Below are positions 1 through 64,000 of a stretch of DNA of 64,000 bases, in pieces (position 1 is the stretch's first letter; the number at the start of each line of letters is the position of its first letter). The stretch is from IMG/VR virus record IMGVR_UViG_3300028840_004475, positions 1,665-65,664 of that record; one strand, 5' to 3'. The stretch comes from a virus. The notes under the pieces were generated by a model that was given only the letters and a program-made list of their open reading frames with translations, had not been told where the DNA came from and did no database searches. The position numbers and the translations under genes were made by a program.

Positions 1-76
1 CCCTGGTGCCCGGGCTGGACCGAGCGCCCTGGTGCCCTGGTGCCCTGGTGCCCTGGTGCCCTGGTGCCCGGGCTGG
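1..76. repeat. Short tandem repeat, unit CCCTGGTG
   Basis: Five perfect head-to-tail copies of the 8-mer CCCTGGTG occupy 27 to 66. A sixth copy sits at 1 to 8. Both the isolated copy and the array are followed by CCCGGGCTGG (9 to 18 and 67 to 76), so the larger unit CCCTGGTGCCCGGGCTGG is also duplicated. The array may continue to the left of the window. No coding frame explains it. Function is unknown: slippage product, protein-binding array or part of a gene end are all possible. Confidence 0.85.
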
Positions 77-110
77 AAAGCTTACAGCGTAAACTGTGAG
101 GAGGATCACA

Positions 111-428
111 ATGTACACCCGGATCACAGGTAGCGGCGGACGCATAATGGGGCCACCCCGTGACCGTCAAAATGACCCCTCGATCGGGGCTGATCTGATC
201 GCTGCAGCTGCTGAGGTAGTGCGGGAGGGCGGTCTAGTGTTGACCCCTGACCAGACGGATCTGCTGCACCAGCTTGCGAAGATCGCCGCCGGTCTGGCCC
301 TGTCCGACGTGACGCACCAGATCGATCACATGCTGGCCCTGAGCGACAGCTACGCCCGCATGGACGGCGCCACATACCCCGAGACAGCCATCACTTATGG
401 GGCCGACCCAGAATCGTCAAAACGATAA
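111..428 (+). CDS. Hypothetical protein, 105 aa
   Basis: I do not recognise this protein. The ATG at 111 follows a strong ribosome site (GAGGAGGAT, 98 to 106); a GTG at 96 and an ATG at 147 are in frame alternatives. The C-terminal two thirds look like a compact helical protein with no Cys cluster or signal peptide. Oddly, the early part of the frame (149 to 169) and its last codons (399 to 419) both contain copies of the GGGGCC...GTCA leader element found elsewhere before start codons. The true start could therefore lie downstream of the first copy. The next gene starts 21 nt after the stop. Confidence 0.6.
   Translation: MYTRITGSGGRIMGPPRDRQNDPSIGADLIAAAAEVVREGGLVLTPDQTDLLHQLAKIAAGLALSDVTHQIDHMLALSDSYARMDGATYPETAITYGADPESSKR
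149..169 (+). repeat. Leader element copy 1 (GGGGCC...GACCGTCA)
   Basis: This is a variant copy of the recurring 21 to 22 nt element. Its GGGGCCACCCC half can fold as a tiny GGGG/CCCC hairpin. It lies inside the first gene as annotated, and it resembles the copy at 399 over more than 25 nt, including the AAAA that follows. Confidence 0.55.
399..419 (+). repeat. Leader element copy 2 (GGGGCC...TCGTCA)
   Basis: A diverged copy of the recurring element covers the last codons of the first gene. It stands 30 nt before the ATG at 450, whose ribosome site is CAGGAGGAT. The position fits a 5' leader role for the gene at 450. Confidence 0.5.
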
Positions 429-449
429 GAAAAACAGGAGGATAGACAC

Positions 450-899
450 ATGACCACCACACGCAAAATCGCCGGCTACACTTGGACCCACAGCACCGAC
501 CGCCACACCGGCCGCAGCCGCTGGAGCACCGTGATCGACGGCACCAGCTACCACGCCCAGCGCACCACCATGGGGGGCTGGATGCTGCGGCAGGGGGTGC
601 AGTGGGTGGGCGACGGCTACCCCCGCCTGCGGGACGCGGGCAACGCCGCGGCGACCCTGGCCACCACCGGCCGGGGCGCCCTCGAGGAGCAGGAGCGCGA
701 CCTGTCCGCCAACCTGCAGCGCCGACAGGCGCGCGGGTGGGCCCTGGTCGGGCAGGCCCAGCAGGAGGACAGCCGCACCCGCGCGCTCGGGTACCTGCGG
801 GCCGCGGTGCGGTCCCTCGAGCAGGCCGAGCTGGATCGGGCCGCCCTTGCCACCGTCAGGGACGCGATCCACCAGCTGCAGACCAAGCAGGCCAGCTAA
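450..899 (+). CDS. Hypothetical protein, paralogue of the gene at 3543
   Basis: A 149-residue protein of unknown function. Its first ~60 residues align with the start of the 244-residue protein at 3543: both begin MT-x-R-x-IAG-x-x-WT, continue WS-x-x-IDG and then have a G-x-W-x-LR-x-G block. This defines a small duplicated N-terminal domain. The remainder (from about residue 75) is Glu/Arg/Ala-rich and probably a helical or coiled-coil tail. The ATG at 450 has CAGGAGGAT 10 nt upstream. A leader-type element and a strong hairpin terminator follow immediately, so this looks like the last gene of a short unit. Confidence 0.85.
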   Translation: MTTTRKIAGYTWTHSTDRHTGRSRWSTVIDGTSYHAQRTTMGGWMLRQGVQWVGDGYPRLRDAGNAAATLATTGRGALEEQERDLSANLQRRQARGWALVGQAQQEDSRTRALGYLRAAVRSLEQAELDRAALATVRDAIHQLQTKQAS

Positions 900-920
900 G
901 GGCCACCCCCTCGACCCTCA
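899..920 (+). repeat. Leader element copy 3 (GGGCC...GACCCTCA)
   Basis: This copy overlaps the TAA stop of the preceding gene and runs directly into a hairpin terminator, not into a start codon. Its presence here argues that the element is not simply an extended ribosome site. Confidence 0.65.
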
Positions 921-922
921 GG

Positions 923-954
923 CCCCGGGCGCCCACGGCCCGGGGTTTTCTTTT
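923..954 (+). terminator. Rho-independent terminator
   Basis: A perfect 8-bp stem (CCCCGGGC, 923 to 930, with GCCCGGGG, 938 to 945) encloses a 7-nt loop and is followed by TTTTCTTTT. It lies 23 nt after the stop of the gene at 450 and before about 1.1 kb of non-coding sequence. Confidence 0.9.
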
Positions 955-1038
955 GTGACCACCCGCACAGACAGAATGGCAAAGCGTGACAGGCTGGCAA
1001 AAAGCCAATTGTCACATAGTCACACCTATTTTTGCATA

Positions 1039-1057
1039 ATTGGCACGATATTGGCAC
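1039..1057. repeat. Paired ATTGGCAC boxes, 11-bp phasing
   Basis: The 8-mer ATTGGCAC occurs at 1039 to 1046 and 1050 to 1057, start to start 11 bp, about one helical turn. Inverted versions (GTGCCAA, ATGCCAA) recur at 1211 and 1251. This is consistent with a cluster of operator half-sites. Confidence 0.5.
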
Positions 1058-1211
1058 CTGGCCATATACGTGTGGCGAGTCATAGCCCCATCTCATCGCG
1101 TATCGACGATCGCCGGCCCTGTCGACCTGGAGGGCCCCGGAGGGCTGTCCAGCAGCAGACGGGCACACAGGACGCGTCAGGCCCATGTGCGGATCTTGCC
1201 ACACCTATATG

Positions 1212-1272
1212 TGCCAAACGTCACATAATGTGCAATTCTATGCAGTTCGTATGCCAAACTTCACCAATGTGC
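1212..1272. repeat. Two imperfect ~21-bp direct repeats
   Basis: TGCCAAACGTCACATAATG (from 1212) and TGCCAAACTTCACCAATG (from 1252) are each followed by TGC. The start-to-start distance is 40 bp, close to four helical turns. Iteron-like, but with only two copies. Confidence 0.5.
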
Positions 1273-1728
1273 ACGAATAGGTGCACTTATGCAAAATACC
1301 GGCCAGAAAACGTGACGCATTGCGCCGATCAGGACGGTCTCGTGAGACGGTGGCACCTGCAGGAGCCCACCCTGCCCAGCTAGTGACACTTGTCACAGTG
1401 GCCCACCTTGCCCGTGGCCCGGCCAGCCCCACCTACTACCGCCTACTGCTGCCCGCCCAGCTGGCCAACCTTGCCAACCATCACCTGGAGCCCTGGCCCG
1501 GCCTACCCACCTGACCCAGCGGGGGCACCGGCCCCACCGCTGCGCGGATCCGCCGGTTCTGGGGTGGGCTCACAGGGGACTGTATAAGGCCCGCTCTCTA
1601 TCTAGTACTGTAGGGGGTGGGGGTAGATGACGACGGCGCGGAGAGAGCTACCGGGGGCGCGAGGGGGCCTGATCTGGTGGGTGCCTAGATATGCATATTT
1701 ATGCATGAGTAGGCGAGGTGTCCCGCGC

Positions 1729-1747
1729 ACTGCTACTATGTAGCAGT
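1729..1747. promoter_or_regulatory. Perfect inverted repeat, ACTGCTAC-TAT-GTAGCAGT
   Basis: Two 8-bp arms are separated by 3 nt, with no T run after it. The symmetry and size fit an operator for a dimeric regulator better than a terminator. Confidence 0.5.
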
Positions 1748-1999
1748 AGGGACATCGAAAAAGCTGAATGAATACATGGCTCTCGAGTGATAGTTATAGG
1801 CCTTTGAAGGATAATGATAGGCTACTGAGATCACTTTCTGAGAAATGCTATATAACTCAGTTACTTAGGGAAAATGACGATATTTGTAGGGTCAAATGAT
1901 CACCTGCCGATCCTTGCCTAATCGGTGAAAAAATGGTGACGAATTTCGCCTAGTTATGTTTTCCTGTGCACATTAACGCCAATTTGTCTGTCAGATCGG

Positions 2000-2013
2000 C
2001 GATACTGGTATCG
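2000..2013 (+). promoter_or_regulatory. CGATACTGGTATCG palindrome, putative promoter core
   Basis: CGATAC-TG-GTATCG is a perfect palindrome 29 nt before the ATG at 2042. Its CGATACT part also occurs upstream of the genes at 6963 and 11639, and CGATAAT occurs upstream of 14159. It may be a -10 element (GATACT), an operator, or both. Confidence 0.45.
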
Positions 2014-2041
2014 TCCTCACAGACATCACGCGGAGGGAAAC

Positions 2042-2260
2042 ATGAAGACCGAGACCGTCACCCTGACCGTCACCGTCCAGGAGGCCCGCGCGATCCGGGC
2101 CGCGTCGTTCAACGCCGCTGAGAAGTGCTTGAACCAGGCACAGCAGTACCAGGGCCGCGAGGACACGATCGGCCGCGAGCTGTGCCGGGTCAACACTGAG
2201 GGGCTGGACGTGCACCGCGGTATCATCCACAAGGTGGACACTCTGGTGGGGAGGGACTAG
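2042..2260 (+). CDS. Hypothetical protein, 72 aa
   Basis: Small protein of unknown function. It starts at ATG 2042 after GCGGAGGG. An N-terminal Thr/Val-alternating stretch (probably a beta strand) is followed by an amphipathic helix with Asn, Glu and Gln. It is the first gene after the long control region and begins a run of small genes with 2 to 4 nt gaps or overlaps. The TAG stop and the next ATG (2263) are separated by two bases, so co-transcription is likely. Confidence 0.75.
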   Translation: MKTETVTLTVTVQEARAIRAASFNAAEKCLNQAQQYQGREDTIGRELCRVNTEGLDVHRGIIHKVDTLVGRD

Positions 2261-2262
2261 AC

Positions 2263-2475
2263 ATGATCACCGCAGACACCGTCCGCAGCATGCCCCACGC
2301 CGTCCTGGTGCACGTCCGTCAGGACCTGACAGAGGTGGTGCGCAACCAGGAGGCCATGCGCCGGGTGGGCCACCGCTGCCCTAAGCTCGGGCTCTACAAC
2401 GATCAGCTGCTGACCGTGGCCGGTGAGCTGAAGACTCGCCGCGACCGCCGGAAGGCTGCCCGGAGGACACTGTGA
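2263..2475 (+). CDS. Hypothetical protein, 70 aa
   Basis: Unrecognised small basic protein. Its C-terminus is strongly Arg/Lys-rich (RRDRRKAARR region), suggesting nucleic-acid contact. No zinc motif. It overlaps the next gene by 4 nt (GTGA at 2472), which supports translational coupling and the reality of both frames. Confidence 0.75.
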   Translation: MITADTVRSMPHAVLVHVRQDLTEVVRNQEAMRRVGHRCPKLGLYNDQLLTVAGELKTRRDRRKAARRTL

Positions 2476-2816
2476 ACACCGCACGCCGCTACAGCCCGCA
2501 GGACCACCGGCAGCCCCGTCAGACGCTGCCCCGGCCCCTGACCGACGGGCAAGCCTGCGCCCACGTCGAGGCCCAGGCCGACGGTGTCGTGGTGTGGTCC
2601 CTGGACGTGCGCACCGCTCCCGACTGGTTCGGTGGGCAGCGCCTGGGCCAGGTTGGCGTCGACCAGCGCGGATGCGTCTGGGGCTGGCGTCGGCGTGGTG
2701 ACTGGGGCGTGGACGTCATCGCCGATCAGGCCGGCGACGTGGCACGCGTCGAGGCGTGGGTCTCGAGCGGGATCGGCCAGCCCAGCTGGGAGCCGGAGCG
2801 CCTGATCGGGCAGTGA
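2472..2816 (+). CDS. Hypothetical protein, 114 aa
   Basis: Unrecognised. The GTG start at 2472 overlaps the previous stop. The N-terminal ~40 residues are Pro/Arg/Gln-rich and look disordered. The remainder is Trp- and Gly-rich with alternating polar and non-polar residues, suggesting a small beta domain. A leader-element copy begins 4 nt after the stop. Confidence 0.7.
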   Translation: MNTARRYSPQDHRQPRQTLPRPLTDGQACAHVEAQADGVVVWSLDVRTAPDWFGGQRLGQVGVDQRGCVWGWRRRGDWGVDVIADQAGDVARVEAWVSSGIGQPSWEPERLIGQ

Positions 2817-2819
2817 CAA

Positions 2820-2841
2820 TGGGCCGGGGGCGTGACCCTCA
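2820..2841 (+). repeat. Leader element copy 4 (TGGGCC...GACCCTCA)
   Basis: A full match to the recurring element is followed without a gap by GGAGGA (2842 to 2847) and by the ATG at 2852. This is the typical arrangement: element, Shine-Dalgarno, start. Confidence 0.7.
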
Positions 2842-2851
2842 GGAGGACGAC

Positions 2852-2995
2852 ATGGCCAACCAGAAGACCAAGACAGAGGCCGGACACGGCAAGAGCAGCA
2901 GCAGCGCCCGCTGGTGTACGCGTCTCGAGGCCAAGACGGCCAGCCGCAAGGCGAGGCGCCGCCAGGATCGCCGCGCAGCGCAGGAGAGCAACTAG
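2852..2995 (+). CDS. Hypothetical basic protein, 47 aa
   Basis: A very small protein, rich in Lys, Arg, Ser and Ala, with an Arg-rich C-terminal half. It starts at ATG 2852 with an ideal ribosome site provided by leader element copy 4. No fold is recognised; the composition suggests a nucleic-acid-binding or disordered peptide. The excellent ribosome site, more than the protein sequence, is the reason for calling it. Confidence 0.65.
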   Translation: MANQKTKTEAGHGKSSSSARWCTRLEAKTASRKARRRQDRRAAQESN

Positions 2996-3216
2996 GATGG
3001 ATCGGACGATCACAGCGGCCATGGTGCAGGAGGACGCTGGGCGGGCCCGACGGGGCGCGGCTGGTGGCACCTCAGCGGACACCGAGCCCGATGGGGGTCT
3101 GCAGGCCCGCACCGGTGCGCACAGCCTGGCCAGGCTGTCTCTCAGGACCGTAGCACGGCCGGTGACCCCGGCAGACCCTGGTGCAGGCCAGGTGGCCGCT
3201 GTGACTGCCCGATCGA
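2996..3216. other. No confident gene; in-frame extension of the next gene
   Basis: An ATG at 2997 opens a frame that continues without a stop through the gene called at 3252. Its composition (Gly, Ala, Arg, Thr) is not clearly protein-like, and the leader element at 3217 with its ribosome site argues for translation starting at 3252. Either an N-terminal extension or a non-coding spacer is possible. Confidence 0.4.
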
Positions 3217-3238
3217 TGGGCCGACACCTTGACCCTCA
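3217..3238 (+). repeat. Leader element copy 5 (TGGGCC...GACCCTCA)
   Basis: A full match is followed by GGAGGG (3239 to 3244) and a GTG start at 3252. It has the same arrangement as copies 4 and 6. Confidence 0.7.
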
Positions 3239-3251
3239 GGAGGGCCAGACC

Positions 3252-3530
3252 GTGAACGAGATCACACACCAGCAACTGGGCCAGCCCGCAGCCGAGCCCC
3301 GGATCCACTTCCACCAGGTCGACCTGGGGACCTGGCGGGCCACCTGCAGCGGCGACCTGGTCGCCACGATCAAGCACCTTGATGGGCCGCTGTTCGGCCG
3401 GGGTGTCTACCAGGTGACCTACCACCGACTGCCCAGTGCGCGACCCTCACAGCCGCACCAGACTACGCGCACCGTGCGCGCAACCTACAGCACCGTGCAG
3501 GAGCGAATCCTGCGCCGGGGCTGGTTCTAG
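3252..3530 (+). CDS. Hypothetical protein, 92 aa
   Basis: Unknown protein. The GTG at 3252 is chosen because the leader element and GGAGGG sit just before it; the frame is open further upstream to an ATG at 2997. The sequence has short beta-like stretches around a central Gly-Arg-Gly-Val-Tyr and a Thr/Arg-rich C-terminus ending in GWF. The W-x-A-x-x-x-G start of its core is loosely like the duplicated domain of the neighbours at 450 and 3543, but too short to claim homology. Confidence 0.65.
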   Translation: MNEITHQQLGQPAAEPRIHFHQVDLGTWRATCSGDLVATIKHLDGPLFGRGVYQVTYHRLPSARPSQPHQTTRTVRATYSTVQERILRRGWF

Positions 3531-3542
3531 GGAGGACTGACT

Positions 3543-4277
3543 ATGACGCACCGCACTATCGCTGGCAACGTCTGGACCGCTCGCCGCCCTGGTAGCTGGT
3601 CCGCCCTGATCGACGGCATGGTCACCTACATGGCCAGCCTCGCGCCTTCCGGCCGGTGGCTCCTGCGCTATGGGCCCGACGTGCACGTCTCAGGCTACGC
3701 TACCCTGACCGAGGCCTGCCAGGCCGCAGCGGCCCACTACGCCCGCATCGCCGACCGCTTTGAACTGGAGCTGGTCCCCATGCACCGCTGCCCGGACGGC
3801 AGCGTGCGGGCCGCCGTGTGCACCCTCCGGGACAAGGGCACCGGGCAGGCCGAGATCACTACCTCCGGCGACGGCGCTGTGTCGCAGTGCGTCATGGCCG
3901 CTGACCGGATCCTGGCCGCTGAGGCCCTGCTGCCGTTCCAGCAGCGCGCTGTCGACCGCGTGGCCGCTGGTGAGCCCACGTGGCTGCGCGAGGCCATGGC
4001 AGAGGCCGGGGCCGAGGAGGGGACTGCCCAGGCCACTCTCGAGGCCGAGCAGGACCGCCAGGCGCGCACCCAGGCCGCCCAGCAGGCCCTGACGCAGCTG
4101 CTCGACGCCGCCCTGGCCCTGAACCTGGACCCGGCCCTGGACGGCGAGCCCTGCCGGGCCGCTTTCCTGGCCGCGTCCGCCCTGGCCGCCGAGCTGGCCC
4201 CGCTGGTGGTCCTCGAAGCCTGCGGCGCCAGCACCGACCCCGACACCGCCCGCGAGGCCCTGGGACTGACCGACTAA
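3543..4277 (+). CDS. Hypothetical protein, 244 aa, paralogue of the gene at 450
   Basis: The N-terminal ~65 residues match the protein at 450: RTIAG, WT, WSALIDG and G-R-W-LLR-x-G are shared in the same order. From about residue 75 the protein differs. It continues as a long Ala/Glu/Leu/Arg-rich helical region rich in Gln, plausibly coiled coil, to the C-terminus. Start ATG 3543 follows GGGAGGACT. Function is unknown. The shared N-terminal domain with different tails suggests a common partner or target. The next leader element begins right after the stop. Confidence 0.8.
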   Translation: MTHRTIAGNVWTARRPGSWSALIDGMVTYMASLAPSGRWLLRYGPDVHVSGYATLTEACQAAAAHYARIADRFELELVPMHRCPDGSVRAAVCTLRDKGTGQAEITTSGDGAVSQCVMAADRILAAEALLPFQQRAVDRVAAGEPTWLREAMAEAGAEEGTAQATLEAEQDRQARTQAAQQALTQLLDAALALNLDPALDGEPCRAAFLAASALAAELAPLVVLEACGASTDPDTAREALGLTD

Positions 4278-4278
4278 C

Positions 4279-4299
4279 GGGGCGCACCTGCGACCCTCA
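4279..4299 (+). repeat. Leader element copy 6 (GGGGCG...GACCCTCA)
   Basis: This copy is followed directly by GGAGGA and the GTG start at 4310. It begins 2 nt after the previous stop codon. Confidence 0.7.
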
Positions 4300-4309
4300 G
4301 GAGGACACT

Positions 4310-5041
4310 GTGAGCAAGATCACTAGCAAGTTCGTCAACGTCGCTGCCCGGGTCGAGGGGCTCATGGACTACGCCCGCGAGGAGATCCTGGAGCAGGCCA
4401 CCAAGCGGGTTGACACACTGCGTCAGAACCTCGAAGCGCGCGGTGAGACCCTGACCGACCCCGACCACGAGCTGGGGGTGGCGATCGGACACCTCACCAA
4501 GCGCCGCCAGGAGCGGGAGCGCCGCGCAGTCGTGCGCGCCTTCCTCGAGGAGGAGCTGGTGTCCCTGGGCTACACCGACGCAGTCGTCAAAGAGCGGTAC
4601 AACGGTGAGTACCTGGCCAAGGTCGAGCCCGGTATCCCCGGAGTCGAGGTGCGGATCGACCTGGTCGACAGCAACGGGCGCCCGCGCCTGGGTGTCCGCA
4701 CTACCGTGCACCCCAAGACGTGGAAGCACCGGGCCCGCTACCACCGCGCCGTGATGGGCGCGCAAGGCCTCAACGTCCAGCGCATCGTGGCCGCCATCCT
4801 CGAGGCCCACGCCACCAACGTCAAGATCAAGGCACGCCTGGACGCTGAGGACGCCGCCAGGGACCGCCTGGATGACGTGGTGGACACGCTCAAGGCCGAC
4901 TACCCGGGCGCCAGGATCGGCAGCCTGGTGGGCTACGGCCTCAAGGTCAAGCTGCCCTACGTGACCGAGAGACAGGCCCGCGCCATCCTGCAGGTCTGCG
5001 CCAGCACCGGCGTCTGGGACGCCACCAACCAGGAGGACTAG
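4310..5041 (+). CDS. Hypothetical protein, 243 aa
   Basis: Unrecognised. The GTG start at 4310 is set by leader element copy 6 plus GGAGGA. The first ~100 residues are charged and helical (many Glu, Arg, Lys). The middle (about 115 to 150) looks like a small beta sheet (VEVRIDLVD, LGVRTTVHP). The C-terminal third is again mixed alpha/beta. No Cys cluster, membrane segment or nucleotide-binding motif is visible. It is followed 2 nt later by a zinc-finger-like gene and is probably translated from the same message. Confidence 0.75.
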   Translation: MSKITSKFVNVAARVEGLMDYAREEILEQATKRVDTLRQNLEARGETLTDPDHELGVAIGHLTKRRQERERRAVVRAFLEEELVSLGYTDAVVKERYNGEYLAKVEPGIPGVEVRIDLVDSNGRPRLGVRTTVHPKTWKHRARYHRAVMGAQGLNVQRIVAAILEAHATNVKIKARLDAEDAARDRLDDVVDTLKADYPGARIGSLVGYGLKVKLPYVTERQARAILQVCASTGVWDATNQED

Positions 5042-5043
5042 AC

Positions 5044-5349
5044 ATGGCACGCGTGATCAAGCTCAAGTATCGCGGCACCTGTGTGGACTGTGGCACCAGC
5101 CTGCCCAAAGGCACCCGAGCCACCTGGCTGGGCCGGCGCCAGGGCGTGCGCTGCCTGGACTGCGACGTGTCCAGCATGCTGACCAGCCAGGCCCAGCAGC
5201 GCGCCGACGGTCGCACGGCCTACGAGCAGGGCGACCGGTCGCCGGGCGCCGTGGCCAGCCACTATGACCGCCACGGCATCTACACCGTGGACGGCCAGCG
5301 GATCGGCAGCAGCTGCGGCTGCATCGACTACCCCTGCTGCGGCCACTAG
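5044..5349 (+). CDS. Small Cys-rich, zinc-finger-like protein, 101 aa
   Basis: Residues ~13 to 40 hold a C-x-x-C ... C-x-x-C arrangement (TCVDCG ... RCLDCD), typical of a zinc ribbon. The C-terminus has a second Cys cluster (SSCGCIDYPCCGH). The family is not recognised. Such ribbons usually bind nucleic acid or partner proteins. ATG at 5044 follows GGAGGACTAG overlapping the previous stop. The last two bases of the stop begin leader element copy 7. Confidence 0.75.
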   Translation: MARVIKLKYRGTCVDCGTSLPKGTRATWLGRRQGVRCLDCDVSSMLTSQAQQRADGRTAYEQGDRSPGAVASHYDRHGIYTVDGQRIGSSCGCIDYPCCGH

Positions 5350-5370
5350 GGGCCGGCAGCGTGACTCTCA
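5349..5370 (+). repeat. Leader element copy 7 (GGGGCC...GACTCTCA)
   Basis: This copy overlaps the stop codon of the gene at 5044 and is followed by GGGAG and the ATG at 5382 of a 26-residue peptide gene. Confidence 0.65.
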
Positions 5371-5381
5371 GGGAGAACGAC

Positions 5382-5462
5382 ATGGTCAAGCAGTACTCAT
5401 TCAACGGTAACGGCGGCTGCGTCAGCCAGCGTCGCAACAACGACTGCTACCCGCCCTGCTAG
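5382..5462 (+). CDS. Cys-containing micropeptide, 26 aa
   Basis: This very short frame starts at ATG 5382, 6 nt after GGGAG and preceded by leader element copy 7. It ends at TAG 5460 to 5462. The peptide has three cysteines (residues 13, 22 and 26, the last being C-terminal) and a Tyr-Pro-Pro-Cys end that recalls the C-terminal Cys cluster of the gene just upstream. The standard leader and ribosome site are the main support. Function is unknown; a metal-binding peptide or a translated leader are possibilities. Confidence 0.55.
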   Translation: MVKQYSFNGNGGCVSQRRNNDCYPPC

Positions 5463-5479
5463 GGCGAAGGGGAGAGAAC

Positions 5480-6079
5480 ATGCAGAGCATTCCAGACCGG
5501 ATCAAGTACAAGGCAGGGCAGGCACTGGTGCGCCACCCCGAGGCCAAGCACGCCCAGCCCAAGATCCACCTGGCCCACGAGGGCAGCTGGTACAGCACCG
5601 CCTGCGGGATCGAGCTGGACTCCAACCACTACCCGGCCAAAGCCTACGAGGGCACCTACAACCTCTGCAAGCGCTGTGTGGCCATCGCCGAGCAGGGCAA
5701 GCGCCCGGAGATCACCGCCGGCCTCGAGCGCTACCGGGCCAGCGTCAAAGAGCGCGCCGCCAAGCACAAGGCCGAGGTCGAGCAGCGCCGGCAGCGGGAG
5801 GTCGAGCTGCGCAAGCGCGAGAAGGAAGACGCCAGCGACCTGCGCACGCTGCGGGCCCTCCTGGACAAGGTGGGGCTCGACGGCAAGCGCCTGTCCAACG
5901 TGTACACCGACCGCAACAACAGCTACGGCGTGGGCAGCGGCTGCAAGGTGGCCATGATCGACGCCGTCGAACTGTACCGGCTGATCCGCATGGCCGCCAA
6001 GCGCAGCGAGGATCTGCTGGAGGTGTTCAACGAGCTGATCCCGGGCGCTCAGACCAGCAACACCGACAGGGAGGGCTGA
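5480..6079 (+). CDS. Hypothetical protein with Cys motif and coiled coil, 199 aa
   Basis: Residues ~40 to 75 contain C ... C-x-x-C in a H-L ... W-Y-S-T-A-C-G setting, as in small phage zinc-binding domains. Residues ~90 to 125 form a strongly charged helix (Glu/Arg/Lys) that should be a coiled coil. The C-terminal ~70 residues (RTLRALLDKVG ... AVELYRLIRMA) resemble the end of the next protein (6083). The start at 5480 has AAGGGGAGAG. Function is unknown. The two adjacent genes with similar tails may form a heteromer. Confidence 0.8.
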   Translation: MQSIPDRIKYKAGQALVRHPEAKHAQPKIHLAHEGSWYSTACGIELDSNHYPAKAYEGTYNLCKRCVAIAEQGKRPEITAGLERYRASVKERAAKHKAEVEQRRQREVELRKREKEDASDLRTLRALLDKVGLDGKRLSNVYTDRNNSYGVGSGCKVAMIDAVELYRLIRMAAKRSEDLLEVFNELIPGAQTSNTDREG

Positions 6080-6082
6080 GCC

Positions 6083-6661
6083 ATGATCAACGCACCAGTC
6101 TATGTGAGCGAGCGCAACGGCAAGCTGGAGCTGTCACAGAGCGGCTGTGACTTTGGGCCCAAGCAGCCCACGCTGGTAGACCACAGCGACCACTTCGCAC
6201 TGGTGCGCTACCATGGCGGCACTGGCTGGGCAGGCAGGGGTCACCAGGCCTACCACCCCACCCGTTACGAGCTGCTGCTGATCGAGTGGAGCGTTGACCG
6301 CACCAGCTTTCAAGTGTCCAAGACCGTGCTTGTGCGCAAGCCCGGCAAGCTGTGGCGCCAGGCCGTGACCGAGCTACAGGCCGAGATGCGCAAGCTCGAG
6401 GCAGTCAACTACCCGGCACGGGTGAAGCGCCAGCAGGACACGGAGACCAAGACCGAGCGGAAGCGCGAGGAGGCAGCGGCCGAGCTGCGCAGACAGGAGA
6501 AGGCCGCCAACCTGGCAGTCCTGACAGAGCTGCGCCAGCTAGTGGCAGAGGTGGGCGGCGAGCGCGTCGACCTCTACCGGGCCGACGTCGAGACCATGAA
6601 AGCCGTGATCGACATCACACTACTGCGCCGCGTCCTCGACCTGGCCAAGCGGGGCCTGTAG
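6083..6661 (+). CDS. Hypothetical protein, 192 aa, C-terminus like the gene at 5480
   Basis: The N-terminal ~85 residues are mixed beta structure without Cys pairs. Residues ~110 to 140 form a charged helix with many Glu, Arg and Lys. The last ~50 residues (LTELRQLVAEVG ... VIDITLLRRVLDLA) match the C-terminal pattern of the upstream gene. ATG 6083 follows the previous stop by one codon, with GGGAGG as ribosome site, so the pair is coupled. Function is unknown. Confidence 0.78.
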   Translation: MINAPVYVSERNGKLELSQSGCDFGPKQPTLVDHSDHFALVRYHGGTGWAGRGHQAYHPTRYELLLIEWSVDRTSFQVSKTVLVRKPGKLWRQAVTELQAEMRKLEAVNYPARVKRQQDTETKTERKREEAAAELRRQEKAANLAVLTELRQLVAEVGGERVDLYRADVETMKAVIDITLLRRVLDLAKRGL

Positions 6662-6962
6662 CGCCCTGTGAGCGCCACCGCCACCAGCTGGTGCCCACCG
6701 GGCCCAGGGAGCGCGCCGCGGCCAGCAGGAGGCAGCCTCGAGCCCCTGAGCACCTATCTGGTACCTACTCACACCTATCTGTGCACAGCTGTGCACACCA
6801 GCACCAACCTGATCTGCCTAGATCTCACCTATCTTTGCCAATATTTGCATAGACTTACCTTTTTTACCACAACATCAGGCCTGGATGTGCGATACTGACC
6901 TCAAGCAGAGATCTCTCAACCGGCAGTCAAATAGACGTAAGCCCGCAATATCAGGAGAGAAC
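6662..6962. promoter_or_regulatory. Intergenic control region upstream of the SNF2-family gene
   Basis: About 300 nt without a convincing gene. It holds three CACCTAT words, a GGTACCTA, an 18-bp perfect palindrome (6780 to 6797), an AT-rich stretch near 6850, and GCGATACTGA at 6889 (CGATACT also precedes the genes at 2042 and 11639). The ribosome site CAGGAGAGAAC is at 6951. This looks like a regulated promoter. Confidence 0.55.
6780..6797. promoter_or_regulatory. 18-bp perfect palindrome TGTGCACAGCTGTGCACA
   Basis: A perfect dyad with no spacer and no T run. It is a likely binding site for a dimeric DNA-binding protein. GTGCAC also recurs in the control region at about 1270 and 1969 and next to the hairpin at 19445. 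Confidence 0.55.
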
Positions 6963-9449
6963 ATGTCAGACCAGATCACCCCCACCGAGAACCCCAACGC
7001 TGACAACCTGCAGCTGGCCGCCGAGGACAGGGTCCTGGGCTGGTGCTGCATCTGCGGCCGTGAGCTGACCCGCACCGAGAGCGCCGAGCGCATGATGGGG
7101 CCCGAGTGCTCCAGCCAGGGCTACCGGTTCGACGAGGTCACCGTGGCCCCCGACCCGGCCGCCTTCGCCGCCGCCCTCGAGCGCGCCGGCCTCACCATCA
7201 GCCTCGAGCAGGGGCTGAACATCGCCAGCAACAAGATCCTGCGCGCCCTCACCGCCTACCCCGGCCTGCCGGCCGAGCGCGCCACCGCCGCCTGCGACGC
7301 CCTGCGCGCCCTGGGGTTCTACCACTCCGCGGCCCTCGTCGGTCACGCCCTCAAGGTGCCCGGCCACGACGAGGCGAACACCGACACCAAGGGCAGGCGC
7401 GTCGGTGCCATCAAGCTGGACGACGGGATCCTCAAGATCAAGATCACCCGCAAGCAGGCCGCAATCGACGCCGTCAAAGAGGCGGACGGCCGCCGCTGGC
7501 ACCCGCAGGCCAAGTTCTGGTCCGCCCCTGCCACGCCGGCCAACGCGCGCTGCTGGCTCGACGTCATGGCCACCTACTACCCCAGGGTCGACGTCGCCGA
7601 CGAGATCAAGGCGCTGGCCCAGCAGCCCGACCCGGCGCCGGCCGCCAAGCCTGAGCCCAAGCCCGAGCCCTCACGGGGCCTCGTCGCCACCGTCAAGCTC
7701 GACGGGCAGCGGGTCGCGATCAACTGCCCGCACCCGAGTGCCACCTTCGTCGGCATGATCAAGGCGATCAACTACAAGCTGCGGTCCTACGACCCGCCGA
7801 CCACCACCTGGCACGTCGCCCTGTCCTGCGTCGAGCAGGCCATCGTCGCCGTGGCCGAGGCTGCCACCACCGCCAAGCACCCCTGGACCGTCGAGGTGGA
7901 CCCGCAGCTGCAGGCCGCCATCGAGGCCAAGGCCAAGCGCGACGCCGAGGCCGCCGAGCTGGCCACCGCCACCGGCAGCGACGAGACGATCACGCTGCCC
8001 GGCGGCACCCTCTACCCCTTCCAGGTGGCCGGCGTGCACTGGCTGGAGCTGCAGGGCAGCGGCATCATCGGCGACGACATGGGCCTGGGCAAGACCATGC
8101 AGGCCCTGGCCTACATCGCCCGCAGCGCCGACCGTCGCCCCGCCATCGTGGTCTGCCCCGCCAGCGTCAAGGCGAACTGGTGCCGCAAGTACCGCGAGTG
8201 GTGCGACCCGAGCGGCGAGACCCGCGTCGAGCTAGTGAAGGGCAACAAGCTCTACCCCGTCGACGTCACCGGCCGCAAGCTCAAGCCCAACGGCAAGGTC
8301 GCTGACATGACCGCCGACAGCCGGCCCGACCTCCTGGTGGTCAACTACGACCTGCTGCGCCGCCACCAGGCCGCCCTCACCACCGCTGGCTTCCGCACGA
8401 TCATCCTCGACGAGGCGCACTACATCAAAGAGAGCCGCAGCGGGCGCAGCAAGGCCGCCGCCGCCATCTGCGCCGAGATCGAGCACAAGGTGCTGCTGAC
8501 CGGTACGCCCATGCTCAACCGGCCCCGCGAGTTGTGGCACCTGCTGCACGTCGTCGATCCGCAGACCTGGTCCTCGTTCATGAACTACGCCATGGACTTT
8601 TGCGACCCCCAGCGTAAGCACGTCGGGCGTGGCCGCTACGCCTGGGACTTCTCCGGCAACAGCAACCTCGACGAGCTGCACCGGCAGATCATCGGCCACT
8701 ACATGGTGCGCCGCCGCAAGATCGACGTCCTCAAGGATCTGCCTGCCAAGCGCCGCTGGGTCACCGAGCTGGACGTCGAGGACAAGGCCCGCGCCGAGTA
8801 CGACGCCGCCGCCCGCAGCTTCAAGGACTGGGCGCAGTCCAAGGGCTCCGACGTCCTGGCCAAGCACCTGCGCGCCGAGGCCATCACGCGCCTGACCGGG
8901 CTGCGCCAGCTGGCCCTCCACGCCAAGCTGGCCATGGCCGTCGAGCACGTCACCAGCTGGCTCGAGAGCACCGGCGAGCAGTGCATCGTCTGGGCCCACC
9001 ACCAGGCGGCCCTGGATGGCCTGCAGGGCGCCATCGAGGAAGCGGGGTACCCCACGGTGCGGATCGACGGTGGAACGCCAGCACAGAGCCGCCAGGACGC
9101 TGTGGACAGCATGCGCAGCGGCGAGGCCAGGGTCCTGGTCGCCAGCATCCTCGCAGCCGGCGCCGGCATCGACGGCCTGCAGGAGCGCTGCAGCCACGCC
9201 GTCTACGTCGAGCGCACCTGGCGCCCGGCCGACCACAGCCAGAGCGAGGACAGGCTGCACCGCATCGGCCAGGAGCGGCCGGTGTCGGTCGAGTACCTGG
9301 ACATGGCCCGCAGCATCGATACCTACCTGGCCGACATGGTCGACGCCAAGCTCAGGGTGATCGACGCAGCGATCGACGGGCTCGGAGTCGAGGCCAGCAA
9401 CGAGACCGTGGAGCGTGGGGTCCTCGAGGCCCTGCTCGACGACCAGTAG
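6963..9449 (+). CDS. SNF2-family helicase with HARP-like repeats and zinc motif
   Basis: An 828-residue superfamily 2 ATPase. Residues ~28 to 49 hold C-x-C-G-R-x-L-T ... G-P-E-C, a zinc motif of the DUF6011 type. Residues ~150 to 207 and ~239 to 300 look like two HARP-like repeats (R-R-W-x-P-x-x-K-x-W-x-x-P in the first), as in SMARCAL1-type annealing helicases. The SNF2 core follows: DDMGLGKT (Walker A, ~371), LDEAH (~483), LLTGTP, then the C-terminal helicase domain with motif VI HRIGQERP (~765). Expected role: ATP-driven remodelling or annealing of forked DNA. ATG 6963 is chosen for CAGGAGAGAAC; an in-frame GTG or ATG upstream lies in the promoter region. Confidence 0.93.
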   Translation: MSDQITPTENPNADNLQLAAEDRVLGWCCICGRELTRTESAERMMGPECSSQGYRFDEVTVAPDPAAFAAALERAGLTISLEQGLNIASNKILRALTAYPGLPAERATAACDALRALGFYHSAALVGHALKVPGHDEANTDTKGRRVGAIKLDDGILKIKITRKQAAIDAVKEADGRRWHPQAKFWSAPATPANARCWLDVMATYYPRVDVADEIKALAQQPDPAPAAKPEPKPEPSRGLVATVKLDGQRVAINCPHPSATFVGMIKAINYKLRSYDPPTTTWHVALSCVEQAIVAVAEAATTAKHPWTVEVDPQLQAAIEAKAKRDAEAAELATATGSDETITLPGGTLYPFQVAGVHWLELQGSGIIGDDMGLGKTMQALAYIARSADRRPAIVVCPASVKANWCRKYREWCDPSGETRVELVKGNKLYPVDVTGRKLKPNGKVADMTADSRPDLLVVNYDLLRRHQAALTTAGFRTIILDEAHYIKESRSGRSKAAAAICAEIEHKVLLTGTPMLNRPRELWHLLHVVDPQTWSSFMNYAMDFCDPQRKHVGRGRYAWDFSGNSNLDELHRQIIGHYMVRRRKIDVLKDLPAKRRWVTELDVEDKARAEYDAAARSFKDWAQSKGSDVLAKHLRAEAITRLTGLRQLALHAKLAMAVEHVTSWLESTGEQCIVWAHHQAALDGLQGAIEEAGYPTVRIDGGTPAQSRQDAVDSMRSGEARVLVASILAAGAGIDGLQERCSHAVYVERTWRPADHSQSEDRLHRIGQERPVSVEYLDMARSIDTYLADMVDAKLRVIDAAIDGLGVEASNETVERGVLEALLDDQ

Positions 9450-9457
9450 CTGGGGTG

Positions 9458-9485
9458 AGGGGTGGCTCCTAACGGGGCCACCCCT
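9458..9485 (+). terminator. Hairpin after the SNF2 gene, fused to a leader element
   Basis: AGGGGTGGC (9458 to 9466) pairs perfectly with GCCACCCCT (9477 to 9485) around a 10-nt loop. Only TT follows, so it is a weak terminator at best. It shares its right arm with leader element copy 8, which suggests that an attenuator or RNA-protection role is equally possible. Confidence 0.5.
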
Positions 9486-9494
9486 TGACTCTCA
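9474..9494 (+). repeat. Leader element copy 8 (GGGGCC...GACTCTCA)
   Basis: A full element lies 56 nt before the ATG at 9550. It is followed by AAAGGA, not by the gene's actual ribosome site (AAAGGGGAAAAC at 9538). Here the two leader styles occur in series. Confidence 0.65.
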
Positions 9495-9549
9495 AAGGAT
9501 TATCAGAAAACGCAAGCCGCAGCCGTCTTCAGAAGCAAAGGGGAAAACG

Positions 9550-10080
9550 ATGGTCAAGCTCACCAAGAAAGAGATCGAGATCGCCAACGCCACCAGCCGC
9601 AGCGGCGGCGCAGTCGGCGCCAAGGCGCTGGTGCCCAAGCTGGTGCGCGACATGCTGCGCATGGAACCCGGCCGCACGCGCAAGAAGATCCTGGACTACG
9701 GCGCGGGCAAGCATGCGACCCACGCTGGCATGCTGCGCTGGGACGAAGGCCTGCACGTCACGGCCTACGAGATGGGCGCCAACTTCGATCCCGAGCGCCA
9801 CGACGCAGACGCACTGAAGCGCACATACGACGTTGTGTACGCCAGCAACGTGCTCAACACGCTGGCCAGCCGGCGCGCGATCACTGGCACGATCACAGAG
9901 ATCAGGGCTGCCGTCGATGGCGTCGTGTGGGCGTTCGCCGTCGTCAACTACCCCGACGAGCCGCGCAAGTGCGATATCACCACCGACGAGATGCGCCGCA
10001 TGCTGGAGCGCCGCTTCCGCAAGGTCGAGCGATCGAAGATCAGCCCCGCCAACCGCCCCGTGTGGGTCTGCTGGCCGTAG
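9550..10080 (+). CDS. Class I SAM-dependent methyltransferase-like protein, 176 aa
   Basis: Residues 48 to 54 (LDYGAGK) form the glycine-rich motif I. Glu74 is at the end of the next strand. Residues 94 to 103 (DVVYASNVLN) fit motif IV/V of a Rossmann-fold methyltransferase. A DNA-type N/D-P-P-Y/F motif is absent, so the substrate is not evident (small molecule, protein or RNA are possible). The start is ATG 9550 with AAAGGGGAAAAC. The next gene begins 8 nt after the stop with a good GGAGGGG site, so the two are likely co-expressed. Confidence 0.8.
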   Translation: MVKLTKKEIEIANATSRSGGAVGAKALVPKLVRDMLRMEPGRTRKKILDYGAGKHATHAGMLRWDEGLHVTAYEMGANFDPERHDADALKRTYDVVYASNVLNTLASRRAITGTITEIRAAVDGVVWAFAVVNYPDEPRKCDITTDEMRRMLERRFRKVERSKISPANRPVWVCWP

Positions 10081-10088
10081 GAGGGGAC

Positions 10089-11270
10089 ATGCTGGACCGC
10101 GAGTACAGGTGGAAGGACGACGGAGTCGTTGACTGCACGCGCGACGAGTGGATCCACACGTGGACGATTGACTCCTACCTGATGCACCTCGGCGTGGCGA
10201 GGACGCTGTCAAAGGATTCAAAGTACGAAGCGATCCACAAGGACGCACAGCGCATCTACCCGCAGATCGCAGCGGCACGTGTCTATGAATTCGACCCCGA
10301 CGTGGTCTCGGACATCTTCTGCTCTATCGTCGACACTGACTGGCCAACGCACGACTGGAGCGAGCTGCCATTCGAGGCCATGTATATCGGCCTCGGTCCT
10401 GGCATCTACGTGAATGACGAGACGCTGCAGACCATGATCGACATGGTGGAGAACTGGGACAACGATCTGGTCTCGAATAGAGGGCTGGAAATTGCACAGA
10501 TCGCAAAGAAGATTGCAGACGAGGGACACAGGATCGTAACGAGCGGCTACCTGGTGACGTCGAGCGACATACTCAGGCTGATGGTGGTCGTCGACGAGTC
10601 AACAGAGGGTATGTGGAGCCTAGTCTCATCGTTCTGGCTGCCCGTCAGACTGCGCGGTCAGTGGGTCACCGGACAGACCGACGACATGCACAGCGAAGCA
10701 CACGTGATCGCCTACCTGGTCAGGATGCTCGAGGACGTGCGCTCCGTCGTCACTCGCCGCAACGGCCTCGCACACAAGCACGACTGGGCCAAGCGTGTGA
10801 AGGCGGTCAATGGTTCGCCGCAGCTGCGCAAGCGCCCGCCGCAGTACTACCAGGTGCGCCTGCAGCCACAGACAGTGCCCGACGTTGACGACGAGGAGCG
10901 CTGCGGTGTGCGCCAGCGCGCCGAGTACAGTCACCGCTTCGACCGCGAGTCACACTACCGACACAAGATTCGACGCGGCAAGTTGCCACTCGATGAGAAG
11001 ACAACGCGCGAGCTACAGCGCGTGACGAAGCGCGGCAACCAGTACCAGATCTGGACTACCACCGCACCGCCGGCCTGGGTCGAGGACCTACTGCACCAAC
11101 GGCGCATGTCGCGCAAAGAACCGGACGAATGGATCGCTGTCATGCGGTGGCGTGTGCCGCACACGATCATCGGACCAGAGGACAAGCCGTATGTGCCGGC
11201 ATCACGCAAGCTGGAGCTGCACGGCAAACGACAAGAAATGTCGCTTTTTGATGAGAAACTGACGGCATGA
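10089..11270 (+). CDS. Hypothetical protein, 393 aa
   Basis: Not recognised. The start at 10089 has AGGAGGGGAC upstream. The first ~220 residues are mixed alpha/beta, acidic and rich in Asp, Trp and Ile. From about residue 235 the chain becomes strongly basic (Arg, His, Lys), ending with a RWRVPH ... GPEDKPYVP segment. The acidic-then-basic layout suggests an N-terminal domain plus a nucleic-acid-binding C-terminus. Its close coupling to the methyltransferase-like gene suggests a shared task. No signal peptide or membrane segment. Confidence 0.8.
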   Translation: MLDREYRWKDDGVVDCTRDEWIHTWTIDSYLMHLGVARTLSKDSKYEAIHKDAQRIYPQIAAARVYEFDPDVVSDIFCSIVDTDWPTHDWSELPFEAMYIGLGPGIYVNDETLQTMIDMVENWDNDLVSNRGLEIAQIAKKIADEGHRIVTSGYLVTSSDILRLMVVVDESTEGMWSLVSSFWLPVRLRGQWVTGQTDDMHSEAHVIAYLVRMLEDVRSVVTRRNGLAHKHDWAKRVKAVNGSPQLRKRPPQYYQVRLQPQTVPDVDDEERCGVRQRAEYSHRFDRESHYRHKIRRGKLPLDEKTTRELQRVTKRGNQYQIWTTTAPPAWVEDLLHQRRMSRKEPDEWIAVMRWRVPHTIIGPEDKPYVPASRKLELHGKRQEMSLFDEKLTA

Positions 11271-11638
11271 GCTACCACCCGCCAGAGGCCCTGGGAGCCC
11301 TTCTGTTGGTCACCTCGAGCCCCCTGCCTATAGGTACGGATAGGCAAGAGATAGGCAAGCAGACGGCCTCCTGGAGCCCCTGGCGCGGTATCCTGCAGAC
11401 CACCCTTGGATCTGCTTCAATGAACGAGAATGTGCCAACGATCACAAAAGGTTACAGCAGCAGTGCGTTACCGCAGCCAGGGCGCTGTAAGATCACCAGC
11501 AGCTGCCAGTGCCTGCCTGATCGATCAGGGTCTAAGACCGTGGAATTGCTTGGAGAAAAAATATCTCGTAGACTTTTTGTCAGAAATTGCCGATACTAGG
11601 CGTCGTTAGGTTAGACGCGAAACAAAGGGGAGAACAAG
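11271..11638. promoter_or_regulatory. Intergenic control region with ATAGGCA/ATAGGTA words
   Basis: About 370 nt with no convincing gene (a 110-codon frame here has no ribosome site and unlikely composition). CTATAGGTACGGATAGGCAA with a further ATAGGCAA lies at 11328 to 11359. A sigma-70-like promoter (11569 to 11597) and AAAGGGGAGAAC precede the ATG at 11639. Confidence 0.55.
11569..11597 (+). promoter_or_regulatory. Putative promoter for the gene at 11639
   Basis: TAGACT (-35-like, 11569) and GATACT (-10-like, 11592) are separated by exactly 17 nt. The -10 lies in CCGATACTAGG, a core shared with other promoter regions of this arm. Confidence 0.5.
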
Positions 11639-12145
11639 ATGAACGCCAAGCCGCAAGAGACCGTCGCCGTTTCCAAGGCCGTCACCACCAAGATCGTCAA
11701 GGCTGCCCGCGAGCAGCTGACCCCGGGCGAGTACCCGGTCGACGTGGCCGTGCAGGTCACTGGTCTGCTCAAGGTGGCCGAGGACACCGAGAAGAAGCCG
11801 ACCAGCAACGTCCTCACCAAGGCGTTCCTGGCGCTCGTCCTCAAGTACGCCGGCTGCACCCGCGAGCAGGCCATGGCCGTGATCGAGCAGGCCGCGGCCG
11901 AGGTGCTGGTGGACTGGACCGGCAGCGACGCCGACAAGGAGATCGCCGCCGGTGCCCGCGAGCAGCTGATCGAGGATCTCGGCCTCGACAAGGCCCTGGC
12001 CGCCGTCGACGAGAAGATCGACGCGCTGCCCAGGGTCCCGGTCAAGGGCCGCTGCACCTTCAAGGGCAACACGCACCTGCTGCTGCCCACCACCACCGAG
12101 CAGGACGCCGAGGACATCCTCCAGGCGACCGGCACCGAGGGCTAG
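11639..12145 (+). CDS. Hypothetical protein, 168 aa
   Basis: Unrecognised, soluble, Ala/Glu/Lys/Val-rich helical protein with no Trp cluster. A single Cys pair is spread apart (CTREQ around residue 75 and C near 138). It is preceded by a plausible promoter and an ideal AAAGGGGAGAAC site, and its codon use is strongly GC-ending, suggesting high expression. It is the first gene of a run of small genes to 14.06 kb. Confidence 0.82.
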   Translation: MNAKPQETVAVSKAVTTKIVKAAREQLTPGEYPVDVAVQVTGLLKVAEDTEKKPTSNVLTKAFLALVLKYAGCTREQAMAVIEQAAAEVLVDWTGSDADKEIAAGAREQLIEDLGLDKALAAVDEKIDALPRVPVKGRCTFKGNTHLLLPTTTEQDAEDILQATGTEG

Positions 12146-12148
12146 CAG

Positions 12149-12352
12149 ATGGAGAGCCACATCAGACTTCTCGCCCAAGGTGTCGCCGAGCTGGTCTTCT
12201 CGCCCGACTACTACGGCGGCCCGTGGTGTGTCAGCTGGCGCAACGGCCAGAAGAACTGCAGCAGCTACGGCTGCGCCGTGGCATGGGTCAAGTACCTGCG
12301 CCGCAATTTTGTCGATGGCTGGACTGCGACCGTGGGGAAGGTGATGCCATGA
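12149..12352 (+). CDS. Hypothetical protein, 67 aa
   Basis: Small protein of unknown function, rich in Trp, Tyr and Cys (CVSWRNG, NCSSYGC), which suggests a compact beta-hairpin domain with paired cysteines. The start is ATG 12149. It overlaps the next gene by 4 nt (ATGA). Confidence 0.7.
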   Translation: MESHIRLLAQGVAELVFSPDYYGGPWCVSWRNGQKNCSSYGCAVAWVKYLRRNFVDGWTATVGKVMP

Positions 12353-12546
12353 AGGTGAGGACACAACGCAAGCTCACCGGCAGCTACACTGGCTCCATCA
12401 CCTGTCTGTGGTCCTCTGTCAACCAGGCGTGGCTGGTCCTGTTTGGACCTGGGCGCATCGACGAGAAGACGCTGCTGCGGATCATCAGCGACCGGGCCGA
12501 GTGCGCTGACTATCTGTTCAACGAGCTGAATGTGGAGAGGCTGTGA
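12349..12546 (+). CDS. Hypothetical protein, 65 aa
   Basis: Start ATG 12349 overlaps the previous stop. A short N-terminal beta-like half (SYTGSITCLWSS ... WLVLFGPG) is followed by one helix. Size and layout resemble its upstream neighbour, perhaps the same small fold. The stop overlaps the next ATG (TGATG at 12544), so translational coupling is likely. Function unknown. Confidence 0.7.
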   Translation: MKVRTQRKLTGSYTGSITCLWSSVNQAWLVLFGPGRIDEKTLLRIISDRAECADYLFNELNVERL

Positions 12547-12887
12547 TGCCAGAGATCAGAGACAAGTCACTGCTGCACGGCAGTCACACTTTCGACGACG
12601 GACAGAGTGCGATCAGGACGCCACTGCACACCGAGCGCTTCGTCACCGTGTACACCTGCGAGTGCGGCGCCGAGTACTTCTCCTCTGTCGCCGCTCCCGG
12701 TGTCCTCTTCTGTGACGACGAGGTACTGACAGAATGCGAAGCCAACCCAGAAGAAACGACCGACGCAGACTTTCTGCGTGAGGTGGCAGAGAACCTGCGC
12801 AACGTCGCACCGTGCGACAGCAACATGGACGGCTACCATACCGACCGCCTGCAGGAGATTGCAGGCAAGCTGGACAGGGTGAAGTAA
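12546..12887 (+). CDS. Hypothetical protein with short Cys motif, 113 aa
   Basis: ATG 12546 overlaps the previous TGA; an in-frame GTG is at 12543. Residues ~37 to 60 contain C-x-C ... C ... C (YTCECGAEYF), a possible metal site. The rest is acidic. The final 30 residues form a helix. No family is recognised. The TAATG junction at 12885 couples it to the next gene. Confidence 0.72.
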   Translation: MPEIRDKSLLHGSHTFDDGQSAIRTPLHTERFVTVYTCECGAEYFSSVAAPGVLFCDDEVLTECEANPEETTDADFLREVAENLRNVAPCDSNMDGYHTDRLQEIAGKLDRVK

Positions 12888-13381
12888 TGAAACGCTGCCC
12901 GATCTGTGGTGCTGTCCTGACCCCAGAAGAAATGCTGACACCGTACTGCGGCACTATCTGCAAGGCCTGTGACGCCATACCAGAGACACACCTGAACGCA
13001 CGCTACCCAGTGTGGTACGAAGCGCTGCCATCCCTTGGTCAGTGCTTCGTTGCCTGCAGCCGCACGTCTCGAACCAGGCTCGGTACACAGCTGGGCACCG
13101 TACAGCATGAGGACGGAGCGCGTTGGATCATCGATGAGAACAACGGCATGTTATATCTCGTCGACCACCACGAACATCAAACGCACAGGCTGTCACACGA
13201 GCCAAAGCAGGCCGCTGTCATGGCATGGATGCAGCTGCAGCGCACCCACGGACTCGAGCACTGCTGGTGCTGCCACGAGTGGCGCCCAGGCTGCGTCGAA
13301 GTCATGGACTGTGACAAGGACACTGGCATGCGTGCATGTCCGACATGCCACGACCGCAAGCTCAAAACCGGACACTGGTAG
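12887..13381 (+). CDS. Zinc-ribbon protein, 164 aa, two Cys clusters
   Basis: Residues 4 to 29 form an N-terminal CPICG ... C-x-x-x-C-x-x-C ribbon. Near the C-terminus CWCCHEW ... CPTCHDRK gives a second ribbon. The middle third is alpha/beta with many His and Gln. Paired ribbons around a small core are common in phage regulators and nuclease accessory proteins, but no specific family is recognised. ATG 12887 overlaps the previous stop (TAATG). Confidence 0.75.
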   Translation: MKRCPICGAVLTPEEMLTPYCGTICKACDAIPETHLNARYPVWYEALPSLGQCFVACSRTSRTRLGTQLGTVQHEDGARWIIDENNGMLYLVDHHEHQTHRLSHEPKQAAVMAWMQLQRTHGLEHCWCCHEWRPGCVEVMDCDKDTGMRACPTCHDRKLKTGHW

Positions 13382-13390
13382 GAGGTCGAC

Positions 13391-13720
13391 GTGAAACTCG
13401 AGCGCACCAAGACAGTCTCGACCAATGAAGAGAAAGACCTCGGCGAGGACGACAGCGGGCGTCCGATGGTCAGGCACATGACCTATCGACGCTGGACCTT
13501 TCAGTCCGATATCGACGTGCGCGCTGGTCTCGGGTACCGCAAGTGCGCCTGGGACAGTTGCCACTGGGTGATCGTCGAGGGCAGTGAACTGCACCTCGCA
13601 CTGCTCGAAGGTGTGTTCAGCTGGAACCGACACCCGGACGGTTACCGGCGCCTGCCGCACCACTGCATGGTCTACAGCGTCAGCGACGACGGACTCACGT
13701 TCGAGTTGAGGTGGAGGTAG
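13391..13720 (+). CDS. Hypothetical protein, 109 aa
   Basis: The GTG start at 13391 follows TAGGAGGTCGAC. The central part is rich in Trp, His and Cys (CAWDSCHW) and alternates strands. No known fold is recognised. Its end overlaps a repetitive GAGGTGGAGGTAGAGGTAGAG stretch that also serves as the ribosome site of the next gene. Confidence 0.7.
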   Translation: MKLERTKTVSTNEEKDLGEDDSGRPMVRHMTYRRWTFQSDIDVRAGLGYRKCAWDSCHWVIVEGSELHLALLEGVFSWNRHPDGYRRLPHHCMVYSVSDDGLTFELRWR

Positions 13721-13728
13721 AGGTAGAG

Positions 13729-14055
13729 ATGAACGACGACGAAACGATCTTTGTCAACAAGCATCCTGGCACCCTGGGCGACAGAGTGGACAACGTGTCC
13801 GATCATTTCGGACAACGCGGCACACTGCTGTACCACAGCGGCAAGCCAGACTGGGTGCGTCACCCCATCACCGGCGAACGTCTGCGCGTGACAAACCTGT
13901 GTGAGGCGTCCTGCACGTGCCCCGAGTGCAACACGGCAGGCCGCAAGCGGATCCTCGAGGCCCAGACCGACGACGGCCCGATCTACGCCATGGACTGCAG
14001 GGAGTGCCGCCAGTTCGTTTGGTACACGATCGCACCCGTAGGCAAGGATAGGTAA
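13729..14055 (+). CDS. Small zinc-ribbon-like protein, 108 aa
   Basis: The ATG at 13729 is chosen because GGTAGAG lies just before it; a GTG at 13711 is in frame. A C-terminal half with C-x-C-x-x-C ... C-x-x-C (SCTCPEC ... DCRECR) should bind one zinc. The N-terminal half has an H-P-I-T-G-E turn. Function unknown; probably a nucleic-acid- or protein-binding adaptor. Confidence 0.7.
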   Translation: MNDDETIFVNKHPGTLGDRVDNVSDHFGQRGTLLYHSGKPDWVRHPITGERLRVTNLCEASCTCPECNTAGRKRILEAQTDDGPIYAMDCRECRQFVWYTIAPVGKDR

Positions 14056-14158
14056 CGACGCAACGCATCATAAAGTTGCAAGACGGTGATATCGCTATGA
14101 AATAAAAAGGCACCAATAGGCAACAATATGCGATAATAGGTGTGAAAGGGGAGAACAC
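14056..14158 (+). promoter_or_regulatory. Promoter region of the GHKL/metalloprotease block
   Basis: An AT-rich 100-nt gap with AGGCACCAATAGGCAA, then GCGATAATAGG (GATAAT -10-like, 14132) 27 nt before the ATG at 14159, and AAAGGGGAGAAC as ribosome site. CGATAAT matches the CGATACT cores of other promoter regions in this arm. Confidence 0.5.
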
Positions 14159-14428
14159 ATGAACGACACCTACTACGCGCCCTCCATCACGATCACTCTC
14201 GAGCTGGAGGACGGCACCGAGCGCGACCTCGAGTGCGAGTACTACGTCGAGGAAGAGGATCCCAGCGTCGGCATCTTTGGCACCGACATCCTGGTCGAGA
14301 ACGTCTACTGGGACGACGACCGCGACGCCGAGGTGCCCGACGAGATCTTCCCCGGCCGCGAGAAGGAGATCACCGAGCTGGCCACCGAGGCCCTCAAGGA
14401 AGCAGCAGACGCAGCGATGGAGCCATAG
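14159..14428 (+). CDS. Acidic hypothetical protein, 89 aa
   Basis: Short, highly acidic protein (Glu/Asp throughout, especially EYYVEEEDP and WDDDRD) with an alternating N-terminal strand (SITITLELEDG) and a helical C-terminus. It is the first gene of the block with the two GHKL/metalloprotease proteins and is separated from the next start by 9 nt. It could be a small partner or inhibitor of the following enzyme, but nothing in the sequence proves that. Confidence 0.75.
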   Translation: MNDTYYAPSITITLELEDGTERDLECEYYVEEEDPSVGIFGTDILVENVYWDDDRDAEVPDEIFPGREKEITELATEALKEAADAAMEP

Positions 14429-14437
14429 GAGGTCGCC

Positions 14438-15919
14438 ATGTCCTGGTTTGAAGTCGACCGCGAGGGACTCGCCAAGCTGATCGAGCGCAGGGGCAAAGCC
14501 TTCCTGCTCTACGAGCTGATCCAGAACGCCTGGGACACCGAGACCGGCAGCGTGCACGTCACGATCGAGCCCTACGACAACAAGCCGCAGGTCAGGCTCG
14601 TGGTCGAGGACGAGGACCCCAACGGGTTCGCCGACCTGAGCCACGCCTACACCCTCTTCGCCGAGTCAGTGAAGAAGGGCGACCCCACCAAGCGCGGGAG
14701 ATTCAATCTCGGCGAGAAGCTGGTGCTGGCGCTCTGCAACGAGGCAGAGATCAGCAGCACCAAGGGCACCGTCGTCTTCCACAAGGACGGCCGGCGCCAC
14801 ACCACCAGGCACAAGCGCGAGTCAGGCTCACAGTTCTGGGCCAAGGTGCGCATGACCCGCAAAGAGATGCACGACGTCATAGAGGCGCTGCACCTGCTGA
14901 TCCCGCCGGCACTCATCACCACCACGATCAACAACACAGAGCTGCCAGTGCGCAGCCCCGTCGGCGAGTTTCGCACGGGACTGCAGACAGTGATCTCCGA
15001 CGACGAGGGCAACCTCAAGCGCACCACACGCCAGACCGACGTCGAGGTCTACGAGCCCGAGCCCGGCGAGGTCGGCACCATCTACGAAATGGGGATCCCG
15101 GTGGTCGAGACAGGCGACCGCTGGCACGTCAACGTGCTGCAGAAAGTGCCGGTCAACATGGACCGGGACAACGTGCCGCCAAGCTACCTGCGCACGCTGC
15201 GGGCCCACACCCTCAACGCCATGCACCAGCGCCTGACCACAGACGACGCAGTGCAGCAGTGGGTGGGCGATGCCCTCGAGCACCCGGAGGTCGACGAGCA
15301 GGCAGTCTCCGACGCCCTCACCGCCCGCTACGGTGAGAACAAGGCGATCTACGACCCGAGCGACCCCGAGGCCAACAACAAGCTGGCGTCAGAGGGCTAC
15401 ACCCTGATCCACGGCGGTGCCTTCAGCCGTGACGCTTGGGAGAACATCAAGCGCACAGAAGCCGCTGTGCCGGCCGGGAAGATCCGGCCCACCCCCAAGC
15501 CCTACTCCGACGACCCAAGCGCACCACAGGTCAAGCTGGTGCCCGAGAGCGAGTGGTCACCGGGGATGCACCAGGTAGTGGCGCTGGCCAAGCGGCTGGG
15601 TGACGAGCTGCTGGGGCGCCACGACCTGCAAGTGCGCATCGTCGACACCAGCAACGCCTTCGCTGCAGCCTACGGCCGCGGCTGCCTCGACCTCAACCTG
15701 CGGTCCCTGGGGCGCTCCTGGTTCCACCTCTGGCAGTCGCACCTCGACCAGGTGCTGGACGTGCTCCTGCACGAGTTTGCCCACGAGTACGAATCCAACC
15801 ACCTGAGCGAGGCCTACTACAACGCCATCAGCAAGCTGGGCGGTGAGCTGGCGTTCCTCGCCCTGCGAGCGCCTAGCGTGTTCGACGCCGACACCAGTCT
15901 GCCAGGAGGTGAGTCGTGA
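14438..15919 (+). CDS. GHKL-type ATPase domain joined to an HExxH metalloprotease motif
   Basis: A 493-residue protein. Residues 26 to 33 (ELIQNAWD) match the GHKL N-box (Mg-ATP site), and 87 to 94 (GRFNLGEK) match the G2 lid. The G1 box (about 57 to 63) lacks the usual D-x-G-x-G but keeps a D-x-x-G. The middle region resembles a second-domain linker of MutL/Hsp90/MORC-like proteins. Residues 445 to 455 (HEFAHEYESNH) are a zinc-protease motif with metzincin-like HExxHx5H spacing. The ATG at 14438 has AGGAGGTC. Its TGA overlaps the GTG of the next gene. A similar two-part protein is encoded at 17071. Target and function are unknown. Confidence 0.82.
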   Translation: MSWFEVDREGLAKLIERRGKAFLLYELIQNAWDTETGSVHVTIEPYDNKPQVRLVVEDEDPNGFADLSHAYTLFAESVKKGDPTKRGRFNLGEKLVLALCNEAEISSTKGTVVFHKDGRRHTTRHKRESGSQFWAKVRMTRKEMHDVIEALHLLIPPALITTTINNTELPVRSPVGEFRTGLQTVISDDEGNLKRTTRQTDVEVYEPEPGEVGTIYEMGIPVVETGDRWHVNVLQKVPVNMDRDNVPPSYLRTLRAHTLNAMHQRLTTDDAVQQWVGDALEHPEVDEQAVSDALTARYGENKAIYDPSDPEANNKLASEGYTLIHGGAFSRDAWENIKRTEAAVPAGKIRPTPKPYSDDPSAPQVKLVPESEWSPGMHQVVALAKRLGDELLGRHDLQVRIVDTSNAFAAAYGRGCLDLNLRSLGRSWFHLWQSHLDQVLDVLLHEFAHEYESNHLSEAYYNAISKLGGELAFLALRAPSVFDADTSLPGGES

Positions 15920-16578
15920 GCGCAGAAGTCTACGACCTGCCGGTGGAGAACCGACAGCGCAAGCCAGTGACCCTGCGATTCGGAGCCCGCACCGTCGCCG
16001 GCCCCACCGCCTACCCGTTGGGCCTGCTGCCGCTGGTGCGCGCCTTCTACGCAATCGACGGCGCCAAGGTGGTGGGACAGAAGCACAACTGCAACCTGAT
16101 CCCACCGTGGGAGCGCACCCGGGCCGCCATCCAGGTGACCCAGCACAACGAGGCGCACCGTGGTGACATCGTGTGCATGCGCCTGCAGCACGGCAGCGTG
16201 GCCGAGGTCGACCTCGAGGTGGCCGGCGTCCGAGCTTTCAGCAGGAAGGGGCAGAAGGGAGTCGCCACCATCAGCCTGGGTGGCTGGGTGGCCGACGACA
16301 TGCGCGACGCCTACCGGGCATCGATCGCGATCTGCCGAGCACTGGTGCTGACCGGTGCCGACGCGCCCACGATCTGGCGTGACATCGAGAAGACGCTGGT
16401 GCACCAGCTCGACGAGGTCGAGGCCGAGTGGGACGAGATGATCATGCACAGCTACCAGGGTGCGGCCGAGCCCCTCCCCGAGCCCGACAACGTCTACCAC
16501 GACGCACCTGAGTATGAGCCCCAGGACAGCGTCAGCACCTCGGCACCGTGCCCGCTCGCCTACCAGTACGTGGACTAG
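15916..16578 (+). CDS. Hypothetical protein, 220 aa
   Basis: Unrecognised. The GTG start at 15916 overlaps the previous stop (GTGA) and has AGGAGGTGA upstream. The N-terminal ~165 residues are a mixed alpha/beta domain (PLGLLPLVRAFYAI, GDIVCMRL, VATISLGGW). The last ~60 are Pro/Glu/Asp-rich and probably disordered. Strict coupling to the GHKL/metalloprotease gene suggests that the two products work together, perhaps as substrate, adaptor or regulator. Confidence 0.78.
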   Translation: MSAEVYDLPVENRQRKPVTLRFGARTVAGPTAYPLGLLPLVRAFYAIDGAKVVGQKHNCNLIPPWERTRAAIQVTQHNEAHRGDIVCMRLQHGSVAEVDLEVAGVRAFSRKGQKGVATISLGGWVADDMRDAYRASIAICRALVLTGADAPTIWRDIEKTLVHQLDEVEAEWDEMIMHSYQGAAEPLPEPDNVYHDAPEYEPQDSVSTSAPCPLAYQYVD

Positions 16579-16587
16579 GAGGACGCC

Positions 16588-16884
16588 GTGTACAACCCCA
16601 TCCTCGACCGCCGCCCCCAGGACCAGCTGCTGGTCTGCTTCGTCAACCGCTTTGACGAGATCGTGGGCTACGTCTCGCAGAACAACCTGTACACCAAGCG
16701 CATCGGTCGGGCGTGTATCGTCGACGGTTCCGTCTACGGCGCCGCCTCCATCCTGAAGCAGCTGATGCGCTGCGGCAGCATCCTGCTGGCGTGGCCGCCC
16801 TCGGTCTGGAGAAGGGATGGCACCATACGAACCTCCGCAGGAAGACGATCACATTCTACGTGGATGATCTGCTCGACTTCCTAA
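16588..16884 (+). CDS. Small gene interrupted by an apparent -1 frameshift
   Basis: The frame starts at GTG 16588 (AGGAGGAC upstream) and reads as a normal protein to about residue 72 (SILLAW), then becomes a nonsense-like Arg/Ser/Thr tail ending at 16884. The other frame continues sensibly over about 16790 to 16916, with ALGLEKGWHHTN and TFYVDDLLDF, ending at TGA 16914. One extra G in GGCGTGG (about 16788) would join them as LLAVAALGLEKGW, giving ~109 residues. Sequencing error, mutation or programmed shifting are all possible. Confidence 0.55.
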   Translation: MYNPILDRRPQDQLLVCFVNRFDEIVGYVSQNNLYTKRIGRACIVDGSVYGAASILKQLMRCGSILLAWPPSVWRRDGTIRTSAGRRSHSTWMICSTS

Positions 16885-17012
16885 ACAAAGACGATCCTGA
16901 GAATAAAAACGGCTGATCACAGATTCATTCTCGATTCGCGAATTGGAAATAACTAGAAGATACGGACAGTTTCGGTGGTCGCTAGAAAAGTGCTAGAGAA
17001 TAAAAAAAGGTA

Positions 17013-17042
17013 TTTACAAAATAAAACAAGGTTTGCTATTCT
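17013..17042 (+). promoter_or_regulatory. Putative sigma-70-like promoter for the gene at 17071
   Basis: TTTACA (17013) and TATTCT (17037) are separated by 18 nt in an AT-rich 150-nt gap, followed by AAGGGGAGAAC and the ATG at 17071. The second GHKL/metalloprotease gene therefore has its own promoter. Confidence 0.55.
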
Positions 17043-17070
17043 TAGGGCTCAACAGCAAGGGGAGAACCAG

Positions 17071-18414
17071 ATGAAGAAGCGCACCACCATCGAGCTGACC
17101 ATCAATCCCGACTACGTCCGCAACTGGGGCGTGTGGGAGGGGATCCGCGAGCTGATCCAGAACGCCAAGGACGCAGACGACATCGGCTGCGAGATGAAGG
17201 TCGAGTACGTCACGAACACGCAGCAGCCCATGCTGCGCGTCACCACCACCGGCACCACCCTCGACCGCAGCCACCTCCTGCTGGGCACCACCACCAAGGC
17301 CGGGCGCGACGACCAGCGCGGCGAGTTTGGCGAGGGCCTGAAGCTGGCCATGCTGGTCCTGAGCCGGGCCGGCTACACCGTGCGCTGCCGCTCCGGCGAG
17401 GAGCAGTGGATACCCAAGGTCGACCACTCCGACACCTTCGACAGCGACCTGCTCATGGTCAGCTGCAGCCCGGTCACCTACAGGGAGCAGATCCAGATCG
17501 ACGTCATCGGCCTGAGCGCCAACGACTGGGAGAGCATCCGGGAGCGGTGCCTGTTCCTGGCCGACAAGCGGAAGAAGAAGGAAGCGATCGAGGTCGGCCT
17601 CAACCAGATCCTGACCGGCGACGACGACGTGGGCCTGCTCTACGTCAAGGGTATCTTCGTCGGCAAGCTGCCCGGCCGTCACTTCTACGGCTACAACCTC
17701 TGGAACGTGCGCGTGGACCGCGACCGGCGCCTGGCCGACCCATGGGACCTCAAGTACGAGATCGCCCGCGTGATCAACAAGGCCGTCGAGCGCGACCTGA
17801 TCAAGATCGAGGACGCCTACAACCTCATGATGGAGGATGGATTCGAGGAGAGCCAGGCCGTGGCGCAGATGGGCCACACCACCACCGAGGTCAGCGCCAA
17901 GCTGGTCGAGCACTTCGAGGAGACCCACGGCGAGAACGCAGTCGCCGTCAAGGACACTGCTCAGAGCGCCGAGGCTGCCCACTACGGCATGAAAGGCGTG
18001 GCAGTCGGTGAGAACCTCAAGACCGCCATCGAGCGCGTCAAGGGCGACTACGAGAGCCGCAAGAGCAGCATCGCCACCGACACCAAGGCCACCTACTCCT
18101 TCGACGACCTCAACGAAGACGAGGCCCTGGGGTTCATGTTCGCCATGGAGATCGCAGAGAAGACCGGCGAGAAGGCCAGCCTGGACGTCGTCGACTTCTA
18201 CGGCGAGGGTGTTCTGGCCACTTTCCAGGAGGCGACCGAGCCCGGCGACGAGGCCCGGGTGCGCATCGCTCGCAAGATCCTGACCGACCGTCGCCAGGTG
18301 GTCATTGCCGTCGTGCACGAGCTGGCCCACTACTACGGCCGCGACGGCACCGTCGACCACCGGGATGCCTGCGACCGGATCTTCGCCGACCTGCTGGTCA
18401 GCGTCATCGACTAA
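17071..18414 (+). CDS. Second GHKL-type ATPase with C-terminal HExxH motif
   Basis: A 447-residue protein. Residues 27 to 34 (ELIQNAKD) form a textbook GHKL N-box, and 83 to 91 (RGEFGEGLK) a clear G2 lid. The expected G1 aspartate is not evident (VTTTGTTLD). Residues 416 to 420 (HELAH) with His430 further on (TVDH) make a zinc-protease-like site at the extreme C-terminus. The layout matches the protein at 14438, but the two are highly diverged. ATG 17071 is chosen over an upstream in-frame start because of the promoter and the AAGGGGAGAAC site. Leader element copy 9 follows the stop. Confidence 0.83.
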   Translation: MKKRTTIELTINPDYVRNWGVWEGIRELIQNAKDADDIGCEMKVEYVTNTQQPMLRVTTTGTTLDRSHLLLGTTTKAGRDDQRGEFGEGLKLAMLVLSRAGYTVRCRSGEEQWIPKVDHSDTFDSDLLMVSCSPVTYREQIQIDVIGLSANDWESIRERCLFLADKRKKKEAIEVGLNQILTGDDDVGLLYVKGIFVGKLPGRHFYGYNLWNVRVDRDRRLADPWDLKYEIARVINKAVERDLIKIEDAYNLMMEDGFEESQAVAQMGHTTTEVSAKLVEHFEETHGENAVAVKDTAQSAEAAHYGMKGVAVGENLKTAIERVKGDYESRKSSIATDTKATYSFDDLNEDEALGFMFAMEIAEKTGEKASLDVVDFYGEGVLATFQEATEPGDEARVRIARKILTDRRQVVIAVVHELAHYYGRDGTVDHRDACDRIFADLLVSVID

Positions 18415-18415
18415 C

Positions 18416-18436
18416 GGGGACCGTCTGGAACCCTCA
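18416..18436 (+). repeat. Leader element copy 9 (GGGGAC...AACCCTCA)
   Basis: A diverged copy starts 2 nt after the stop of the second GHKL gene. AGAGGAGGACG and the ATG at 18458 follow. Confidence 0.5.
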
Positions 18437-18457
18437 CATCTATAAGAGGAGGACGAA

Positions 18458-19423
18458 ATGGCACACGAGATCATGGCAAACGACAACATGATGTATGTCG
18501 GCAAGCGACCCTGGCACGGCCTCGGCACTGAGGTGCTCGGGGCAGCGACGGCCCACGAAGCCCTGCTGGCGGCCGACCTCAACTGGGAGGTCGAGAAGCG
18601 CGACCTCTTCACCACCGACGCCCGCAGCGTCATCCAGGTGCCGAGCCACAAGGCCATCGTCAGGGTCGACACCAACGAGCCCCTGGGCGTGGCCACCAGC
18701 CGCTACCACTGCATCCAGAACGAGGAGCAGTTCGCCCTCATGGACGCCGTCGTTGGCAGCAAAGAAGCCAAATACCACACCGCCGGCAGCCTGCAGAATG
18801 GGCGCCTGGTGTGGATGCTCGCCCAGCTCAATGAGACACTCAACATCGCCGGCAAGGATGCGGTCGAGCAGTATCTGCTCCTGCACGCCCGGCACGACGG
18901 CACCGGCTCCGTCGCCTTCCTCTACACCCCGGTCAGGGTGGTCTGCGCCAACACGCTGCAGGCGGCCCTGCAGAACGCCAAGGTGGCCTTCCGCATCCGG
19001 CACACCTCCGGGTACAAGGCCAAGATCCAGGAGGCCAGAGAGGCCCTGGGGTTCGCTCACAAGTACTTCGACGCCTTCGCCGAGGCCGCCGAGCGCATGG
19101 CCAAGGCACCCTTCACCCAAGTGCAGATGGAGGCCCTGGCCGCCGGCCTGTTCCCGAGCAAGATCGTGGACGGTGAAGAGGTGACCAGCACCAAGGCCAA
19201 GAACAGCCGCGACAAGATGCTGGAGCTGTACGAGGACGGCGCCGGCATCGCTCCCTTCCGGGGCACGGCCTGGGCCGCCTTCAACGCCGTGGCCGAGTAC
19301 ACTGACCACCACCGCACTGCTCGAGGTGGCGACGAGGGCCGGCTGGCCAGCGTCTGGTTCGGTTCGAGTGCCACTATGAAGCAGCGCGCATTCGGCATGA
19401 TCGAGGCCCAGCTTACAGCGTAA
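18458..19423 (+). CDS. DUF932 phage/plasmid-like protein, 321 aa
   Basis: The N-terminus (MYVGKRPWHGLG) and the order of conserved blocks (YHCIQNEEQFALMDAV, GRLVWMLAQL, VRVVCANTL) match the DUF932 / phage-plasmid-like family often found next to phage accessory and replication genes. No biochemical activity is established for the family. The length (~320) is typical. Start ATG 18458 has AGAGGAGGACG. It is followed by a 108-nt gap with inverted repeats, so the transcript may end there. Confidence 0.88.
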   Translation: MAHEIMANDNMMYVGKRPWHGLGTEVLGAATAHEALLAADLNWEVEKRDLFTTDARSVIQVPSHKAIVRVDTNEPLGVATSRYHCIQNEEQFALMDAVVGSKEAKYHTAGSLQNGRLVWMLAQLNETLNIAGKDAVEQYLLLHARHDGTGSVAFLYTPVRVVCANTLQAALQNAKVAFRIRHTSGYKAKIQEAREALGFAHKYFDAFAEAAERMAKAPFTQVQMEALAAGLFPSKIVDGEEVTSTKAKNSRDKMLELYEDGAGIAPFRGTAWAAFNAVAEYTDHHRTARGGDEGRLASVWFGSSATMKQRAFGMIEAQLTA

Positions 19424-19444
19424 GCTTACTGTGTAAGCGTTGCT

Positions 19445-19466
19445 GCACAGATCAACAAATCTGTGC
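19445..19466. promoter_or_regulatory. Inverted repeat GCACAGAT-N6-ATCTGTGC
   Basis: Perfect 8-bp arms with a 6-nt AACAA-type loop, preceded by a smaller dyad (GCTTAC-TGT-GTAAGC) just after the DUF932 stop. No T run follows, so an operator or weak RNA hairpin is more likely than an intrinsic terminator. A TATAGT -10-like box occurs at about 19513. Confidence 0.45.
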
Positions 19467-19531
19467 ACATAATTACCTAGAAATTTGCTAGTAAACCTAG
19501 CGTCGCCCGTTGGTATAGTGAAGGTAGAGAG

Positions 19532-19837
19532 ATGGACGACATGTTTTTGAGCACAGAAAATCCAAGCGATGTCAGGGAGTTTCCCACACTGAAAGCTGCC
19601 GTCAAGGCCAGCTGCAACCTGGGCACCTTCCTGACCACCCGGAACGGCGAGACGGGCAAGCGCGCGTGGCGCCTCCTGGGTGACTGCTTGGAAATCTGCA
19701 CGGACATTGATAGCGACTGGGAGCCGATGAAGAAGGGGCACCTACGTGGTGCTCAGGACATCACCGGTCGAAACATGGACTGGTCTGTGTCGGCCACGGT
19801 CGGCGATCCAGACTACGTCGCCAAGCACGTGTGGTAA
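19532..19837 (+). CDS. Hypothetical protein, 101 aa
   Basis: Unrecognised, soluble alpha/beta protein with FLTTRNGETGKRAWRLLGD in its centre, suggesting a beta hairpin around a turn. The start is ATG 19532 after AGGTAGAGAG. The intergenic region upstream contains a possible promoter. The next frame begins 2 nt after its stop. Confidence 0.7.
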   Translation: MDDMFLSTENPSDVREFPTLKAAVKASCNLGTFLTTRNGETGKRAWRLLGDCLEICTDIDSDWEPMKKGHLRGAQDITGRNMDWSVSATVGDPDYVAKHVW

Positions 19838-19839
19838 CG

Positions 19840-20475
19840 ATGCAGACGCTCTTGATTGCCATGCTCGTGGTAGCAGCTACGCCGGACGGTGGCAGCGAAG
19901 ACAAGAGGAGCACGGTTCTCGATTGCGCGCTCGACTGTAAAAAAGAGTATCAAAACTGCAGGGAGGACTATCATGAATGGCAATGCAGGATCAGCTACAA
20001 ACGCTGCCTCCGACAGTGCGTCAAAGAGCACAAAAGGCGCAAAGAAGAAAAAGAGCGCCGTCAAGCGTGCGCCCAGCCAGCGCTGGTCGCCCGAGGAGAA
20101 GCGCTACCTCAAGGCGTTGATCAAGGACGAGAAGAAGCGCGCTCGGGAGAACGGCGACAGCAAGCCCAACTGGGAACGCATCACCAAGCGCCTCAACAAG
20201 AAGTTCGGCACCAAACGTGCATGGACGTCGGTGTTCTGGTACGACCAACGGCGCAGACGCGAGCTGAAACAGCGCGTGGCAGCGAAGACGGAGACACCCG
20301 AGATCGTGTTCGAGCCCGTCACAGAGGTCCAAGACTTCCAGATCATGGCAAAGCAGGGCAACGACGTGATCCTCACGCTGCCTGTGGCAAACAGCCGCTC
20401 CAACGTGACCGCTGCCCTGATGATGGCCGTGAGCAGGCTCAACGCCGTGCCGGTCGCCAAGCCACCGGAGGATGA
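19840..20475 (+). CDS. Cys-rich ORF with signal-peptide-like start, overlapping the next gene
   Basis: The first ~18 residues (MQTLLIAMLVVAATPDGG) look like a secretion signal. Residues ~30 to 62 hold six spaced cysteines (C-x3-C ... C ... C ... C-x3-C) in a helical context, like small disulfide-stapled helical hairpins. From about 20070 onward the frame has shadow-like composition, because it lies out of phase over the well-supported gene at 19973. No stop occurs before 20475. A short real peptide with a long read-through overlap, or a chance frame, are both possible. No strong ribosome site is seen. Confidence 0.35.
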   Translation: MQTLLIAMLVVAATPDGGSEDKRSTVLDCALDCKKEYQNCREDYHEWQCRISYKRCLRQCVKEHKRRKEEKERRQACAQPALVARGEALPQGVDQGREEARSGERRQQAQLGTHHQAPQQEVRHQTCMDVGVLVRPTAQTRAETARGSEDGDTRDRVRARHRGPRLPDHGKAGQRRDPHAACGKQPLQRDRCPDDGREQAQRRAGRQATGG

Positions 20476-20542
20476 GCCGGTCGACGACGTGCCGGAGGAG
20501 ACCGAGGCCGAGCCCGAGAACGTCGACGAGGGGCAGGAGTAG
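19973..20542 (+). CDS. SANT/Myb-like DNA-binding protein, 189 aa
   Basis: Start ATG 19973 with CAGGGAGGAC; an earlier in-frame start exists at 19889 without a ribosome site. The first 30 residues are Ser/Lys-rich and disordered. Residues ~33 to 90 (RWSPEEKRYLKALI ... WERITKRLNKKF ... WTSVFWYDQRRR) have the tryptophan-spaced helices of a Myb/SANT-like domain and suggest DNA binding. The C-terminal ~100 residues include a small beta part and an acidic Pro/Glu tail. A regulatory role is likely but the target is unknown. Confidence 0.75.
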   Translation: MNGNAGSATNAASDSASKSTKGAKKKKSAVKRAPSQRWSPEEKRYLKALIKDEKKRARENGDSKPNWERITKRLNKKFGTKRAWTSVFWYDQRRRRELKQRVAAKTETPEIVFEPVTEVQDFQIMAKQGNDVILTLPVANSRSNVTAALMMAVSRLNAVPVAKPPEDEPVDDVPEETEAEPENVDEGQE

Positions 20543-20545
20543 ACC

Positions 20546-20980
20546 ATGGCAGCGCGCACCAAGAAGGATGAGAAGAAGGCCGCCGTCAAGCAACTGCTCG
20601 ACCTCCGCAAAGAGCAGGAGCGCCTGCAGACCGAGCTGGCCGACATCAACAGCAGGATGCCAGCAGTCGAGGCCAAGGTCTCTGAGATGTTGGGTGCTGG
20701 CCTGCACACGTTCGGCAAGTGGGTGGTCAACATCTACTCCAAGAAGACCGGCGGTAGGTCGACCCCAAGCTGGAAGGCCATCGCAGAGAGCGCCAAGAGC
20801 GCCATCGACTATTGGCAGAACAAGGCGACCGAGGAGTACCCGGACGCCGCTCAAGCCCTGGGTGCTTACGCCGACCAGATGCGTGGCGCCTGGGAGCGTG
20901 CCAAGGCCGACAACACCAAGGCCGGCGCGGTCAAGCACACCACCGTCGTGGAGATGACCAAGGCCGACACCACTGCGTAG
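20546..20980 (+). CDS. Coiled-coil hypothetical protein, 144 aa
   Basis: ATG 20546 lies 3 nt after the previous stop, with GGGGCAGGAG as ribosome site. Residues ~1 to 50 form a charged coiled coil (KKDEKKAAVKQLLDLRKEQERLQTELADI). The remainder contains a WVVNIYSKKTGGR turn and a helix ending in a Lys/Thr/Val tail. Unrecognised. The C-terminal half could be a small DNA- or protein-binding domain. Confidence 0.78.
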   Translation: MAARTKKDEKKAAVKQLLDLRKEQERLQTELADINSRMPAVEAKVSEMLGAGLHTFGKWVVNIYSKKTGGRSTPSWKAIAESAKSAIDYWQNKATEEYPDAAQALGAYADQMRGAWERAKADNTKAGAVKHTTVVEMTKADTTA

Positions 20981-21000
20981 CGCCAAGGAAGGGGAGAACC

Positions 21001-21654
21001 ATGGCCACCGACGCACAACGTAGAGAGAGACACCGCAAGCTGCAGGACGGCTTCATAGTGCAGGAATTCCTGCCCATGCTCGAGGAGAAGCTACGCCAGT
21101 ATGGCGAGGAGCATGGCATCCAGCAACTGGGTTTCATGCACGACCCGGACAAATGGTCTGTCGTCACCAGCACATTGACCACCTACGACCAGGGTGGATT
21201 CTTCACGGACGACAACACGGAGACAATCACACGCGTGCGCGTCTACGGTCGCATGAAGATCGACGGGGAAGCCAGAGGCACGCTGCAGAGGATCGACTAC
21301 GGACCAGAGAGCGGCTTCACCGGCATCGAAGCAGCCGTCAACCATGCCATGGTCGCCATCCCGGACGCTGAGAAGCCCGGCGCCAAGGACAACGCCGGCA
21401 TGCTGCGCATGGATCGAATCGTCGGGACCGGCTACGCATTCGAGCAGCCAGCGCCGAACCAGGACAAGGACGACGAGATCAAGGATGAGCGCATCATCGA
21501 GCTAATCAACCTGATGAAGGTCTACAAGATCTCCAGGAAGGTGGCAGTTGAGTGCGCCGAGGCCGCAGTCAAGGCTCACCCGGAGTGCCAGGACACCGAC
21601 GATCTGTTCAAGATCGCGATGGAGATCTACGAGCGCGAGCACATGAGCGGATAG
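21001..21654 (+). CDS. Hypothetical protein, 217 aa
   Basis: Start ATG 21001 with GAAGGGGAGAACC. The N-terminal ~135 residues look like one alpha/beta domain. The C-terminal 50 residues form two or three helices (KVYKISRKVAVECAEAAV ... DDLFKIAMEIYE), similar in style to a UBA-like or small helical bundle. No catalytic motif is evident. Function unknown. Confidence 0.8.
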   Translation: MATDAQRRERHRKLQDGFIVQEFLPMLEEKLRQYGEEHGIQQLGFMHDPDKWSVVTSTLTTYDQGGFFTDDNTETITRVRVYGRMKIDGEARGTLQRIDYGPESGFTGIEAAVNHAMVAIPDAEKPGAKDNAGMLRMDRIVGTGYAFEQPAPNQDKDDEIKDERIIELINLMKVYKISRKVAVECAEAAVKAHPECQDTDDLFKIAMEIYEREHMSG

Positions 21655-21802
21655 CTCAAACGCGCACCGTACGTGTTCTTCTAGGCTTTTGTTCCAAAGT
21701 TAAAGTGGATTCTACAGGCAAGAATAGGCAAGGAATTTTTCCCTTGCAACAGCACGAATAACCAGCGTAGAAAATGATCTCCAAGACCGCAGGAGATCAA
21801 AA
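21655..21802. promoter_or_regulatory. Promoter region of the sigma-like gene
   Basis: Contains GGCAAGAATAGGCAAGG, a small dyad GCAAGG-N8-CCTTGC (21728 to 21747) and a possible promoter TTGCAA-18 nt-TAGAAA (21744 to 21773). A clear ribosome site (CAGGAG) precedes the ATG at 21803. The GC content drops here. Confidence 0.45.
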
Positions 21803-22489
21803 ATGAGCAGACAGGGCGGGGCCCGGCATGTGCCGAGCGAAGGGGAGAAGTGTCCTTTTTCACACAAAAATATTGACAAAACACTGAGGGAGCTGAGGCC
21901 GTTGGTGAGGAGGGAGGCACACTACATCTACCGGCCTCCGTTCATAGATGACGATGACCTGGTGCAGGAGGCGCTTGCACATATCTATGCAAAGCGTCAC
22001 CAATTCGATGCCAAAAAATCCAGCTACAAAACGTGGGCGCTCACAGTCGCTCGCAACAAGCTCTACAACATCGCCGCCTACAACCTTAGGCAAAGCCGTT
22101 GCCCAATGATGAGCAACGGAAAGGCTGTGATGGAGCTGAGCTGGGACTCCTTGGAGATGGAGCCCTGTAATCCGTTCTCCTGCCCGCAACCGGCTCAGAC
22201 GATAGAGTACCTGGACCTGGTGGAGATCGTCGCTAAGAAGCTGTCTCCGACGGCGAGAAGGGTATTCAAGGCACTGGCCGAGCCCACCGCCGACCTCTGC
22301 CAAGTCTCAAGGGAGGACTGGATCAGCAGCCTACGAAAAAAGAAGGTGGGCGACATCGAGAGAGCGCCCAAGAACGTCAGGCTGAACAGCAGCCACGTGG
22401 CGCAGCACCTGGGCCTGACCTATTCGATGGTGGCCAAGGCGCGCCGAAAGATCACCAACGAAGTACGGATGAGTTGCCACGCCCTATAA
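21803..22489 (+). CDS. Sigma-70-like RNA polymerase factor, 228 aa
   Basis: Residues ~45 to 100 (DDDDLVQEALAHIYA ... SYKTWALTVARNKLYN) match sigma-70 region 2, including the core-binding D-L-V-Q-E helix and the W-x-x-x-V-A-R-N helix that contacts the -10 element. The C-terminal ~30 residues (SSHVAQHLGLTYSMVAKARR) form an HTH like region 4. The length fits a minimal ECF-type or phage sigma. It probably redirects host RNA polymerase to phage promoters. Start ATG 21803 has CAGGAG. It is the last plus-strand gene and meets the minus-strand cluster tail to tail, 16 nt apart. Confidence 0.85.
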   Translation: MSRQGGARHVPSEGEKCPFSHKNIDKTLRELRPLVRREAHYIYRPPFIDDDDLVQEALAHIYAKRHQFDAKKSSYKTWALTVARNKLYNIAAYNLRQSRCPMMSNGKAVMELSWDSLEMEPCNPFSCPQPAQTIEYLDLVEIVAKKLSPTARRVFKALAEPTADLCQVSREDWISSLRKKKVGDIERAPKNVRLNSSHVAQHLGLTYSMVAKARRKITNEVRMSCHAL

Positions 22490-22505
22490 CGCGAGCCCGT
22501 GTTCT

Positions 22506-22709
22506 TCAGAACTCATCGGCTTTGCGCGCATTCAGGTTGCTCTGCTTTACAGTGTCAGGATAGTAGGAGTCGCAGGGCTTCCGAGCGAACTTGTTGACCC
22601 TCACGCGCTTGCATTCTTTGCGCATCCCACAGTCGATGCAGCGCACGCGCTCTTCGGTCAGTGACCCGGCTGTATCGTTGCTTTGCAATTTGTGCACAGC
22701 CAGCCCCAC
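22506..22709 (-). CDS. Small Cys-rich protein, 67 aa
   Basis: A C-x-x-C-x5-C ... C arrangement (RCIDCGMRKEC ... KPCDSYYP) suggests one zinc site. It overlaps the 3' end of the adenine methyltransferase gene by about 50 nt. The start is uncertain: GTG 22709 or a nearer GTG/TTG. No family is recognised. It is the last gene of the minus-strand cluster. Confidence 0.6.
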   Translation of the reverse strand: MGLAVHKLQSNDTAGSLTEERVRCIDCGMRKECKRVRVNKFARKPCDSYYPDTVKQSNLNARKADEF

Positions 22710-23257
22710 GCAGTTACCAGCTTGAACGCATACTTGCCGCAGATTGGACAGCGGTGTGCTGGTCTAGGTATTCTGATGATACGCTTCAGCTTACCACGCT
22801 GTGGTGCCCTGAAGATGACGATGGCGCTCGGGAAGGTCGCAGGGACATCGTCAATCACTTCGTTGTGCTTCTTGCTGTAGCCCCTGAACTTGAGACGCCC
22901 CTCAAGGTAGCGAACCTCACCCTTCGTACAGTACTTGTGCCAGTACTTGGTATCCGTCCTGGCCGGGATGAGACACACAACCGTACAGCCGTGTAGACTC
23001 TCCTTGTAGGCCTTCTCGATCCAGTGCCCGATAGCTCTACCGTACGGCGGGTTCATGAAGACGCTGCGGTACGGCCACCAGTCCTGCTCGAGGCCATCGA
23101 CCTTGGCAGCGTCGAAGTGATTCTCGCACTTGTTGTTGCCACCCCTGGAGCACGGGTCGAGCTTGAACCTGAACTCAGCATTCAGCTCGTCAAAGAGCCA
23201 CTGCGGTGTCTCCCACTCGTCGTGTGTGCTCATCAGGGTTGGGTGCGTGTCAGTCAT
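22658..23257 (-). CDS. Phage DNA N6-adenine methyltransferase with C-terminal zinc ribbon
   Basis: A 199-residue protein of the phage Dam family. The conserved start (DEWETPQWLFDELNAEF), the LDPC strand, and the catalytic N-P-P-Y-G at 69 to 73 place it with enzymes that transfer a methyl group from SAM to adenine N6. The last 30 residues add a CPICG ... C-x-x-C zinc ribbon (Cys170, 173, 189, 192), which most family members lack; this may aid DNA binding. Methylation could protect phage DNA from host restriction. ATG 23257 overlaps the stop of the upstream gene. Confidence 0.9.
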   Translation of the reverse strand: MTDTHPTLMSTHDEWETPQWLFDELNAEFRFKLDPCSRGGNNKCENHFDAAKVDGLEQDWWPYRSVFMNPPYGRAIGHWIEKAYKESLHGCTVVCLIPARTDTKYWHKYCTKGEVRYLEGRLKFRGYSKKHNEVIDDVPATFPSAIVIFRAPQRGKLKRIIRIPRPAHRCPICGKYAFKLVTAWGWLCTNCKATIQPGH

Positions 23258-23541
23258 CAGAACAATATCACCGAGTCACTGACCTGCTCTTCGATGATCT
23301 TCTTCGCTTTGGCGTCCACGTCAATAGTCAACACCCACTTCAGGATGCGTCGCCCCTCGTGATCCATCGCCATCTCTGATGTCTTGACGCCACGCCAGTC
23401 TTTCAGCTTCTCGCCTGGAAGGTTGAAAACGACATCATGGTTGCCGCGCTGGATGATGAGCTTCTTACCACCCATCCCGCCGACGCCTTCAAACTTCTTG
23501 CAGGTCTTCGCCAGGTTCGTCCTGTTTTTTCTGGCAGACAC
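23257..23541 (-). CDS. Hypothetical protein, 94 aa
   Basis: Unrecognised, basic, with an N-terminal Lys/Arg-rich tract and a G-V-G-G-M-G-G-K loop, then a small alpha/beta domain ending in VSDSVILF. It overlaps the methyltransferase by 1 nt downstream and the gene at 23489 by ~50 nt upstream. Function unknown. Confidence 0.65.
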   Translation of the reverse strand: MSARKNRTNLAKTCKKFEGVGGMGGKKLIIQRGNHDVVFNLPGEKLKDWRGVKTSEMAMDHEGRRILKWVLTIDVDAKAKKIIEEQVSDSVILF

Positions 23542-23833
23542 GATTCATTCTCCGTTTGACTCGTGGCAAAGACATCTTGACCCCACGCTCTGCTGAAGCG
23601 AGGAACCGTTGACGGTATGGCTTGACACAACTATCGACACCATACAGGCAACCGATGATGTGAACGAATGAGTACACGTATTCGTCATCACTTTCGAACC
23701 AGGCAATCGCCCCAGGAATGCCTTCGCCTTTGTACTCATCGACAGCATCTCTGTACGAAATCAAAAGAATCGACTGACAGAGGCGCAGCTCACCTTCAAG
23801 CTGCTTGCGTATTTGGTCCCTCGTCAGCCTCAT
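23489..23833 (-). CDS. Hypothetical protein, 114 aa
   Basis: Start chosen at ATG 23833 (MRLTRDQ); the frame is open to 23860. The central part (AIAWFESDDEYVYSFVHIIGCLYG) looks like a helix pair with acidic turns. The C-terminus is Arg/Lys-rich. It overlaps both neighbours, as do many genes in this cluster. Function unknown. Confidence 0.65.
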   Translation of the reverse strand: MRLTRDQIRKQLEGELRLCQSILLISYRDAVDEYKGEGIPGAIAWFESDDEYVYSFVHIIGCLYGVDSCVKPYRQRFLASAERGVKMSLPRVKRRMNRVCQKKQDEPGEDLQEV

Positions 23834-24254
23834 CTTCTGTGTCGCCCTCCAACACACCACACAAGAGATTCACCAGACGCTGGAAACGGATGAAATCTTC
23901 CATGAAATCTGCCAATGACTCGCCGTCAGCCTTTATCACATCAGCGTCGAGACATCCACAGTTCTCTTCACAGGCACAGAAGCACTTCTCTATCGAGACC
24001 TTCGAGTTTCCACCAAGCTTGGGACACGGAATGTTCATGCTCCTGCCGGCTGCAATGAACCTCGCCTTGATGTCAGCGTACTGCTGCACGTAGGCAGTGG
24101 CTGCGTTCTTCTGCTTGTCGGAAAGCTGTGCCAACAAGTCGAACTGCACCGTCCTCATGTACGTCAGCTTGCGCTTCAACGGCTTCGGACGACGTGCCAT
24201 TTTCGGACGACGCATCGGCTTCACTCTGCGCGCTGGTTTCGGTGTGCGCCTCAT
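23796..24254 (-). CDS. Hypothetical protein, 152 aa, basic N-terminus and Cys cluster
   Basis: The first ~30 residues are almost entirely Arg, Lys and Pro (MRRTPKPARRVKPMRRPK), a likely nucleic-acid-binding tail. A Cys cluster CFCACEENCGC lies near residue 95 and could bind metal. The last 30 residues are acidic. No family is recognised. The start overlaps the stop of the RuvC-like gene by 4 nt. Confidence 0.7.
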   Translation of the reverse strand: MRRTPKPARRVKPMRRPKMARRPKPLKRKLTYMRTVQFDLLAQLSDKQKNAATAYVQQYADIKARFIAAGRSMNIPCPKLGGNSKVSIEKCFCACEENCGCLDADVIKADGESLADFMEDFIRFQRLVNLLCGVLEGDTEDEADEGPNTQAA

Positions 24255-25024
24255 TTGACGTCCCTACTAGCCTCGTACTTTCTCCGGTTGAAGAAATCGA
24301 AGATCGAATCGTCGCACCTGCTGGTCAGTAGCGAACACAGTACTTCCCAACGGAACTGCGTCACGTCCCTGGACTTGTGGCCGCTCTTGATGAACTCCAT
24401 GGCTTCCTTGTCCCTCCTGGGAGCCACCAGCTTCGGATCCATCATAACGTTGTACAGGTCGCGCCCTATCACGGCGAGGACAGCAGCATCTGCCTCGTTG
24501 TTGTTGTCGGTCTCGATACGAAAGTCTTGCAGGACTTTCATCATGATCTTCTCTTTACCCTTAGATGTACCCCTTCCCTTCCCAAGGATGTACTTTTTCA
24601 ATTGCTGCGGCGTCACAATGACCACAGGCCCCACCAAGTCTGGATTGTCCCAGAACACGCCAAGCCTGATGGAGTTGCCTACTTCGCCCATCAACTCGCG
24701 TACCATGGCTGATGCGTAGGCATAGCCCTCGAGCATCACCAGCCGAGCTGGGAACTTCTTGAACAGCTTGCGTAGATAGGCACGCGTGATGGCTATCCTG
24801 TGTGTCTGGCTCAGACTTGTGTCTTTCGCAGCAGCAGGTGAGTTGAACAACAGCACCTTCTTGGTGGTAGGCGTCGTCACGGCCACGGCAGTGTTGGTAA
24901 GCGACGGGTCTATGCCGACGATGTACTTGCGATCCGAGAACTGTTTGACTGAATCGATGAAGAAATCGATGTTCTCGATCAGATGCTCACGCTGTTCGGC
25001 TACCTTCGTGACCTTCTTTGGCAT
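24251..25024 (-). CDS. RuvC-like Holliday junction resolvase
   Basis: A 257-residue protein with an RNase H-like fold. Its motifs are VGIDPS (Asp39), MLEGYAY (Glu99), a conserved VTPQQLKKY segment, and NNNEADAA with Asp179, together giving the RuvC acidic active site. It should resolve four-way junctions made by the RecA-like and SbcCD proteins encoded upstream. It is longer than bacterial RuvC (~170), with an N-terminal extension of ~35 and a C-terminal tail. ATG 25024 is chosen over a GTG at 25033. Confidence 0.85.
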   Translation of the reverse strand: MPKKVTKVAEQREHLIENIDFFIDSVKQFSDRKYIVGIDPSLTNTAVAVTTPTTKKVLLFNSPAAAKDTSLSQTHRIAITRAYLRKLFKKFPARLVMLEGYAYASAMVRELMGEVGNSIRLGVFWDNPDLVGPVVIVTPQQLKKYILGKGRGTSKGKEKIMMKVLQDFRIETDNNNEADAAVLAVIGRDLYNVMMDPKLVAPRRDKEAMEFIKSGHKSRDVTQFRWEVLCSLLTSRCDDSIFDFFNRRKYEASRDVK

Positions 25025-25026
25025 CC

Positions 25027-25248
25027 CTACCACCTATCGCGCTTGTGCGGGGTGCGCTTCGAGTCACCGAATTTCCGTGTAGCCTTGGGTGGCGGCACAT
25101 AGTACGGCTTTTTCAGGTGCTGTGTAGAATGGTGAATCCTCACGGCCTTGGCACCACACTTTGGGCACTCGTCATCGTCCTCAGGCCTCGTGTTGATCGC
25201 TTCGAAGACCTCTTTGCATCCTGTGCATCGATAGTCAAAGACTGGCAT
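25027..25248 (-). CDS. FmdB-type zinc-ribbon protein, 73 aa
   Basis: MPVFDYRCTGC ... CPKCG is the hallmark of the FmdB putative regulatory family: a short Y-x-C-x-x-C ... C-x-x-C ribbon at the very N-terminus. The C-terminal half is basic. Start ATG 25248 (frame open to 25278). It lies between the uracil-DNA glycosylase and the RuvC-like gene and is co-transcribed with them. Role unknown. Confidence 0.8.
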   Translation of the reverse strand: MPVFDYRCTGCKEVFEAINTRPEDDDECPKCGAKAVRIHHSTQHLKKPYYVPPPKATRKFGDSKRTPHKRDRW

Positions 25249-25849
25249 GGTCGTTGACCTCCTCGCCAAACGTCGCAATATCGCCTCGCCAAAGCATGTC
25301 GACGCTCTGGCTATGTTGCCTGACTATATAACTTGGGTGATAGATGTGGAAATAGCTAGTAGTAGGCAACAGCTCCTGCCAGATAGGCAACGCATTGTCT
25401 ACAGTGAGCATGATCCCGCGCTCTTTCACGAAGGACTTCTTGAGGAACTGCTGCGCCGCAACAGTACCAACCAGCAAGATGAACTGCGGTTTGATGGTAC
25501 AGAGATTGAGCTTCAGCCACGGCAGGCACGCTGCCAGCTCTTTCTTGGTCGGGTTGCGATTGCTGGGTGGCCTACAGCTGACACAATTGAGCATCGGAAA
25601 CGTAGTGCCGGCGATCATCCCGGTCTGCTTCTCCACCTCACGACGCAGCAGCTTGCCAGTGCGACCGATGAAGACACGGCCTTCCGCATCCTCCTGCTCG
25701 CCCGGAGCTTCACCGATGAGCGCAACATCGCACCTGCCGATGTGACCATCGGAGCGTACGACCTGGGTCCTACTCTCGTGCAGCCGGCAGGCTTTGCACT
25801 CAAGCTGGTTCGGTCTCGGAGTCCTCTTTGGCTTTGGCTGCTTCTTCAT
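25235..25849 (-). CDS. Uracil-DNA glycosylase, family 4 (Fe-S)
   Basis: A 204-residue enzyme that removes uracil from DNA. Motif 1 is GEAPGEQED (46 to 54). The four cluster cysteines are visible: C-x-x-C at 18 and 21, Cys92 in NCVSCRPP, and Cys108 in CLPWL. The C-terminal HPSYIVR corresponds to the H-P-S motif. A basic Lys/Pro-rich N-terminus precedes the domain. Together with a class II reductase in the same cluster it supports high-fidelity replication without uracil. It overlaps both neighbours. Confidence 0.92.
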   Translation of the reverse strand: MKKQPKPKRTPRPNQLECKACRLHESRTQVVRSDGHIGRCDVALIGEAPGEQEDAEGRVFIGRTGKLLRREVEKQTGMIAGTTFPMLNCVSCRPPSNRNPTKKELAACLPWLKLNLCTIKPQFILLVGTVAAQQFLKKSFVKERGIMLTVDNALPIWQELLPTTSYFHIYHPSYIVRQHSQSVDMLWRGDIATFGEEVNDHASL

Positions 25850-26159
25850 CTTGCTTCTTCTTCTCTGCTGCTTCTTGTTGCTTTGCCAGTCCGGTTAAGA
25901 ACTCCTCGGTAGGAATGAGCTTGAAAATGAACATGTTGTCTTCTTCGGTGATGTTCACAACGTACTTGGAACCGACCTCGTTGACCTTGTCTTTCCTCAG
26001 CACGAGTGAACCGCCAAACCTTCTCATGATAGTGACTAGCGTGCGCGCCATCAGAGTCGACTGTTTCACATCCTCCTCATATGCTGCGCGTATCTTGTCG
26101 TACTCCTCTTGCAAAACATTCAAAGCAGTCAAGAGGTCGGCCATCGTTGGATTGCCCAT
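25800..26159 (-). CDS. Hypothetical coiled-coil protein, 119 aa
   Basis: The N-terminal helix (TALNVLQEEYDKIRAAYEEDV) and a C-terminal Lys/Glu/Ala-rich tail flank a small beta part (KYVVNITEEDNMFIFKLI). The last ~50 nt overlap the glycosylase gene. It lies directly downstream of the SbcC-like gene, 3 nt apart. Function unknown. Confidence 0.7.
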   Translation of the reverse strand: MGNPTMADLLTALNVLQEEYDKIRAAYEEDVKQSTLMARTLVTIMRRFGGSLVLRKDKVNEVGSKYVVNITEEDNMFIFKLIPTEEFLTGLAKQQEAAEKKKQDEEAAKAKEDSETEPA

Positions 26160-26162
26160 CTT

Positions 26163-28019
26163 CTACTCCACTCTCGACGCGCCGCCGTCCATGACAACCT
26201 TGAACTTACGCGTAAAGAATTCCTCAACACCAGAGCGATGTGAGATGCACATGATCCTTCTCTTCTTACCTTCGCCACCAACTAGCCTCACCGCACGTAT
26301 GAGGCCCTGCTTGTCCAGGCCATCAAAGCACTCGTCTATCAAACTAATGTCGACAGTGCCCCTAGCTATCTCGTTGAGCGCCAGCTCCATAGACAGCCAC
26401 ACGCGTGCCTTCTCACCCTCCGAGCAGTAGTGGTACTCTCGTGACGCACGGTTCGCCGTAGAGACATACAGCGACAGCTTGTCCTGTACACGCTCGTCAT
26501 CGTCACCACCAGTCCATGACAGTGTCATGAAACCGCCAGACAGAATCTCCAGGTACTCGTTGGCCTTACCCTCGAGGGCATCCAGGACGTCATTGAGGAC
26601 GTACGCCTTCAGCCCCTTCCTACCGAATCCCTTGACCCAGTAGTCAGACGCAGCATACGTCTTACGTGTCTTCTCTTGTCTGGCTGTGAGGTCGTCTATC
26701 TTGGCTTTCAGCTCTTTGTTCTTGGCGCCGAGCTTCTTGAGCCTAGCTACCTGCGCACTGACATCTATCTTCTGGTGCTCAATCGGCTTCTGCAGCTCTT
26801 GGATGCGCTTGTCCAACAGAGACGCCTTCGACCTCTCGGTATCCAGAGAAGCCAGAATCTCACCGTTGTCAGTATTCGCCTGCGCTGACGCCGCCTCTGT
26901 GACTGCTTTGCTATGGGCGGCACGCTTTCTCTTCAGATTGGCAGCAGCTGCACGCCTGAGTGTCTTCGCCTGTGCAAGCTCCTGCTTGATGACGTACAGA
27001 CGTTGTCTCACGTGCGCTGGCTCGACGTACTGTCCACACGTTGGGCAGTCGGTGGCCTCATGTTCCTTGGCGGCTACCAGAGCATTCTTCAGGGTAGTAC
27101 ACCTGGCGTTGTGGACGCTGAAGGTTGTCTCGGCTTCACTGCGCACTGAATCTAGCTTCCTGGCCTCCCGAGTCATCTCCTGCGCTATGCGGCACAGCTC
27201 ATCGGAGCGTGCCACTGCAGCTTCTAGCGACTCAATCCTGCCACGCGTGACCTCCCTATCAGCCTGCGTTTCCTGCAGATCCTCCAAGCGTATCTCGTCT
27301 AGCTTCTTCGCTTCCTGTAGCGCCGACTTTTCTAGCTTGGCAGCAGTCTGGACAGCTCTCTTCAATTCCTTGATGTTGCTGACTGTCTCCTTCCTCGAAG
27401 CTTTCAAGGTAGCCAGCTTGACATCTATCCTGTGGAGTAACGTCTCTAGCTCTTTTCTGTGAGCCTTCGCAGCCTTCAGGGCAACGTCTACTCTGTCGAG
27501 ACCCAGGATGTGGGACAGCAGATCCCAACGTCCAGCCTCTTTCTCGTCGCACAGACTGCCTCTGCTCTTCGAGAAGACAACTGAATATAGGAACGCCACA
27601 TCATCCATACCGAACAGACGTTTGATGAGGACATTGTTACCGGTGACACCTGCAACAGTTATCTTGCTGGCATCCTCACCGTCGATGAATACTGAGACGC
27701 CATTCTTCATCTTTGGATGCTTACGGTATCGAGTCACCTCAACGACTCGCCCGTCGTCATCCAACCACTTGGTAGTCACCCAAGTGTGGGCGTCTGTGTC
27801 GCCTATGACCGCATCCTTCTTAAAGCCTCTGACGGTCTTGTCGTAAAGGCACCAATACAGGGCATCATAGATAAGTGACTTACCGGAACCATTGCTGCCT
27901 ATGAGGTCAGCATCTCTGTTCTCACCAGCAATGAAAGCACTCTCATTCTCACCCAGCGACATCTCCGTGTGCTCGTGTGACACGAAGTTGTGGATCTGAA
28001 TGGAACGGAAGCGCATCAT
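26163..28019 (-). CDS. SbcC/Rad50-like recombination ATPase (T4 gp46 type)
   Basis: A 618-residue ABC-type SMC-like ATPase. Walker A is GSNGSGKS (41 to 48). Long coiled coils flank a CPTCGQ zinc hook near residue 328. The ABC signature SEGEKARVWL is near 534 and Walker B SLIDECFDGLD near 558. The size fits T4 gp46 (about 560) better than bacterial SbcC (about 1,000). With the nuclease at 32793 it should process DNA ends for recombination-dependent replication. ATG 28019 overlaps the stop of the sigma-region-4 gene (ATGA). Confidence 0.95.
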   Translation of the reverse strand: MMRFRSIQIHNFVSHEHTEMSLGENESAFIAGENRDADLIGSNGSGKSLIYDALYWCLYDKTVRGFKKDAVIGDTDAHTWVTTKWLDDDGRVVEVTRYRKHPKMKNGVSVFIDGEDASKITVAGVTGNNVLIKRLFGMDDVAFLYSVVFSKSRGSLCDEKEAGRWDLLSHILGLDRVDVALKAAKAHRKELETLLHRIDVKLATLKASRKETVSNIKELKRAVQTAAKLEKSALQEAKKLDEIRLEDLQETQADREVTRGRIESLEAAVARSDELCRIAQEMTREARKLDSVRSEAETTFSVHNARCTTLKNALVAAKEHEATDCPTCGQYVEPAHVRQRLYVIKQELAQAKTLRRAAAANLKRKRAAHSKAVTEAASAQANTDNGEILASLDTERSKASLLDKRIQELQKPIEHQKIDVSAQVARLKKLGAKNKELKAKIDDLTARQEKTRKTYAASDYWVKGFGRKGLKAYVLNDVLDALEGKANEYLEILSGGFMTLSWTGGDDDERVQDKLSLYVSTANRASREYHYCSEGEKARVWLSMELALNEIARGTVDISLIDECFDGLDKQGLIRAVRLVGGEGKKRRIMCISHRSGVEEFFTRKFKVVMDGGASRVE

Positions 28020-28294
28020 TTTTTGTGTCTCATCTTCCTCAACGCGTTCTCTTCTATCTGGCGTATTCTCTCCCTGCTGACGTTCAGATGTGCACCCACT
28101 TCCTCAAGTGTCATGCCGCCAAGATCTGCTAGGTCAAGCGCGCAACTGCCACCGGCAGGCATTTCCTCTGGACCGTCGTAACGGTCTTTGACCTTGAACA
28201 CGTCCATATACAAGTGCTGTCTGCACGACACCCACGGGCATGGCCGTGGTGCGTAGTCGCACTGTCCTCTACGCCTTGGTTTTTTCTCATTCAT
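28016..28294 (-). CDS. Stand-alone sigma-70 region 4-like HTH protein, 92 aa
   Basis: The C-terminal half (GGMTLEEVGAHLNVSRERIR then QIEENALRKMR) is a clear sigma-70 region 4, the helix-turn-helix that reads -35 elements. The N-terminal half has CPWVSCRQHLY and SCALDLAD, motifs I associate with small sigma-like proteins of myxobacteria and relatives. Regions 2 and 3 are absent. It could bind RNA polymerase or DNA as a co-activator, perhaps with the region 2 factor encoded at 21803. ATG 28294 is chosen; the frame is open to 28309. Confidence 0.82.
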   Translation of the reverse strand: MNEKKPRRRGQCDYAPRPCPWVSCRQHLYMDVFKVKDRYDGPEEMPAGGSCALDLADLGGMTLEEVGAHLNVSRERIRQIEENALRKMRHKK

Positions 28295-28988
28295 CCCCGC
28301 CACCGCCATGTTCCGGCGGCATCGTCGGTTCAGGGTTCCTCGAAAAGAACCGCGGGTTCTCCAGTGCTTGCAGGCGGTACAGGTAGTCCTGCACGTAGAG
28401 GGTCTGCCGCAGAGTGAGCGGGAGCCTCTCCTGCATAGCGTACAGGCAGTAGCCGGTCAGCATGGCGTCGTAGACTGCACGGTGACGGAGGTTGTTCATC
28501 TTGTGCTTAACCAGCACTTCAGTGGGCACGTCTACACGCAGGCGCTGAGCCACATTGTCCAACTTGTTCTGCATGCCTTTCCACATGAACCTCGCCCAGA
28601 TAAGGGGATCGATCGTAGGCCTCACCTCGACGTAGACACCAGAGCGCTTGTACTCCTCTGCTAGGAACGCTCGATCGAAGGAATCGTTGAAGGCACACCA
28701 GATGACGCCCTTTTTGTTGAAGTACGACCGCAACGACTTGGCGATCTCTGTGAACAACTTCTTGTTGGACACCTTGTCGTCGCTGATGCCATGCACCTTC
28801 TCAGCCGCCTTGGGGATCTTCTTCTGAGGATTCACCAGACGGTTGAACACCTTGATGGGCTCACCGTCCATGAACACGACGATACCGATCTCGACGATAC
28901 GTTCAGTCTTCGCCTGAAGACCAGTAGTCTCCGTATCGAAGACAACGACCGGCAACTTTCGCCAATCCTGTGCATAGATATCTGTCAT
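28287..28988 (-). CDS. DnaQ-like 3'-5' exonuclease (DEDD family)
   Basis: A 233-residue protein. VVVFDTETTGL near residue 15 gives the first Asp-x-Glu of the DEDD active site. AFNDSFDRAFL provides the second Asp. HRAVYDAMLTGY holds the final His and Asp of DEDDh exonucleases. Likely role: proofreading partner of the DnaE-type polymerase encoded at 37096, or DNA trimming in repair. ATG 28988 (MTDIYAQDW) with an in-frame GTG one codon upstream. A 37-nt gap separates it from the reductase gene. Confidence 0.92.
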   Translation of the reverse strand: MTDIYAQDWRKLPVVVFDTETTGLQAKTERIVEIGIVVFMDGEPIKVFNRLVNPQKKIPKAAEKVHGISDDKVSNKKLFTEIAKSLRSYFNKKGVIWCAFNDSFDRAFLAEEYKRSGVYVEVRPTIDPLIWARFMWKGMQNKLDNVAQRLRVDVPTEVLVKHKMNNLRHRAVYDAMLTGYCLYAMQERLPLTLRQTLYVQDYLYRLQALENPRFFSRNPEPTMPPEHGGGGDE

Positions 28989-29028
28989 CACGCTACCTCT
29001 TATCTATCTACCTTGTCTGTTGTTTGTT

Positions 29029-32000
29029 CTAGCTGCACCCGCTAGTGTCGCCACACCCAGCACACTTGAAACAGGTTCCACTGCGCACCATAATGGAGCC
29101 GCACCGCAAACAGGGCGGCGCATCCGATGCCATAGCATCAGCTGGTTCCTCATTCTCCATGGTGTCTGCCACCAAGGCCCCACCTACGGCGCCTTCCCCT
29201 ACATCGAAGTCCTTCACGTACCTCATGGCCAAATACCTGAAGATGTAGTCGGGGATGCTCTTGACGAGCTTGATGTTCTGGTTGTCAGTGAATCCAGAAG
29301 GCTCGAATCTGACGTGCGCGAACTTCTCGATATACGATGTGAGAGGAACACCGTGCTGCAAGCCGAGTGACACAGAGATGCCCAGGCAATCGAACAGACC
29401 TCTCAGTGTAGAGCCAGACTTGGAAGCGGTGATGAAGATCTCACCAACGCTGCCGTCAGGGTAGAGACCAGTAACCAAGAAGAACTTGTGGCCGGCGATC
29501 GTGAAACCATGCGTCTTCGCATCCCTCTCGCTTGGCAACTTCCTCTTCTTACCTATCTCCACGGCCGGTACCACAACCTGCTGCTTCACGGTCTGCAATG
29601 GCTGTGACACCTTCGACCTGTCCCTGTAGATGGTCATCGCTTTGACACCCATCTTCCAGGCATTGATCAGCAACCTGTCGATCTCATCCGCCGTCGTACT
29701 CTCTGGCAAGTTGATGGTCTTGGAGATCCCACCAGAGATGTGAGGCTGTATGGCCTCGAGCATCTTGACATGACCCATGGGTGCGATGGTACGTGCATCG
29801 GCGCCGCCGCTGCCGAATGCACAGTCAAAGATCGACACGTGCTTGCTGTTCAACTGCTCGCACCCATCCACGGTTCCGTACTTGTCGATGTGCTCTGCAA
29901 TAGCCTCCCTATCCTCATCTTTGTACCCTAGATTCTCGAGTGCGTTCAGCACACTGTTGTTGACGATAGTGATCGCACCGCCGCCAACCATGCTCTTCGT
30001 CTTGATGAGAGACAGCTCAGGTTCTGCACCTGTGGTGTCGCAGTCCATGAAGAAACCGATGGTACCCGTGGGCGCCAGCACGCTCGCCTTGGAGTTTCTG
30101 TAGCCGTACTTCTTCCCGAGGATAGTGGCCTTCCTCCATACTGCCGCGCAGACCCTCTTGAGCAGATCGAATTGTTCGATGCGCTTGTTGTGACGCACCA
30201 GGTTGTCGCCAAGAGTCTCAGCGCTAGCCTTGTGTAGACCAATGACAGACAGCAGCGACTGCTTGTTGTCTTCGTACTTTGCGAACGGCCCCTTGACCCT
30301 GGCGATCTCTGCACTGGTGGAGTAGACGGTACCGGTGAGCATCGAAGCGACACAGCCGGCGAGCGTTCTTCCTTCTGAAGAGTCATACGGATAGCCGCAG
30401 TACATCAACAGAGCACCTAGATTGGCAAAGCCACACCCAAGCTGACGATGGTCAAGAGCATTCGCGGCGATCTTCTCAGTCGGGTACTTGGCCATGCCGA
30501 CGAGGATCTCTTGGGCGATGGTCGCGATCCTCACAGCCTTCCTGAACGTCTCGTGATCGAACACCCACTTGCCATTGACATGGCTCACGAACCTGATGAG
30601 GTTGAAAGAGCCGAGGTTGCACGCCGAATCGTCGATATCCAAGTACTCGCCGCAATTGTGGACGACAATGCCGCCAGCACCACCACAATGCTCAGTTCCA
30701 TTGTCGGCATCGAGCACCGCGAAATCGTAGACATGGTGCTCACCGTATGGTTCGACAGCCTTTACATACGTCTTGTTGTAAAGCTTCGATGCGCTGTCTC
30801 CATCAACACAGTTATGCAGCTTTTCAGTTTTGCTGCTCTGAACAAAACCAATGTGCGATGCGAACCTTTTCAGATAAGCATTAGATACTGTGACATTGTA
30901 TGACTCACGACATTCGTAGACGCCGTTATCAAATTCAACACTTGTGGCCCTATTGGTTCCGATGTTTGACCTGATTCCAAGCATGGCCAAACACTGCACA
31001 ACCTGCTGTGCCAAAAGCTTACTAGATGTCTTCAGCTGCACTTTGTTGTACTTCTCTAGAACAGAACCATTCGCAGAGAATAATCCTCTCAAAAAAGAAG
31101 CAACAACATAGGAGCCAGCCTCTAAGATGCACTGACTAATTGACCGCTCGTATGTTCTCCCACCTATGGAATGTGCATCCCACAAAGAACCGTACAGTCT
31201 TGACGATATAGAATGTTTGTCATCTATAATGTCATGACAATCTCGAAAAGTTTTCTTGAACAACTCACCGACTTCATCATCATCGCCATCTGTGCGTAGA
31301 TAAATCCTAGCTGGATGAATCGTTGAACCGCCATTCCAAAGTACCTGTTTTCTATTCGGCGTCCCATCACCGAGCCCATACCCAAGCAGTACTGCCTCAT
31401 TCTCAGTCAGACCAATATCTTTTCCAGTGAAAATAATATTATTCAAAGACAGGCGAACGGTAGCGCCTTGCATGCCGGCAGCTGAATGAAAAACACCACA
31501 GAATTCTTCTCCTATGACACCTTTTTTGCTGATATCGCCATCGCTTGCCAAACGATGGTCAGATGTAACGATAAGCTCGAGACCATTGGACAATGTGACC
31601 TTGACGGTACTTTTTCTACCACTATAAATACCCTTCGCGCGCTGGTAACAATCGCCAGTAGAACTGACAATTTCAAATTCCTTATCAGCCAAATCCCGAA
31701 TTGGAATCAGACCCTTTGACGTCTGAATCAAAGTGTCGCCATGCAGACATGGATTGCTAGCACGGATCTCACCGGAGTTCGGAATGGTGTTGTACTTGTT
31801 GATGTTGTCGCTGTACAGGATACCAGGATCGCCACAGTAGTGGATTGCCTCTGCCATCTCGCGCAGGATCTCTCGAGCCTTCACGGACTCCTTGTGGCTG
31901 CCGTTCTTCAAGTAGTAGAGGTCCCAATCACCGTCTTCCTCAACGGCCCGCATGAAAGCTGCGTTGACGCGCACACTATGGTTCTCATTCTGAAAGGCCA

Positions 32001-32790
32001 CAGAAGAGTAGGCACCGTTCTCGTCGTCGAATGAATCACTGTAGCCAGCCATCTTCAGGGCTCTGGCCTTCTCCTCTTCGACGAGCTTGCTCCTGATGAA
32101 GTACCTCACGTCCGGGTGCGACACGTCCAGGATCACCATCTTCGCCGCACGTCTGGTCTTACCGCCGCTCTTGATGACACCAGCAGAAGCGTCGAGGCCC
32201 TTCATGAACGAGACTGGACCGCTGGCCAGGCCGCCCCCAGACAGGCGCTCATCACGCCCGCGCAGCCTCGAGAAGTTGGTACCAGTACCGGAACCGTTCT
32301 TGAAAATCCTACCCTCGTTGACTGCGAGCTGCAGGATGGAATCCATATCGTCTTCAACGCTCTGGATGAAACAAGCAGACACCTGTGGCGTCTCATCGAT
32401 ACCCACGTTGAAGTAGACCGGAGAGTTGAAAGAGTAGTACTGGTGGAAGATGAGCCACTTCAGGTCGAGAGAGAAAGAGTAGGCAGACTCCTCATCGAAG
32501 TAGCCCTCCGTCAGACCGTGCTCCGTTATCGTGTTGACCACACGCGCAGCAAGCTGCTTGAGGCTGTGCTCGCGCTCCGCAGTACCTCCGATACCCTTGA
32601 AGTACTTGTCCGCTGTGATGGACACAGCAGTGTCTGACCAGAACCGAGGGAACTCAACGTCTCTCTGTTCAAAGATAGACTTGCCGTCGACGTTCTTGAT
32701 GACAGCGTCACGTTTGATCCACTCTATCTCCGTCTCCAAGTCTTCTTCACTGGAGACGAAATACGGCGCTATCTTGATCGTGTTGGTCAT
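29029..32790 (-). CDS. nrdJ: B12-dependent (class II) ribonucleotide reductase with intein
   Basis: It reduces ribonucleotides to deoxyribonucleotides using adenosylcobalamin. Class II (NrdJ/NrdZ-type) blocks are present: SACFIQS, GSGTGTNFSRLR, SGGGLASGPVSFM and KSGGKTRRAAKM. After the intein come NPCGE (the Asn-Cys-Glu active site) and APTGTIGFFMDCDTTG, and a C-terminal redox/zinc tail (CLRCG ... CAGCG ... GCS) completes the protein. The full frame is ~1,253 residues; removing the 365-residue intein leaves ~888. ATG 32790 or GTG 32796, the latter overlapping the SbcD stop. No small subunit or activase is needed for class II. Confidence 0.95.
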   Translation of the reverse strand: MTNTIKIAPYFVSSEEDLETEIEWIKRDAVIKNVDGKSIFEQRDVEFPRFWSDTAVSITADKYFKGIGGTAEREHSLKQLAARVVNTITEHGLTEGYFDEESAYSFSLDLKWLIFHQYYSFNSPVYFNVGIDETPQVSACFIQSVEDDMDSILQLAVNEGRIFKNGSGTGTNFSRLRGRDERLSGGGLASGPVSFMKGLDASAGVIKSGGKTRRAAKMVILDVSHPDVRYFIRSKLVEEEKARALKMAGYSDSFDDENGAYSSVAFQNENHSVRVNAAFMRAVEEDGDWDLYYLKNGSHKESVKAREILREMAEAIHYCGDPGILYSDNINKYNTIPNSGEIRASNPCLHGDTLIQTSKGLIPIRDLADKEFEIVSSTGDCYQRAKGIYSGRKSTVKVTLSNGLELIVTSDHRLASDGDISKKGVIGEEFCGVFHSAAGMQGATVRLSLNNIIFTGKDIGLTENEAVLLGYGLGDGTPNRKQVLWNGGSTIHPARIYLRTDGDDDEVGELFKKTFRDCHDIIDDKHSISSRLYGSLWDAHSIGGRTYERSISQCILEAGSYVVASFLRGLFSANGSVLEKYNKVQLKTSSKLLAQQVVQCLAMLGIRSNIGTNRATSVEFDNGVYECRESYNVTVSNAYLKRFASHIGFVQSSKTEKLHNCVDGDSASKLYNKTYVKAVEPYGEHHVYDFAVLDADNGTEHCGGAGGIVVHNCGEYLDIDDSACNLGSFNLIRFVSHVNGKWVFDHETFRKAVRIATIAQEILVGMAKYPTEKIAANALDHRQLGCGFANLGALLMYCGYPYDSSEGRTLAGCVASMLTGTVYSTSAEIARVKGPFAKYEDNKQSLLSVIGLHKASAETLGDNLVRHNKRIEQFDLLKRVCAAVWRKATILGKKYGYRNSKASVLAPTGTIGFFMDCDTTGAEPELSLIKTKSMVGGGAITIVNNSVLNALENLGYKDEDREAIAEHIDKYGTVDGCEQLNSKHVSIFDCAFGSGGADARTIAPMGHVKMLEAIQPHISGGISKTINLPESTTADEIDRLLINAWKMGVKAMTIYRDRSKVSQPLQTVKQQVVVPAVEIGKKRKLPSERDAKTHGFTIAGHKFFLVTGLYPDGSVGEIFITASKSGSTLRGLFDCLGISVSLGLQHGVPLTSYIEKFAHVRFEPSGFTDNQNIKLVKSIPDYIFRYLAMRYVKDFDVGEGAVGGALVADTMENEEPADAMASDAPPCLRCGSIMVRSGTCFKCAGCGDTSGCS
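30655..31749 (-). other. Intein (365 aa) with LAGLIDADG-type endonuclease inside the reductase
   Basis: It starts with Cys (CLHGDTLIQT) and ends GGIVVHN followed by Cys, the standard splice-junction residues (block A Cys, block G His-Asn, +1 Cys). A block B-like TSDHRLAS is visible. Two LAGLIDADG-like helices are present, LLGYGLGDG and FLRGLFSANG. The second has Asn in place of the usual acidic residue, so cleavage may be impaired. The +1 Cys is the cysteine of NPCGE, so the host enzyme is inactive until splicing occurs. Confidence 0.93.
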
Positions 32791-32792
32791 TC

Positions 32793-33899
32793 TCACTGCC
32801 TCGTGTAGGAGATGCCGGCGTGCACAAGTCTCTCTGAATCAACATCTTCAGATGGATTCGCACCGACATACTTGCTGATCATTTCCTCGATGGCACTGGT
32901 AGGATTGATACCAGACGCCTTCCTCTTGGACTTCTTGTCTATCCATCTAGGCACGACACGCATCGCACCATTTTCCTTCAACGACTTGATGTGGCCGTCG
33001 ATGTCCACGCTAGACCGTGCAGACGCACTGCCTTTCAGGCGCACGATAACGACCGCCTTCTTCAGCTTCTTCTTGTAGTCAGCTGGGCGCTCCAGGACAG
33101 ACGGCATCTTACCGTCGAGATCCCACTCTAGATCGTAGAACCTTGGGCCTGGCAACGCGTGGAATTCGTGGCCTGCGCTGGTGTCATCGAAGATCTGGTA
33201 GCCCTTGCGCTGTCCCTTGTCTCTCAGACTGACCTGCATCGGCGAACCGCAATACCAGATGTTGTCAGCAATTGTCTGATACCTATGAAAGTCACCGAAT
33301 ACGACGTGGTCGAAGTACTTGGACGCCTCCAGCACTGCGTCCATCTTGATGCCTTCATTGGATGAGGTACCGGTATCGAACAGGGCGCCGCTGATTGGAC
33401 CGTGCGCCACCAGGACAGACGTCCTGCTCTTCTTGATGGAGCCTATGAAATCCTTGGCGATACTTGCGAACGAGTCAGTGATGTCCGCAACCGCTGGAAT
33501 GCAATAGAAGTCATACGGGCTGCGCTCTATCTTCTGTGGAGTAGTGACGATGTGCACGTTGTCTGGTACAAAGTGCTCCCAGTGCGAGATGACTCCGATG
33601 TTGCTGTTCCTTGCATCGAACCCATGGTTGCCCTCGAGCAGCAGGACAAACTCGATGTCTGCCATCCCTGCAACGGCCCTGGACGAGTAGTACAGTGTGT
33701 TGTTGTCAGGGGTGCGACTGTCCAAGAGGTCGCCAGCAACTACTAAGTAGCCCTTCAGGGCGATGATGTGAGCTATCAGCTTCTTGAGTAGAAGACACTT
33801 CAGCTTCAGGAAGTTGCTGACGCCTGCCTTATCGTATTCAGCATACGGATCGTCATTGCTGAGATGCCAGTCGGCACTTGTGATAACAGGAGCCGCCAT
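32793..33899 (-). CDS. SbcD/Mre11-like nuclease (T4 gp47 type)
   Basis: A 368-residue metallophosphoesterase. SADWHLSN (Asp10, His12), GDLLD (56 to 60), EGNHG (89 to 93) and a later VAHGP are the conserved metal-binding motifs. It should form the nuclease half of a complex with the SbcC-like ATPase at 26163 and trim DNA ends. The two genes are separated by the reductase, exonuclease and sigma-region-4 genes, unlike the usual adjacent pair. The start is ATG 33899. The TGA stop overlaps the reductase GTG. Confidence 0.93.
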   Translation of the reverse strand: MAAPVITSADWHLSNDDPYAEYDKAGVSNFLKLKCLLLKKLIAHIIALKGYLVVAGDLLDSRTPDNNTLYYSSRAVAGMADIEFVLLLEGNHGFDARNSNIGVISHWEHFVPDNVHIVTTPQKIERSPYDFYCIPAVADITDSFASIAKDFIGSIKKSRTSVLVAHGPISGALFDTGTSSNEGIKMDAVLEASKYFDHVVFGDFHRYQTIADNIWYCGSPMQVSLRDKGQRKGYQIFDDTSAGHEFHALPGPRFYDLEWDLDGKMPSVLERPADYKKKLKKAVVIVRLKGSASARSSVDIDGHIKSLKENGAMRVVPRWIDKKSKRKASGINPTSAIEEMISKYVGANPSEDVDSERLVHAGISYTRQ

Positions 33900-33907
33900 C
33901 TGACACC

Positions 33908-34180
33908 CTAGTTGCTCGCCGGTACAGTGCCATCAGGAGCCGTATTGACGATCGTATCGCTCAGCCTGGACAACTCTGCAATGTGCTGCGCCGCCATGGC
34001 AGACAGCCTTTCCTCGAACTTCTGGAACCTCTCTCGAGCCACCTCGACGCAAGGGCTGCGTATCTCAATCTCTCGGTGAACAAGCATGATCGAATACGTG
34101 ATGATGGTGTTCGCATATTCAGCACAGACACCGTCCGAGAACGGGTTGTCATGCCCAAAGGGATTGCCATCATGACTCAT
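33908..34180 (-). CDS. Hypothetical protein, 90 aa
   Basis: Unrecognised, mostly helical (VHREIEIRSP ... ARERFQKFEERLSAMAAQHIAEL). ATG 34180 overlaps the last codons of the RecA-like gene. Position between RecA and SbcD genes suggests a recombination accessory role, but there is no motif to confirm it. Confidence 0.7.
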   Translation of the reverse strand: MSHDGNPFGHDNPFSDGVCAEYANTIITYSIMLVHREIEIRSPCVEVARERFQKFEERLSAMAAQHIAELSRLSDTIVNTAPDGTVPASN

Positions 34181-35204
34181 TGATTGCCGCCCGCAGCTTC
34201 TCGTACAGCTCTGGTTCGCTGTCCAACATCTTGACGACGTCGGTCTGTCTCAGCTGCTTGTCCTTCAGCATTGGTATGCTGTACCAAGGCCCCTTCTTCG
34301 TAGCCACCCCGGTTGACACAAGCGCCATCAGGAGAGCCTGCACGTAGTCGAAGCCTTTGTCGAAATACAGCGGCAGCTCTTCCACCTTGCGGAACGGAAG
34401 AGCGCACTTGTTCTTGGTGTTCTCGATGTTCATCCTGATGCCGGAGATCTCGTTGTCGTCGCCCTTGATCTTACCGACATACTTGACATCGAAGCGCAGG
34501 CTGCAATGGTGCTTGATGGCGACGCCGCCGTACATGTCTGAGCGACGACCAAATGCAACACCGATCTTCGCCTTGGGTTGGTTGCTGTAGACCACCAGGA
34601 CGTTCCTGGTGCTGATGCGCTTCAGCATCCTGCGCTGGAAGGCAGCCATCTTCCGAGCGAACTCAGCAACGTGGCTGTCGTCCTCAGTGCCGTTCAGCTC
34701 TGCCTTGGTAGGAGTGGCCGCCAGGGAATCGAACAGCACCACGAGCCCCTGCTTCTCATCGAAGTCAGGGCTGTCATGCTCTGGCATCAACACGACAGCC
34801 TCACGCATCTGCGCCAACCCTCGCTCGAGGTAGTCAGGCGTAGCCAGCATGAACTTGTCGATGTCAGCGCCGACCGCCTTGGCGCGGTCAACTGAGAGGG
34901 TGTGCTCGGTCTCGATCCAAAGGACCATGTATCCCTGCCGCTGCGCAGCCGCAGCTATCATCAGCAGGAAAGTGGTCTTGCCGCTGTCTGGTTTGCCACC
35001 GATCTCTATCTGGCGCCCGAATGGTAGGCCATAGACGCCATGCCTGTCCCTTGCACAGATGACATCGAAGGCAGCGATATCGGTCGGCAGGCACTTGCGA
35101 ACGGCGAACGACAAGTCGGGGTCCGAGAGGCATATGAATCCGATGTCCTTCAGCCTCTCGAGAACCCCGGCATCGTCGCCCTTCTTCTTGGAAGCTCTGG
35201 CCAT
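34170..35204 (-). CDS. RecA/UvsX-family recombinase
   Basis: A 344-residue strand-exchange ATPase. Walker A is GGKPDSGKT (69 to 77). VLFDSLAATPTK (about 150) is the Walker B region. YSNQPKAKIG is equivalent to the conserved N-Q-x-R/K segment, and the GVAIKHHCSLRFDV block matches the RecA core. The size and the absence of a long C-terminal acidic tail resemble phage RecA/UvsX. It cooperates with the gp32-like protein encoded immediately upstream. The ATG at 35204 follows directly after the upstream stop at 35205. Confidence 0.95.
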   Translation of the reverse strand: MARASKKKGDDAGVLERLKDIGFICLSDPDLSFAVRKCLPTDIAAFDVICARDRHGVYGLPFGRQIEIGGKPDSGKTTFLLMIAAAAQRQGYMVLWIETEHTLSVDRAKAVGADIDKFMLATPDYLERGLAQMREAVVLMPEHDSPDFDEKQGLVVLFDSLAATPTKAELNGTEDDSHVAEFARKMAAFQRRMLKRISTRNVLVVYSNQPKAKIGVAFGRRSDMYGGVAIKHHCSLRFDVKYVGKIKGDDNEISGIRMNIENTKNKCALPFRKVEELPLYFDKGFDYVQALLMALVSTGVATKKGPWYSIPMLKDKQLRQTDVVKMLDSEPELYEKLRAAINES

Positions 35205-36248
35205 CTACTTCTTGGCCTTGTCGTGCTTCCCGGCCTTGGCCTCGGACTGCAGTTTGTCGCGGAGACCTGCCTTCTGCGCGGCCTCTTTCTCGGCCTTCTT
35301 CTTGGCCTTCAACCGGCGGATGCGCTCCTCCCGGCTCAGCTTGGGCTTCTCCTTGGGCTGCCGCTTGGGCTCGTCCTGCTCGACCTTGTCAGAGTCCCCA
35401 GAACCGCCCGAGCTGCCCCCACCATCCCCGTCATCATCCAGGTCGGTCAGGTCAAAGAAGGCCTGGAAACGGGCGTTCAGCTCGTCTGCCTTCTCCTCCG
35501 GCTTGGGATCGATGGCCGTCAGATCCTGAATGCCCTCATCGAGCCTGTCCACGACGTCGGCCGGCATCTCGAACTTGGAGTTGACCACCACCGAGGTCGC
35601 ATAGCGGGTGTCCCTGACACCGCTGCCAGTGCGCCTAACCCTGACAGGGCACGCCTCACCTGGGTTGGTGATGTCGCCGAAGTCGGTGAAGTGGTCGCCG
35701 AATTGCTCCCAGGCCCTGACCGGCATGTACCACCGGGAGATACCCTTGGTGCAGGCAGTGACCAGCTCGCAGTCGTCGCAGCCATCCACCTGACCGTGGT
35801 TGAGGAAGCAGTCCTTGATGGCGATGCCTTCCGGCCACTGACCGTCCGCATCCAGGATGGAAGTCAGGTCGATCACCTGGGACACTGGCTTGCGTCGCGG
35901 CGAGTGCTTGCGGGCCAGCGTGTCCCACTTGTCGCCATCGTTCTGCTTCTTCTTGCGGAAGCCCTTCATCTTCCGGCAGCCAGGGCACTTCGCCGGATCC
36001 TCGTCGAAGCTGTCGCGCATGCACGGGAGAGAGAAGTTGCCGGTCTTCCCTTTGGGGATGTCTCTCTGGTGGTAGAGACGCTCCACGAAGGGGACGCCTT
36101 CCATGTTCTCGTGTGGGGGGCACAGGTAGATGTACGCCGTGGCACCGCCCTTCACGCTGAAGGTCGAGGACCGTGTACGATCCTTCGCAGCCTGGTGGTC
36201 GGCGTACTTCTTGCCAGTCTTCCCGAGGTCAACACCACGAACCGCCAT
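35205..36248 (-). CDS. gp32-like single-stranded DNA-binding protein
   Basis: A 347-residue protein. His60, Cys76, Cys88 and Cys91 have almost the same positions as the zinc ligands of T4 gp32 (His64, Cys77, Cys87, Cys90). The surrounding beta/aromatic core (TAYIYLCPP, RWYMPVRAW) fits an OB fold. The tail is unusual: a short acidic Asp/Gly/Ser tract (about 270 to 290) is followed by ~60 Lys/Arg-rich residues, whereas gp32 ends in an acidic tail. The basic end could bind DNA or partners. Start ATG 36248. Confidence 0.9.
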   Translation of the reverse strand: MAVRGVDLGKTGKKYADHQAAKDRTRSSTFSVKGGATAYIYLCPPHENMEGVPFVERLYHQRDIPKGKTGNFSLPCMRDSFDEDPAKCPGCRKMKGFRKKKQNDGDKWDTLARKHSPRRKPVSQVIDLTSILDADGQWPEGIAIKDCFLNHGQVDGCDDCELVTACTKGISRWYMPVRAWEQFGDHFTDFGDITNPGEACPVRVRRTGSGVRDTRYATSVVVNSKFEMPADVVDRLDEGIQDLTAIDPKPEEKADELNARFQAFFDLTDLDDDGDGGGSSGGSGDSDKVEQDEPKRQPKEKPKLSREERIRRLKAKKKAEKEAAQKAGLRDKLQSEAKAGKHDKAKK

Positions 36249-36260
36249 CGAATCCTCCGA

Positions 36261-36752
36261 TTAGTCTTGCTCTTGCCGGCGCGGTTTTGGACGCCGAATT
36301 GGAGCTTCACTTTTATCTCTGCTTCTGGCTGACCTGCTAGGCAGTGCATCCAGTTTCTTCTCGTATGCCCTGTTGAAGTGCCACAGGATCTTGTGGTGCT
36401 TCCTCAGCGACGCCACGGCCTTGGCCTTCGCTATGTAGGCCTCGTTGCGATCGATCCACGCCTTGACCTTCGAATCGGTCGGCCTGTTGAGCACTTCCAT
36501 CTCACGAGCGTACTCATCCAGGTTGCCTCGCAGCTCTTTCAGCTCAATCTCTGCGTCCTCCAGGTCTTCGAAGGCATCAGCCTCGAGGCGACCGCTTGCC
36601 ATGTAGCCGAGCAGGGTCTCTTCCTCGCTCTGGTCGAGATCGAGGGCGTACTTGAGGCTCTGGTACATGTCGATGACCAGAGCTTGGCCGCCGCGTTCTC
36701 CCGTGTACTGCAGCAGCTCCCTCAGCTGTTTTGTCTGAGCCTCGGTAGGCAT
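36261..36752 (-). CDS. Hypothetical helical protein, 163 aa
   Basis: A charged, largely helical protein (Glu/Leu/Lys heptads through residues ~60 to 115) ending in an Arg/Ser/Pro-rich basic tail. No known family. It lies between the HU-like and gp32-like genes and abuts the HU-like stop, so it is co-transcribed and perhaps a nucleoid or replication accessory. Confidence 0.75.
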   Translation of the reverse strand: MPTEAQTKQLRELLQYTGERGGQALVIDMYQSLKYALDLDQSEEETLLGYMASGRLEADAFEDLEDAEIELKELRGNLDEYAREMEVLNRPTDSKVKAWIDRNEAYIAKAKAVASLRKHHKILWHFNRAYEKKLDALPSRSARSRDKSEAPIRRPKPRRQEQD

Positions 36753-37043
36753 CTAGCAATCCTTCAAGGGGCCCGCGACCCTGAACCGCACCTTGTTCTT
36801 GGCCGGAACCTCGATGGGCTCGCCGGTCATCGGGTTCTTGGCGGCGTGCGCTTCCACCCTCACCTTCGTGAAGACACCGAGACCTGTTATGCGCAATTGG
36901 TCACCAATAGGCATCTTCTCAAGCATACGGACCATGGCACGCACCAAAGCCTGTGCCTCACGCTGGTCGACATCCGCTTTTTCCGCAACATTTTTCAGCA
37001 GATGGACAGTCCCTTTGCTTTTCTTCCGTGGGCTCATGGGCAC
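36753..37043 (-). CDS. HU/IHF-like DNA-bending protein, 96 aa
   Basis: The N-terminal helix pair (VDQREAQALVRAMVRML), the GDQLRITGLGVFTK strand block, RVEAHAAKNPMTGEPIEVPA and KVRFRVAG match the HU/IHF fold, with N-P-x-T-G as the beta-arm Pro region. It bends DNA and may help origin opening or packaging. Length is typical. A TATATC box lies upstream at about 37060 on the minus strand, in a 52-nt gap after the DnaE gene, so it may have its own promoter. Confidence 0.92.
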   Translation of the reverse strand: MPMSPRKKSKGTVHLLKNVAEKADVDQREAQALVRAMVRMLEKMPIGDQLRITGLGVFTKVRVEAHAAKNPMTGEPIEVPAKNKVRFRVAGPLKDC

Positions 37044-37095
37044 TCCAATGGCGTCACTTTGATATACTGCGGCGCCTATCTATTCTGGCCACGTA

Positions 37096-40000
37096 TCATT
37101 CCCTGTGCATGACAGCCATCTCTGAATTGCTACCGCCATCCAGCACGATCTCTGGCTCGTTTCTGTTGCTGGTACCCTTCCTGCCTACTACTTCCACAAG
37201 GTCGCCTACTCTTACATACACCTCGTTGCGATCGGAGAACTTGGGGCTGACGAACAGGAGGAAGCTGCCATCCTTGTCCTCTACGTCAATAAAGTACATC
37301 ATGCCGCCGTTCCGGCCTGGGTGGGGATGGACCCTCCGCACCATGCCGCCGGCTATCATGACCTCACCGTCAGGGGCACGTGCCACGGCAGCCATACTCG
37401 AGACCTGCTCGTGGAACCAGCTCGAATACCTGACCCTGAGGGGCTCGCTCATATAGCCAAGCGCCGCCTCCTTCATCATCGTCCAGTGCTCCGTATTGCT
37501 CGGAGACTCTCTGAACTTCTCAGGGACTTCCTTGTCCTTCCGCAAGCTGCGGTAGTACTCCTCGGCAACTTCGTGTGGTTTGCCAAAGCAGTCCATGGCG
37601 CCGGCAGCTATCATGAGGTCGAAGGCTTTCTTGTTCACGTTGCGTTTCGGCACGCAGTCGAAGAACTCGCGCAGCGTCTTCGGGCTCGACTCCTTGCATG
37701 ACGTCGCTATCGCGTCAGCTGTCTTGACACCGATACCTTTGATGGCCTTCACGGGCCACGCGATCCTATCGCCCTCGATGCTGAACTCTGCTGTAGGTCT
37801 GGTAGCTGCAGGTGGCTCGAACTCGATACCGATCTGCTGGATGTGTTTCCTGAACGTCCAAATGTTCTCGTTCTTCTTCTCATCAACGTGAGCATGTTCA
37901 AGGGTAGCCGCCCAGAACTCGAGCGGGTAATGCACCTTCAGCCACTGGCAGTAGTAGCCAGTCACTGCATAGCTGGCACTGTGCGAGTTGTGGACTAGGA
38001 AGCCGTTGGCGAAGTAGTTTCTTGGCTCTCCTGCCATGGAGATGTCGTAGGTGGTCACCGGGACGTTGTCATCGTAGTGACACCTGTCGAGCTTCATGAC
38101 GCTGGCATCGAGACTGTCACTACCGTCTGGCAGAAACAGGATATCGTCATCAGCACGCAGATCCTTGGCGATCCTGAAGCCTCTCTTGGTCGCAACGCCA
38201 TGTCTCGACGTCAGCGTCACAGAGTTGCCAGACCTCAACGACAACCTGGCAACGTTCCTCTTCCCGTTCTTGTAGACTGCACCGACCTTGTGGTCGACGA
38301 CTGTGCCGCTTTCCTTGTCCCAGCTCTTGAGCCAAATCTCCGCTCCGGCGCAGTGTCGCTTGTATAAGGTGCTGATCCTGACGTACTCGCCAGAAGCAGT
38401 GAGCACCAACGTGTCGCCTACAAGGCACCTATTGAAACCGTAAGCGAAGAACGCCAGCAGCTTCTCCCACACGCCTATCGCACGCATGGCATCGAGGCCG
38501 TTCTTCACTGCGCCGTCTATGAACTTGGCGCGGAACTCGTCCATCATGGCCTTGTCGTGCTTCTTCATGGCAGTGCGCATGACGTCGGCCTCAGACAGGC
38601 TGAGCTGCCCGAGGACGTTCGCTGTGCGCATGACGTCTTCCTGGTAGATGTAGAGGCCGTACGTCCTGTGCAGATACTCCTCGAGCATCGCATGGTCGTA
38701 CTCAGGCGTCATATTACCTGCCTTCAGATCGATGAACTTGTTGTGGGCATCGGCATCCATCGGACCAGGACGCAACACGGCGTTCGCCGTAATCAGGTCC
38801 TCAAGCACTACGTGGTCAAGGCGTGAGAGGAATGAACTCTGGAGCCTACTGTTGAACTGGAAAACGCCCTCTGTGGCGCCCTTATTGAATTCAGCCAGCA
38901 CCTCGTGTTCATGCAGGTTGATCTTGTCAGTCGCCAGCACGATCTGTTTGTCATGCCTCTCTTCTACGAGCCGCGCGCAGGTCTTGAAGACGTTCAAGGT
39001 CTTGATGCCAAGGACGTCCAGCTTCAACAAGCCACGACGCTCACAGTAGATGTCCTCCCACTGCGTGACGGTGACACGCCCCTCGTCCTGGACGTTCTGC
39101 GACCTGATAGGCACCCAGTCAGTCAGCTTCGTGGGTGTGATGAGAACTGCTGCGGCGTGGCGTGATGGGGCCTTGACTTGGTCCTCAAGACCTTCGCAGT
39201 AGTAGTCTACAAAGTACGGGTAGTCAGCATAGAAACTCTTGAACAGCTTCGACTTCTTCTTCGCTTGTTTGAGATCTTCTATCTTCTCGTCTTCCAGCGA
39301 CGAACAAAGCTTGTTCAATTTCCTGATGTCGAACAACGCCACGCTGTCTTCATCAACCGGTAGATCGCCGCCGAAGGCTCGATGCAGGTCGCGTATCAAG
39401 CTCTTCAGCTTCATCGTCTGATAGGTGGTGATGGTGCAGACCCTATCGGCTCCATACTTGTCCACCAAGTACTGCTTGACGTCAGGACGCCGCACCTTCT
39501 CGAAGTCTAGGTCAATGTCTGGGAGAGCGTCGGCACTCTTGGCGCGCTCGCCAGAGATACGAGTAGGGTTCAAAAAGCGCTCGAACATCAAGTCGAACTC
39601 GAACGGATCGATGTCGGTGATCTTCATGCAGTAGGCGACCAGAGAACCAGCAACACTACCTCTGGCCGCACCGACTGCGATGTCATTGTTGCGGCACCAC
39701 CGAATGATGTCTTCAACGATGAGGAAGTAGTCGATGAAGTTGGCTTTCTTGATGACGCCATATTCGTACTTGAAACGCTTGCGGTACTCGTCGATGCGCT
39801 TCCTCTTCTTCTTGTTCCTCCCGATGCGCTCGCGGAAACCTTCCTTGGCAATCGCCAGGAACAGGTCCGCGTTGTTTTTCATGTCGTCGGTGTTCAGCTC
39901 GTGAGACGTTCGGTCGTACACTGGCAGGCTGTGCTTGCCTATCTCCAGCTCAACATTGCAGTTGGCTGCGCACTCCAAGGTGTTGTGGACTAGCTCATCG

Positions 40001-40785
40001 AACATGAGCTGCGTGACGTACGAGTGCTTGCTGGCTCGCTGACGCTCGAGGTCTTCGATACCCATCAGCCACTTCGTCCTATCAACTGGCTGTAGGTCTA
40101 CCCTCTTGTGGCCACCGGGAGCTATCTTGGGCAGCACGTCTGCAAGCTTCGCTCGGTTCGGACTGTGGTAGTGGCAGTCGCTAGTCAAGACACACTTGAC
40201 GCCCAGCTGTTTCGACAGGCGCAACAGGACTCTGTTATACGCCGGCTGTCTGGGATCGTCTGATAACTGCACCTCGAACCTGAGGTTGTCACCGTAGATC
40301 TTGTGCAGCCTCTTGGCCACCTTCAGCGCCGGGACGTAGCCGGCCTCAGATGACACTGCAATGGGGCCGGTGAGTGAACCAGTGAGCGCGTAGACGTCGG
40401 CGTTCCACTTCTTCAGGGCTGGCCAACTGACCCTGGGGCGCCCAAACTTTGTGTTGAGCCCCTTCGACCAACCATACTTGTGCAGGTAGAGCAGGTTCTT
40501 GTAGCCGCGCTCTGTCTGCGCCAGCAGTACGATTGGTTCGCCGCGGATGTCCGTTGAGACGTCGTCCACGACATCAATCTGAGTACCGAAGATGCACTTG
40601 ACCTTGTCGTCGTTGTCCTTGGCAGCCATGTACGACGCCATGGCCGAAGCCATGTTGCCGTCTTCCGTGATCGCAATGGAAGTGATCGAGCGTTCCGTCG
40701 CCACCTCGTACCACCGCGAGACCTCTCCGACCCCCTTGAGGATGGAGTATTCGGTGTGCACATGTAGATGGGCGAACTCTCCCAC
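37096..40785 (-). CDS. dnaE: DnaE-type DNA polymerase III alpha subunit with mini-intein
   Basis: A C-family polymerase of ~1,229 residues including a 147-residue intein (about 1,082 after splicing). The N-terminal PHP domain begins HLHVHTEYS. The palm aspartates are in PDIDLDF (about 421 to 427), and the fingers contain GFNR-SHSASYAVTGY, interrupted by the intein. The C-terminus carries an OB-fold-like segment (GEVMIAGGMVRRVH). Main replicative polymerase. The start is set at GTG 40785, overlapping the previous stop (TAGTG), because the PHP motif begins 5 residues later; an upstream in-frame ATG exists at 40857. Confidence 0.95.
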   Translation of the reverse strand: MGEFAHLHVHTEYSILKGVGEVSRWYEVATERSITSIAITEDGNMASAMASYMAAKDNDDKVKCIFGTQIDVVDDVSTDIRGEPIVLLAQTERGYKNLLYLHKYGWSKGLNTKFGRPRVSWPALKKWNADVYALTGSLTGPIAVSSEAGYVPALKVAKRLHKIYGDNLRFEVQLSDDPRQPAYNRVLLRLSKQLGVKCVLTSDCHYHSPNRAKLADVLPKIAPGGHKRVDLQPVDRTKWLMGIEDLERQRASKHSYVTQLMFDELVHNTLECAANCNVELEIGKHSLPVYDRTSHELNTDDMKNNADLFLAIAKEGFRERIGRNKKKRKRIDEYRKRFKYEYGVIKKANFIDYFLIVEDIIRWCRNNDIAVGAARGSVAGSLVAYCMKITDIDPFEFDLMFERFLNPTRISGERAKSADALPDIDLDFEKVRRPDVKQYLVDKYGADRVCTITTYQTMKLKSLIRDLHRAFGGDLPVDEDSVALFDIRKLNKLCSSLEDEKIEDLKQAKKKSKLFKSFYADYPYFVDYYCEGLEDQVKAPSRHAAAVLITPTKLTDWVPIRSQNVQDEGRVTVTQWEDIYCERRGLLKLDVLGIKTLNVFKTCARLVEERHDKQIVLATDKINLHEHEVLAEFNKGATEGVFQFNSRLQSSFLSRLDHVVLEDLITANAVLRPGPMDADAHNKFIDLKAGNMTPEYDHAMLEEYLHRTYGLYIYQEDVMRTANVLGQLSLSEADVMRTAMKKHDKAMMDEFRAKFIDGAVKNGLDAMRAIGVWEKLLAFFAYGFNRCLVGDTLVLTASGEYVRISTLYKRHCAGAEIWLKSWDKESGTVVDHKVGAVYKNGKRNVARLSLRSGNSVTLTSRHGVATKRGFRIAKDLRADDDILFLPDGSDSLDASVMKLDRCHYDDNVPVTTYDISMAGEPRNYFANGFLVHNSHSASYAVTGYYCQWLKVHYPLEFWAATLEHAHVDEKKNENIWTFRKHIQQIGIEFEPPAATRPTAEFSIEGDRIAWPVKAIKGIGVKTADAIATSCKESSPKTLREFFDCVPKRNVNKKAFDLMIAAGAMDCFGKPHEVAEEYYRSLRKDKEVPEKFRESPSNTEHWTMMKEAALGYMSEPLRVRYSSWFHEQVSSMAAVARAPDGEVMIAGGMVRRVHPHPGRNGGMMYFIDVEDKDGSFLLFVSPKFSDRNEVYVRVGDLVEVVGRKGTSNRNEPEIVLDGGSNSEMAVMHRE
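37987..38427 (-). other. Mini-intein (147 aa) inside the DnaE polymerase
   Basis: It starts with Cys787 of the host frame (CLVGDTLVLTASG) and ends NGFLVHN before Ser-His-Ser. Block B-like TLTSRHGVAT is present. No LAGLIDADG or HNH endonuclease is present, so it can splice but cannot home by itself. It interrupts the conserved FN-[K/R]-SHS finger motif, giving an FNR/SHS junction with Ser as +1 residue. Confidence 0.93.
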
Positions 40786-41198
40786 TACTTCTTCTCTTTG
40801 CCCTTCACGGTTCGGTCTGGAACGTGCGTTCTCTTCGCGAACATCCACTCCTGACACAGGGCAGCTGCTCTCTTCATGGCATCTGTGTTGTTCGGTATCA
40901 GCACGCGAACGTCACCGGTGTGCCACTTTGCCACTTCGATGCCTTCGGTACTCGTTTGAGGCTTCCACCCCCTGCTCTTGTTCAGGACCAGAGACAGGAG
41001 CTTGTTGCTAGAGCCCTGCCTCGTGATCGAAACCAATGGACCGAGATGATCACTGAAGACGCTCACAGTTTCCTTGTGGTTCACCTCAGTGATTTTCTCG
41101 AGCAACACGACGAGGAGCTTGAACCCTTTCGGTATGACCGTTTTTCCGTACCTCTGGGTTTTGTCGCTCCTCGTCTTTCTCTTCTTGCGTTCAGTCAT
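40785..41198 (-). CDS. Hypothetical basic protein, 137 aa
   Basis: Start ATG 41198, overlapping the stop of the acidic gene at 41191. Lys/Arg-rich ends flank a compact alpha/beta core (FKLLVVLLEKITEV, DVRVLIPNNTDAMKRAAALCQEW). It is placed between the primase-side genes and the polymerase and overlaps the polymerase start. It may be a small replication accessory; no motif identifies it. Confidence 0.72.
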   Translation of the reverse strand: MTERKKRKTRSDKTQRYGKTVIPKGFKLLVVLLEKITEVNHKETVSVFSDHLGPLVSITRQGSSNKLLSLVLNKSRGWKPQTSTEGIEVAKWHTGDVRVLIPNNTDAMKRAAALCQEWMFAKRTHVPDRTVKGKEKK

Positions 41199-42300
41199 CA
41201 AGCTCGCCCAGCTCGTCGTCGTCCAGCTCTAGCTCTCCCAGGTCGTCATCATCGAGGTCGTCCAGGTCGAGATCATCTGGATCGTCGTCGTCATCGAGTG
41301 CGTCCAGTTCTTCGTCGGTCAGGTCGTCGAGGTCATCCAGGTCGAGGTCGTCCAGACCATCTGGATCGCCGTCATCCTCTGAAGTTGCCTCGGCGTCCGC
41401 CCCATCGCCTGCCTCCTCGGCTGCAGGCTCGCCGTCATCTTCGAGTTCCGCCAGCTCCTCATCGCTGAGGGACGCCAGCAGCTCCTCATCGGTCAGGTCA
41501 CCGTCGTCGGCGCCTTCATCTGCGGGTGTCTCATCGGCGTCTGATGCGGGTTCGCCGTCGCCAAGCTCATCGCCAAGCTCGTCGTCACCCAGCTCGTCTT
41601 CGCCAAGCTCGTCGCCCAGCTCATCATCGCCGAGTTCGTCGCCCAGACCATCGTCGCCGGCATCACTGGCTGGATCGTCCAAGCTGTCATCTTCCAGCTC
41701 TGCCAGCTCTTCGTCGGTCAGGTCGTCCAGTTCGCTGTCCAAGTCGTCGCCCAGCTCGTCGCCCAGCTCGTCGTCGGCGGCACCCAGCTCATCGGCATCG
41801 TCGGCAGCGGCATCCCCTCCACCATCGACCTCAGGATCGGCGTCTGCGTCAGCGTCGCCGGTGTCCAGGTCATCGAGGTCGAGGTCGTCACCCAGCTCGT
41901 CTTCGCCGAGTTCTTCCCCGTCCAGCTCTCCGAGGTCATCGCCGTCCTCTGAGGACGCCCCACCATGGCCGTTCTTGCAGACGGGGCCGCTCTCTGTCTC
42001 GTACTGGGGCTCCCCACAGTCTGAACACTTCGTGCCAGTCTCGGGGTGGTCCTCCAGCTTCTTTGGCTCCTCAGGCTCCGGGGCCGGCGCCGGCTCCTCG
42101 ACCTCGCCTGCCTTCTCCTTGCGGAGCCGCTCCATCTCGATGGGACAGTCTATCACCCATCCGCAGCGATCCGCCTGACACTCAGGGGCGTTCGGGCTGT
42201 AGTACTTCCCGTAGCAGTCGTTGGGGTTAGCAAGCGACTCCTCCGGTGTCTGGACGTCAGCCTTCGCCTCTTTCTTCTCAGTCTTCTTCTTGCCACCCAT
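41191..42300 (-). CDS. Zinc-motif protein with a very long acidic Asp/Glu/Leu repeat tail
   Basis: Residues ~1 to 115 hold two Cys groups (DC ... EC-x4-C-x5-C, then CSDCG ... C), probably zinc binding, with a Lys-rich start. Residues ~115 to 369 are almost only Asp, Glu, Leu, Gly and Ala in irregular repeats such as DELGDELGDD and LTDEELAELEDD. The extreme negative charge could mimic DNA, compete for basic proteins (nucleoid proteins, nucleases) or act as a flexible scaffold. It sits beside the primase gene. No homologue is recognised. The underlying DNA is a repetitive GTC/CAG-like tract. Confidence 0.85.
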   Translation of the reverse strand: MGGKKKTEKKEAKADVQTPEESLANPNDCYGKYYSPNAPECQADRCGWVIDCPIEMERLRKEKAGEVEEPAPAPEPEEPKKLEDHPETGTKCSDCGEPQYETESGPVCKNGHGGASSEDGDDLGELDGEELGEDELGDDLDLDDLDTGDADADADPEVDGGGDAAADDADELGAADDELGDELGDDLDSELDDLTDEELAELEDDSLDDPASDAGDDGLGDELGDDELGDELGEDELGDDELGDELGDGEPASDADETPADEGADDGDLTDEELLASLSDEELAELEDDGEPAAEEAGDGADAEATSEDDGDPDGLDDLDLDDLDDLTDEELDALDDDDDPDDLDLDDLDDDDLGELELDDDELGELDD

Positions 42301-42303
42301 TGT

Positions 42304-43395
42304 TTACCCCTTCGCGTGCTCGAGTCTGAGCCGGATGTCAGAGAGAGCCGTTCGTGATCTTTTGTATGGTCTGCGGGCGTCATAGAGACGCTCGTACTCA
42401 TCAAAGGTCAGCTCGTCAGGATCCTTGTCCTCGAATTCCTCGAGAGACATGACCTTGACGGCACCGAGGAAGCCCTGCTGCAGCCGCTTCGCCATCTTCG
42501 AAACGCGGTCCTCCGTCCCAGAGTCAAGGCAGATGACAGCCTCTTCGCAGCCGGAATCGTTGAGCAAAGCGAGCTGTTCGTCGCTCAGATTCGTACCGAA
42601 GACGCAGGTAGCGTTGGCACCATATAGGAAGAGCCGGAGAGCATCAAAGATACCCTCCGTGATGAGCATCGGTTTCTTGCTGCCGACGTAATAGTCGTAC
42701 AAAAACAGCATCTTACTCAGCGCCTTGCCAGGTGGGTTGAGGGTCTTCGGGCGCTTCCCAGTGGGGTCTCCACCGACCCTGTACGCCAGCCACGCTCGGC
42801 TGCCGATCGACGTGACCGGGAAGAACACGCGATCCCTATATCTCACCCATCTACCACCTACCTTCTTGCCCATATATTTTGGCCCCAGAGACTCGATTAC
42901 CGACTCCGGCATCCGGCGCACGATGGTGAGCCACTTGTAGGCGTTCACCACGTCCGGGTCACCGTCCCTGCGAATTGGTTCGGCCTCCTCTGGCATGTCT
43001 ATGCTGACGGTCTCAACGTCAGTATCGAAGGTGCGAATCGGCTCGGTCTGCTGGAGCAGCCTCTTGACGTGTTTCAGGGTGTCGTTGTCTGAGAAGTTGT
43101 TCTCGACGTAGCTCTCGGCTCTCTCTTCATCGATGCCATAGTAGAGACCGACCAGGACGAAGATGTTGTGCCCCTTGTCGCACTTGGGGCTGTGGCCACG
43201 CCAGCAGTTGCCGACCTTCTTGTCGATGTTGAAGATGTAGCCATCCTTGTGCTTCTTCTGCGGGTCACAGAACGGGCACGGGAAGACGTACTCTTCTCTG
43301 CTGTAGCCTACGTTGGTGGCAGCGAACTCACGCTCCAGCCACGTCAAGACAGCACGAGGTCGCACCGACGAAAGTTTCTTACCGCTAGCGGACAT
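42304..43395 (-). CDS. DnaG-like DNA primase
   Basis: A 363-residue primase. The N-terminal zinc-binding domain has Cys40-x-x-Cys43, Cys64 and Cys72 (FPCPFC ... NCWRG). A TOPRIM domain follows, with LITEGIFDAL (Glu, about 242) and CLDSGTE (Asp, about 290). It makes RNA primers for the lagging strand together with the DnaB-like helicase encoded just downstream, with which it overlaps by 11 nt. The C-terminal helicase-binding domain of bacterial DnaG is short or absent. Start ATG 43395. Confidence 0.93.
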   Translation of the reverse strand: MSASGKKLSSVRPRAVLTWLEREFAATNVGYSREEYVFPCPFCDPQKKHKDGYIFNIDKKVGNCWRGHSPKCDKGHNIFVLVGLYYGIDEERAESYVENNFSDNDTLKHVKRLLQQTEPIRTFDTDVETVSIDMPEEAEPIRRDGDPDVVNAYKWLTIVRRMPESVIESLGPKYMGKKVGGRWVRYRDRVFFPVTSIGSRAWLAYRVGGDPTGKRPKTLNPPGKALSKMLFLYDYYVGSKKPMLITEGIFDALRLFLYGANATCVFGTNLSDEQLALLNDSGCEEAVICLDSGTEDRVSKMAKRLQQGFLGAVKVMSLEEFEDKDPDELTFDEYERLYDARRPYKRSRTALSDIRLRLEHAKG

Positions 43396-44707
43396 CGAAC
43401 AACATCCTGCTGAAGTCTGGCCTCAATGTGATAGGCATCCCGTCCATGTTGCTGTCTCTGGCCTTGACGATGGAGAGGCTAGCTTCACCGGTCAGCCTCT
43501 GCTTCGTCGTCCTCACGAGCACCAACATCAGGTCGAGGAGACGTGCCTTATCGTACGCCTCGCTCATGTCCTCAGGTGTCGGGTGGTCGTCTGTCGAGGC
43601 CTTCAGCTGACTCGTGACGAACCCGATCATCTTGCGCTCGAGGAGCAGCGACTTCAGCTCCCAGTAGACCGCTGCCTTCTGCAACCTGTACTCCTGGAAC
43701 CTCGAGACAGGAATCATCAGCTCTGGAGAGTCAACCAAGAGGACATGGGTCTCGTGGCCCTCATCCTTCTCGAGGTGGTCGAGGATGCGCTCCAGGGTGG
43801 CGACGTTGGTCTTGTTCGGGGTGCACTTGAAGATCTTCAGGCGTGTCTTCACTGCGTTGCGCAGCATGTGGAAGTTGCGCTCTGCCTGTATCAGGAAGCG
43901 CTTGTTCTTGCCGCCGTAGTTGTACATCTGCATCATGTCGTACATGACGCCGGTGAAACTGGCATCGTAGCGGCCTTCAATCTGTGCCAGCGCGTTCTCT
44001 GTGATGATGTGAGTGACGTTCAGGTCTTGCCAGAGCGCCTGCTTGCCGACGTGCACGCAGCTGATCGACTTCCCGACGCCTGTCTTCGCGCTCATGGAGA
44101 CCGCCATCCCTGGCGTCACACCACGAGGTATCTGGCGGTCAAGCTCCTTGATCCCAAACTTCAGCTTGAGCGTGCTCTGTGGATTCTCGGCTTCCTCTTT
44201 CCTGACGCGCTGCCTCTCTTCGAAGCCATCCAGGTAGTCGCTCTCCTCCCACTCAGCTTCTTTCTTGGTCTGGAGACGCTGCAGGTTGTTGGCCAGGGTG
44301 TCGACCACCGAGTCTATGTTGTGGTGACCCTCGACCGCTTCAGCTGCTGTTGCCAGGTGCGAGATGAACTTGGAAGTCGCGGTGAACTTGTTCAGCTCAC
44401 TGAACCAGAAGTCTAGGTTGTCCGGCTTCCTCTTGTAGAGCGCCTTGATCAGCCTTGCGTATCTGGTGGCTGTTTCATCGTCGACATACTTGTCGTTGGA
44501 CAGGATCCTGAGAAGAATCTTCTTGCTGGGTGCGCGCCCACCGTATTCTGGGTGCCTGAAGTATGCGTAGGCCTTCCGATAGATCCAGGAGAAGATGGGC
44601 TTGTCGAAGTCCTTGCCGTGCAGGCCGCTCTCGACGGCCTTCTCCAGGAATTCCTGGCTATGCAGGACACCGAGTATGATCTCCCGTTCTGCAGCAAGGT
44701 CAGCCAT
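43385..44707 (-). CDS. DnaB-like replicative helicase
   Basis: A 440-residue RecA-fold hexameric helicase. The N-terminal ~110 residues form the helical domain. Walker A is SAKTGVGKS (about 208 to 216). A motif 2-like HVLLVDSPELM lies near 315, and QLKASTDD fits motif 3. It should unwind the fork 5' to 3'. Its gene abuts the DnaC-like loader gene (stop at 44708 meets start at 44707), and the three genes loader, helicase and primase form one operon. Confidence 0.92.
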   Translation of the reverse strand: MADLAAEREIILGVLHSQEFLEKAVESGLHGKDFDKPIFSWIYRKAYAYFRHPEYGGRAPSKKILLRILSNDKYVDDETATRYARLIKALYKRKPDNLDFWFSELNKFTATSKFISHLATAAEAVEGHHNIDSVVDTLANNLQRLQTKKEAEWEESDYLDGFEERQRVRKEEAENPQSTLKLKFGIKELDRQIPRGVTPGMAVSMSAKTGVGKSISCVHVGKQALWQDLNVTHIITENALAQIEGRYDASFTGVMYDMMQMYNYGGKNKRFLIQAERNFHMLRNAVKTRLKIFKCTPNKTNVATLERILDHLEKDEGHETHVLLVDSPELMIPVSRFQEYRLQKAAVYWELKSLLLERKMIGFVTSQLKASTDDHPTPEDMSEAYDKARLLDLMLVLVRTTKQRLTGEASLSIVKARDSNMDGMPITLRPDFSRMLFDVR

Positions 44708-45538
44708 CTACTTGTACCATTGCTCCCGAGCGTTCTTCCGCATGTCGTTCTTCGGGTCGAAGATGAGCGCGCGGTAGTTCCTCATGAAGGCGCCAACGAT
44801 GTTTCGTGTATACGTCTCCACGATGTCGTCATAATCGATGTTGCTGATGGTGATGACCGGCATCCTCGCAGCGTCTCTGTCCTTCAAGATCTCCTCGATC
44901 TCGCCTGCGATGTGGTCCCTCGAGCCAGTCTCTTTGCCAAGCTCATCGATGATGAGCAGGTCTACCCCGCGCACTTCGTTGCAGAGCGCCTCCCACTTCT
45001 TCCTCTCTGGACCCTTCTCGGTGATGGACTTGTTGATCAACTTCATGAGGGCGCGGAACTTGATGTAGTGCCCCGTGTGACCAGCCCTCAGATAGTAGTC
45101 AAGGATCTTGCAGGCGGCGTACGTCTTGCCAGTGCTGTTGGTGCCGATGAACAGGTAGCTGTACCCGCGCGACAACACCGTGTGCTTCTTCTTGACGTAT
45201 GGCCTGACGTGCTCAGCAATGAAGTCGACCGGCGGCATCTTGTCGCCAGTCGCGAGGTCTATCTCGACTACCTTGCGCTCGATCAGCTTCTGCCTGGTGA
45301 CGTCCTCGATGAGAGCCAGCGGGACACCGGCGATCATCATCTCGAGGTATCGTTTGAACAGCCGCATGCAGCGACAGTCGACGGTCTCCACTGAGAGGGC
45401 GTCGTCATCGTACGACGTCAAGGTACGGCCAGTGCCGCCACACCTCTTGCAGCGCCCAACGATCTTCTGCCTGTAGTCCAACGCCATGTGCTCGATAGCG
45501 AGCGTGCGCTGTTCGTCACCGGTCGAAAAGCTTAGCAT
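44708..45538 (-). CDS. DnaC/DnaI-like helicase loader, AAA+ ATPase
   Basis: A 276-residue protein. An N-terminal CKRCGGTG ... CRC zinc motif (about 31 to 57) precedes an AAA+ domain: IGTNSTGKT (Walker A, about 132) and LLIIDELGKETGS (Walker B and sensor, about 190). It is expected to load the DnaB-like helicase onto DNA coated by the gp32-like protein. A DnaJ-like Cys motif in the N-terminus is less common in loaders. It overlaps the 181-residue gene upstream by 23 nt. Confidence 0.9.
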   Translation of the reverse strand: MLSFSTGDEQRTLAIEHMALDYRQKIVGRCKRCGGTGRTLTSYDDDALSVETVDCRCMRLFKRYLEMMIAGVPLALIEDVTRQKLIERKVVEIDLATGDKMPPVDFIAEHVRPYVKKKHTVLSRGYSYLFIGTNSTGKTYAACKILDYYLRAGHTGHYIKFRALMKLINKSITEKGPERKKWEALCNEVRGVDLLIIDELGKETGSRDHIAGEIEEILKDRDAARMPVITISNIDYDDIVETYTRNIVGAFMRNYRALIFDPKNDMRKNAREQWYK

Positions 45539-46061
45539 GCTCCTCTGCCCGCGCTTCGATCTGTTCGTTCTCTTTCGCCAGCACTCTCTTCCTGCTCTTG
45601 TCCATGAACCACGACTCGATGACGCCCTGGTTCACGACGTACCCGAAGATCTGCCGAGGCGACTTCACCTTGTACCTTCGCTGCGCCTCTTCCACGGCGT
45701 GATGGAAGTAGGCTCCCATGTTCTCTAGCTCAGCGCCGTTGTGGTCCGTAGCATACCTATACGCGTCCCACAGCCTCTGTTTGTCAGTGGCGTGTTTCTT
45801 TTTGTAGACGGTGCCGTTCTTGTCCTTCCAGCTGCTGAACGAAGTCCTGTTCCTCAACTGGAAGGTTCCGCCGACAATCTCTTCGTACGCCTTCTGAAAC
45901 AGGGAGACGATGAGGTTCTTCTGCTCGTTGATCTTCTTGATGCCGTCGCTGCGCTTCTTCTTGCGATTTGCACGCAGTTCCCTAATCTTGCCGAGGTCTA
46001 CACAACCGGCACGAGTAGTCGACTTCTTTATGTCGATCTTGGCAACTTTATGCGTCGTCAC
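45516..46061 (-). CDS. Hypothetical basic protein, 181 aa
   Basis: The Lys/Arg-rich N-terminal third (RELRANRKKKRSDGIKKIN) is followed by a helical domain with conserved-looking aromatic positions (FSSWKDKNG, LWDAYRYATDHNG, YFHHAVEEAQRRY). It is located directly upstream of the helicase loader, so it could be an origin- or loader-associated protein. No known family is recognised. It overlaps the helicase gene upstream by 14 nt. Confidence 0.75.
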   Translation of the reverse strand: MTTHKVAKIDIKKSTTRAGCVDLGKIRELRANRKKKRSDGIKKINEQKNLIVSLFQKAYEEIVGGTFQLRNRTSFSSWKDKNGTVYKKKHATDKQRLWDAYRYATDHNGAELENMGAYFHHAVEEAQRRYKVKSPRQIFGYVVNQGVIESWFMDKSRKRVLAKENEQIEARAEEHAKLFDR

Positions 46062-47514
46062 TCTCGTACTCCTGTTTCAAGATGAAGGCTTTCTCACCCT
46101 CATATACACTTCTTCTGTGTCTGCTGTGCCTCCTCAGCCATTTGTGTGTCGTGTCGAAGAAGTCCATGTACTTCACCCGCTGCTCAACATGCGGGTCAAC
46201 GTCTGACTGACCGTCAGGCGGTATCTTCCTGAGCACCCTCCCGAGTCTCTGCGTGGTTGCGATGTCGCTGTCGCCCCCGGCGAAGTTGATCGCCGCGCAC
46301 ACGCGAGGCAAGTCTACACCCTCGTTGTAGATGGAGGTACCGATCAAAATCGGGAAGTTGCCGACGCGGAAGTCCTCGAGCGCCTTCTCACGAGCACTCG
46401 TTGGCTCGGAGCCGGTCATGTACCGCATGTCCTTGTTGTCGACTCCGTAGTCACGCGACAGCATCTGTCGTATCAGGCGCCCGTGCTTCACCAGCCGCAC
46501 CATCGCCAGCACTTGCTCGCCCTTCTCGTACTGGGTGGCGATGAAGCTGCAGCCCTTGGTGTTGCGCAGGGAGTTCTCAGTCACCAGCACGCGCTCGACA
46601 GTGCCCCAGTGGTCGGACTTGACCCGGTCCAGGGAGTCCATCTGCGGCATGTAGATGAGGGGCCTCGACAGCCAGCCCTGCTCGATCATGTACGTGGTAG
46701 TGAAGTGGCTGATCACGTCGCCGGTGTGCGCGAGGAGGTGCAGGTCAGCGTTGTCGGTGCGGAAGCAGGTGCCGCTGAAGCCGTGTCTGGCCTGAGTCTG
46801 GGCGCACGCCTTGGCAATCTTCACCCACGTGGTGGCTGCCAAATGGTGCACTTCATCGCACATTAGGTACCTAATATTGCCTAAAAACCTTTCAGCTCTT
46901 TCTGCCAGCAGCTCGTCCTTGCGGATGAGGCTGCTGACGATGCCCACGGTCCACTTCGCCGGCTTCCAGTGGCCGTCACCGATGATGCCCACCTCCTCAC
47001 CCGTCATCCCCGAGATGCCGCGCTGCAGCTGGTACATCAGCTCCTTGCGGTGGGTCAGGACCAGGGTCGGCAGGTCGTAGCAGAGGATGAGGGCAGAGAT
47101 GAGCGTGGTCTTACCGCTCCCCGTCGGCCACCAGAAGAGGCCGTAGGGGTTGGCGACGCCGGCAATGACGCCATCCACCTGATAGTAGCGGAGCTGGATC
47201 GGGAGGGCCTTCAAGCGCTCGAGAACCTGCACGTCAGAGATGACCGCGGTCTCTCTCCTGTCCTTGACGTTGGCCTTGCAGCCGTACTCCTCGAACACTT
47301 CGAGGATGCGTGTCAAGAGGCCGCTGGGGAAGCTCTGGCGCCCCTTCGTGAACAGGCAGACCCTGTCGATGCCCGGGTGGAGCCCCATGTGCCAGGCGCC
47401 CTTCACCGGGTACGAGGTGACCTTGTCCACGGCCTTGTGGACGACCCTGGGCAGCTTCTCAACTACCCGGCTGCGCGCGGCACCGACCTCGATCGTGTAC
47501 GTGCTCAAACCCAC
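46048..47514 (-). CDS. Superfamily 2 DNA helicase, UvsW-like
   Basis: A 488-residue helicase. WWPTGSGKTT (Walker A, about 131), LVLTHRKELMYQ (motif Ia), CDEVHH (DEAH-type box, about 217), FSGTCFR (motif III), GTSIYNEGVDLP (motif V) and TQRLGRVLRK (motif VI) are all present. The ~90-residue N-terminal domain fits UvsW-type enzymes that unwind branched recombination intermediates and R-loops. GTG 47514 is chosen with GGGGCGAGG upstream. One TTAGGTACCTAA palindrome lies within the gene at 46863. Confidence 0.92.
   Translation of the reverse strand: MGLSTYTIEVGAARSRVVEKLPRVVHKAVDKVTSYPVKGAWHMGLHPGIDRVCLFTKGRQSFPSGLLTRILEVFEEYGCKANVKDRRETAVISDVQVLERLKALPIQLRYYQVDGVIAGVANPYGLFWWPTGSGKTTLISALILCYDLPTLVLTHRKELMYQLQRGISGMTGEEVGIIGDGHWKPAKWTVGIVSSLIRKDELLAERAERFLGNIRYLMCDEVHHLAATTWVKIAKACAQTQARHGFSGTCFRTDNADLHLLAHTGDVISHFTTTYMIEQGWLSRPLIYMPQMDSLDRVKSDHWGTVERVLVTENSLRNTKGCSFIATQYEKGEQVLAMVRLVKHGRLIRQMLSRDYGVDNKDMRYMTGSEPTSAREKALEDFRVGNFPILIGTSIYNEGVDLPRVCAAINFAGGDSDIATTQRLGRVLRKIPPDGQSDVDPHVEQRVKYMDFFDTTHKWLRRHSRHRRSVYEGEKAFILKQEYESDDA
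46863..46874. promoter_or_regulatory. TTAGGTACCTAA palindrome inside the UvsW-like gene
   Basis: A perfect 12-bp dyad with the same core as two copies in the intergenic region at 48069 and 48165. Being coding, it may be chance or an auxiliary operator. Confidence 0.35.
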
Positions 47515-47562
47515 CTCGCCCCACTATATACCTCGGCAACCAGTACCTTTCGCTGACCTTTT

Positions 47563-47784
47563 TCAGTTACAGTACTCCATTGTCGGTAACGCGGGCGCGT
47601 ATTGTCTTGGCGCTGGAGCGAAGAATTTGGAGAAGGCTTCAGGAACTCGAGAGGCGCATGGCCTTTTGGGAGGACGCACCACTCCATTGAGGCCCGTCGG
47701 GCGATACTCGAGACCATCTTGGTCGAAATAGGTGATGGCCGTCGTGCCTACACCGGCCTCACCTCCCGCCCCCTCGGCGCTCAC
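47563..47784 (-). CDS. Possible small protein, 73 aa
   Basis: The open frame has a plausible C-terminal two thirds (AITYFDQDGLEYRPTG, RPCASRVPEAFSKFF) and ends 48 nt before the UvsW-like gene in the same orientation. The GTG start at 47784 lacks a ribosome site. Frames on the opposite strand here look equally open. Weakly supported. Confidence 0.3.
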   Translation of the reverse strand: MSAEGAGGEAGVGTTAITYFDQDGLEYRPTGLNGVVRPPKRPCASRVPEAFSKFFAPAPRQYAPALPTMEYCN

Positions 47785-47901
47785 AAGGTTCGCTGCCTGC
47801 GGGGTCGGTCAGGCGTCGCTGTCGCGCCGCCGATTTCTTTCTCGATGTAGTGCTGGTCGAAGTCTGGTGGTGGTTCTGTGTGGGCCCAACGGGAACCGTC
47901 A

Positions 47902-47916
47902 CCCCCCGTGGGGGGG
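47902..47916. repeat. GC dyad CCCCCC-GT-GGGGGGG
   Basis: A C6/G7 inverted repeat with a 2-nt centre, followed by TATAC, a second G7 tract and TTTT. As RNA on the plus strand it could form a strong hairpin or G-rich structure. It may terminate or attenuate rightward transcription. Confidence 0.45.
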
Positions 47917-48068
47917 TATACGGGGGGGTTTTGGAAAATCTGTCAACGGTAAAATGATCTTTCTTCGTGGCTCAGTGATGGCGACCATTTACGCGTTTGC
48001 CTAATTACGCCAACGGATTGTTTACGTAGTAAGCAAGAGAAATCGAATTATGGCCAAAAAATCGCGTG

Positions 48069-48078
48069 TAGGTACCTA
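48069..48078. promoter_or_regulatory. TAGGTACCTA palindrome 1
   Basis: A perfect 10-bp dyad in the divergent control region, overlapped by CTATAGGCACC. Candidate operator. Confidence 0.45.
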
Positions 48079-48164
48079 TAGGCACCGACGACGCTTGCCT
48101 ATTTTTGCACATTAAAAACTAGATTTCATGCAGATACTGAAAACTAGGTAGATATGTTCAATTA

Positions 48165-48174
48165 TAGGTACCTA
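48165..48174. promoter_or_regulatory. TAGGTACCTA palindrome 2
   Basis: Second perfect copy, 96 bp from the first (about nine helical turns), flanked by ATTA and ATCTATGCAC. Candidate operator. Confidence 0.45.
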
Positions 48175-48324
48175 ATCTATGCACAAACCATGTCAATTTT
48201 TCAGTCAGATAAATCTATATGCATAGAATTGCCAACCGATCACCAGCGATCACTTGTAGTCACTTTTTAGCGAAGATATGGTAGCTCGAGAGTATCCTAA
48301 TGCAGGCTGGAGAGGAGAGTTGAA

Positions 48325-48546
48325 ATGGGTACAAAAGCTATCGAAGCAACCGATGTTTCCATAGATGAAGCAATCAACACCGTTGATCGCTGTTTGCTTT
48401 GCAATTACACGATCGGCGCCATTGGAAAACACACCGAATCTGATCCGCCCAACACCGAGTACTGGTACGGCATCTGCGGCGACTGTCAACACTTGGAAGA
48501 CAAGGACGACCAAGTGGCAACTGCCATCTCCGACATGTTTGAGTAG
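48325..48546 (+). CDS. Small zinc-ribbon-like protein, 73 aa
   Basis: C-x-x-C (RCLLCN) and a second C-x-x-C (GICGDC) about 25 residues later form a probable zinc ribbon. The rest is acidic. Start ATG 48325 after GGAGAGGAG. It is the first rightward gene after the control region. Function unknown. Confidence 0.75.
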   Translation: MGTKAIEATDVSIDEAINTVDRCLLCNYTIGAIGKHTESDPPNTEYWYGICGDCQHLEDKDDQVATAISDMFE

Positions 48547-48565
48547 CCATTTTCTAGCAAGAGTA

Positions 48566-48649
48566 GTGAGGCTGGCGGGTATTATAGAAGCAAGGTCTGA
48601 GCTGATCAGGCAAGTGCAAGCCATGCTAGATACGGTAGGTGAACAGTGA
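48566..48649 (+). CDS. Possible 27-aa peptide
   Basis: A short frame (GTG 48566) encoding a single amphipathic helix (RLAGIIEARSELIRQVQAML). Its TGA overlaps the GTG of the next gene, which would give coupling. The ribosome site is weak. Uncertain. Confidence 0.35.
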   Translation: MRLAGIIEARSELIRQVQAMLDTVGEQ

Positions 48650-49134
48650 CAGCATTCATCGTCGCAGGTCTCTTCTTCCTCTGTTCTATCCTTGGCATCG
48701 GCATCCTGATGTACAGGGCGTACCTAAATGGTCGTCCTGCGATGCAACTGTCCTACGGGACTGCCATCTATTTGCATGATGGCATTAGCCCTTACGCAGG
48801 CGAGATTGAAAGTCAGATCGAAGACCTACTCAGAGGTCTTCACAATGCGCAGTTGCTGGACATCAACAAAGCCAAAGAACATGTCGCCGAGATGTCGATC
48901 CACCTGTACCCACCGAAGGGTGCGAATGGTGGTGTCACCGACCCGTCAACTGGCAGACTGCTCGAGGGCATCACTGAGAACCAGTGGCAGATCCACGTCA
49001 CATGGAAGGCTCCCCCTAACAGGACAGCACTACGCTACGAAATGATCAACGCATTGACCTGGAAGTTCGAGGGTGCTGACTTCGCGCATGACGAGGGAAG
49101 CGAAGCGCGTCAACCGTGGGACAGGTTCCAGTAG
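48646..49134 (+). CDS. Membrane-anchored hypothetical protein, 162 aa
   Basis: Residues ~3 to 24 (AFIVAGLFFLCSILGIGILMY) form one hydrophobic segment that should anchor the protein in the inner membrane. The remainder is soluble, with two helices and a beta part, probably periplasmic or cytoplasmic. Size and topology would allow a lysis or superinfection role, but no family signature is seen. The GTG at 48646 overlaps the preceding TGA. It converges with the lipoprotein gene without a gap. Confidence 0.7.
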   Translation: MTAFIVAGLFFLCSILGIGILMYRAYLNGRPAMQLSYGTAIYLHDGISPYAGEIESQIEDLLRGLHNAQLLDINKAKEHVAEMSIHLYPPKGANGGVTDPSTGRLLEGITENQWQIHVTWKAPPNRTALRYEMINALTWKFEGADFAHDEGSEARQPWDRFQ

Positions 49135-49344
49135 CTACTTGGTCTTTTCCTCGACCTTTTCTTCCTTCTTCACCTCGACCGTCACCTTGACCTTTGTTGT
49201 TGCGTCCTCGACTGCACCAGCATCTTCCGGTAGTGCGGGTTCGGCAGCCTCGGACGGCTTCTCTGGTGGCTTTGCCTTCTTCGTGCAGCAGGCCATGGAT
49301 AATGCGACCATCAGGACGCACATGTACATCGTGAACTTCTTCAT
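49135..49344 (-). CDS. Small lipoprotein, 69 aa
   Basis: A Lys-containing start, a hydrophobic stretch and the lipobox LSMAC (then a second Cys) near residues 15 to 20 predict cleavage by signal peptidase II and lipid attachment. The mature part is a Pro/Glu/Ala linker ending in alternating Lys, Glu and Val (KVKVTVEVKKEEKVEEK). An outer-membrane spanin subunit is one possibility, since those are short lipoproteins. An envelope-modifying role is another. ATG 49344 has GGAGGG upstream. It is last in the leftward tail operon. Confidence 0.78.
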   Translation of the reverse strand: MKKFTMYMCVLMVALSMACCTKKAKPPEKPSEAAEPALPEDAGAVEDATTKVKVTVEVKKEEKVEEKTK

Positions 49345-49363
49345 CTTACCCTCCTGTTGTGGA

Positions 49364-51958
49364 TCAAATCAGCTCAAGAAAGACTGATTGCAATTTCTGC
49401 CTGTCGGCTGCTATCGACAGAGTCAGATACGTGGTCTCTGTGCCGTCTGACAACGTTACATCTACCACATCGCCAGGTGCGAGCCCGTACGTATCTTCGT
49501 CAAGTCTCAAGCCAGTCTTGAAGGTGGTTCTAGCGAGAGCCAGCATAGCCACGTAATGGTCGGCTATCTTGTTCGCTGTGAACGAGTCAACTACATCAGG
49601 AAGAAGAATCTCTTCGTACGACCTGACAGTGTTGTAGACGGCGTAGCTGTCTCTGCACGGCTGGTCGTTGCTCTTGTTGCGCCTGATGACGCCATCATAT
49701 TTGTCTGTGATGCCGTTGTAGGCGTACTTGAAAGTAAAGTCGTTGTACACCTCAGACAGTGGCGGTCTACTCCAGGACTGTTTGCCAGTGAAGTGCTTCT
49801 TTTCTTCCAGCTTGAATGATGGAGTCTTGTTGTCCAGGTCGAATACTTTCATGTGGATTTTGCCGTCTTTCCACAACCAAGTGCTCTTCGACTGTTTGGC
49901 GATCCTCTCTATGATTTCTTCGCCATTGACGACGTCTGTTATCGCGACACCAAGCTTCCAATCCTGCAGTCTAGACTTCGCATCAGCGAACGACTGGTCA
50001 TCTATCTTGGTAGTGTCGCCATCGATGTTCGTGTAGTTAAGCAAGAAGTGCTTGATGATGTCTATCGGGTGCTCTATCAGCCCTTCTGGCGTCCCTGTTA
50101 TTGAACCATCGATGTCGTAGTGTCCTCTGAACGACACATACACCTTGCTGCTGCCGAGTCCATACCTGATCGGGAACTGTGGCTTTCCATTGATTATCGG
50201 CATGTCGCCGTCGTTGGTTGTGAACCACCCATCATATTCGTCACCGCGTAGCTTCACCGCAGTAACGACTTCGCCGTCGTTGGTAGTGATCTCGACAAGC
50301 TTGTGCAGAGGCGTAGTGTTCTTGGTTGGGTCAGCAGGGTCACGTAGGTCGTATCCTGATTCATGCCAACGGTCTATCTCTGAGATGCTTTTTGGCAGCG
50401 GGTTTGGGACATAGTCTATGATGCCAGGTTTCACCAGCATGCTGTTGGCGTTCTCATCAAGTCCGTAATATACGAGTATCTCGCTGGGAGACTTGTCGTA
50501 TATCTTGTGGCCTGCGATGACGTAAACGTCGTCACCGGCTGACAGTGAGTTCTGCCGAGTACTCTTCGATGAGATAGCCCACACCGCCCACATTTTATCG
50601 ACAGCGCCGTACACGATTGGGAGCGGCCTGCCAATACTGTCTGCATTCTCAGGAGCCGGACGCCTTGTCACCATGAGAGTAGCGGAGCTACGCGGTTCGA
50701 TGGACACGTTGTCGATGGCACAACTTATGTCGCCAACTGAATCGTAGAAACCAACCTCTGGACCGGTTCCACCTTCCAGCTCCAGCTCGTACCAGCCAGC
50801 AGCATTGATGTCGGTTCCTGAGTTGGTACCTGCACCGAGCGATACCCTCAAGAACGAGGTTCCTGACGTGCTTGAAAACGACACGACCTCGAACTTCAGC
50901 TTGTACTTTACTCCAACGACCATGTTGAACGCTGGATTGGTGGAGACATTCTGTCTCAAGAAGCTAGTACCAGTACCGCTAGTAAAAGCTCTCTTGTTGA
51001 CGCTGTCCCAGCTCCATGTCGAGTAGAACCATGGAGATGTTGCTATTGGTATCTCGAACCCACCATCTTGCAAGTCTACCGTCGCACTGTTGATGACATT
51101 CTTCATCGTGTTGTTGATGACATCTCTCATCTCATACGGCGCACTAACAGGGGCAGTGTTGAGTCTGAGGTTGTCATCTATCATCGTGTAGAGGAAGTAT
51201 CTGTCCAGCACGGTTGGAAGACGAACCCAGTCGTCTTCAGAATCGACTGCTATAGCAAACTCGCCAATGGCGAAGTTGTCACTTTCAGGGTCTGCAAGCT
51301 CTCCTTCTGCGTCAACTACATCGACTCTTGCACCGACCCAATAGTCGTCAGTGTGGCCAGCCAGTGCTGGGTGGTTCACATATTTAGCATACTGGCTATC
51401 GAGAGTAGCCACGTGATTCCATGCTACGAGGCGCATCGACATAGAACTAGACGGCGTGATCTCTGGGTTACCAAGCATCACCCTCGTCTGGAATGTGCGC
51501 TCGTTGAAAATGATTGTTGGCACGTTGCGGAACGTGTTCTCATCTTCAGTAAGAATTCTGAACGAGATCTTTGACCAATCCCACTTCAAACCGTCGATGC
51601 GGCCCGTGATAGAAGCAAGCACCTCGTCATACATGTTGCCCCTGACAAGGTATAGAGAAGCTATACCAGACTCAAGAGCGACTGGAGAGTTGCCTAGATG
51701 CAGATCGTCTTCATTGAACAGTTCGATATTTACGTTACCGACACTGGGCCTGTTGCCCTTCACACTGATTGAATTGCTGATGCTGTTCCTGTTTACTATC
51801 GCACCCTTGTACAGCACGACGTCGTCTTCTACGATCACTCTGCCGTCAGTTGATGTAGAGAACTTGTGTGCCAGACCTGCTCTATCAGAATACCTGTAGC
51901 TTCTGTCGGTGAGGTCGATGTTCAGCAGTACTCTGACGTCTCCATAATCCTTTGTCAT
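49364..51958 (-). CDS. Tail-tip-like structural protein, 864 aa
   Basis: The C-terminal ~250 residues (TKIDDQSFADAKSRLQDWKL ... KSTWLWKDGKIHMKVF ... TFKTGLRLDEDTYGLAPGDV) resemble the tip-attachment or gpJ-like region of siphophage tail proteins, in which secondary domains precede a beta-rich end. A carbohydrate-binding-like jelly roll (about 290 to 420, GGFEIPIATSPWFYSTWSWDS) is inserted in the middle. It probably closes the tail tube and carries the fibres encoded upstream. ATG 51958 overlaps the stop of the next gene by 4 nt. Confidence 0.7.
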   Translation of the reverse strand: MTKDYGDVRVLLNIDLTDRSYRYSDRAGLAHKFSTSTDGRVIVEDDVVLYKGAIVNRNSISNSISVKGNRPSVGNVNIELFNEDDLHLGNSPVALESGIASLYLVRGNMYDEVLASITGRIDGLKWDWSKISFRILTEDENTFRNVPTIIFNERTFQTRVMLGNPEITPSSSMSMRLVAWNHVATLDSQYAKYVNHPALAGHTDDYWVGARVDVVDAEGELADPESDNFAIGEFAIAVDSEDDWVRLPTVLDRYFLYTMIDDNLRLNTAPVSAPYEMRDVINNTMKNVINSATVDLQDGGFEIPIATSPWFYSTWSWDSVNKRAFTSGTGTSFLRQNVSTNPAFNMVVGVKYKLKFEVVSFSSTSGTSFLRVSLGAGTNSGTDINAAGWYELELEGGTGPEVGFYDSVGDISCAIDNVSIEPRSSATLMVTRRPAPENADSIGRPLPIVYGAVDKMWAVWAISSKSTRQNSLSAGDDVYVIAGHKIYDKSPSEILVYYGLDENANSMLVKPGIIDYVPNPLPKSISEIDRWHESGYDLRDPADPTKNTTPLHKLVEITTNDGEVVTAVKLRGDEYDGWFTTNDGDMPIINGKPQFPIRYGLGSSKVYVSFRGHYDIDGSITGTPEGLIEHPIDIIKHFLLNYTNIDGDTTKIDDQSFADAKSRLQDWKLGVAITDVVNGEEIIERIAKQSKSTWLWKDGKIHMKVFDLDNKTPSFKLEEKKHFTGKQSWSRPPLSEVYNDFTFKYAYNGITDKYDGVIRRNKSNDQPCRDSYAVYNTVRSYEEILLPDVVDSFTANKIADHYVAMLALARTTFKTGLRLDEDTYGLAPGDVVDVTLSDGTETTYLTLSIAADRQKLQSVFLELI

Positions 51959-54900
51959 GTCGGATCTTCCTCGAACGTCAGGGAGATGCTAGTCAAGTAG
52001 CCACCATTCTTTGGCACTCCGATTGACGGCTGTTCACGGCACGCGACGACATCGAACGTGTACGTATACCCCGAACCATTGAACTCTTCAATATTCGGAA
52101 CGTAGTATACTGTCTTGCCTCTAGCATGCTTCCACATGTTGTAGATTTGGTCTTTGAAGCCAGCAACGTTCATGTCGATTGCGTTGAAATTCAACGTGCG
52201 CTTCAGAGTCGTGGGCCCTCTCTTCTTGGTCTTTATTGCGCCGCCGTCCAGCCTCACTATAGAGCTGTTCCTTGTTCTCTCTTTTTCCTCTGGATACTCT
52301 GGATTCCATTGGAACTCGTCGAACATTCCTATTCCAAGACTGCCAAGTTGGAAGTAGCCTTCTGGAGTAGGATACGTGAACGAGCCTTTGTCAAAGGTCA
52401 GACGGAAGTAACGATGTCTGCGCTTCGTGCTGAATCTGATCGCGATTCTGTCAGACAGTACGTCTATGAAGTCAGATGACGTTTGCGGTATCGTCACAGC
52501 GTCCGCGCTTCTCTCGTACACGATGTATCTTCTGTCGTTCGATACAACGCGATAGCTGCCAACAGAATTGGTCTCACTGATGAAGGCACGACCCTTCAGG
52601 CCGTCCTGAACAAAATCTGGCACCAACCCAGTGAAATGGATGATGTGTGTTTTGTCAGATGCAGTCAGCTTCTCGTACTCGAGGTGGTCATGCTCTGTCA
52701 TGTCCAGCGTCAGAGGACTACTTGATGGCCAGCTGTCGCTAGTGTTCGCATCGAAGATGATGTTCTTGCAGTTTGCGCCATACAGTATGACTGTGTCGTA
52801 TTCGAGGTCGTGACCAGCATCTATGACGATGCTTTTATCAGCTGAATCGTCAACAGATTTCCAGAGAGAAGATGGACTCTCCAGTATGTTTTCTTTTGGG
52901 TACGACCTCGTGCTTTCGTCGGTGAGCTTCCACTCGTTGCCCTTGAAGCTGATACCGTTGCCGAAGGAGTATGTGACACCCTTAGGCGTGCGTACTGGCT
53001 CACCGTTTTGCAGACTTTCTCCGATCACTCTGTGCAAGTACGGGTCGACCAAGCATGAGTCGCCATAGGCGAACATCTTGAATTCTTGTTGGCTAGGTGT
53101 GCCCCCAGTGCCATCGAAGCAGCCAAGCTTGACCTGTCCCAGTGTGTTGCCAGGTGTCGCGTACTCTTGAAGGTTGTGCGATTGAGATATTGCATACCAG
53201 TCTGTCGTACCTTCTGGTCTACCGAATATCGAAAGTTCAGGACGGTTACTGAGGTTCGGTGCAAGGTCTACTGGATAGACAAATATGGCGAATTCCCACC
53301 ATAGCTGCAGGTTGATGCTTGAGATTCTGTCTGCGAACAACCAGCCAGTGCCCTGTACGTAGTATTCGACTTCAATCTTGGCGTCGTTAGCACCGATACT
53401 TGTTTCCTCAACAAATCGTATACGGAACCTTACTTCGTTGCTCGTTACAGAGCCGCCAGCGATTATGTATGGCATCGTGCATTCGAATACTGTTCTTGCA
53501 GTGCCAGCCAGATTACTTAGGTAGCTTCTCGTCGACAAGAATGCAGTCATACCTCTGGTTTTGTAATCGAAGAATCTTACAGGTATAGACCTAGATGCAT
53601 TCGTATTTACTGTACCAGCAGTGAAGTCGTACTCCTGCATGAAGTAACCGACGTTGTCTTCAGTTACCCGAAGCGTGTAGTCGCTGACAATTGTGTACGT
53701 GAAACCGCCATCTACTTCAAAGCCAGATGTTTGTGGCCTAGCATCAAAATTGAACGCATGCCAACAAGCATTGAAATTTGCGAACAGTGTTCTGTTAGAA
53801 TAGTTGTTGCTTTCACTACCTACCAGAGCTATTGACTTGTCCCTCTGTATGAGACCGAACAATTCTCCTTCATAATTGTGGCGCCTTACAAAGAAGGTCG
53901 GGTCGTCTTTGTGCCACACAAGAGAGTCCAACATCGTTCTGAATCGGTCTGACACTCCATAATGTGTAACGAATATCCCATACTCAAGAAGTGATAGCTC
54001 GTTGCCAACATCCTGTTGGTACTCTTCGTAATCTGCGAGATAAACCTTGCGTATCTCCTTTGCCAGAAACTGTCCTTCTACACGTTCGATGTCTCTCACG
54101 AATCTGTATTTTTGCAACACCATTCCGTGAGAGAAGAAATTGTTTCCAAGACTCAACGCAGATACGTCTGCAGAAATCCATGCTTGGTTGAATTGATCAA
54201 CGGTCAAGTCGATGTTCGAACCGATTCTAACCGCATCCTCGTATGGTATCTGTCTAGGCGGATCGTAACCAGGAAGCGTCGAGCCAACAAGCTGTACAGT
54301 ATTGCGTCCCGTCATGAGACCAAGGTTGTCGAAGGACGCTGTTTGCTGGCCGTTGGAAAAAAGAAACACTTTCCCTAAACGTAGATTGTTGTCGTTTGTT
54401 GTTATGATCAAATCTTCATTGAAATATACTTTTATCTCATCTTCTCCACTGAACAGAACAATGCACGTACCCCACGTGTTCTTGACAAACTGAACCGTGG
54501 CAGTGGAACCGATCAGAGTTTCAACTCCTGCCAGTACGCGCTTGACAGAAACGTCAACTGTGCCGCCACTTGCTTGTGCATTGTTCGTACAGTCGAAATC
54601 AATAGCATAGAAATTGTCGCTGTCTTGTCTGCAGAACCCGATACCAAAATCGTCAACGTCTGTCGTATTAAGCTCGACCCGTACGCCGACAGTACGATTC
54701 ATAGTAGGGTCGTCTTGCAACCAAATGATCTGCGTACCACCTTTAGCTTGCCCACTGAAATAACCAGGACCATTTATGTTGCTTGGTTCTTCTAAAACGC
54801 CACCAGACACATTCCAATCTGATGGTGGGTTTGTTGCGCCAGCATAATCAAATATCTCGTACTTTTCAGCGAGAGAAGACTTTGTGAATTGGTCGATCAA

Positions 54901-56418
54901 TTTGTACGATGTCGTATCTACAATTGACGCTTCCCAATCCAGTAGATCATCCTTCACGTTGTAGTAGAAATAGAGCTTAGAAATGTTGACGTAATGTTGT
55001 GAACGACGACTGGACAGCTCTTGATACGAACCAGTGCTCTTCAAAACAAGAACGAACTTGTCTCCCTGTGGGTCGTATCCCAAACCAAAGTTAGACGCCG
55101 CACTGTTGGGGCTGAAGGTATCCGACGCAATGACCGGATCGCCAAAGAGATATGCTTCGCCGGGAATCTGCCCTTCAATTGACGACGACACAAACTCTTG
55201 CGGGACAGTAGTCCAGCTCTTGCCAAGATCCTCTGAGATGACGAGGTTCAGTATTCTGTAAGAGTGGATGCCATCGTCTTCAAATTCGACATCGCAGTCT
55301 TCACCTGTTGTCCATTCGCCAGGTGTGGCTCCGGTTTCTTCAACTGTTATGTCGCCGCTATCGTAATCGACCGTACCAGTGACGTTGGAACCAGATATGA
55401 CACCTGCCCCATCATCGGTGGCCTTTATCGTTGAGCCATTCTTGGCCACTACAGAATATGGTTTGATTGATTTACCAGTAGGGATATCCAACGTATCAGT
55501 GAAAGTATCCAGGCTAGTAGTACCAGTACCAATCGTCTGTGTATGAATCGCTTCTTCAGTTCCATGAAGCATCATCCCAACAACTAGTTTGTTGTTGTAG
55601 AAGGTGGCCTTCAGTACTGCACTTGTCTCATACGCATATGGAAGCGTTTCATCGAGAGGCTGCGACACGTCGCCATAGAACGGTTCAATGATGAACTGTC
55701 CGTATCTCTCCCAGGTGGTTCCGTGATCCTTTGTGATTGACACGTAGACATATTGGTTCTTGTAGCCCGATGTCGACGCATCTTCTTGCAGCCCAAAATA
55801 GAACAGCAGCGTACCGAGGTTTGGTATAGTAACGAATGCCGGGTAGACTTCGATATAGTTTGAACCGCTATATATGCGCGATACAGTATCTACTGTAACG
55901 TATGCACCCCACGCCTGCGTGCTCTCTGACCTTGTGGACACGTAGACACGCTTGTACGTCGTGTTGTATATGCGAGAGGTCGCTCTCATCAACACAGTGC
56001 CATCAGAATGGCCGACCTGTACTAGCTCTGCACCAGCTGCAGCTGCAGGGATTATTCCGTAACGACACTGAGCCCAGTACTCATCTCTGGACTTCTCGTC
56101 GCTCGTGTCTTCGTGGTCTTCTATCGTTATCCTTGCCACGCCAAGTGATGGGTCCGGGACGTCAACTGGATGGCGGTAGTTACCGTGTTTGTCTACCAAC
56201 GGTCCAGTGTTGATTGACTTGATAGTCATGCCATTGGTTGTGTCCAGAGATTTGGCGTCGTCAACGCCGACTATGGATAGCTCAGCTGAATTGCCACTTG
56301 ATGTAGTGATTGCTTCGACAGCTATATTGTACTTAGCTGAAGGATCGGACTCGCTCAGCACACTGCCGAAGGCAATGTTGTAGTCGTGGAAGAAGCCTAT
56401 TTTTATGCCGGTCGACAT
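51955..56418 (-). CDS. Giant tail fibre protein with sialidase-type Asp-box repeats
   Basis: A 1,487-residue beta-rich virion protein. Asp-box sequences typical of sialidase beta-propellers are visible (SITKDHGTTWERYG, VISEDLGKSWTTV) in the N-terminal ~420 residues. One or two jelly-roll or LamG-like segments follow (about 540 to 680 and 890 to 1,100). The last ~110 residues form a domain (SSIVRLDGGAIKTKK ... SISLTFEED) also found at the end of the next gene, perhaps for docking to the tail. Likely receptor binding or glycan handling; sialidase catalytic residues were not identified. Start ATG 56418. Confidence 0.75.
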   Translation of the reverse strand: MSTGIKIGFFHDYNIAFGSVLSESDPSAKYNIAVEAITTSSGNSAELSIVGVDDAKSLDTTNGMTIKSINTGPLVDKHGNYRHPVDVPDPSLGVARITIEDHEDTSDEKSRDEYWAQCRYGIIPAAAAGAELVQVGHSDGTVLMRATSRIYNTTYKRVYVSTRSESTQAWGAYVTVDTVSRIYSGSNYIEVYPAFVTIPNLGTLLFYFGLQEDASTSGYKNQYVYVSITKDHGTTWERYGQFIIEPFYGDVSQPLDETLPYAYETSAVLKATFYNNKLVVGMMLHGTEEAIHTQTIGTGTTSLDTFTDTLDIPTGKSIKPYSVVAKNGSTIKATDDGAGVISGSNVTGTVDYDSGDITVEETGATPGEWTTGEDCDVEFEDDGIHSYRILNLVISEDLGKSWTTVPQEFVSSSIEGQIPGEAYLFGDPVIASDTFSPNSAASNFGLGYDPQGDKFVLVLKSTGSYQELSSRRSQHYVNISKLYFYYNVKDDLLDWEASIVDTTSYKLIDQFTKSSLAEKYEIFDYAGATNPPSDWNVSGGVLEEPSNINGPGYFSGQAKGGTQIIWLQDDPTMNRTVGVRVELNTTDVDDFGIGFCRQDSDNFYAIDFDCTNNAQASGGTVDVSVKRVLAGVETLIGSTATVQFVKNTWGTCIVLFSGEDEIKVYFNEDLIITTNDNNLRLGKVFLFSNGQQTASFDNLGLMTGRNTVQLVGSTLPGYDPPRQIPYEDAVRIGSNIDLTVDQFNQAWISADVSALSLGNNFFSHGMVLQKYRFVRDIERVEGQFLAKEIRKVYLADYEEYQQDVGNELSLLEYGIFVTHYGVSDRFRTMLDSLVWHKDDPTFFVRRHNYEGELFGLIQRDKSIALVGSESNNYSNRTLFANFNACWHAFNFDARPQTSGFEVDGGFTYTIVSDYTLRVTEDNVGYFMQEYDFTAGTVNTNASRSIPVRFFDYKTRGMTAFLSTRSYLSNLAGTARTVFECTMPYIIAGGSVTSNEVRFRIRFVEETSIGANDAKIEVEYYVQGTGWLFADRISSINLQLWWEFAIFVYPVDLAPNLSNRPELSIFGRPEGTTDWYAISQSHNLQEYATPGNTLGQVKLGCFDGTGGTPSQQEFKMFAYGDSCLVDPYLHRVIGESLQNGEPVRTPKGVTYSFGNGISFKGNEWKLTDESTRSYPKENILESPSSLWKSVDDSADKSIVIDAGHDLEYDTVILYGANCKNIIFDANTSDSWPSSSPLTLDMTEHDHLEYEKLTASDKTHIIHFTGLVPDFVQDGLKGRAFISETNSVGSYRVVSNDRRYIVYERSADAVTIPQTSSDFIDVLSDRIAIRFSTKRRHRYFRLTFDKGSFTYPTPEGYFQLGSLGIGMFDEFQWNPEYPEEKERTRNSSIVRLDGGAIKTKKRGPTTLKRTLNFNAIDMNVAGFKDQIYNMWKHARGKTVYYVPNIEEFNGSGYTYTFDVVACREQPSIGVPKNGGYLTSISLTFEEDPT

Positions 56419-56419
56419 A

Positions 56420-59400
56420 TCAGCACGTTATCTCTTCCAGGACAATACTATCGTTCTGTCTCTCTGGCAAGAATCTGCTAGATGAGAGTCCAGTAAGTGA
56501 AGTCACAAGATATACTGCTGCAGGGTTCTCATCATAGTCAGTGATGTACCAGAATGGGTTATCTGTTTCGCTGATCGAGTTGAACAACCTGTCAAGAATC
56601 TCATTGTCTCGGTCTTCATTGAGACCGTACTTGAGTGTGAACTTCTTTGCGCTTTGGCCTTTCCTGACAATAGTTGAACGTCCATCGTCTTCTTTTGTGA
56701 CGTTAACGTTCGCGTTGTCTTCTTCAGTGTATCCGTAATCTGTGTCGTCAGTCAGCTCTATCCTCTCGCCAACATCAAACTCACCTATCTGCCACGAGCG
56801 CTCGTTCGGCAGATTTGGTTGGTTGGAGGCGCCCCATGAATCGCTGTACAGTTCCGACTCAGTTACCAACACACGAACGTACTTGTACGCCTTCAAGTCT
56901 GCTATGTTGTGAGACATCCTGTTGTAGTAAATAACGAAATCATCACCGTCCAGAACCTTCATCGGGTCATAGTTTGCTGGCACGTCTGTACCCAGTTCAT
57001 CTGCGACCAGTCCCTTTGTGCTGATGATGATGTTGTCGAATCCATTGTCCAGGATCTTGAACGCAACATTGCGGTAGTGGTTGTCGTTTGCAGGTGTAGT
57101 CTTGTGCTCCTCGTATATCTCCTCGAGCATGATGTAGTGGCCAGCAAGCTCACCTGGATCCCACTCCTTGTCGGTGCATCGTATGTTCAAAAGGTCAGAG
57201 TCGTTTCTGATCCAGTCTCCGTCAATCGTACCAGTCTCTTTTGTGAAGTCGACGGTCTCATCTACAGAAGGTGATGTCCAGACGTCGGTGTCGTTGGCCT
57301 GAAGCCTTATGTACCTTGTGTTGGTGTTGTAGAATATGGCGGTGTCGAATACGAACATGCCGATTTCGTTATCGTCTGCGTCAAGAAGTATTGTTTGGTC
57401 GGATGGTGCTCCCGGCAACCCAGAAGCCGTATCAAAGCCAGAGCGCCACACGTAGCACGGCACCTTTGACATGGCGTTGATGGCGCCGAAGTCAGTCGTT
57501 GAAGAGAAATTCCACTTGTCCCCTTCGAATGCGTCAGTGCCTCTCCACGTCAGCATCAAATTGTCGATCGTCAGATGTGGTACGCCTTCTTCTTTCAAAG
57601 GAAGCGGATCCAACTCTGCTTCATCAGCTGGTGAAGAATAAGTAGTGAGTTCGTCCTCAATTGTGAAAGCGATGTCGTTGTTGTCTGTCAAATCTGCGTA
57701 GTAGAACGCCTTCCAGATTGCTACAGAAGCACCGGTAGTCGTGAGTGGCAAGCCAAAATAGATGTATTGGTTCGCCACATTGTATACACCAGTTGCTGTG
57801 AAGTCAGCTATCTGCTCCCACTCGTCTTGATTCTTTGCGTATCCATCGTTCAGATAAACTCTGACCTTCCCAGTGGTTGCGCTTGTGCCTTCGAAAGCGA
57901 ACATTACTTCGACAAAGTCTGTGATAGATGTCGCGTGCGTTATGTCGGTAGCACCGTTCAGGTCGACTATCCTGACCCCGTCAGAACCGACAATGACTCT
58001 GACATTGCACTTGTAGTTCGCATCTGTTGTCCTAATGAAATACTGCGACATCTGACAAGTACTAGTAGCGACTCCGCTGTCAGTAACTGGCTTGATGATG
58101 AATTTGTTCTTGAACCTGTGTTCTGATGCGTCTTTGTCAGTACGGCTATAGTAAGCTGTCTCACCGGAAGCTGCAGTGATTGTGAGACCATCGTCTCCAA
58201 CGACATAGGTCGGTGACCCTGAGCTATTTTTTGTCCAGCCATATTCCGGATCTGCATCAGCGGTAGTACCTATGTATGCGCAAGAGTATTGTGTCCTGTC
58301 AGGTAGATTGGTAGGCGAACCCAAGACGTGAATGGCATATCCAGTAAGGTATCCACCTCCGTAGAACGAACTCGCAAGATAGAGGATGCCGTCAACTTCT
58401 TTGACGTCTGACCTGTAAATGCGTGCGCCGTTGCCAGAGGCACCAACAGTTTCTACCCAGAACGCGCCACGGCGCATACCATACAGGTCATTCTCGTCCT
58501 GGAACAAACAAGCGAACTGACCACTTGTTATATTCGATTGAATGCCGAAGTACTTGCCACCGAATCTAACCATCCTTATTGGATACGTTGACACAATCGA
58601 GGTATCTGCATTGGCGGTTTCTGCAACATTTTCCTTGAAGACGGGGAAGTTCAACCTTCTCCATGTAAGAAAATCATCGGAATACAATGTCACAAATCTC
58701 ATACCTATCGACGGCGCACCAGTAGTCTGGCCTCCCTGTACTGTCAAAACGAATTGGTCGTTTACTGTGTCGTAGTGAATCCTCGGATTTGAATAGCCGA
58801 CACCGTACGTGACGTGCGTTGGGTCAAAACCTACCTCAGACAGCGGGTCGCCTATGTTGGAGAAAGTATTTGTACCTGGCTCGTACGCCCAACGCCAATT
58901 GTTGCCGTTGTCATTCGAGATCAAGAAGCCAACAGTTGTATTGCGTCCGTTTCCATCGAGATTGTAGTCGAATACAATGTATACGTTGCCTTGCATGTCG
59001 GCGTACATATCAAGATTGTTTGGGCCATCTCCGTTGACAAGCTCTGGCAAATAGAACGGGTTCAAAGTTTCTAGAACGGCACAGTTCTCATCTATTACAG
59101 TGAACTCGATTCTTTCAGGACTTGAATCGAATGCCTGTGCGATTAGATACTTGTTGTCGTCTATCCTTACAGCTGTATCAGGATCGATGCCAGACACGTC
59201 AATTCTTGTGACTGGGTTGCTGTCTGTCTTTCCCAGCTTCGGAACAGATGTAATGAGTGTGTCTTTTGTGCCGTCTGAATCCAAGAACAAGACGAACAGC
59301 GACTCATCATTCCTGTCACACAGAGATATATCTGTCACTGTGTAGCCGGCGTCATACGTTGAATGGATCAGCTTGCTGAAGGTTCTATCGATACCGAAAA

Positions 59401-61054
59401 CATTCGTGCCATCATCGACCACTACTTCAGGCGGCGTGAAGCTACCTTTGAATGTCGTTTCATCTGTGAATTCTAATTGGCCAGAACCCAACTGCTCGAC
59501 ACTTTCCCTCACAGCATTCAGTTTTGTGTCGAACCTGCCAGCAGTAACTGTCCTGATTTCGTAGTCTGTTCCTACTGCTGCGATGTCATCACTCTCTACA
59601 TTCAGCGAAGTGTTGCCTTTGCTGCCGGCTCGCACGTTGCCGATGGACGGCTTGAAGTATGAGCTTACTGAACCTATCTCAGATATCGACTTACCAATGA
59701 CGAACTGTTTCCTACCGGTTACTTTGTATTTTACTGTGAATGAATACGTATAACTGAAAGGATTCGCATATTGATCTTCGCAATATACAGATACGGACCT
59801 GTCGCCAGCAGAAAGATTTGAAAGTGGCTGTATCGTTATACGATAAGCAGTCGAGCTTATGGATACGATTGAACCGACGTAGCCAGATTGAAATACACCG
59901 TTTATGATCGCATCAACGCCGTCGATCGATGCATCTATAGTAGTGTTGTCGACACCAGATGTACCGTCATCCAAAACGAAACTTATTGGCGTATTGGCGT
60001 CAGCGTATCCAAAACCAGGTGCCGGGGACAAAGCACCGATAAATGGATAGTCAGCAGCTTTGAATTGATACGTAGTATCGAGCGAGTTGCCTTCAGAATC
60101 GTCCGCAATGACACGTACTATTATAGAGTTGCCTTCTGTGAAATTCGTAGTTGGGTCTATTGTTACTTTGTAGTATTTGTTTCCTGTCGCATCTTCTATG
60201 ATCGAACTAGAAGACCCGTCAAATCCTGGATAGAATCCTCCGGAATAATCGTATGCTTTTTGATAACCGCTACCTAAATCAACATATATTTCTATTGTTG
60301 TGTTGTCGACGTCAGAGCTTGCGTCTTTGATCTCAAGATATATATCATCGCCAACTGGAACTTCAATTTCGTCAGAAACTGGATTCAAATTATCTAGATA
60401 TGGAGCGGTTGTGTCTACTTCACCCCATGCCAACGCAACAAGTTCAGATTCAAAAAGTGCGTGGTCCCAGTACTTGAAGTCGTTGACACCCGTGTAGACA
60501 TCATTGCCATAGGTGATAGCGCTCCCACCGCCGTGATTGCCGATAGCGAAATTCTCTGTATTAGAGACCAGTGAAGATGGACCGAACTTGGAGAACACCA
60601 ATATGCCGTCAATCCACGCCTCGTACACACTACCCCGTTTGACGACGGCGACATGATGCCAACCCGCTGTCTCCAAAGGCGTGGCATTGATTAGAATGTT
60701 TTCATTGATGCCGGAGCTGCCAAGGACAATAAATCTTACGTTGTTGGCATCAAGAAAATACATCGAAAAAGAACTAGGCTTGTTGAAAAAATAGCTGGTG
60801 GATGCCAAACCAAAGAACCTGAACCAGCAAGTAATAGACTGGTCTCCGCTGCCTTCCCAAATCGTGTCACCGCACAAAATGCGCGAAGCGTAGGAGCCAC
60901 CCAGAGAGAAGATAGGACAACGGTCCCCTGGCTCCAAGAATCCTGGAACACTGCTAACCCAACCAGCTGGATCTCTAACGCCAACAAGACTTCCAACGCT
61001 ATCGGCGAAATTACCGCTGGTCTCATCTAGTTTGAGATGGTTGACGAGACTCAT
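56420..61054 (-). CDS. Giant tail fibre protein with LamG, Ig-like and Asp-box domains
   Basis: 1,544 residues. A LamG/concanavalin-like domain at ~1 to 215 is followed by two similar Ig-like repeats (about 215 to 335 and 335 to 445, each with S-x-VDNTTI). A beta-propeller-like region with Asp boxes (LISNDNGNNWRWA, LYSDDFLTWRRL) lies at about 520 to 850, another jelly roll at ~930 to 1,060, and a C-terminal tail-docking-like domain (STIVRKGQSAKKFTLKYG) at the end. Likely host-glycan binding. The TAATG junction couples it to the upstream LamG gene. Confidence 0.78.
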   Translation of the reverse strand: MSLVNHLKLDETSGNFADSVGSLVGVRDPAGWVSSVPGFLEPGDRCPIFSLGGSYASRILCGDTIWEGSGDQSITCWFRFFGLASTSYFFNKPSSFSMYFLDANNVRFIVLGSSGINENILINATPLETAGWHHVAVVKRGSVYEAWIDGILVFSKFGPSSLVSNTENFAIGNHGGGSAITYGNDVYTGVNDFKYWDHALFESELVALAWGEVDTTAPYLDNLNPVSDEIEVPVGDDIYLEIKDASSDVDNTTIEIYVDLGSGYQKAYDYSGGFYPGFDGSSSSIIEDATGNKYYKVTIDPTTNFTEGNSIIVRVIADDSEGNSLDTTYQFKAADYPFIGALSPAPGFGYADANTPISFVLDDGTSGVDNTTIDASIDGVDAIINGVFQSGYVGSIVSISSTAYRITIQPLSNLSAGDRSVSVYCEDQYANPFSYTYSFTVKYKVTGRKQFVIGKSISEIGSVSSYFKPSIGNVRAGSKGNTSLNVESDDIAAVGTDYEIRTVTAGRFDTKLNAVRESVEQLGSGQLEFTDETTFKGSFTPPEVVVDDGTNVFGIDRTFSKLIHSTYDAGYTVTDISLCDRNDESLFVLFLDSDGTKDTLITSVPKLGKTDSNPVTRIDVSGIDPDTAVRIDDNKYLIAQAFDSSPERIEFTVIDENCAVLETLNPFYLPELVNGDGPNNLDMYADMQGNVYIVFDYNLDGNGRNTTVGFLISNDNGNNWRWAYEPGTNTFSNIGDPLSEVGFDPTHVTYGVGYSNPRIHYDTVNDQFVLTVQGGQTTGAPSIGMRFVTLYSDDFLTWRRLNFPVFKENVAETANADTSIVSTYPIRMVRFGGKYFGIQSNITSGQFACLFQDENDLYGMRRGAFWVETVGASGNGARIYRSDVKEVDGILYLASSFYGGGYLTGYAIHVLGSPTNLPDRTQYSCAYIGTTADADPEYGWTKNSSGSPTYVVGDDGLTITAASGETAYYSRTDKDASEHRFKNKFIIKPVTDSGVATSTCQMSQYFIRTTDANYKCNVRVIVGSDGVRIVDLNGATDITHATSITDFVEVMFAFEGTSATTGKVRVYLNDGYAKNQDEWEQIADFTATGVYNVANQYIYFGLPLTTTGASVAIWKAFYYADLTDNNDIAFTIEDELTTYSSPADEAELDPLPLKEEGVPHLTIDNLMLTWRGTDAFEGDKWNFSSTTDFGAINAMSKVPCYVWRSGFDTASGLPGAPSDQTILLDADDNEIGMFVFDTAIFYNTNTRYIRLQANDTDVWTSPSVDETVDFTKETGTIDGDWIRNDSDLLNIRCTDKEWDPGELAGHYIMLEEIYEEHKTTPANDNHYRNVAFKILDNGFDNIIISTKGLVADELGTDVPANYDPMKVLDGDDFVIYYNRMSHNIADLKAYKYVRVLVTESELYSDSWGASNQPNLPNERSWQIGEFDVGERIELTDDTDYGYTEEDNANVNVTKEDDGRSTIVRKGQSAKKFTLKYGLNEDRDNEILDRLFNSISETDNPFWYITDYDENPAAVYLVTSLTGLSSSRFLPERQNDSIVLEEITC

Positions 61055-63621
61055 TAGAAAGTTGTCCCACGCTGATCGTTGAAGATCTCGTTAAGGGGTT
61101 TGACACGCTTCACCCAGCTCAGGTAGTGGATGACACCTTTCCAACCATCAGCAGGGTCGACAGAGTCTGGGTCTGTAAACAGGTACAAGTCTGTGCCAGA
61201 ACCGTAGTTATTGTGATTAAAACTGGCATTAGTATCTTCAGCATCATAATACACGCTACCGCCCTCGGCGACATAAAGGTGTTTGGTCGTTGGGTCATAG
61301 ACAATAGCAAGTTTGCGGAACAAGTTAGCGTATGCAGCACCACCGGTGTTCCTGAGATCATACTGTAGACTTAGCGTTTCCCCGGCTTTGTCTTCTATGG
61401 TTAAAAGCAAGTCAGGAATAAAAGAGCCAACTGCCAGCTGAATACCCCCCAAGATACCGTCATACTTGCTCAGGAGTACGCCGCCACCAGCGTATGGAGT
61501 AATCGCTAGCTCGATTGTCAAACCATCTGTTAAGTCGTCAAAATCTGCGTGGTGCGAGACTTTTATTCTTCTGAAGTTTGAGCCACTGGTTTTAGCGAGG
61601 CCAATGTCATAATTTGTTGTCGGCGTACCCTCAGCACGACATGGGCTCCTGACTACTGCTAAACTGGCAATCTCAACTACACCGTCATGGTTACCGGTCT
61701 CGTCTTCGACCGTAGACCCTAAGACGCCAGGGGTGGAATCGTTATCAAAAATGTATAGCGCCACATGGTCAGAGTCTACAACTGGCTTCTTTGAAAGACG
61801 CGCGGTGTCAAACGATCTTTGCATCGCATATTTGCGAGTGTAGTATGGAAGGTGTTCACTGTTCCATTCGATTTCGGCAATGTCGGCGTGTAGGTAATCA
61901 CCACCAGGAGTCCTTCCTATGTAGATGTCAGGGCTGCCAGCATCTACAGAACCCCAGTATGTCCATGCCGAACCTTCTACTAATGTCGCAACTCCGACGC
62001 CTTGTCCGTCGATATATAATCTAGGACCTTGTGTAATATCTGGATCGTTACTCCCGCCATGAAACCAAGCGAATAAATTAATCCATTTACCTAACGGTAG
62101 TAAATGCGAAATATCTCCAGACCTGGCAGTATGGAATTGATCCGGCGATGCATAGGGTCTCCCGCCACCCCAATACATCCTAGTTTCCCAAGCTCCTGTC
62201 AGTTCGTTTTGCTCACGAGCCAGCCACCACGCGAACCCTTGATCTAAAGGTGTGCCTCCCCAATTACTAGTACGAGTTACCAAACCGTGTTCGCCGGCCG
62301 TAACGCTGTTGATTCGAATCAGCATATTGATCGTGAACTGATTTATATCGAATGCGCTGAGATAGCTCATGGTTATGTAAGCACTTGTACCATTAAGTCT
62401 ACGAGCACGTTTGAAGTCGAGTTTATCGTCTGACACAGCGATAATAGACGTATTCACCTCAGTTAAATCATGATTCGAACCATTAATCTGTTCTACGTTA
62501 TAGACAGTGCCTAAGTTCGGGCTGTCCATGCGCCAGAGCCCCATAGTCTGTCTGATAATGCCAGGCTGGTACTGATGTATGAAACGCGCAAGTCTAGCCG
62601 CAGTAGTGAACGACCACTCGTAGTCAGTGAGCCAGTTGCCACGATTATCGGCAACCGACAATCTGACGACTACAGATTTACTTGGTCCAATATCTTGCGT
62701 CGTATCGAAGTTAAATCGAAAACCGTTTGTAATCGCAGACCGCAGTGAATTAGTACCAGTGTAGATACCCATAAAACTGTCGGTCGATCCGTCATATGCT
62801 AGTTGTTCATAGCCATTAATTGAGACATATACAGTGCACGTAGAATAGTCGATGCCGACGCCAGTGGCGGCCGAAACGACGTCGAAATAAAATTCGGTAT
62901 CTGGGTCCGCGCTAGGTTCTGGACTCGTTGCAGTTACTACTGGTTCTGGATCGTTAAACAACCGCATGACCTGATCCGGTGTCATGCTGTAGTCATAGTG
63001 CTGCACGAGATTCAGGCAGCCGTCTCCCAAGTATGCTGTCGTACCAGCAGGAACTTCAAGCATCCGTGGTGCACCACCCGGATTGTCTACGTCTGTGGAC
63101 GCTGGCAGTGTATTGTTCTCACCAACAAGGCAGCCATTGATATAGACGCTCAGGAGTGCATGATCTCGGACCATGACCATGTCTAGGAACCCCATACCCA
63201 CGCCCACCGAGCGGCTGCTACCGGCAACCACAGAATAAACAGTGCCGCCGATAACGACAAAACCGCCTGCGTAATCGCCAGTCGATGTAAAATACATTCC
63301 AAAAGCGTAGCCGAAGGGACTATATTCATATCTCCAGATATAGTAGTATGACGACCCACCAGAAGACGTGATCTTGTCACATCTCACCAATGCCCGCATG
63401 GTGAAGTTGAGACCCAGAGGGTCAAACTCCGAAGGGGCTGACGCGAGACTGGCACCTGATGTACCGTTGGCGGCCGACTTACCATCGGCGAAGATCCCAG
63501 GCTCGTTGTCCAGCGTTCCGTAAGAGGTGAGAGCTGGTTTGGATTGTGATGTGCCCAGGTCAGCAAAAGGACTGGAACCGTCAAAGGCCCACTCGTGAAC
63601 CGGTGGCGTTAGTTTGGCCAT
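61054..63621 (-). CDS. LamG-repeat virion protein, 855 aa
   Basis: Three LamG/concanavalin-like jelly-roll domains (about 5 to 228, 360 to 620, 640 to 850) are recognised by repeated blocks such as W-A-F-D-G, FTMRALVRC, INGCLVG, FTINMLIRIN and LFAWFHGGSND. An Ig-like linker (about 229 to 340) resembles the Ig-like repeats of the next protein. It should bind surface carbohydrates. Start ATG 63621, overlapping the previous TAA (TAATG). The ribosome site is not strong, consistent with coupling. Confidence 0.78.
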   Translation of the reverse strand: MAKLTPPVHEWAFDGSSPFADLGTSQSKPALTSYGTLDNEPGIFADGKSAANGTSGASLASAPSEFDPLGLNFTMRALVRCDKITSSGGSSYYYIWRYEYSPFGYAFGMYFTSTGDYAGGFVVIGGTVYSVVAGSSRSVGVGMGFLDMVMVRDHALLSVYINGCLVGENNTLPASTDVDNPGGAPRMLEVPAGTTAYLGDGCLNLVQHYDYSMTPDQVMRLFNDPEPVVTATSPEPSADPDTEFYFDVVSAATGVGIDYSTCTVYVSINGYEQLAYDGSTDSFMGIYTGTNSLRSAITNGFRFNFDTTQDIGPSKSVVVRLSVADNRGNWLTDYEWSFTTAARLARFIHQYQPGIIRQTMGLWRMDSPNLGTVYNVEQINGSNHDLTEVNTSIIAVSDDKLDFKRARRLNGTSAYITMSYLSAFDINQFTINMLIRINSVTAGEHGLVTRTSNWGGTPLDQGFAWWLAREQNELTGAWETRMYWGGGRPYASPDQFHTARSGDISHLLPLGKWINLFAWFHGGSNDPDITQGPRLYIDGQGVGVATLVEGSAWTYWGSVDAGSPDIYIGRTPGGDYLHADIAEIEWNSEHLPYYTRKYAMQRSFDTARLSKKPVVDSDHVALYIFDNDSTPGVLGSTVEDETGNHDGVVEIASLAVVRSPCRAEGTPTTNYDIGLAKTSGSNFRRIKVSHHADFDDLTDGLTIELAITPYAGGGVLLSKYDGILGGIQLAVGSFIPDLLLTIEDKAGETLSLQYDLRNTGGAAYANLFRKLAIVYDPTTKHLYVAEGGSVYYDAEDTNASFNHNNYGSGTDLYLFTDPDSVDPADGWKGVIHYLSWVKRVKPLNEIFNDQRGTTF

Positions 63622-64000
63622 TACGCACGCACCTTCAGGTTCGCGGCCCTATAAAGGTTGAACACTTCGACGGGTTCTAACACTCTCGGGTACCAGGCCC
63701 ATGCCAACATGTCGGCATCGAGTGGATAAAGAGGTGTGTCGTAGGCAACGCCCTGCTGTACGGCTTTAGTATTATCGCCACCGGTATATGATCCGGTTTC
63801 TGATTCCGTGGTCACTACAGCCGGGTGGTCATCGAAAAAGAGCCGGATTTTTCCATCGGCCTGCGAAAACGTGACCGTGATCATGTACAGCCTATCGGCC
63901 ACAACCAGCTCGTTTGTAAGCGGTTTGCCGACGACAAGTAGGTAGTTGGAGCTGTCGGTACTGATTTTCATGGCCACGTCGCTTGAGCTTTGCAGCTGTA
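63621..64000 (-). CDS. LamG-like tail protein, C-terminal part only
   Basis: The frame is open to the right edge of the window, so only ~125 C-terminal residues are seen. LYMITVTFSQADGKIRLFFDDHPA ... LDADMLAWAWYPRVL ... EVFNLYRAANL is the second half of a LamG/concanavalin-like domain, similar to those of the next gene. An in-frame GTG at 63977 is not taken as the start because coding-like sequence continues to the edge. Confidence 0.75.
   Translation of the reverse strand, partial: QLQSSSDVAMKISTDSSNYLLVVGKPLTNELVVADRLYMITVTFSQADGKIRLFFDDHPAVVTTESETGSYTGGDNTKAVQQGVAYDTPLYPLDADMLAWAWYPRVLEPVEVFNLYRAANLKVRA

What the first reader, a model, noticed from the sequence alone, without database searches (positions are those of the whole stretch)
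14159..18414. Two GHKL-ATPase/metalloprotease fusion proteins in one accessory block
The genes at 14438 and 17071 share an unusual layout: an N-terminal GHKL-type ATP-binding fold (N-boxes ELIQNAWD and ELIQNAKD, G2 lids GRFNLGEK and GEFGEGLK) and a C-terminal zinc-protease motif (HEFAHEYESNH and HELAH with a later VDH). Seen directly: both motifs in both proteins, an atypical or absent G1 box, tight coupling of 14438 with an unknown gene (15916), and separate promoters. Known: GHKL domains occur in Hsp90, MutL, topoisomerases and MORC/paraMORC proteins, the last often in DNA-conflict systems. Inference: an ATP-gated protease pair that could act on host or phage proteins, for defence, anti-defence or takeover.
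Basis: partly seen in the sequence, partly recalled or inferred. Interest (0 to 1): 0.75.

Follow-up and report, generated by a model that had tools for sequence, protein, structure and literature searches.

The report
Phage ATPases fused to zinc proteases
A large phage genome carries two related genes for a protein that joins an Hsp90-like ATP-binding clamp to a zinc-protease domain, a combination kept in many environmental phages, which may be a kind of ATP-controlled protein-cutting machine not described before.

Summary
The genes at 14438 (493 aa, "B") and 17071 (447 aa, "E") both encode a GHKL ATPase module followed by a C-terminal HExxH metalloprotease-like domain. Relatives of each occur in large environmental virus contigs: 45 of 45 full-length viral B homologues keep HExxH plus a third His; 38 of 43 long-form E homologues keep HExxH-DG-H; 0 of 37 short E forms have HExxH. 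In a 48-row alignment of the B C-terminal domain the only four invariant columns are those H, E, H, H. B and E profiles match over the whole length and over the protease domain alone: one architecture, two branches. AlphaFold models match Hsp90/TRAP1 N-plus-middle domains; the B zinc spacing equals that of Wss1. The seven cultured-phage relatives of E that I read lack the protease. Best reading: an ATP-gated, Hsp90/MORC-type clamp controlling a WLM/SprT-like protease, used by phages as an accessory effector. Activity, gating, substrate and role (counter-defence, takeover, or stripping proteins from DNA) are inferred, not shown.

The parts
14159..14428 (+). Small acidic ORF (89 aa) just upstream of B, with an AGGGGAGAAC leader at 14147; probably co-transcribed (inference); not conserved beside homologues
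14438..15919 (+). Gene B (493 aa): GHKL ATPase, S5-like transducer, Hsp90-like middle region, C-terminal zincin
14513..14536 (+). B N-box ELIQNAWD; E26, L27, N30, D33 invariant in 32 rows (role of E26 as general base and N30 in Mg-ATP binding is recalled from GHKL enzymes)
14696..14719 (+). B G2 lid GRFNLGEK (G87, R88, G92, K94 invariant in 32 rows)
15770..15802 (+). B zincin motif HEFAHEYESNH (H445, E446, H449, H455), HExxHx5H
15916..16578 (+). ORF C (220 aa) overlapping the B stop codon by GTGA; no Pfam, PHROG or PADLOC match; not conserved beside homologues
17071..18414 (+). Gene E (447 aa): GHKL ATPase, transducer, middle region, C-terminal zincin; residues 5-323 match phrog_6077
17149..17172 (+). 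E N-box ELIQNAKD (E27, N31, D34 invariant in 35 rows)
17320..17343 (+). E G2 lid GEFGEGLK (G84, G87, E88, G89 invariant in 35 rows)
18316..18360 (+). E zincin motif HELAH...DGTVDH (H416, E417, H420; D425; H430)
18458..19423 (+). DUF932 / TIGR03299 protein next to E; the neighbour that recurs most often (8 of 34 long-form E loci)

Best explanation
B and E are two distant branches of one phage-associated protein family. In each, an Hsp90/MORC-type GHKL ATPase with its transducer and a small middle region forms (by analogy) an ATP-gated dimeric clamp, and a C-terminal minigluzincin-like zinc protease of WLM/SprT kind sits where Hsp90 has its C-terminal domain. ATP binding would close the clamp round a protein, or a protein on DNA, and present it to the zinc site; hydrolysis would release it. 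The phage makes it as an accessory protein in infection, most likely to cut host proteins (counter-defence or takeover). Shown: both modules, their conservation, homology of the two branches, predicted fold. Inferred: dimerisation, ATP gating, zinc binding, proteolysis, substrates and role. The rivals below overlap with this one in part, so the odds need not add to 1.
For: GHKL: HATPase_c_3 at E<=0.05 in 27 of 32 B-alignment members (best 8e-12) and 9 of 35 E-alignment members; NCBIfam sacsin-type ATP-binding domain in 8 of 8 B/E relatives scanned, below its cut-off; N-box Glu and Asn invariant in 32 and 35 rows. Fold: mean pLDDT 87.2 (B) and 92.5 (E); Foldseek best hits Hsp90/TRAP1 at 1e-11 (B) and 3e-8 (E), for E also MORC3/4 and MutL; VIA-align TRAP1 Z 15.2, 302 aligned, rmsd 6.7 (B) and Z 11.5, 292 aligned, rmsd 6.2 (E). 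Protease: the only invariant columns among 48 rows are H, E, H, H; C-terminal profiles find mainly zinc proteases in the PDB, Wss1, WLM protease 5jig and proabylysin for both (E 0.009-0.85); WLM 0.005 for B, SprT-like in 6 of 35 E members. B spacing HExxHx5H equals Wss1 His115/Glu116/His119/His125 (PMC5557861, passages). Homology of the branches: hhalign 7e-17 overall, 2e-9 for the protease domain alone. Phage setting: IMG/VR contigs up to 529 kb; sporadic in bacteria, 3 of 299 and 2 of 299 genomes of two families, starting genomes included, one copy on an integrase-bearing stretch.
Against: No direct test of ATPase, metal or protease activity. Pfam scores of the two window proteins are below the gathering cut-offs. 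Zincin matches to solved structures are weak one by one and may rest mostly on HExxH. The protease domain was not folded alone, and the metal site could not be measured; the lid region of the B model is poorly predicted (pLDDT about 50-70 at residues 61-90). The G1 Asp is not conserved in E. 5 of 43 long E homologues lost HExxH and short forms lack the domain, so the GHKL part must do something without it. No conserved partner gene points to a role. The Hsp90 C-terminal dimerisation domain has no clear counterpart.
Confidence: 0.55

Rival explanations
1. A DNA-clamp protease: the GHKL part encircles DNA as in MutL, topoisomerase or MORC, and the WLM/SprT-like domain removes proteins bound or crosslinked to phage DNA, as SPRTN and Wss1 do in eukaryotes.
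For: E model also matches MORC3/4 and MutL; B matches MutL and topoisomerase ATPase domains at Z about 14-15 over some 230-260 residues; the C-terminal profiles list Wss1 and a WLM protease; Wss1 is activated by DNA binding and clears chromatin-bound proteins (PMC4559962, abstract and passages); an SNF2 helicase occurs in the window and near some homologues.
Against: The best TRAP1 rows align about 300 residues, the MutL/gyrase/topoisomerase rows about 210-260, though Z is tied. No separate DNA-binding domain was found in the Pfam scans. SNF2 helicases are common in phages (recalled).
Confidence: 0.25
2. An rIIA-type protein: the GHKL core does the main work (exclusion or other counter-defence) and the C-terminal domain is one of many modules, here a protease, sometimes absent.
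For: PMC7824862 describes rIIA orthologues as GHKL plus highly variable C-terminal domain (passages); BFVD fold matches of B include several RIIA proteins; one short-form phage protein is annotated RIIA; short forms lack the protease.
Against: T4 rIIA (one sequence, so a weak test) matches only in the GHKL region, hhalign probability 18%, E 0.0014. The long form of E is one side of one branch and the B protease is kept in 45 of 45 full-length viral members, unlike a freely swapped module.
Confidence: 0.3
3. A virion maturation protease with an ATP-dependent chaperone part, acting in capsid or tail assembly.
For: A zincin and a chaperone-metallopeptidase pair are proposed for virion maturation and assembly in jumbo phages (PMC7824862, passages).
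Against: In the part of the window that was scanned the neighbours are not structural genes, and the recurrent neighbours listed are not recognisably structural (most were not scanned for families). B and E are patchy among the records searched.
Confidence: 0.1
4. A bacterial anti-phage defence protein carried by mobile elements and taken up by phages to fight competitors.
For: B homologues in 27 loci of bacterial and archaeal assemblies; one sits near integrase, SIR2-like and HerA-like genes.
Against: 22 of those 27 records are titled MAG, where viral contigs can be misbinned; one of the others has dUTPase and DUF5131 genes among the proteins scanned; occurrence is sporadic; no strong PADLOC model.
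Confidence: 0.1

Closest known systems
phrog_6077 and the short phage GHKL proteins related to E
   Same: E matches phrog_6077 over residues 5-323 at 3e-61; 112 phage records hold a relative
   Different: The 7 cultured-phage proteins read have 357-398 aa and no HExxH (these 7 were not themselves scanned against PHROGs); E carries about 110 further residues with a zincin motif
Hsp90 / TRAP1 / HtpG
   Same: Predicted N plus middle domain fold, best rows about 300 residues aligned
   Different: 12-13% identity; C-terminal dimerisation domain replaced by a protease-like domain
MORC, MutL and topoisomerase GHKL ATPases
   Same: GHKL plus S5-type transducer; MORC3/4 and MutL among Foldseek hits for E
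   Different: No CW, endonuclease or Toprim domain seen; a zincin instead
Phage T4 rIIA
   Same: N-terminal GHKL domain plus another C-terminal domain
   Different: Only the GHKL stretch matches, probability 18% with a single T4 sequence
Wss1 / WLM, SPRTN / SprT and minigluzincins
   Same: HExxHx5H spacing of B equals Wss1; weak WLM and SprT-like Pfam hits
   Different: WLM hit of B below the gathering score; fused to a GHKL ATPase; SUMO, ubiquitin or Cdc48 motifs were not looked for
AAA+ zinc protease FtsH (recalled, not tested)
   Same: An ATPase and an HExxH protease in one chain
   Different: Unrelated ATPase superfamily; analogy only

Membership tests
GHKL (Bergerat) ATPase superfamily | N-box with Glu/Asn, G2 glycine lid, Bergerat fold | tested here: met
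   Invariant E/N and lid residues; HATPase hits; fold matches
GHKL (Bergerat) ATPase superfamily | G1 box DxGxG | tested here: inconclusive
   B has a D-x4-G variant; E mostly N-x-G without a conserved Asp
Hsp90 family | N, middle and C-terminal dimerisation domains | tested here: inconclusive
   N plus middle-like match; rows that run past about residue 350 do so at rmsd about 8-17
Zincin metallopeptidases | HExxH plus third ligand, on an active-site helix | tested here: met
   45 of 45 full-length B and 38 of 43 long E; HExxH inside helices 436-450 (B) and 407-421 (E) of the models
Zincin metallopeptidases | Bound zinc and proteolysis | not testable with these tools
   needs the bench
WLM / Wss1 proteases | Pfam WLM above gathering score | tested here: not met
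   B 17.4 bits against cut-off 26
WLM / Wss1 proteases | Zinc ligands spaced HExxHx5H | tested here: met
   window B and 38 of 45 full-length viral B; 7 of 45 have x4; Wss1 ligands from PMC5557861 passages
SprT-like proteases | Pfam SprT-like above gathering score | tested here: inconclusive
   6 of 35 E members at E<=0.05, best 0.0034; the window protein not among the listed hits; bit scores of the six not shown
phrog_6077 | Profile match over most of the family length | tested here: met
   E 208 bits, profile positions 2-315 of 366
T4 rIIA | Homology beyond the GHKL domain | tested here: inconclusive
   hhalign with a single T4 sequence covers only 75 (E) and 147 (B) columns; fold matches to RIIA proteins at high rmsd
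MORC / paraMORC | MORC-type GHKL-S5 pair with its accessory domains, in conflict operons | tested here: inconclusive
   MORC fold matches listed for E; no conserved operon
DNA-protein crosslink proteases | DNA-dependent proteolysis | not testable with these tools
   needs the bench

The most novel reading that the evidence does not exclude
This is the first GHKL-powered ATP-dependent protease: an Hsp90-type clamp whose C-terminal domain was replaced by a minigluzincin, spread in two divergent copies among large phages to destroy chosen host or defence proteins.
Probability: 0.35. Interest if true: 0.85.

Novelty: new variant of a known kind. Interest (0 to 1): 0.62.

Why it matters
As far as I recall, the well-known ATP-dependent proteases are built on AAA+ motors. 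A protease run by a GHKL clamp would be a different design, and its conservation in large phages would give a concrete handle on what rIIA-like GHKL proteins do. The catalytic residues of both halves are pinned down by the alignments, so ATP gating and substrate choice can be tested with single point mutants and a substrate trap.

Tried and rejected
Single-sequence scans of viral contigs with B or E found no relative, nor did a single-sequence scan of genome contigs; alignment queries did. Fixed operon partner: none found; ORFs 14159 and 15916 do not recur among the clusters listed. Stand-alone zincin beside short-form E genes, as a split version: 8 of 702 neighbouring called genes have HExxH, scattered in position; not followed further. 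Joint tree of B and E to decide gain or loss of the protease: short-form E is not one side of a branch, and the test of one clade did not finish, so gain versus loss is unresolved. Shared promoter before the AGGGGAGAAC leaders: no conserved upstream motif seen. PADLOC: only weak TmtA hits in the GHKL region. Full-length profiles against PDB sequences: no hit at 0.01 for B; for E MORC4 0.019, then HtpG and MORC2 at 0.07-0.08. Proximity of B and E in seven records: Fisher p 0.0009, and 0.003 without the window and a near-duplicate record, under uniform placement and chosen after seeing the data; only 6 of 36 E records and 0 of 21 other B records carry both, so they are not an obligate pair. The 50 rows that VIA-align shows for each model name no zinc protease; the GHKL part fills these lists, so this is no evidence either way. 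Pfam on one more element (L152) gave regulators and sigma factors but no clear sign of what it is.
Full report
What is there. The window lies at 1665-65664 of a 147,747-base virus record. The genes scanned on its minus strand are phage replication and nucleotide genes (SbcC- and SbcD-like, UvsX-like, DNA polymerase exonuclease, primase, DnaB-like helicase and loader, ribonucleotide reductase). B and E lie in a plus-strand block with few recognisable genes. B (14438-15919) follows a small ORF at 14159 with an AGGAGG site between, and overlaps the ORF at 15916 by GTGA. E begins most likely at 17071.

Finding relatives. In 50,697 phage records B has one relative, a 485-kb uncultured phage, 51.5% identical; E has 112, none covering 80% of E in one place. 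The seven E relatives that I read have 357-398 aa and no HExxH. Alignment-based scans of IMG/VR gave 52 loci for B and 204 for E, of which the best 80 were kept. L055 has nearly the length of LR745208 and is probably the same phage. One alignment scan of bacterial and archaeal genomes with B gave 27 loci, 22 of them titled MAG.

Conservation. Of 52 viral B loci, 45 are full length (425 aa or more, not cut) and all 45 have HExxH with a third His after 5 (38) or 4 (7) residues; the 7 others are four short forms of 370-380 aa and three cut or tiny ORFs. Of the 27 loci from genome contigs, 25 have HExxH; L167 has none and L168 is cut at the contig end. Of the 80 E loci, 43 are long and 37 short; 38 of 43 long ones have HExxH-DG-H and 0 of 37 short ones have HExxH. 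The five long ones without it are L071, L091, L094, L097 and L110; L071 and L091 show EExxH in its place. Thinned at 90% identity, 28 of 31 B (the other three are short forms) and 30 of 34 long E have HExxH. In the B C-terminal alignment (48 rows: the window, 28 viral and 19 genome rows; the short forms, near-copies and 8 of the 27 genome loci were not put in) the only invariant columns are H, E, H, H. In the E C-terminal alignment (32 rows; L091, L097 and L110 left out) F39, E80 and H83 are invariant, and H79, D88, G89 and H93, with four other columns, are at least 90%.

One architecture. Profile-profile comparison of the B and E families gives E 7e-17 over 388 columns, probability 98.8, and of the C-terminal domains alone E 2e-9, probability 96, with the HExxH columns aligned. 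When 22 B-bearing records, the window's included, were searched with the E profile, one hit (E 6.6e-4, positions 350-434) fell on the C-terminal part of a B protein, and others on B GHKL parts. So B and E are distant relatives with the same layout. On a tree of 73 E-family rows built from the part before the protease, the long forms are one side of one branch (SH-aLRT 98). Whether the short forms lost the protease or never had it is unresolved.

Fold. AlphaFold models have mean pLDDT 87.2 (B) and 92.5 (E); the lid region of B is poor. Foldseek puts Hsp90 and TRAP1 first for both; MORC3, MORC4 and MutL also appear for E. VIA-align gives TRAP1 Z 15.2 with 302 aligned at rmsd 6.7 for B, and Z 11.5 with 292 aligned at rmsd 6.2 for E; MutL, gyrase and topoisomerase rows have tied Z but about 210-260 aligned residues. 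In B the HExxH lies in helix 436-450 with H455 just after it; in E it lies in helix 407-421 with H430 near the start of the next helix; three strands precede in each. In the viral structure library the best match to B is a 399-aa protein with TM 0.81 on the target, and several RIIA proteins follow. I could not measure the metal site.

Protease kind. B hits Pfam WLM at 0.005 over the motif, below the gathering score; 3 of 32 B members hit WLM and 6 of 35 E members SprT-like, at the 0.05 level. Against solved structures the B domain profile lists myroilysin (three chains), 5jig (WLM), proabylysin, Wss1 and two aminopeptidase rows, 8 of 10 rows, E 0.009-0.85, with Vps54 and AhpD as the others; the E domain profile lists a zincin-like protease, Wss1, 5jig, proabylysin and three snake-venom-type proteases, 7 of 8 rows, E 0.019-0.84, with a virus P4 protein as the other. 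These are weak one by one, and HExxH alone may drive them. The spacing of B equals that of yeast Wss1, whose zinc ligands are His115, His119 and His125 with Glu116 (PMC5557861, passages read); the same passages call proabylysin inactive. Wss1 and SPRTN are described as minigluzincins (PMC4559962, abstract and passages).

Setting. No gene recurs as a regular partner. DUF932, next to E in the window, is in 8 of 34 long-form loci, 3 B loci and 1 short-form locus; SNF2 helicases are in 4 B, 5 short-form and 1 long-form loci. B occurs in 6 of 36 E-bearing records at gaps of 1.2 to 16 kb, and in the window at 1.2 kb; no full-length E was found in 21 other B records. Only 36 of the 43 long E loci and 21 of the 52 viral B loci were given to those searches. 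Two more loci hold both: a Phycisphaerae MAG contig (L145), and L095, where B is cut. In bacteria B is rare: 3 of 299 genomes of one family and 2 of 299 of another, the starting genomes included, and the two of the second family share an identical stretch. One copy (L178) lies near a phage integrase, SIR2-like and HerA-like genes and next to an SNF2 helicase.

How it probably works. By analogy with Hsp90, MutL and MORC (established knowledge of these families, recalled), ATP would dimerise the N-terminal domains and close a clamp. The invariant N-box Glu favours ATP hydrolysis over mere binding. The zinc protease at the far end would cut what the clamp holds. Whether the client is a free protein or a protein on DNA is open; the longer Hsp90 alignment slightly favours the former. 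Use by the phage in counter-defence or takeover rests on setting and on the rIIA analogy alone (PMC7824862, passages read; the same passages mention stand-alone SprT-like peptidases in jumbo phages).

Novelty. Nine full-text searches touched this subject or its neighbours. Those pairing GHKL, HATPase or Bergerat with zincin, HExxH, SprT, WLM or metalloprotease listed nothing that I recognise as describing the fusion; one search matched 1,312 papers of which 20 were listed, and another 18 of which 10 were listed. Listings only were read, apart from the passages named above. Preprints are not held and most subscription papers are missing. Each half belongs to a known superfamily; I found no description of the two in one chain.

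Noticed in passing
window 11626, 14147, 17058, 20990 (+); near-copies 6953, 9539, 21841 (+) and 36695 (-): An AGGGGAGAAC ribosome-binding leader stands just before several start codons of the plus-strand block (some starts judged by eye), those of the B and E units included; 8 matches with up to one mismatch against 3.6 expected, reached by 4 of 100 shuffles.
   Followed up: partly
window 29029-32796 (-): A 1255-aa ribonucleotide reductase large subunit, longer than the PHROG profile stretch it matches; possibly holds an intein or other insert.
   Followed up: no
window about 22000: G+C falls from 0.60-0.70 to 0.47-0.60, and the main coding strand switches from plus to minus.
   Followed up: no
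L178 3030-6316: HerA-like and SIR2-like genes, a pair that recalls the SIR2-HerA defence system (recalled), on an integrase-bearing stretch with a B homologue.
   Followed up: partly
L088 5430-5792: A small ORF of about 120 aa just upstream of a long E gene that weakly matches both protease-domain profiles, E 0.005 and 0.013.
   Followed up: no
L047, L049, L050: Short B homologues end in a CPxC-type tail in place of the protease; L050 has a textbook DNGEGF G1 box.
   Followed up: no
L071, L091, L094, L097, L110: Long E homologues with degraded or absent HExxH, perhaps pseudoenzymes.
   Followed up: no
L179 and L180: Two different genomes share 19,767 bases at 100% identity round a B homologue, so a recent mobile element or a contamination.
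   Followed up: no
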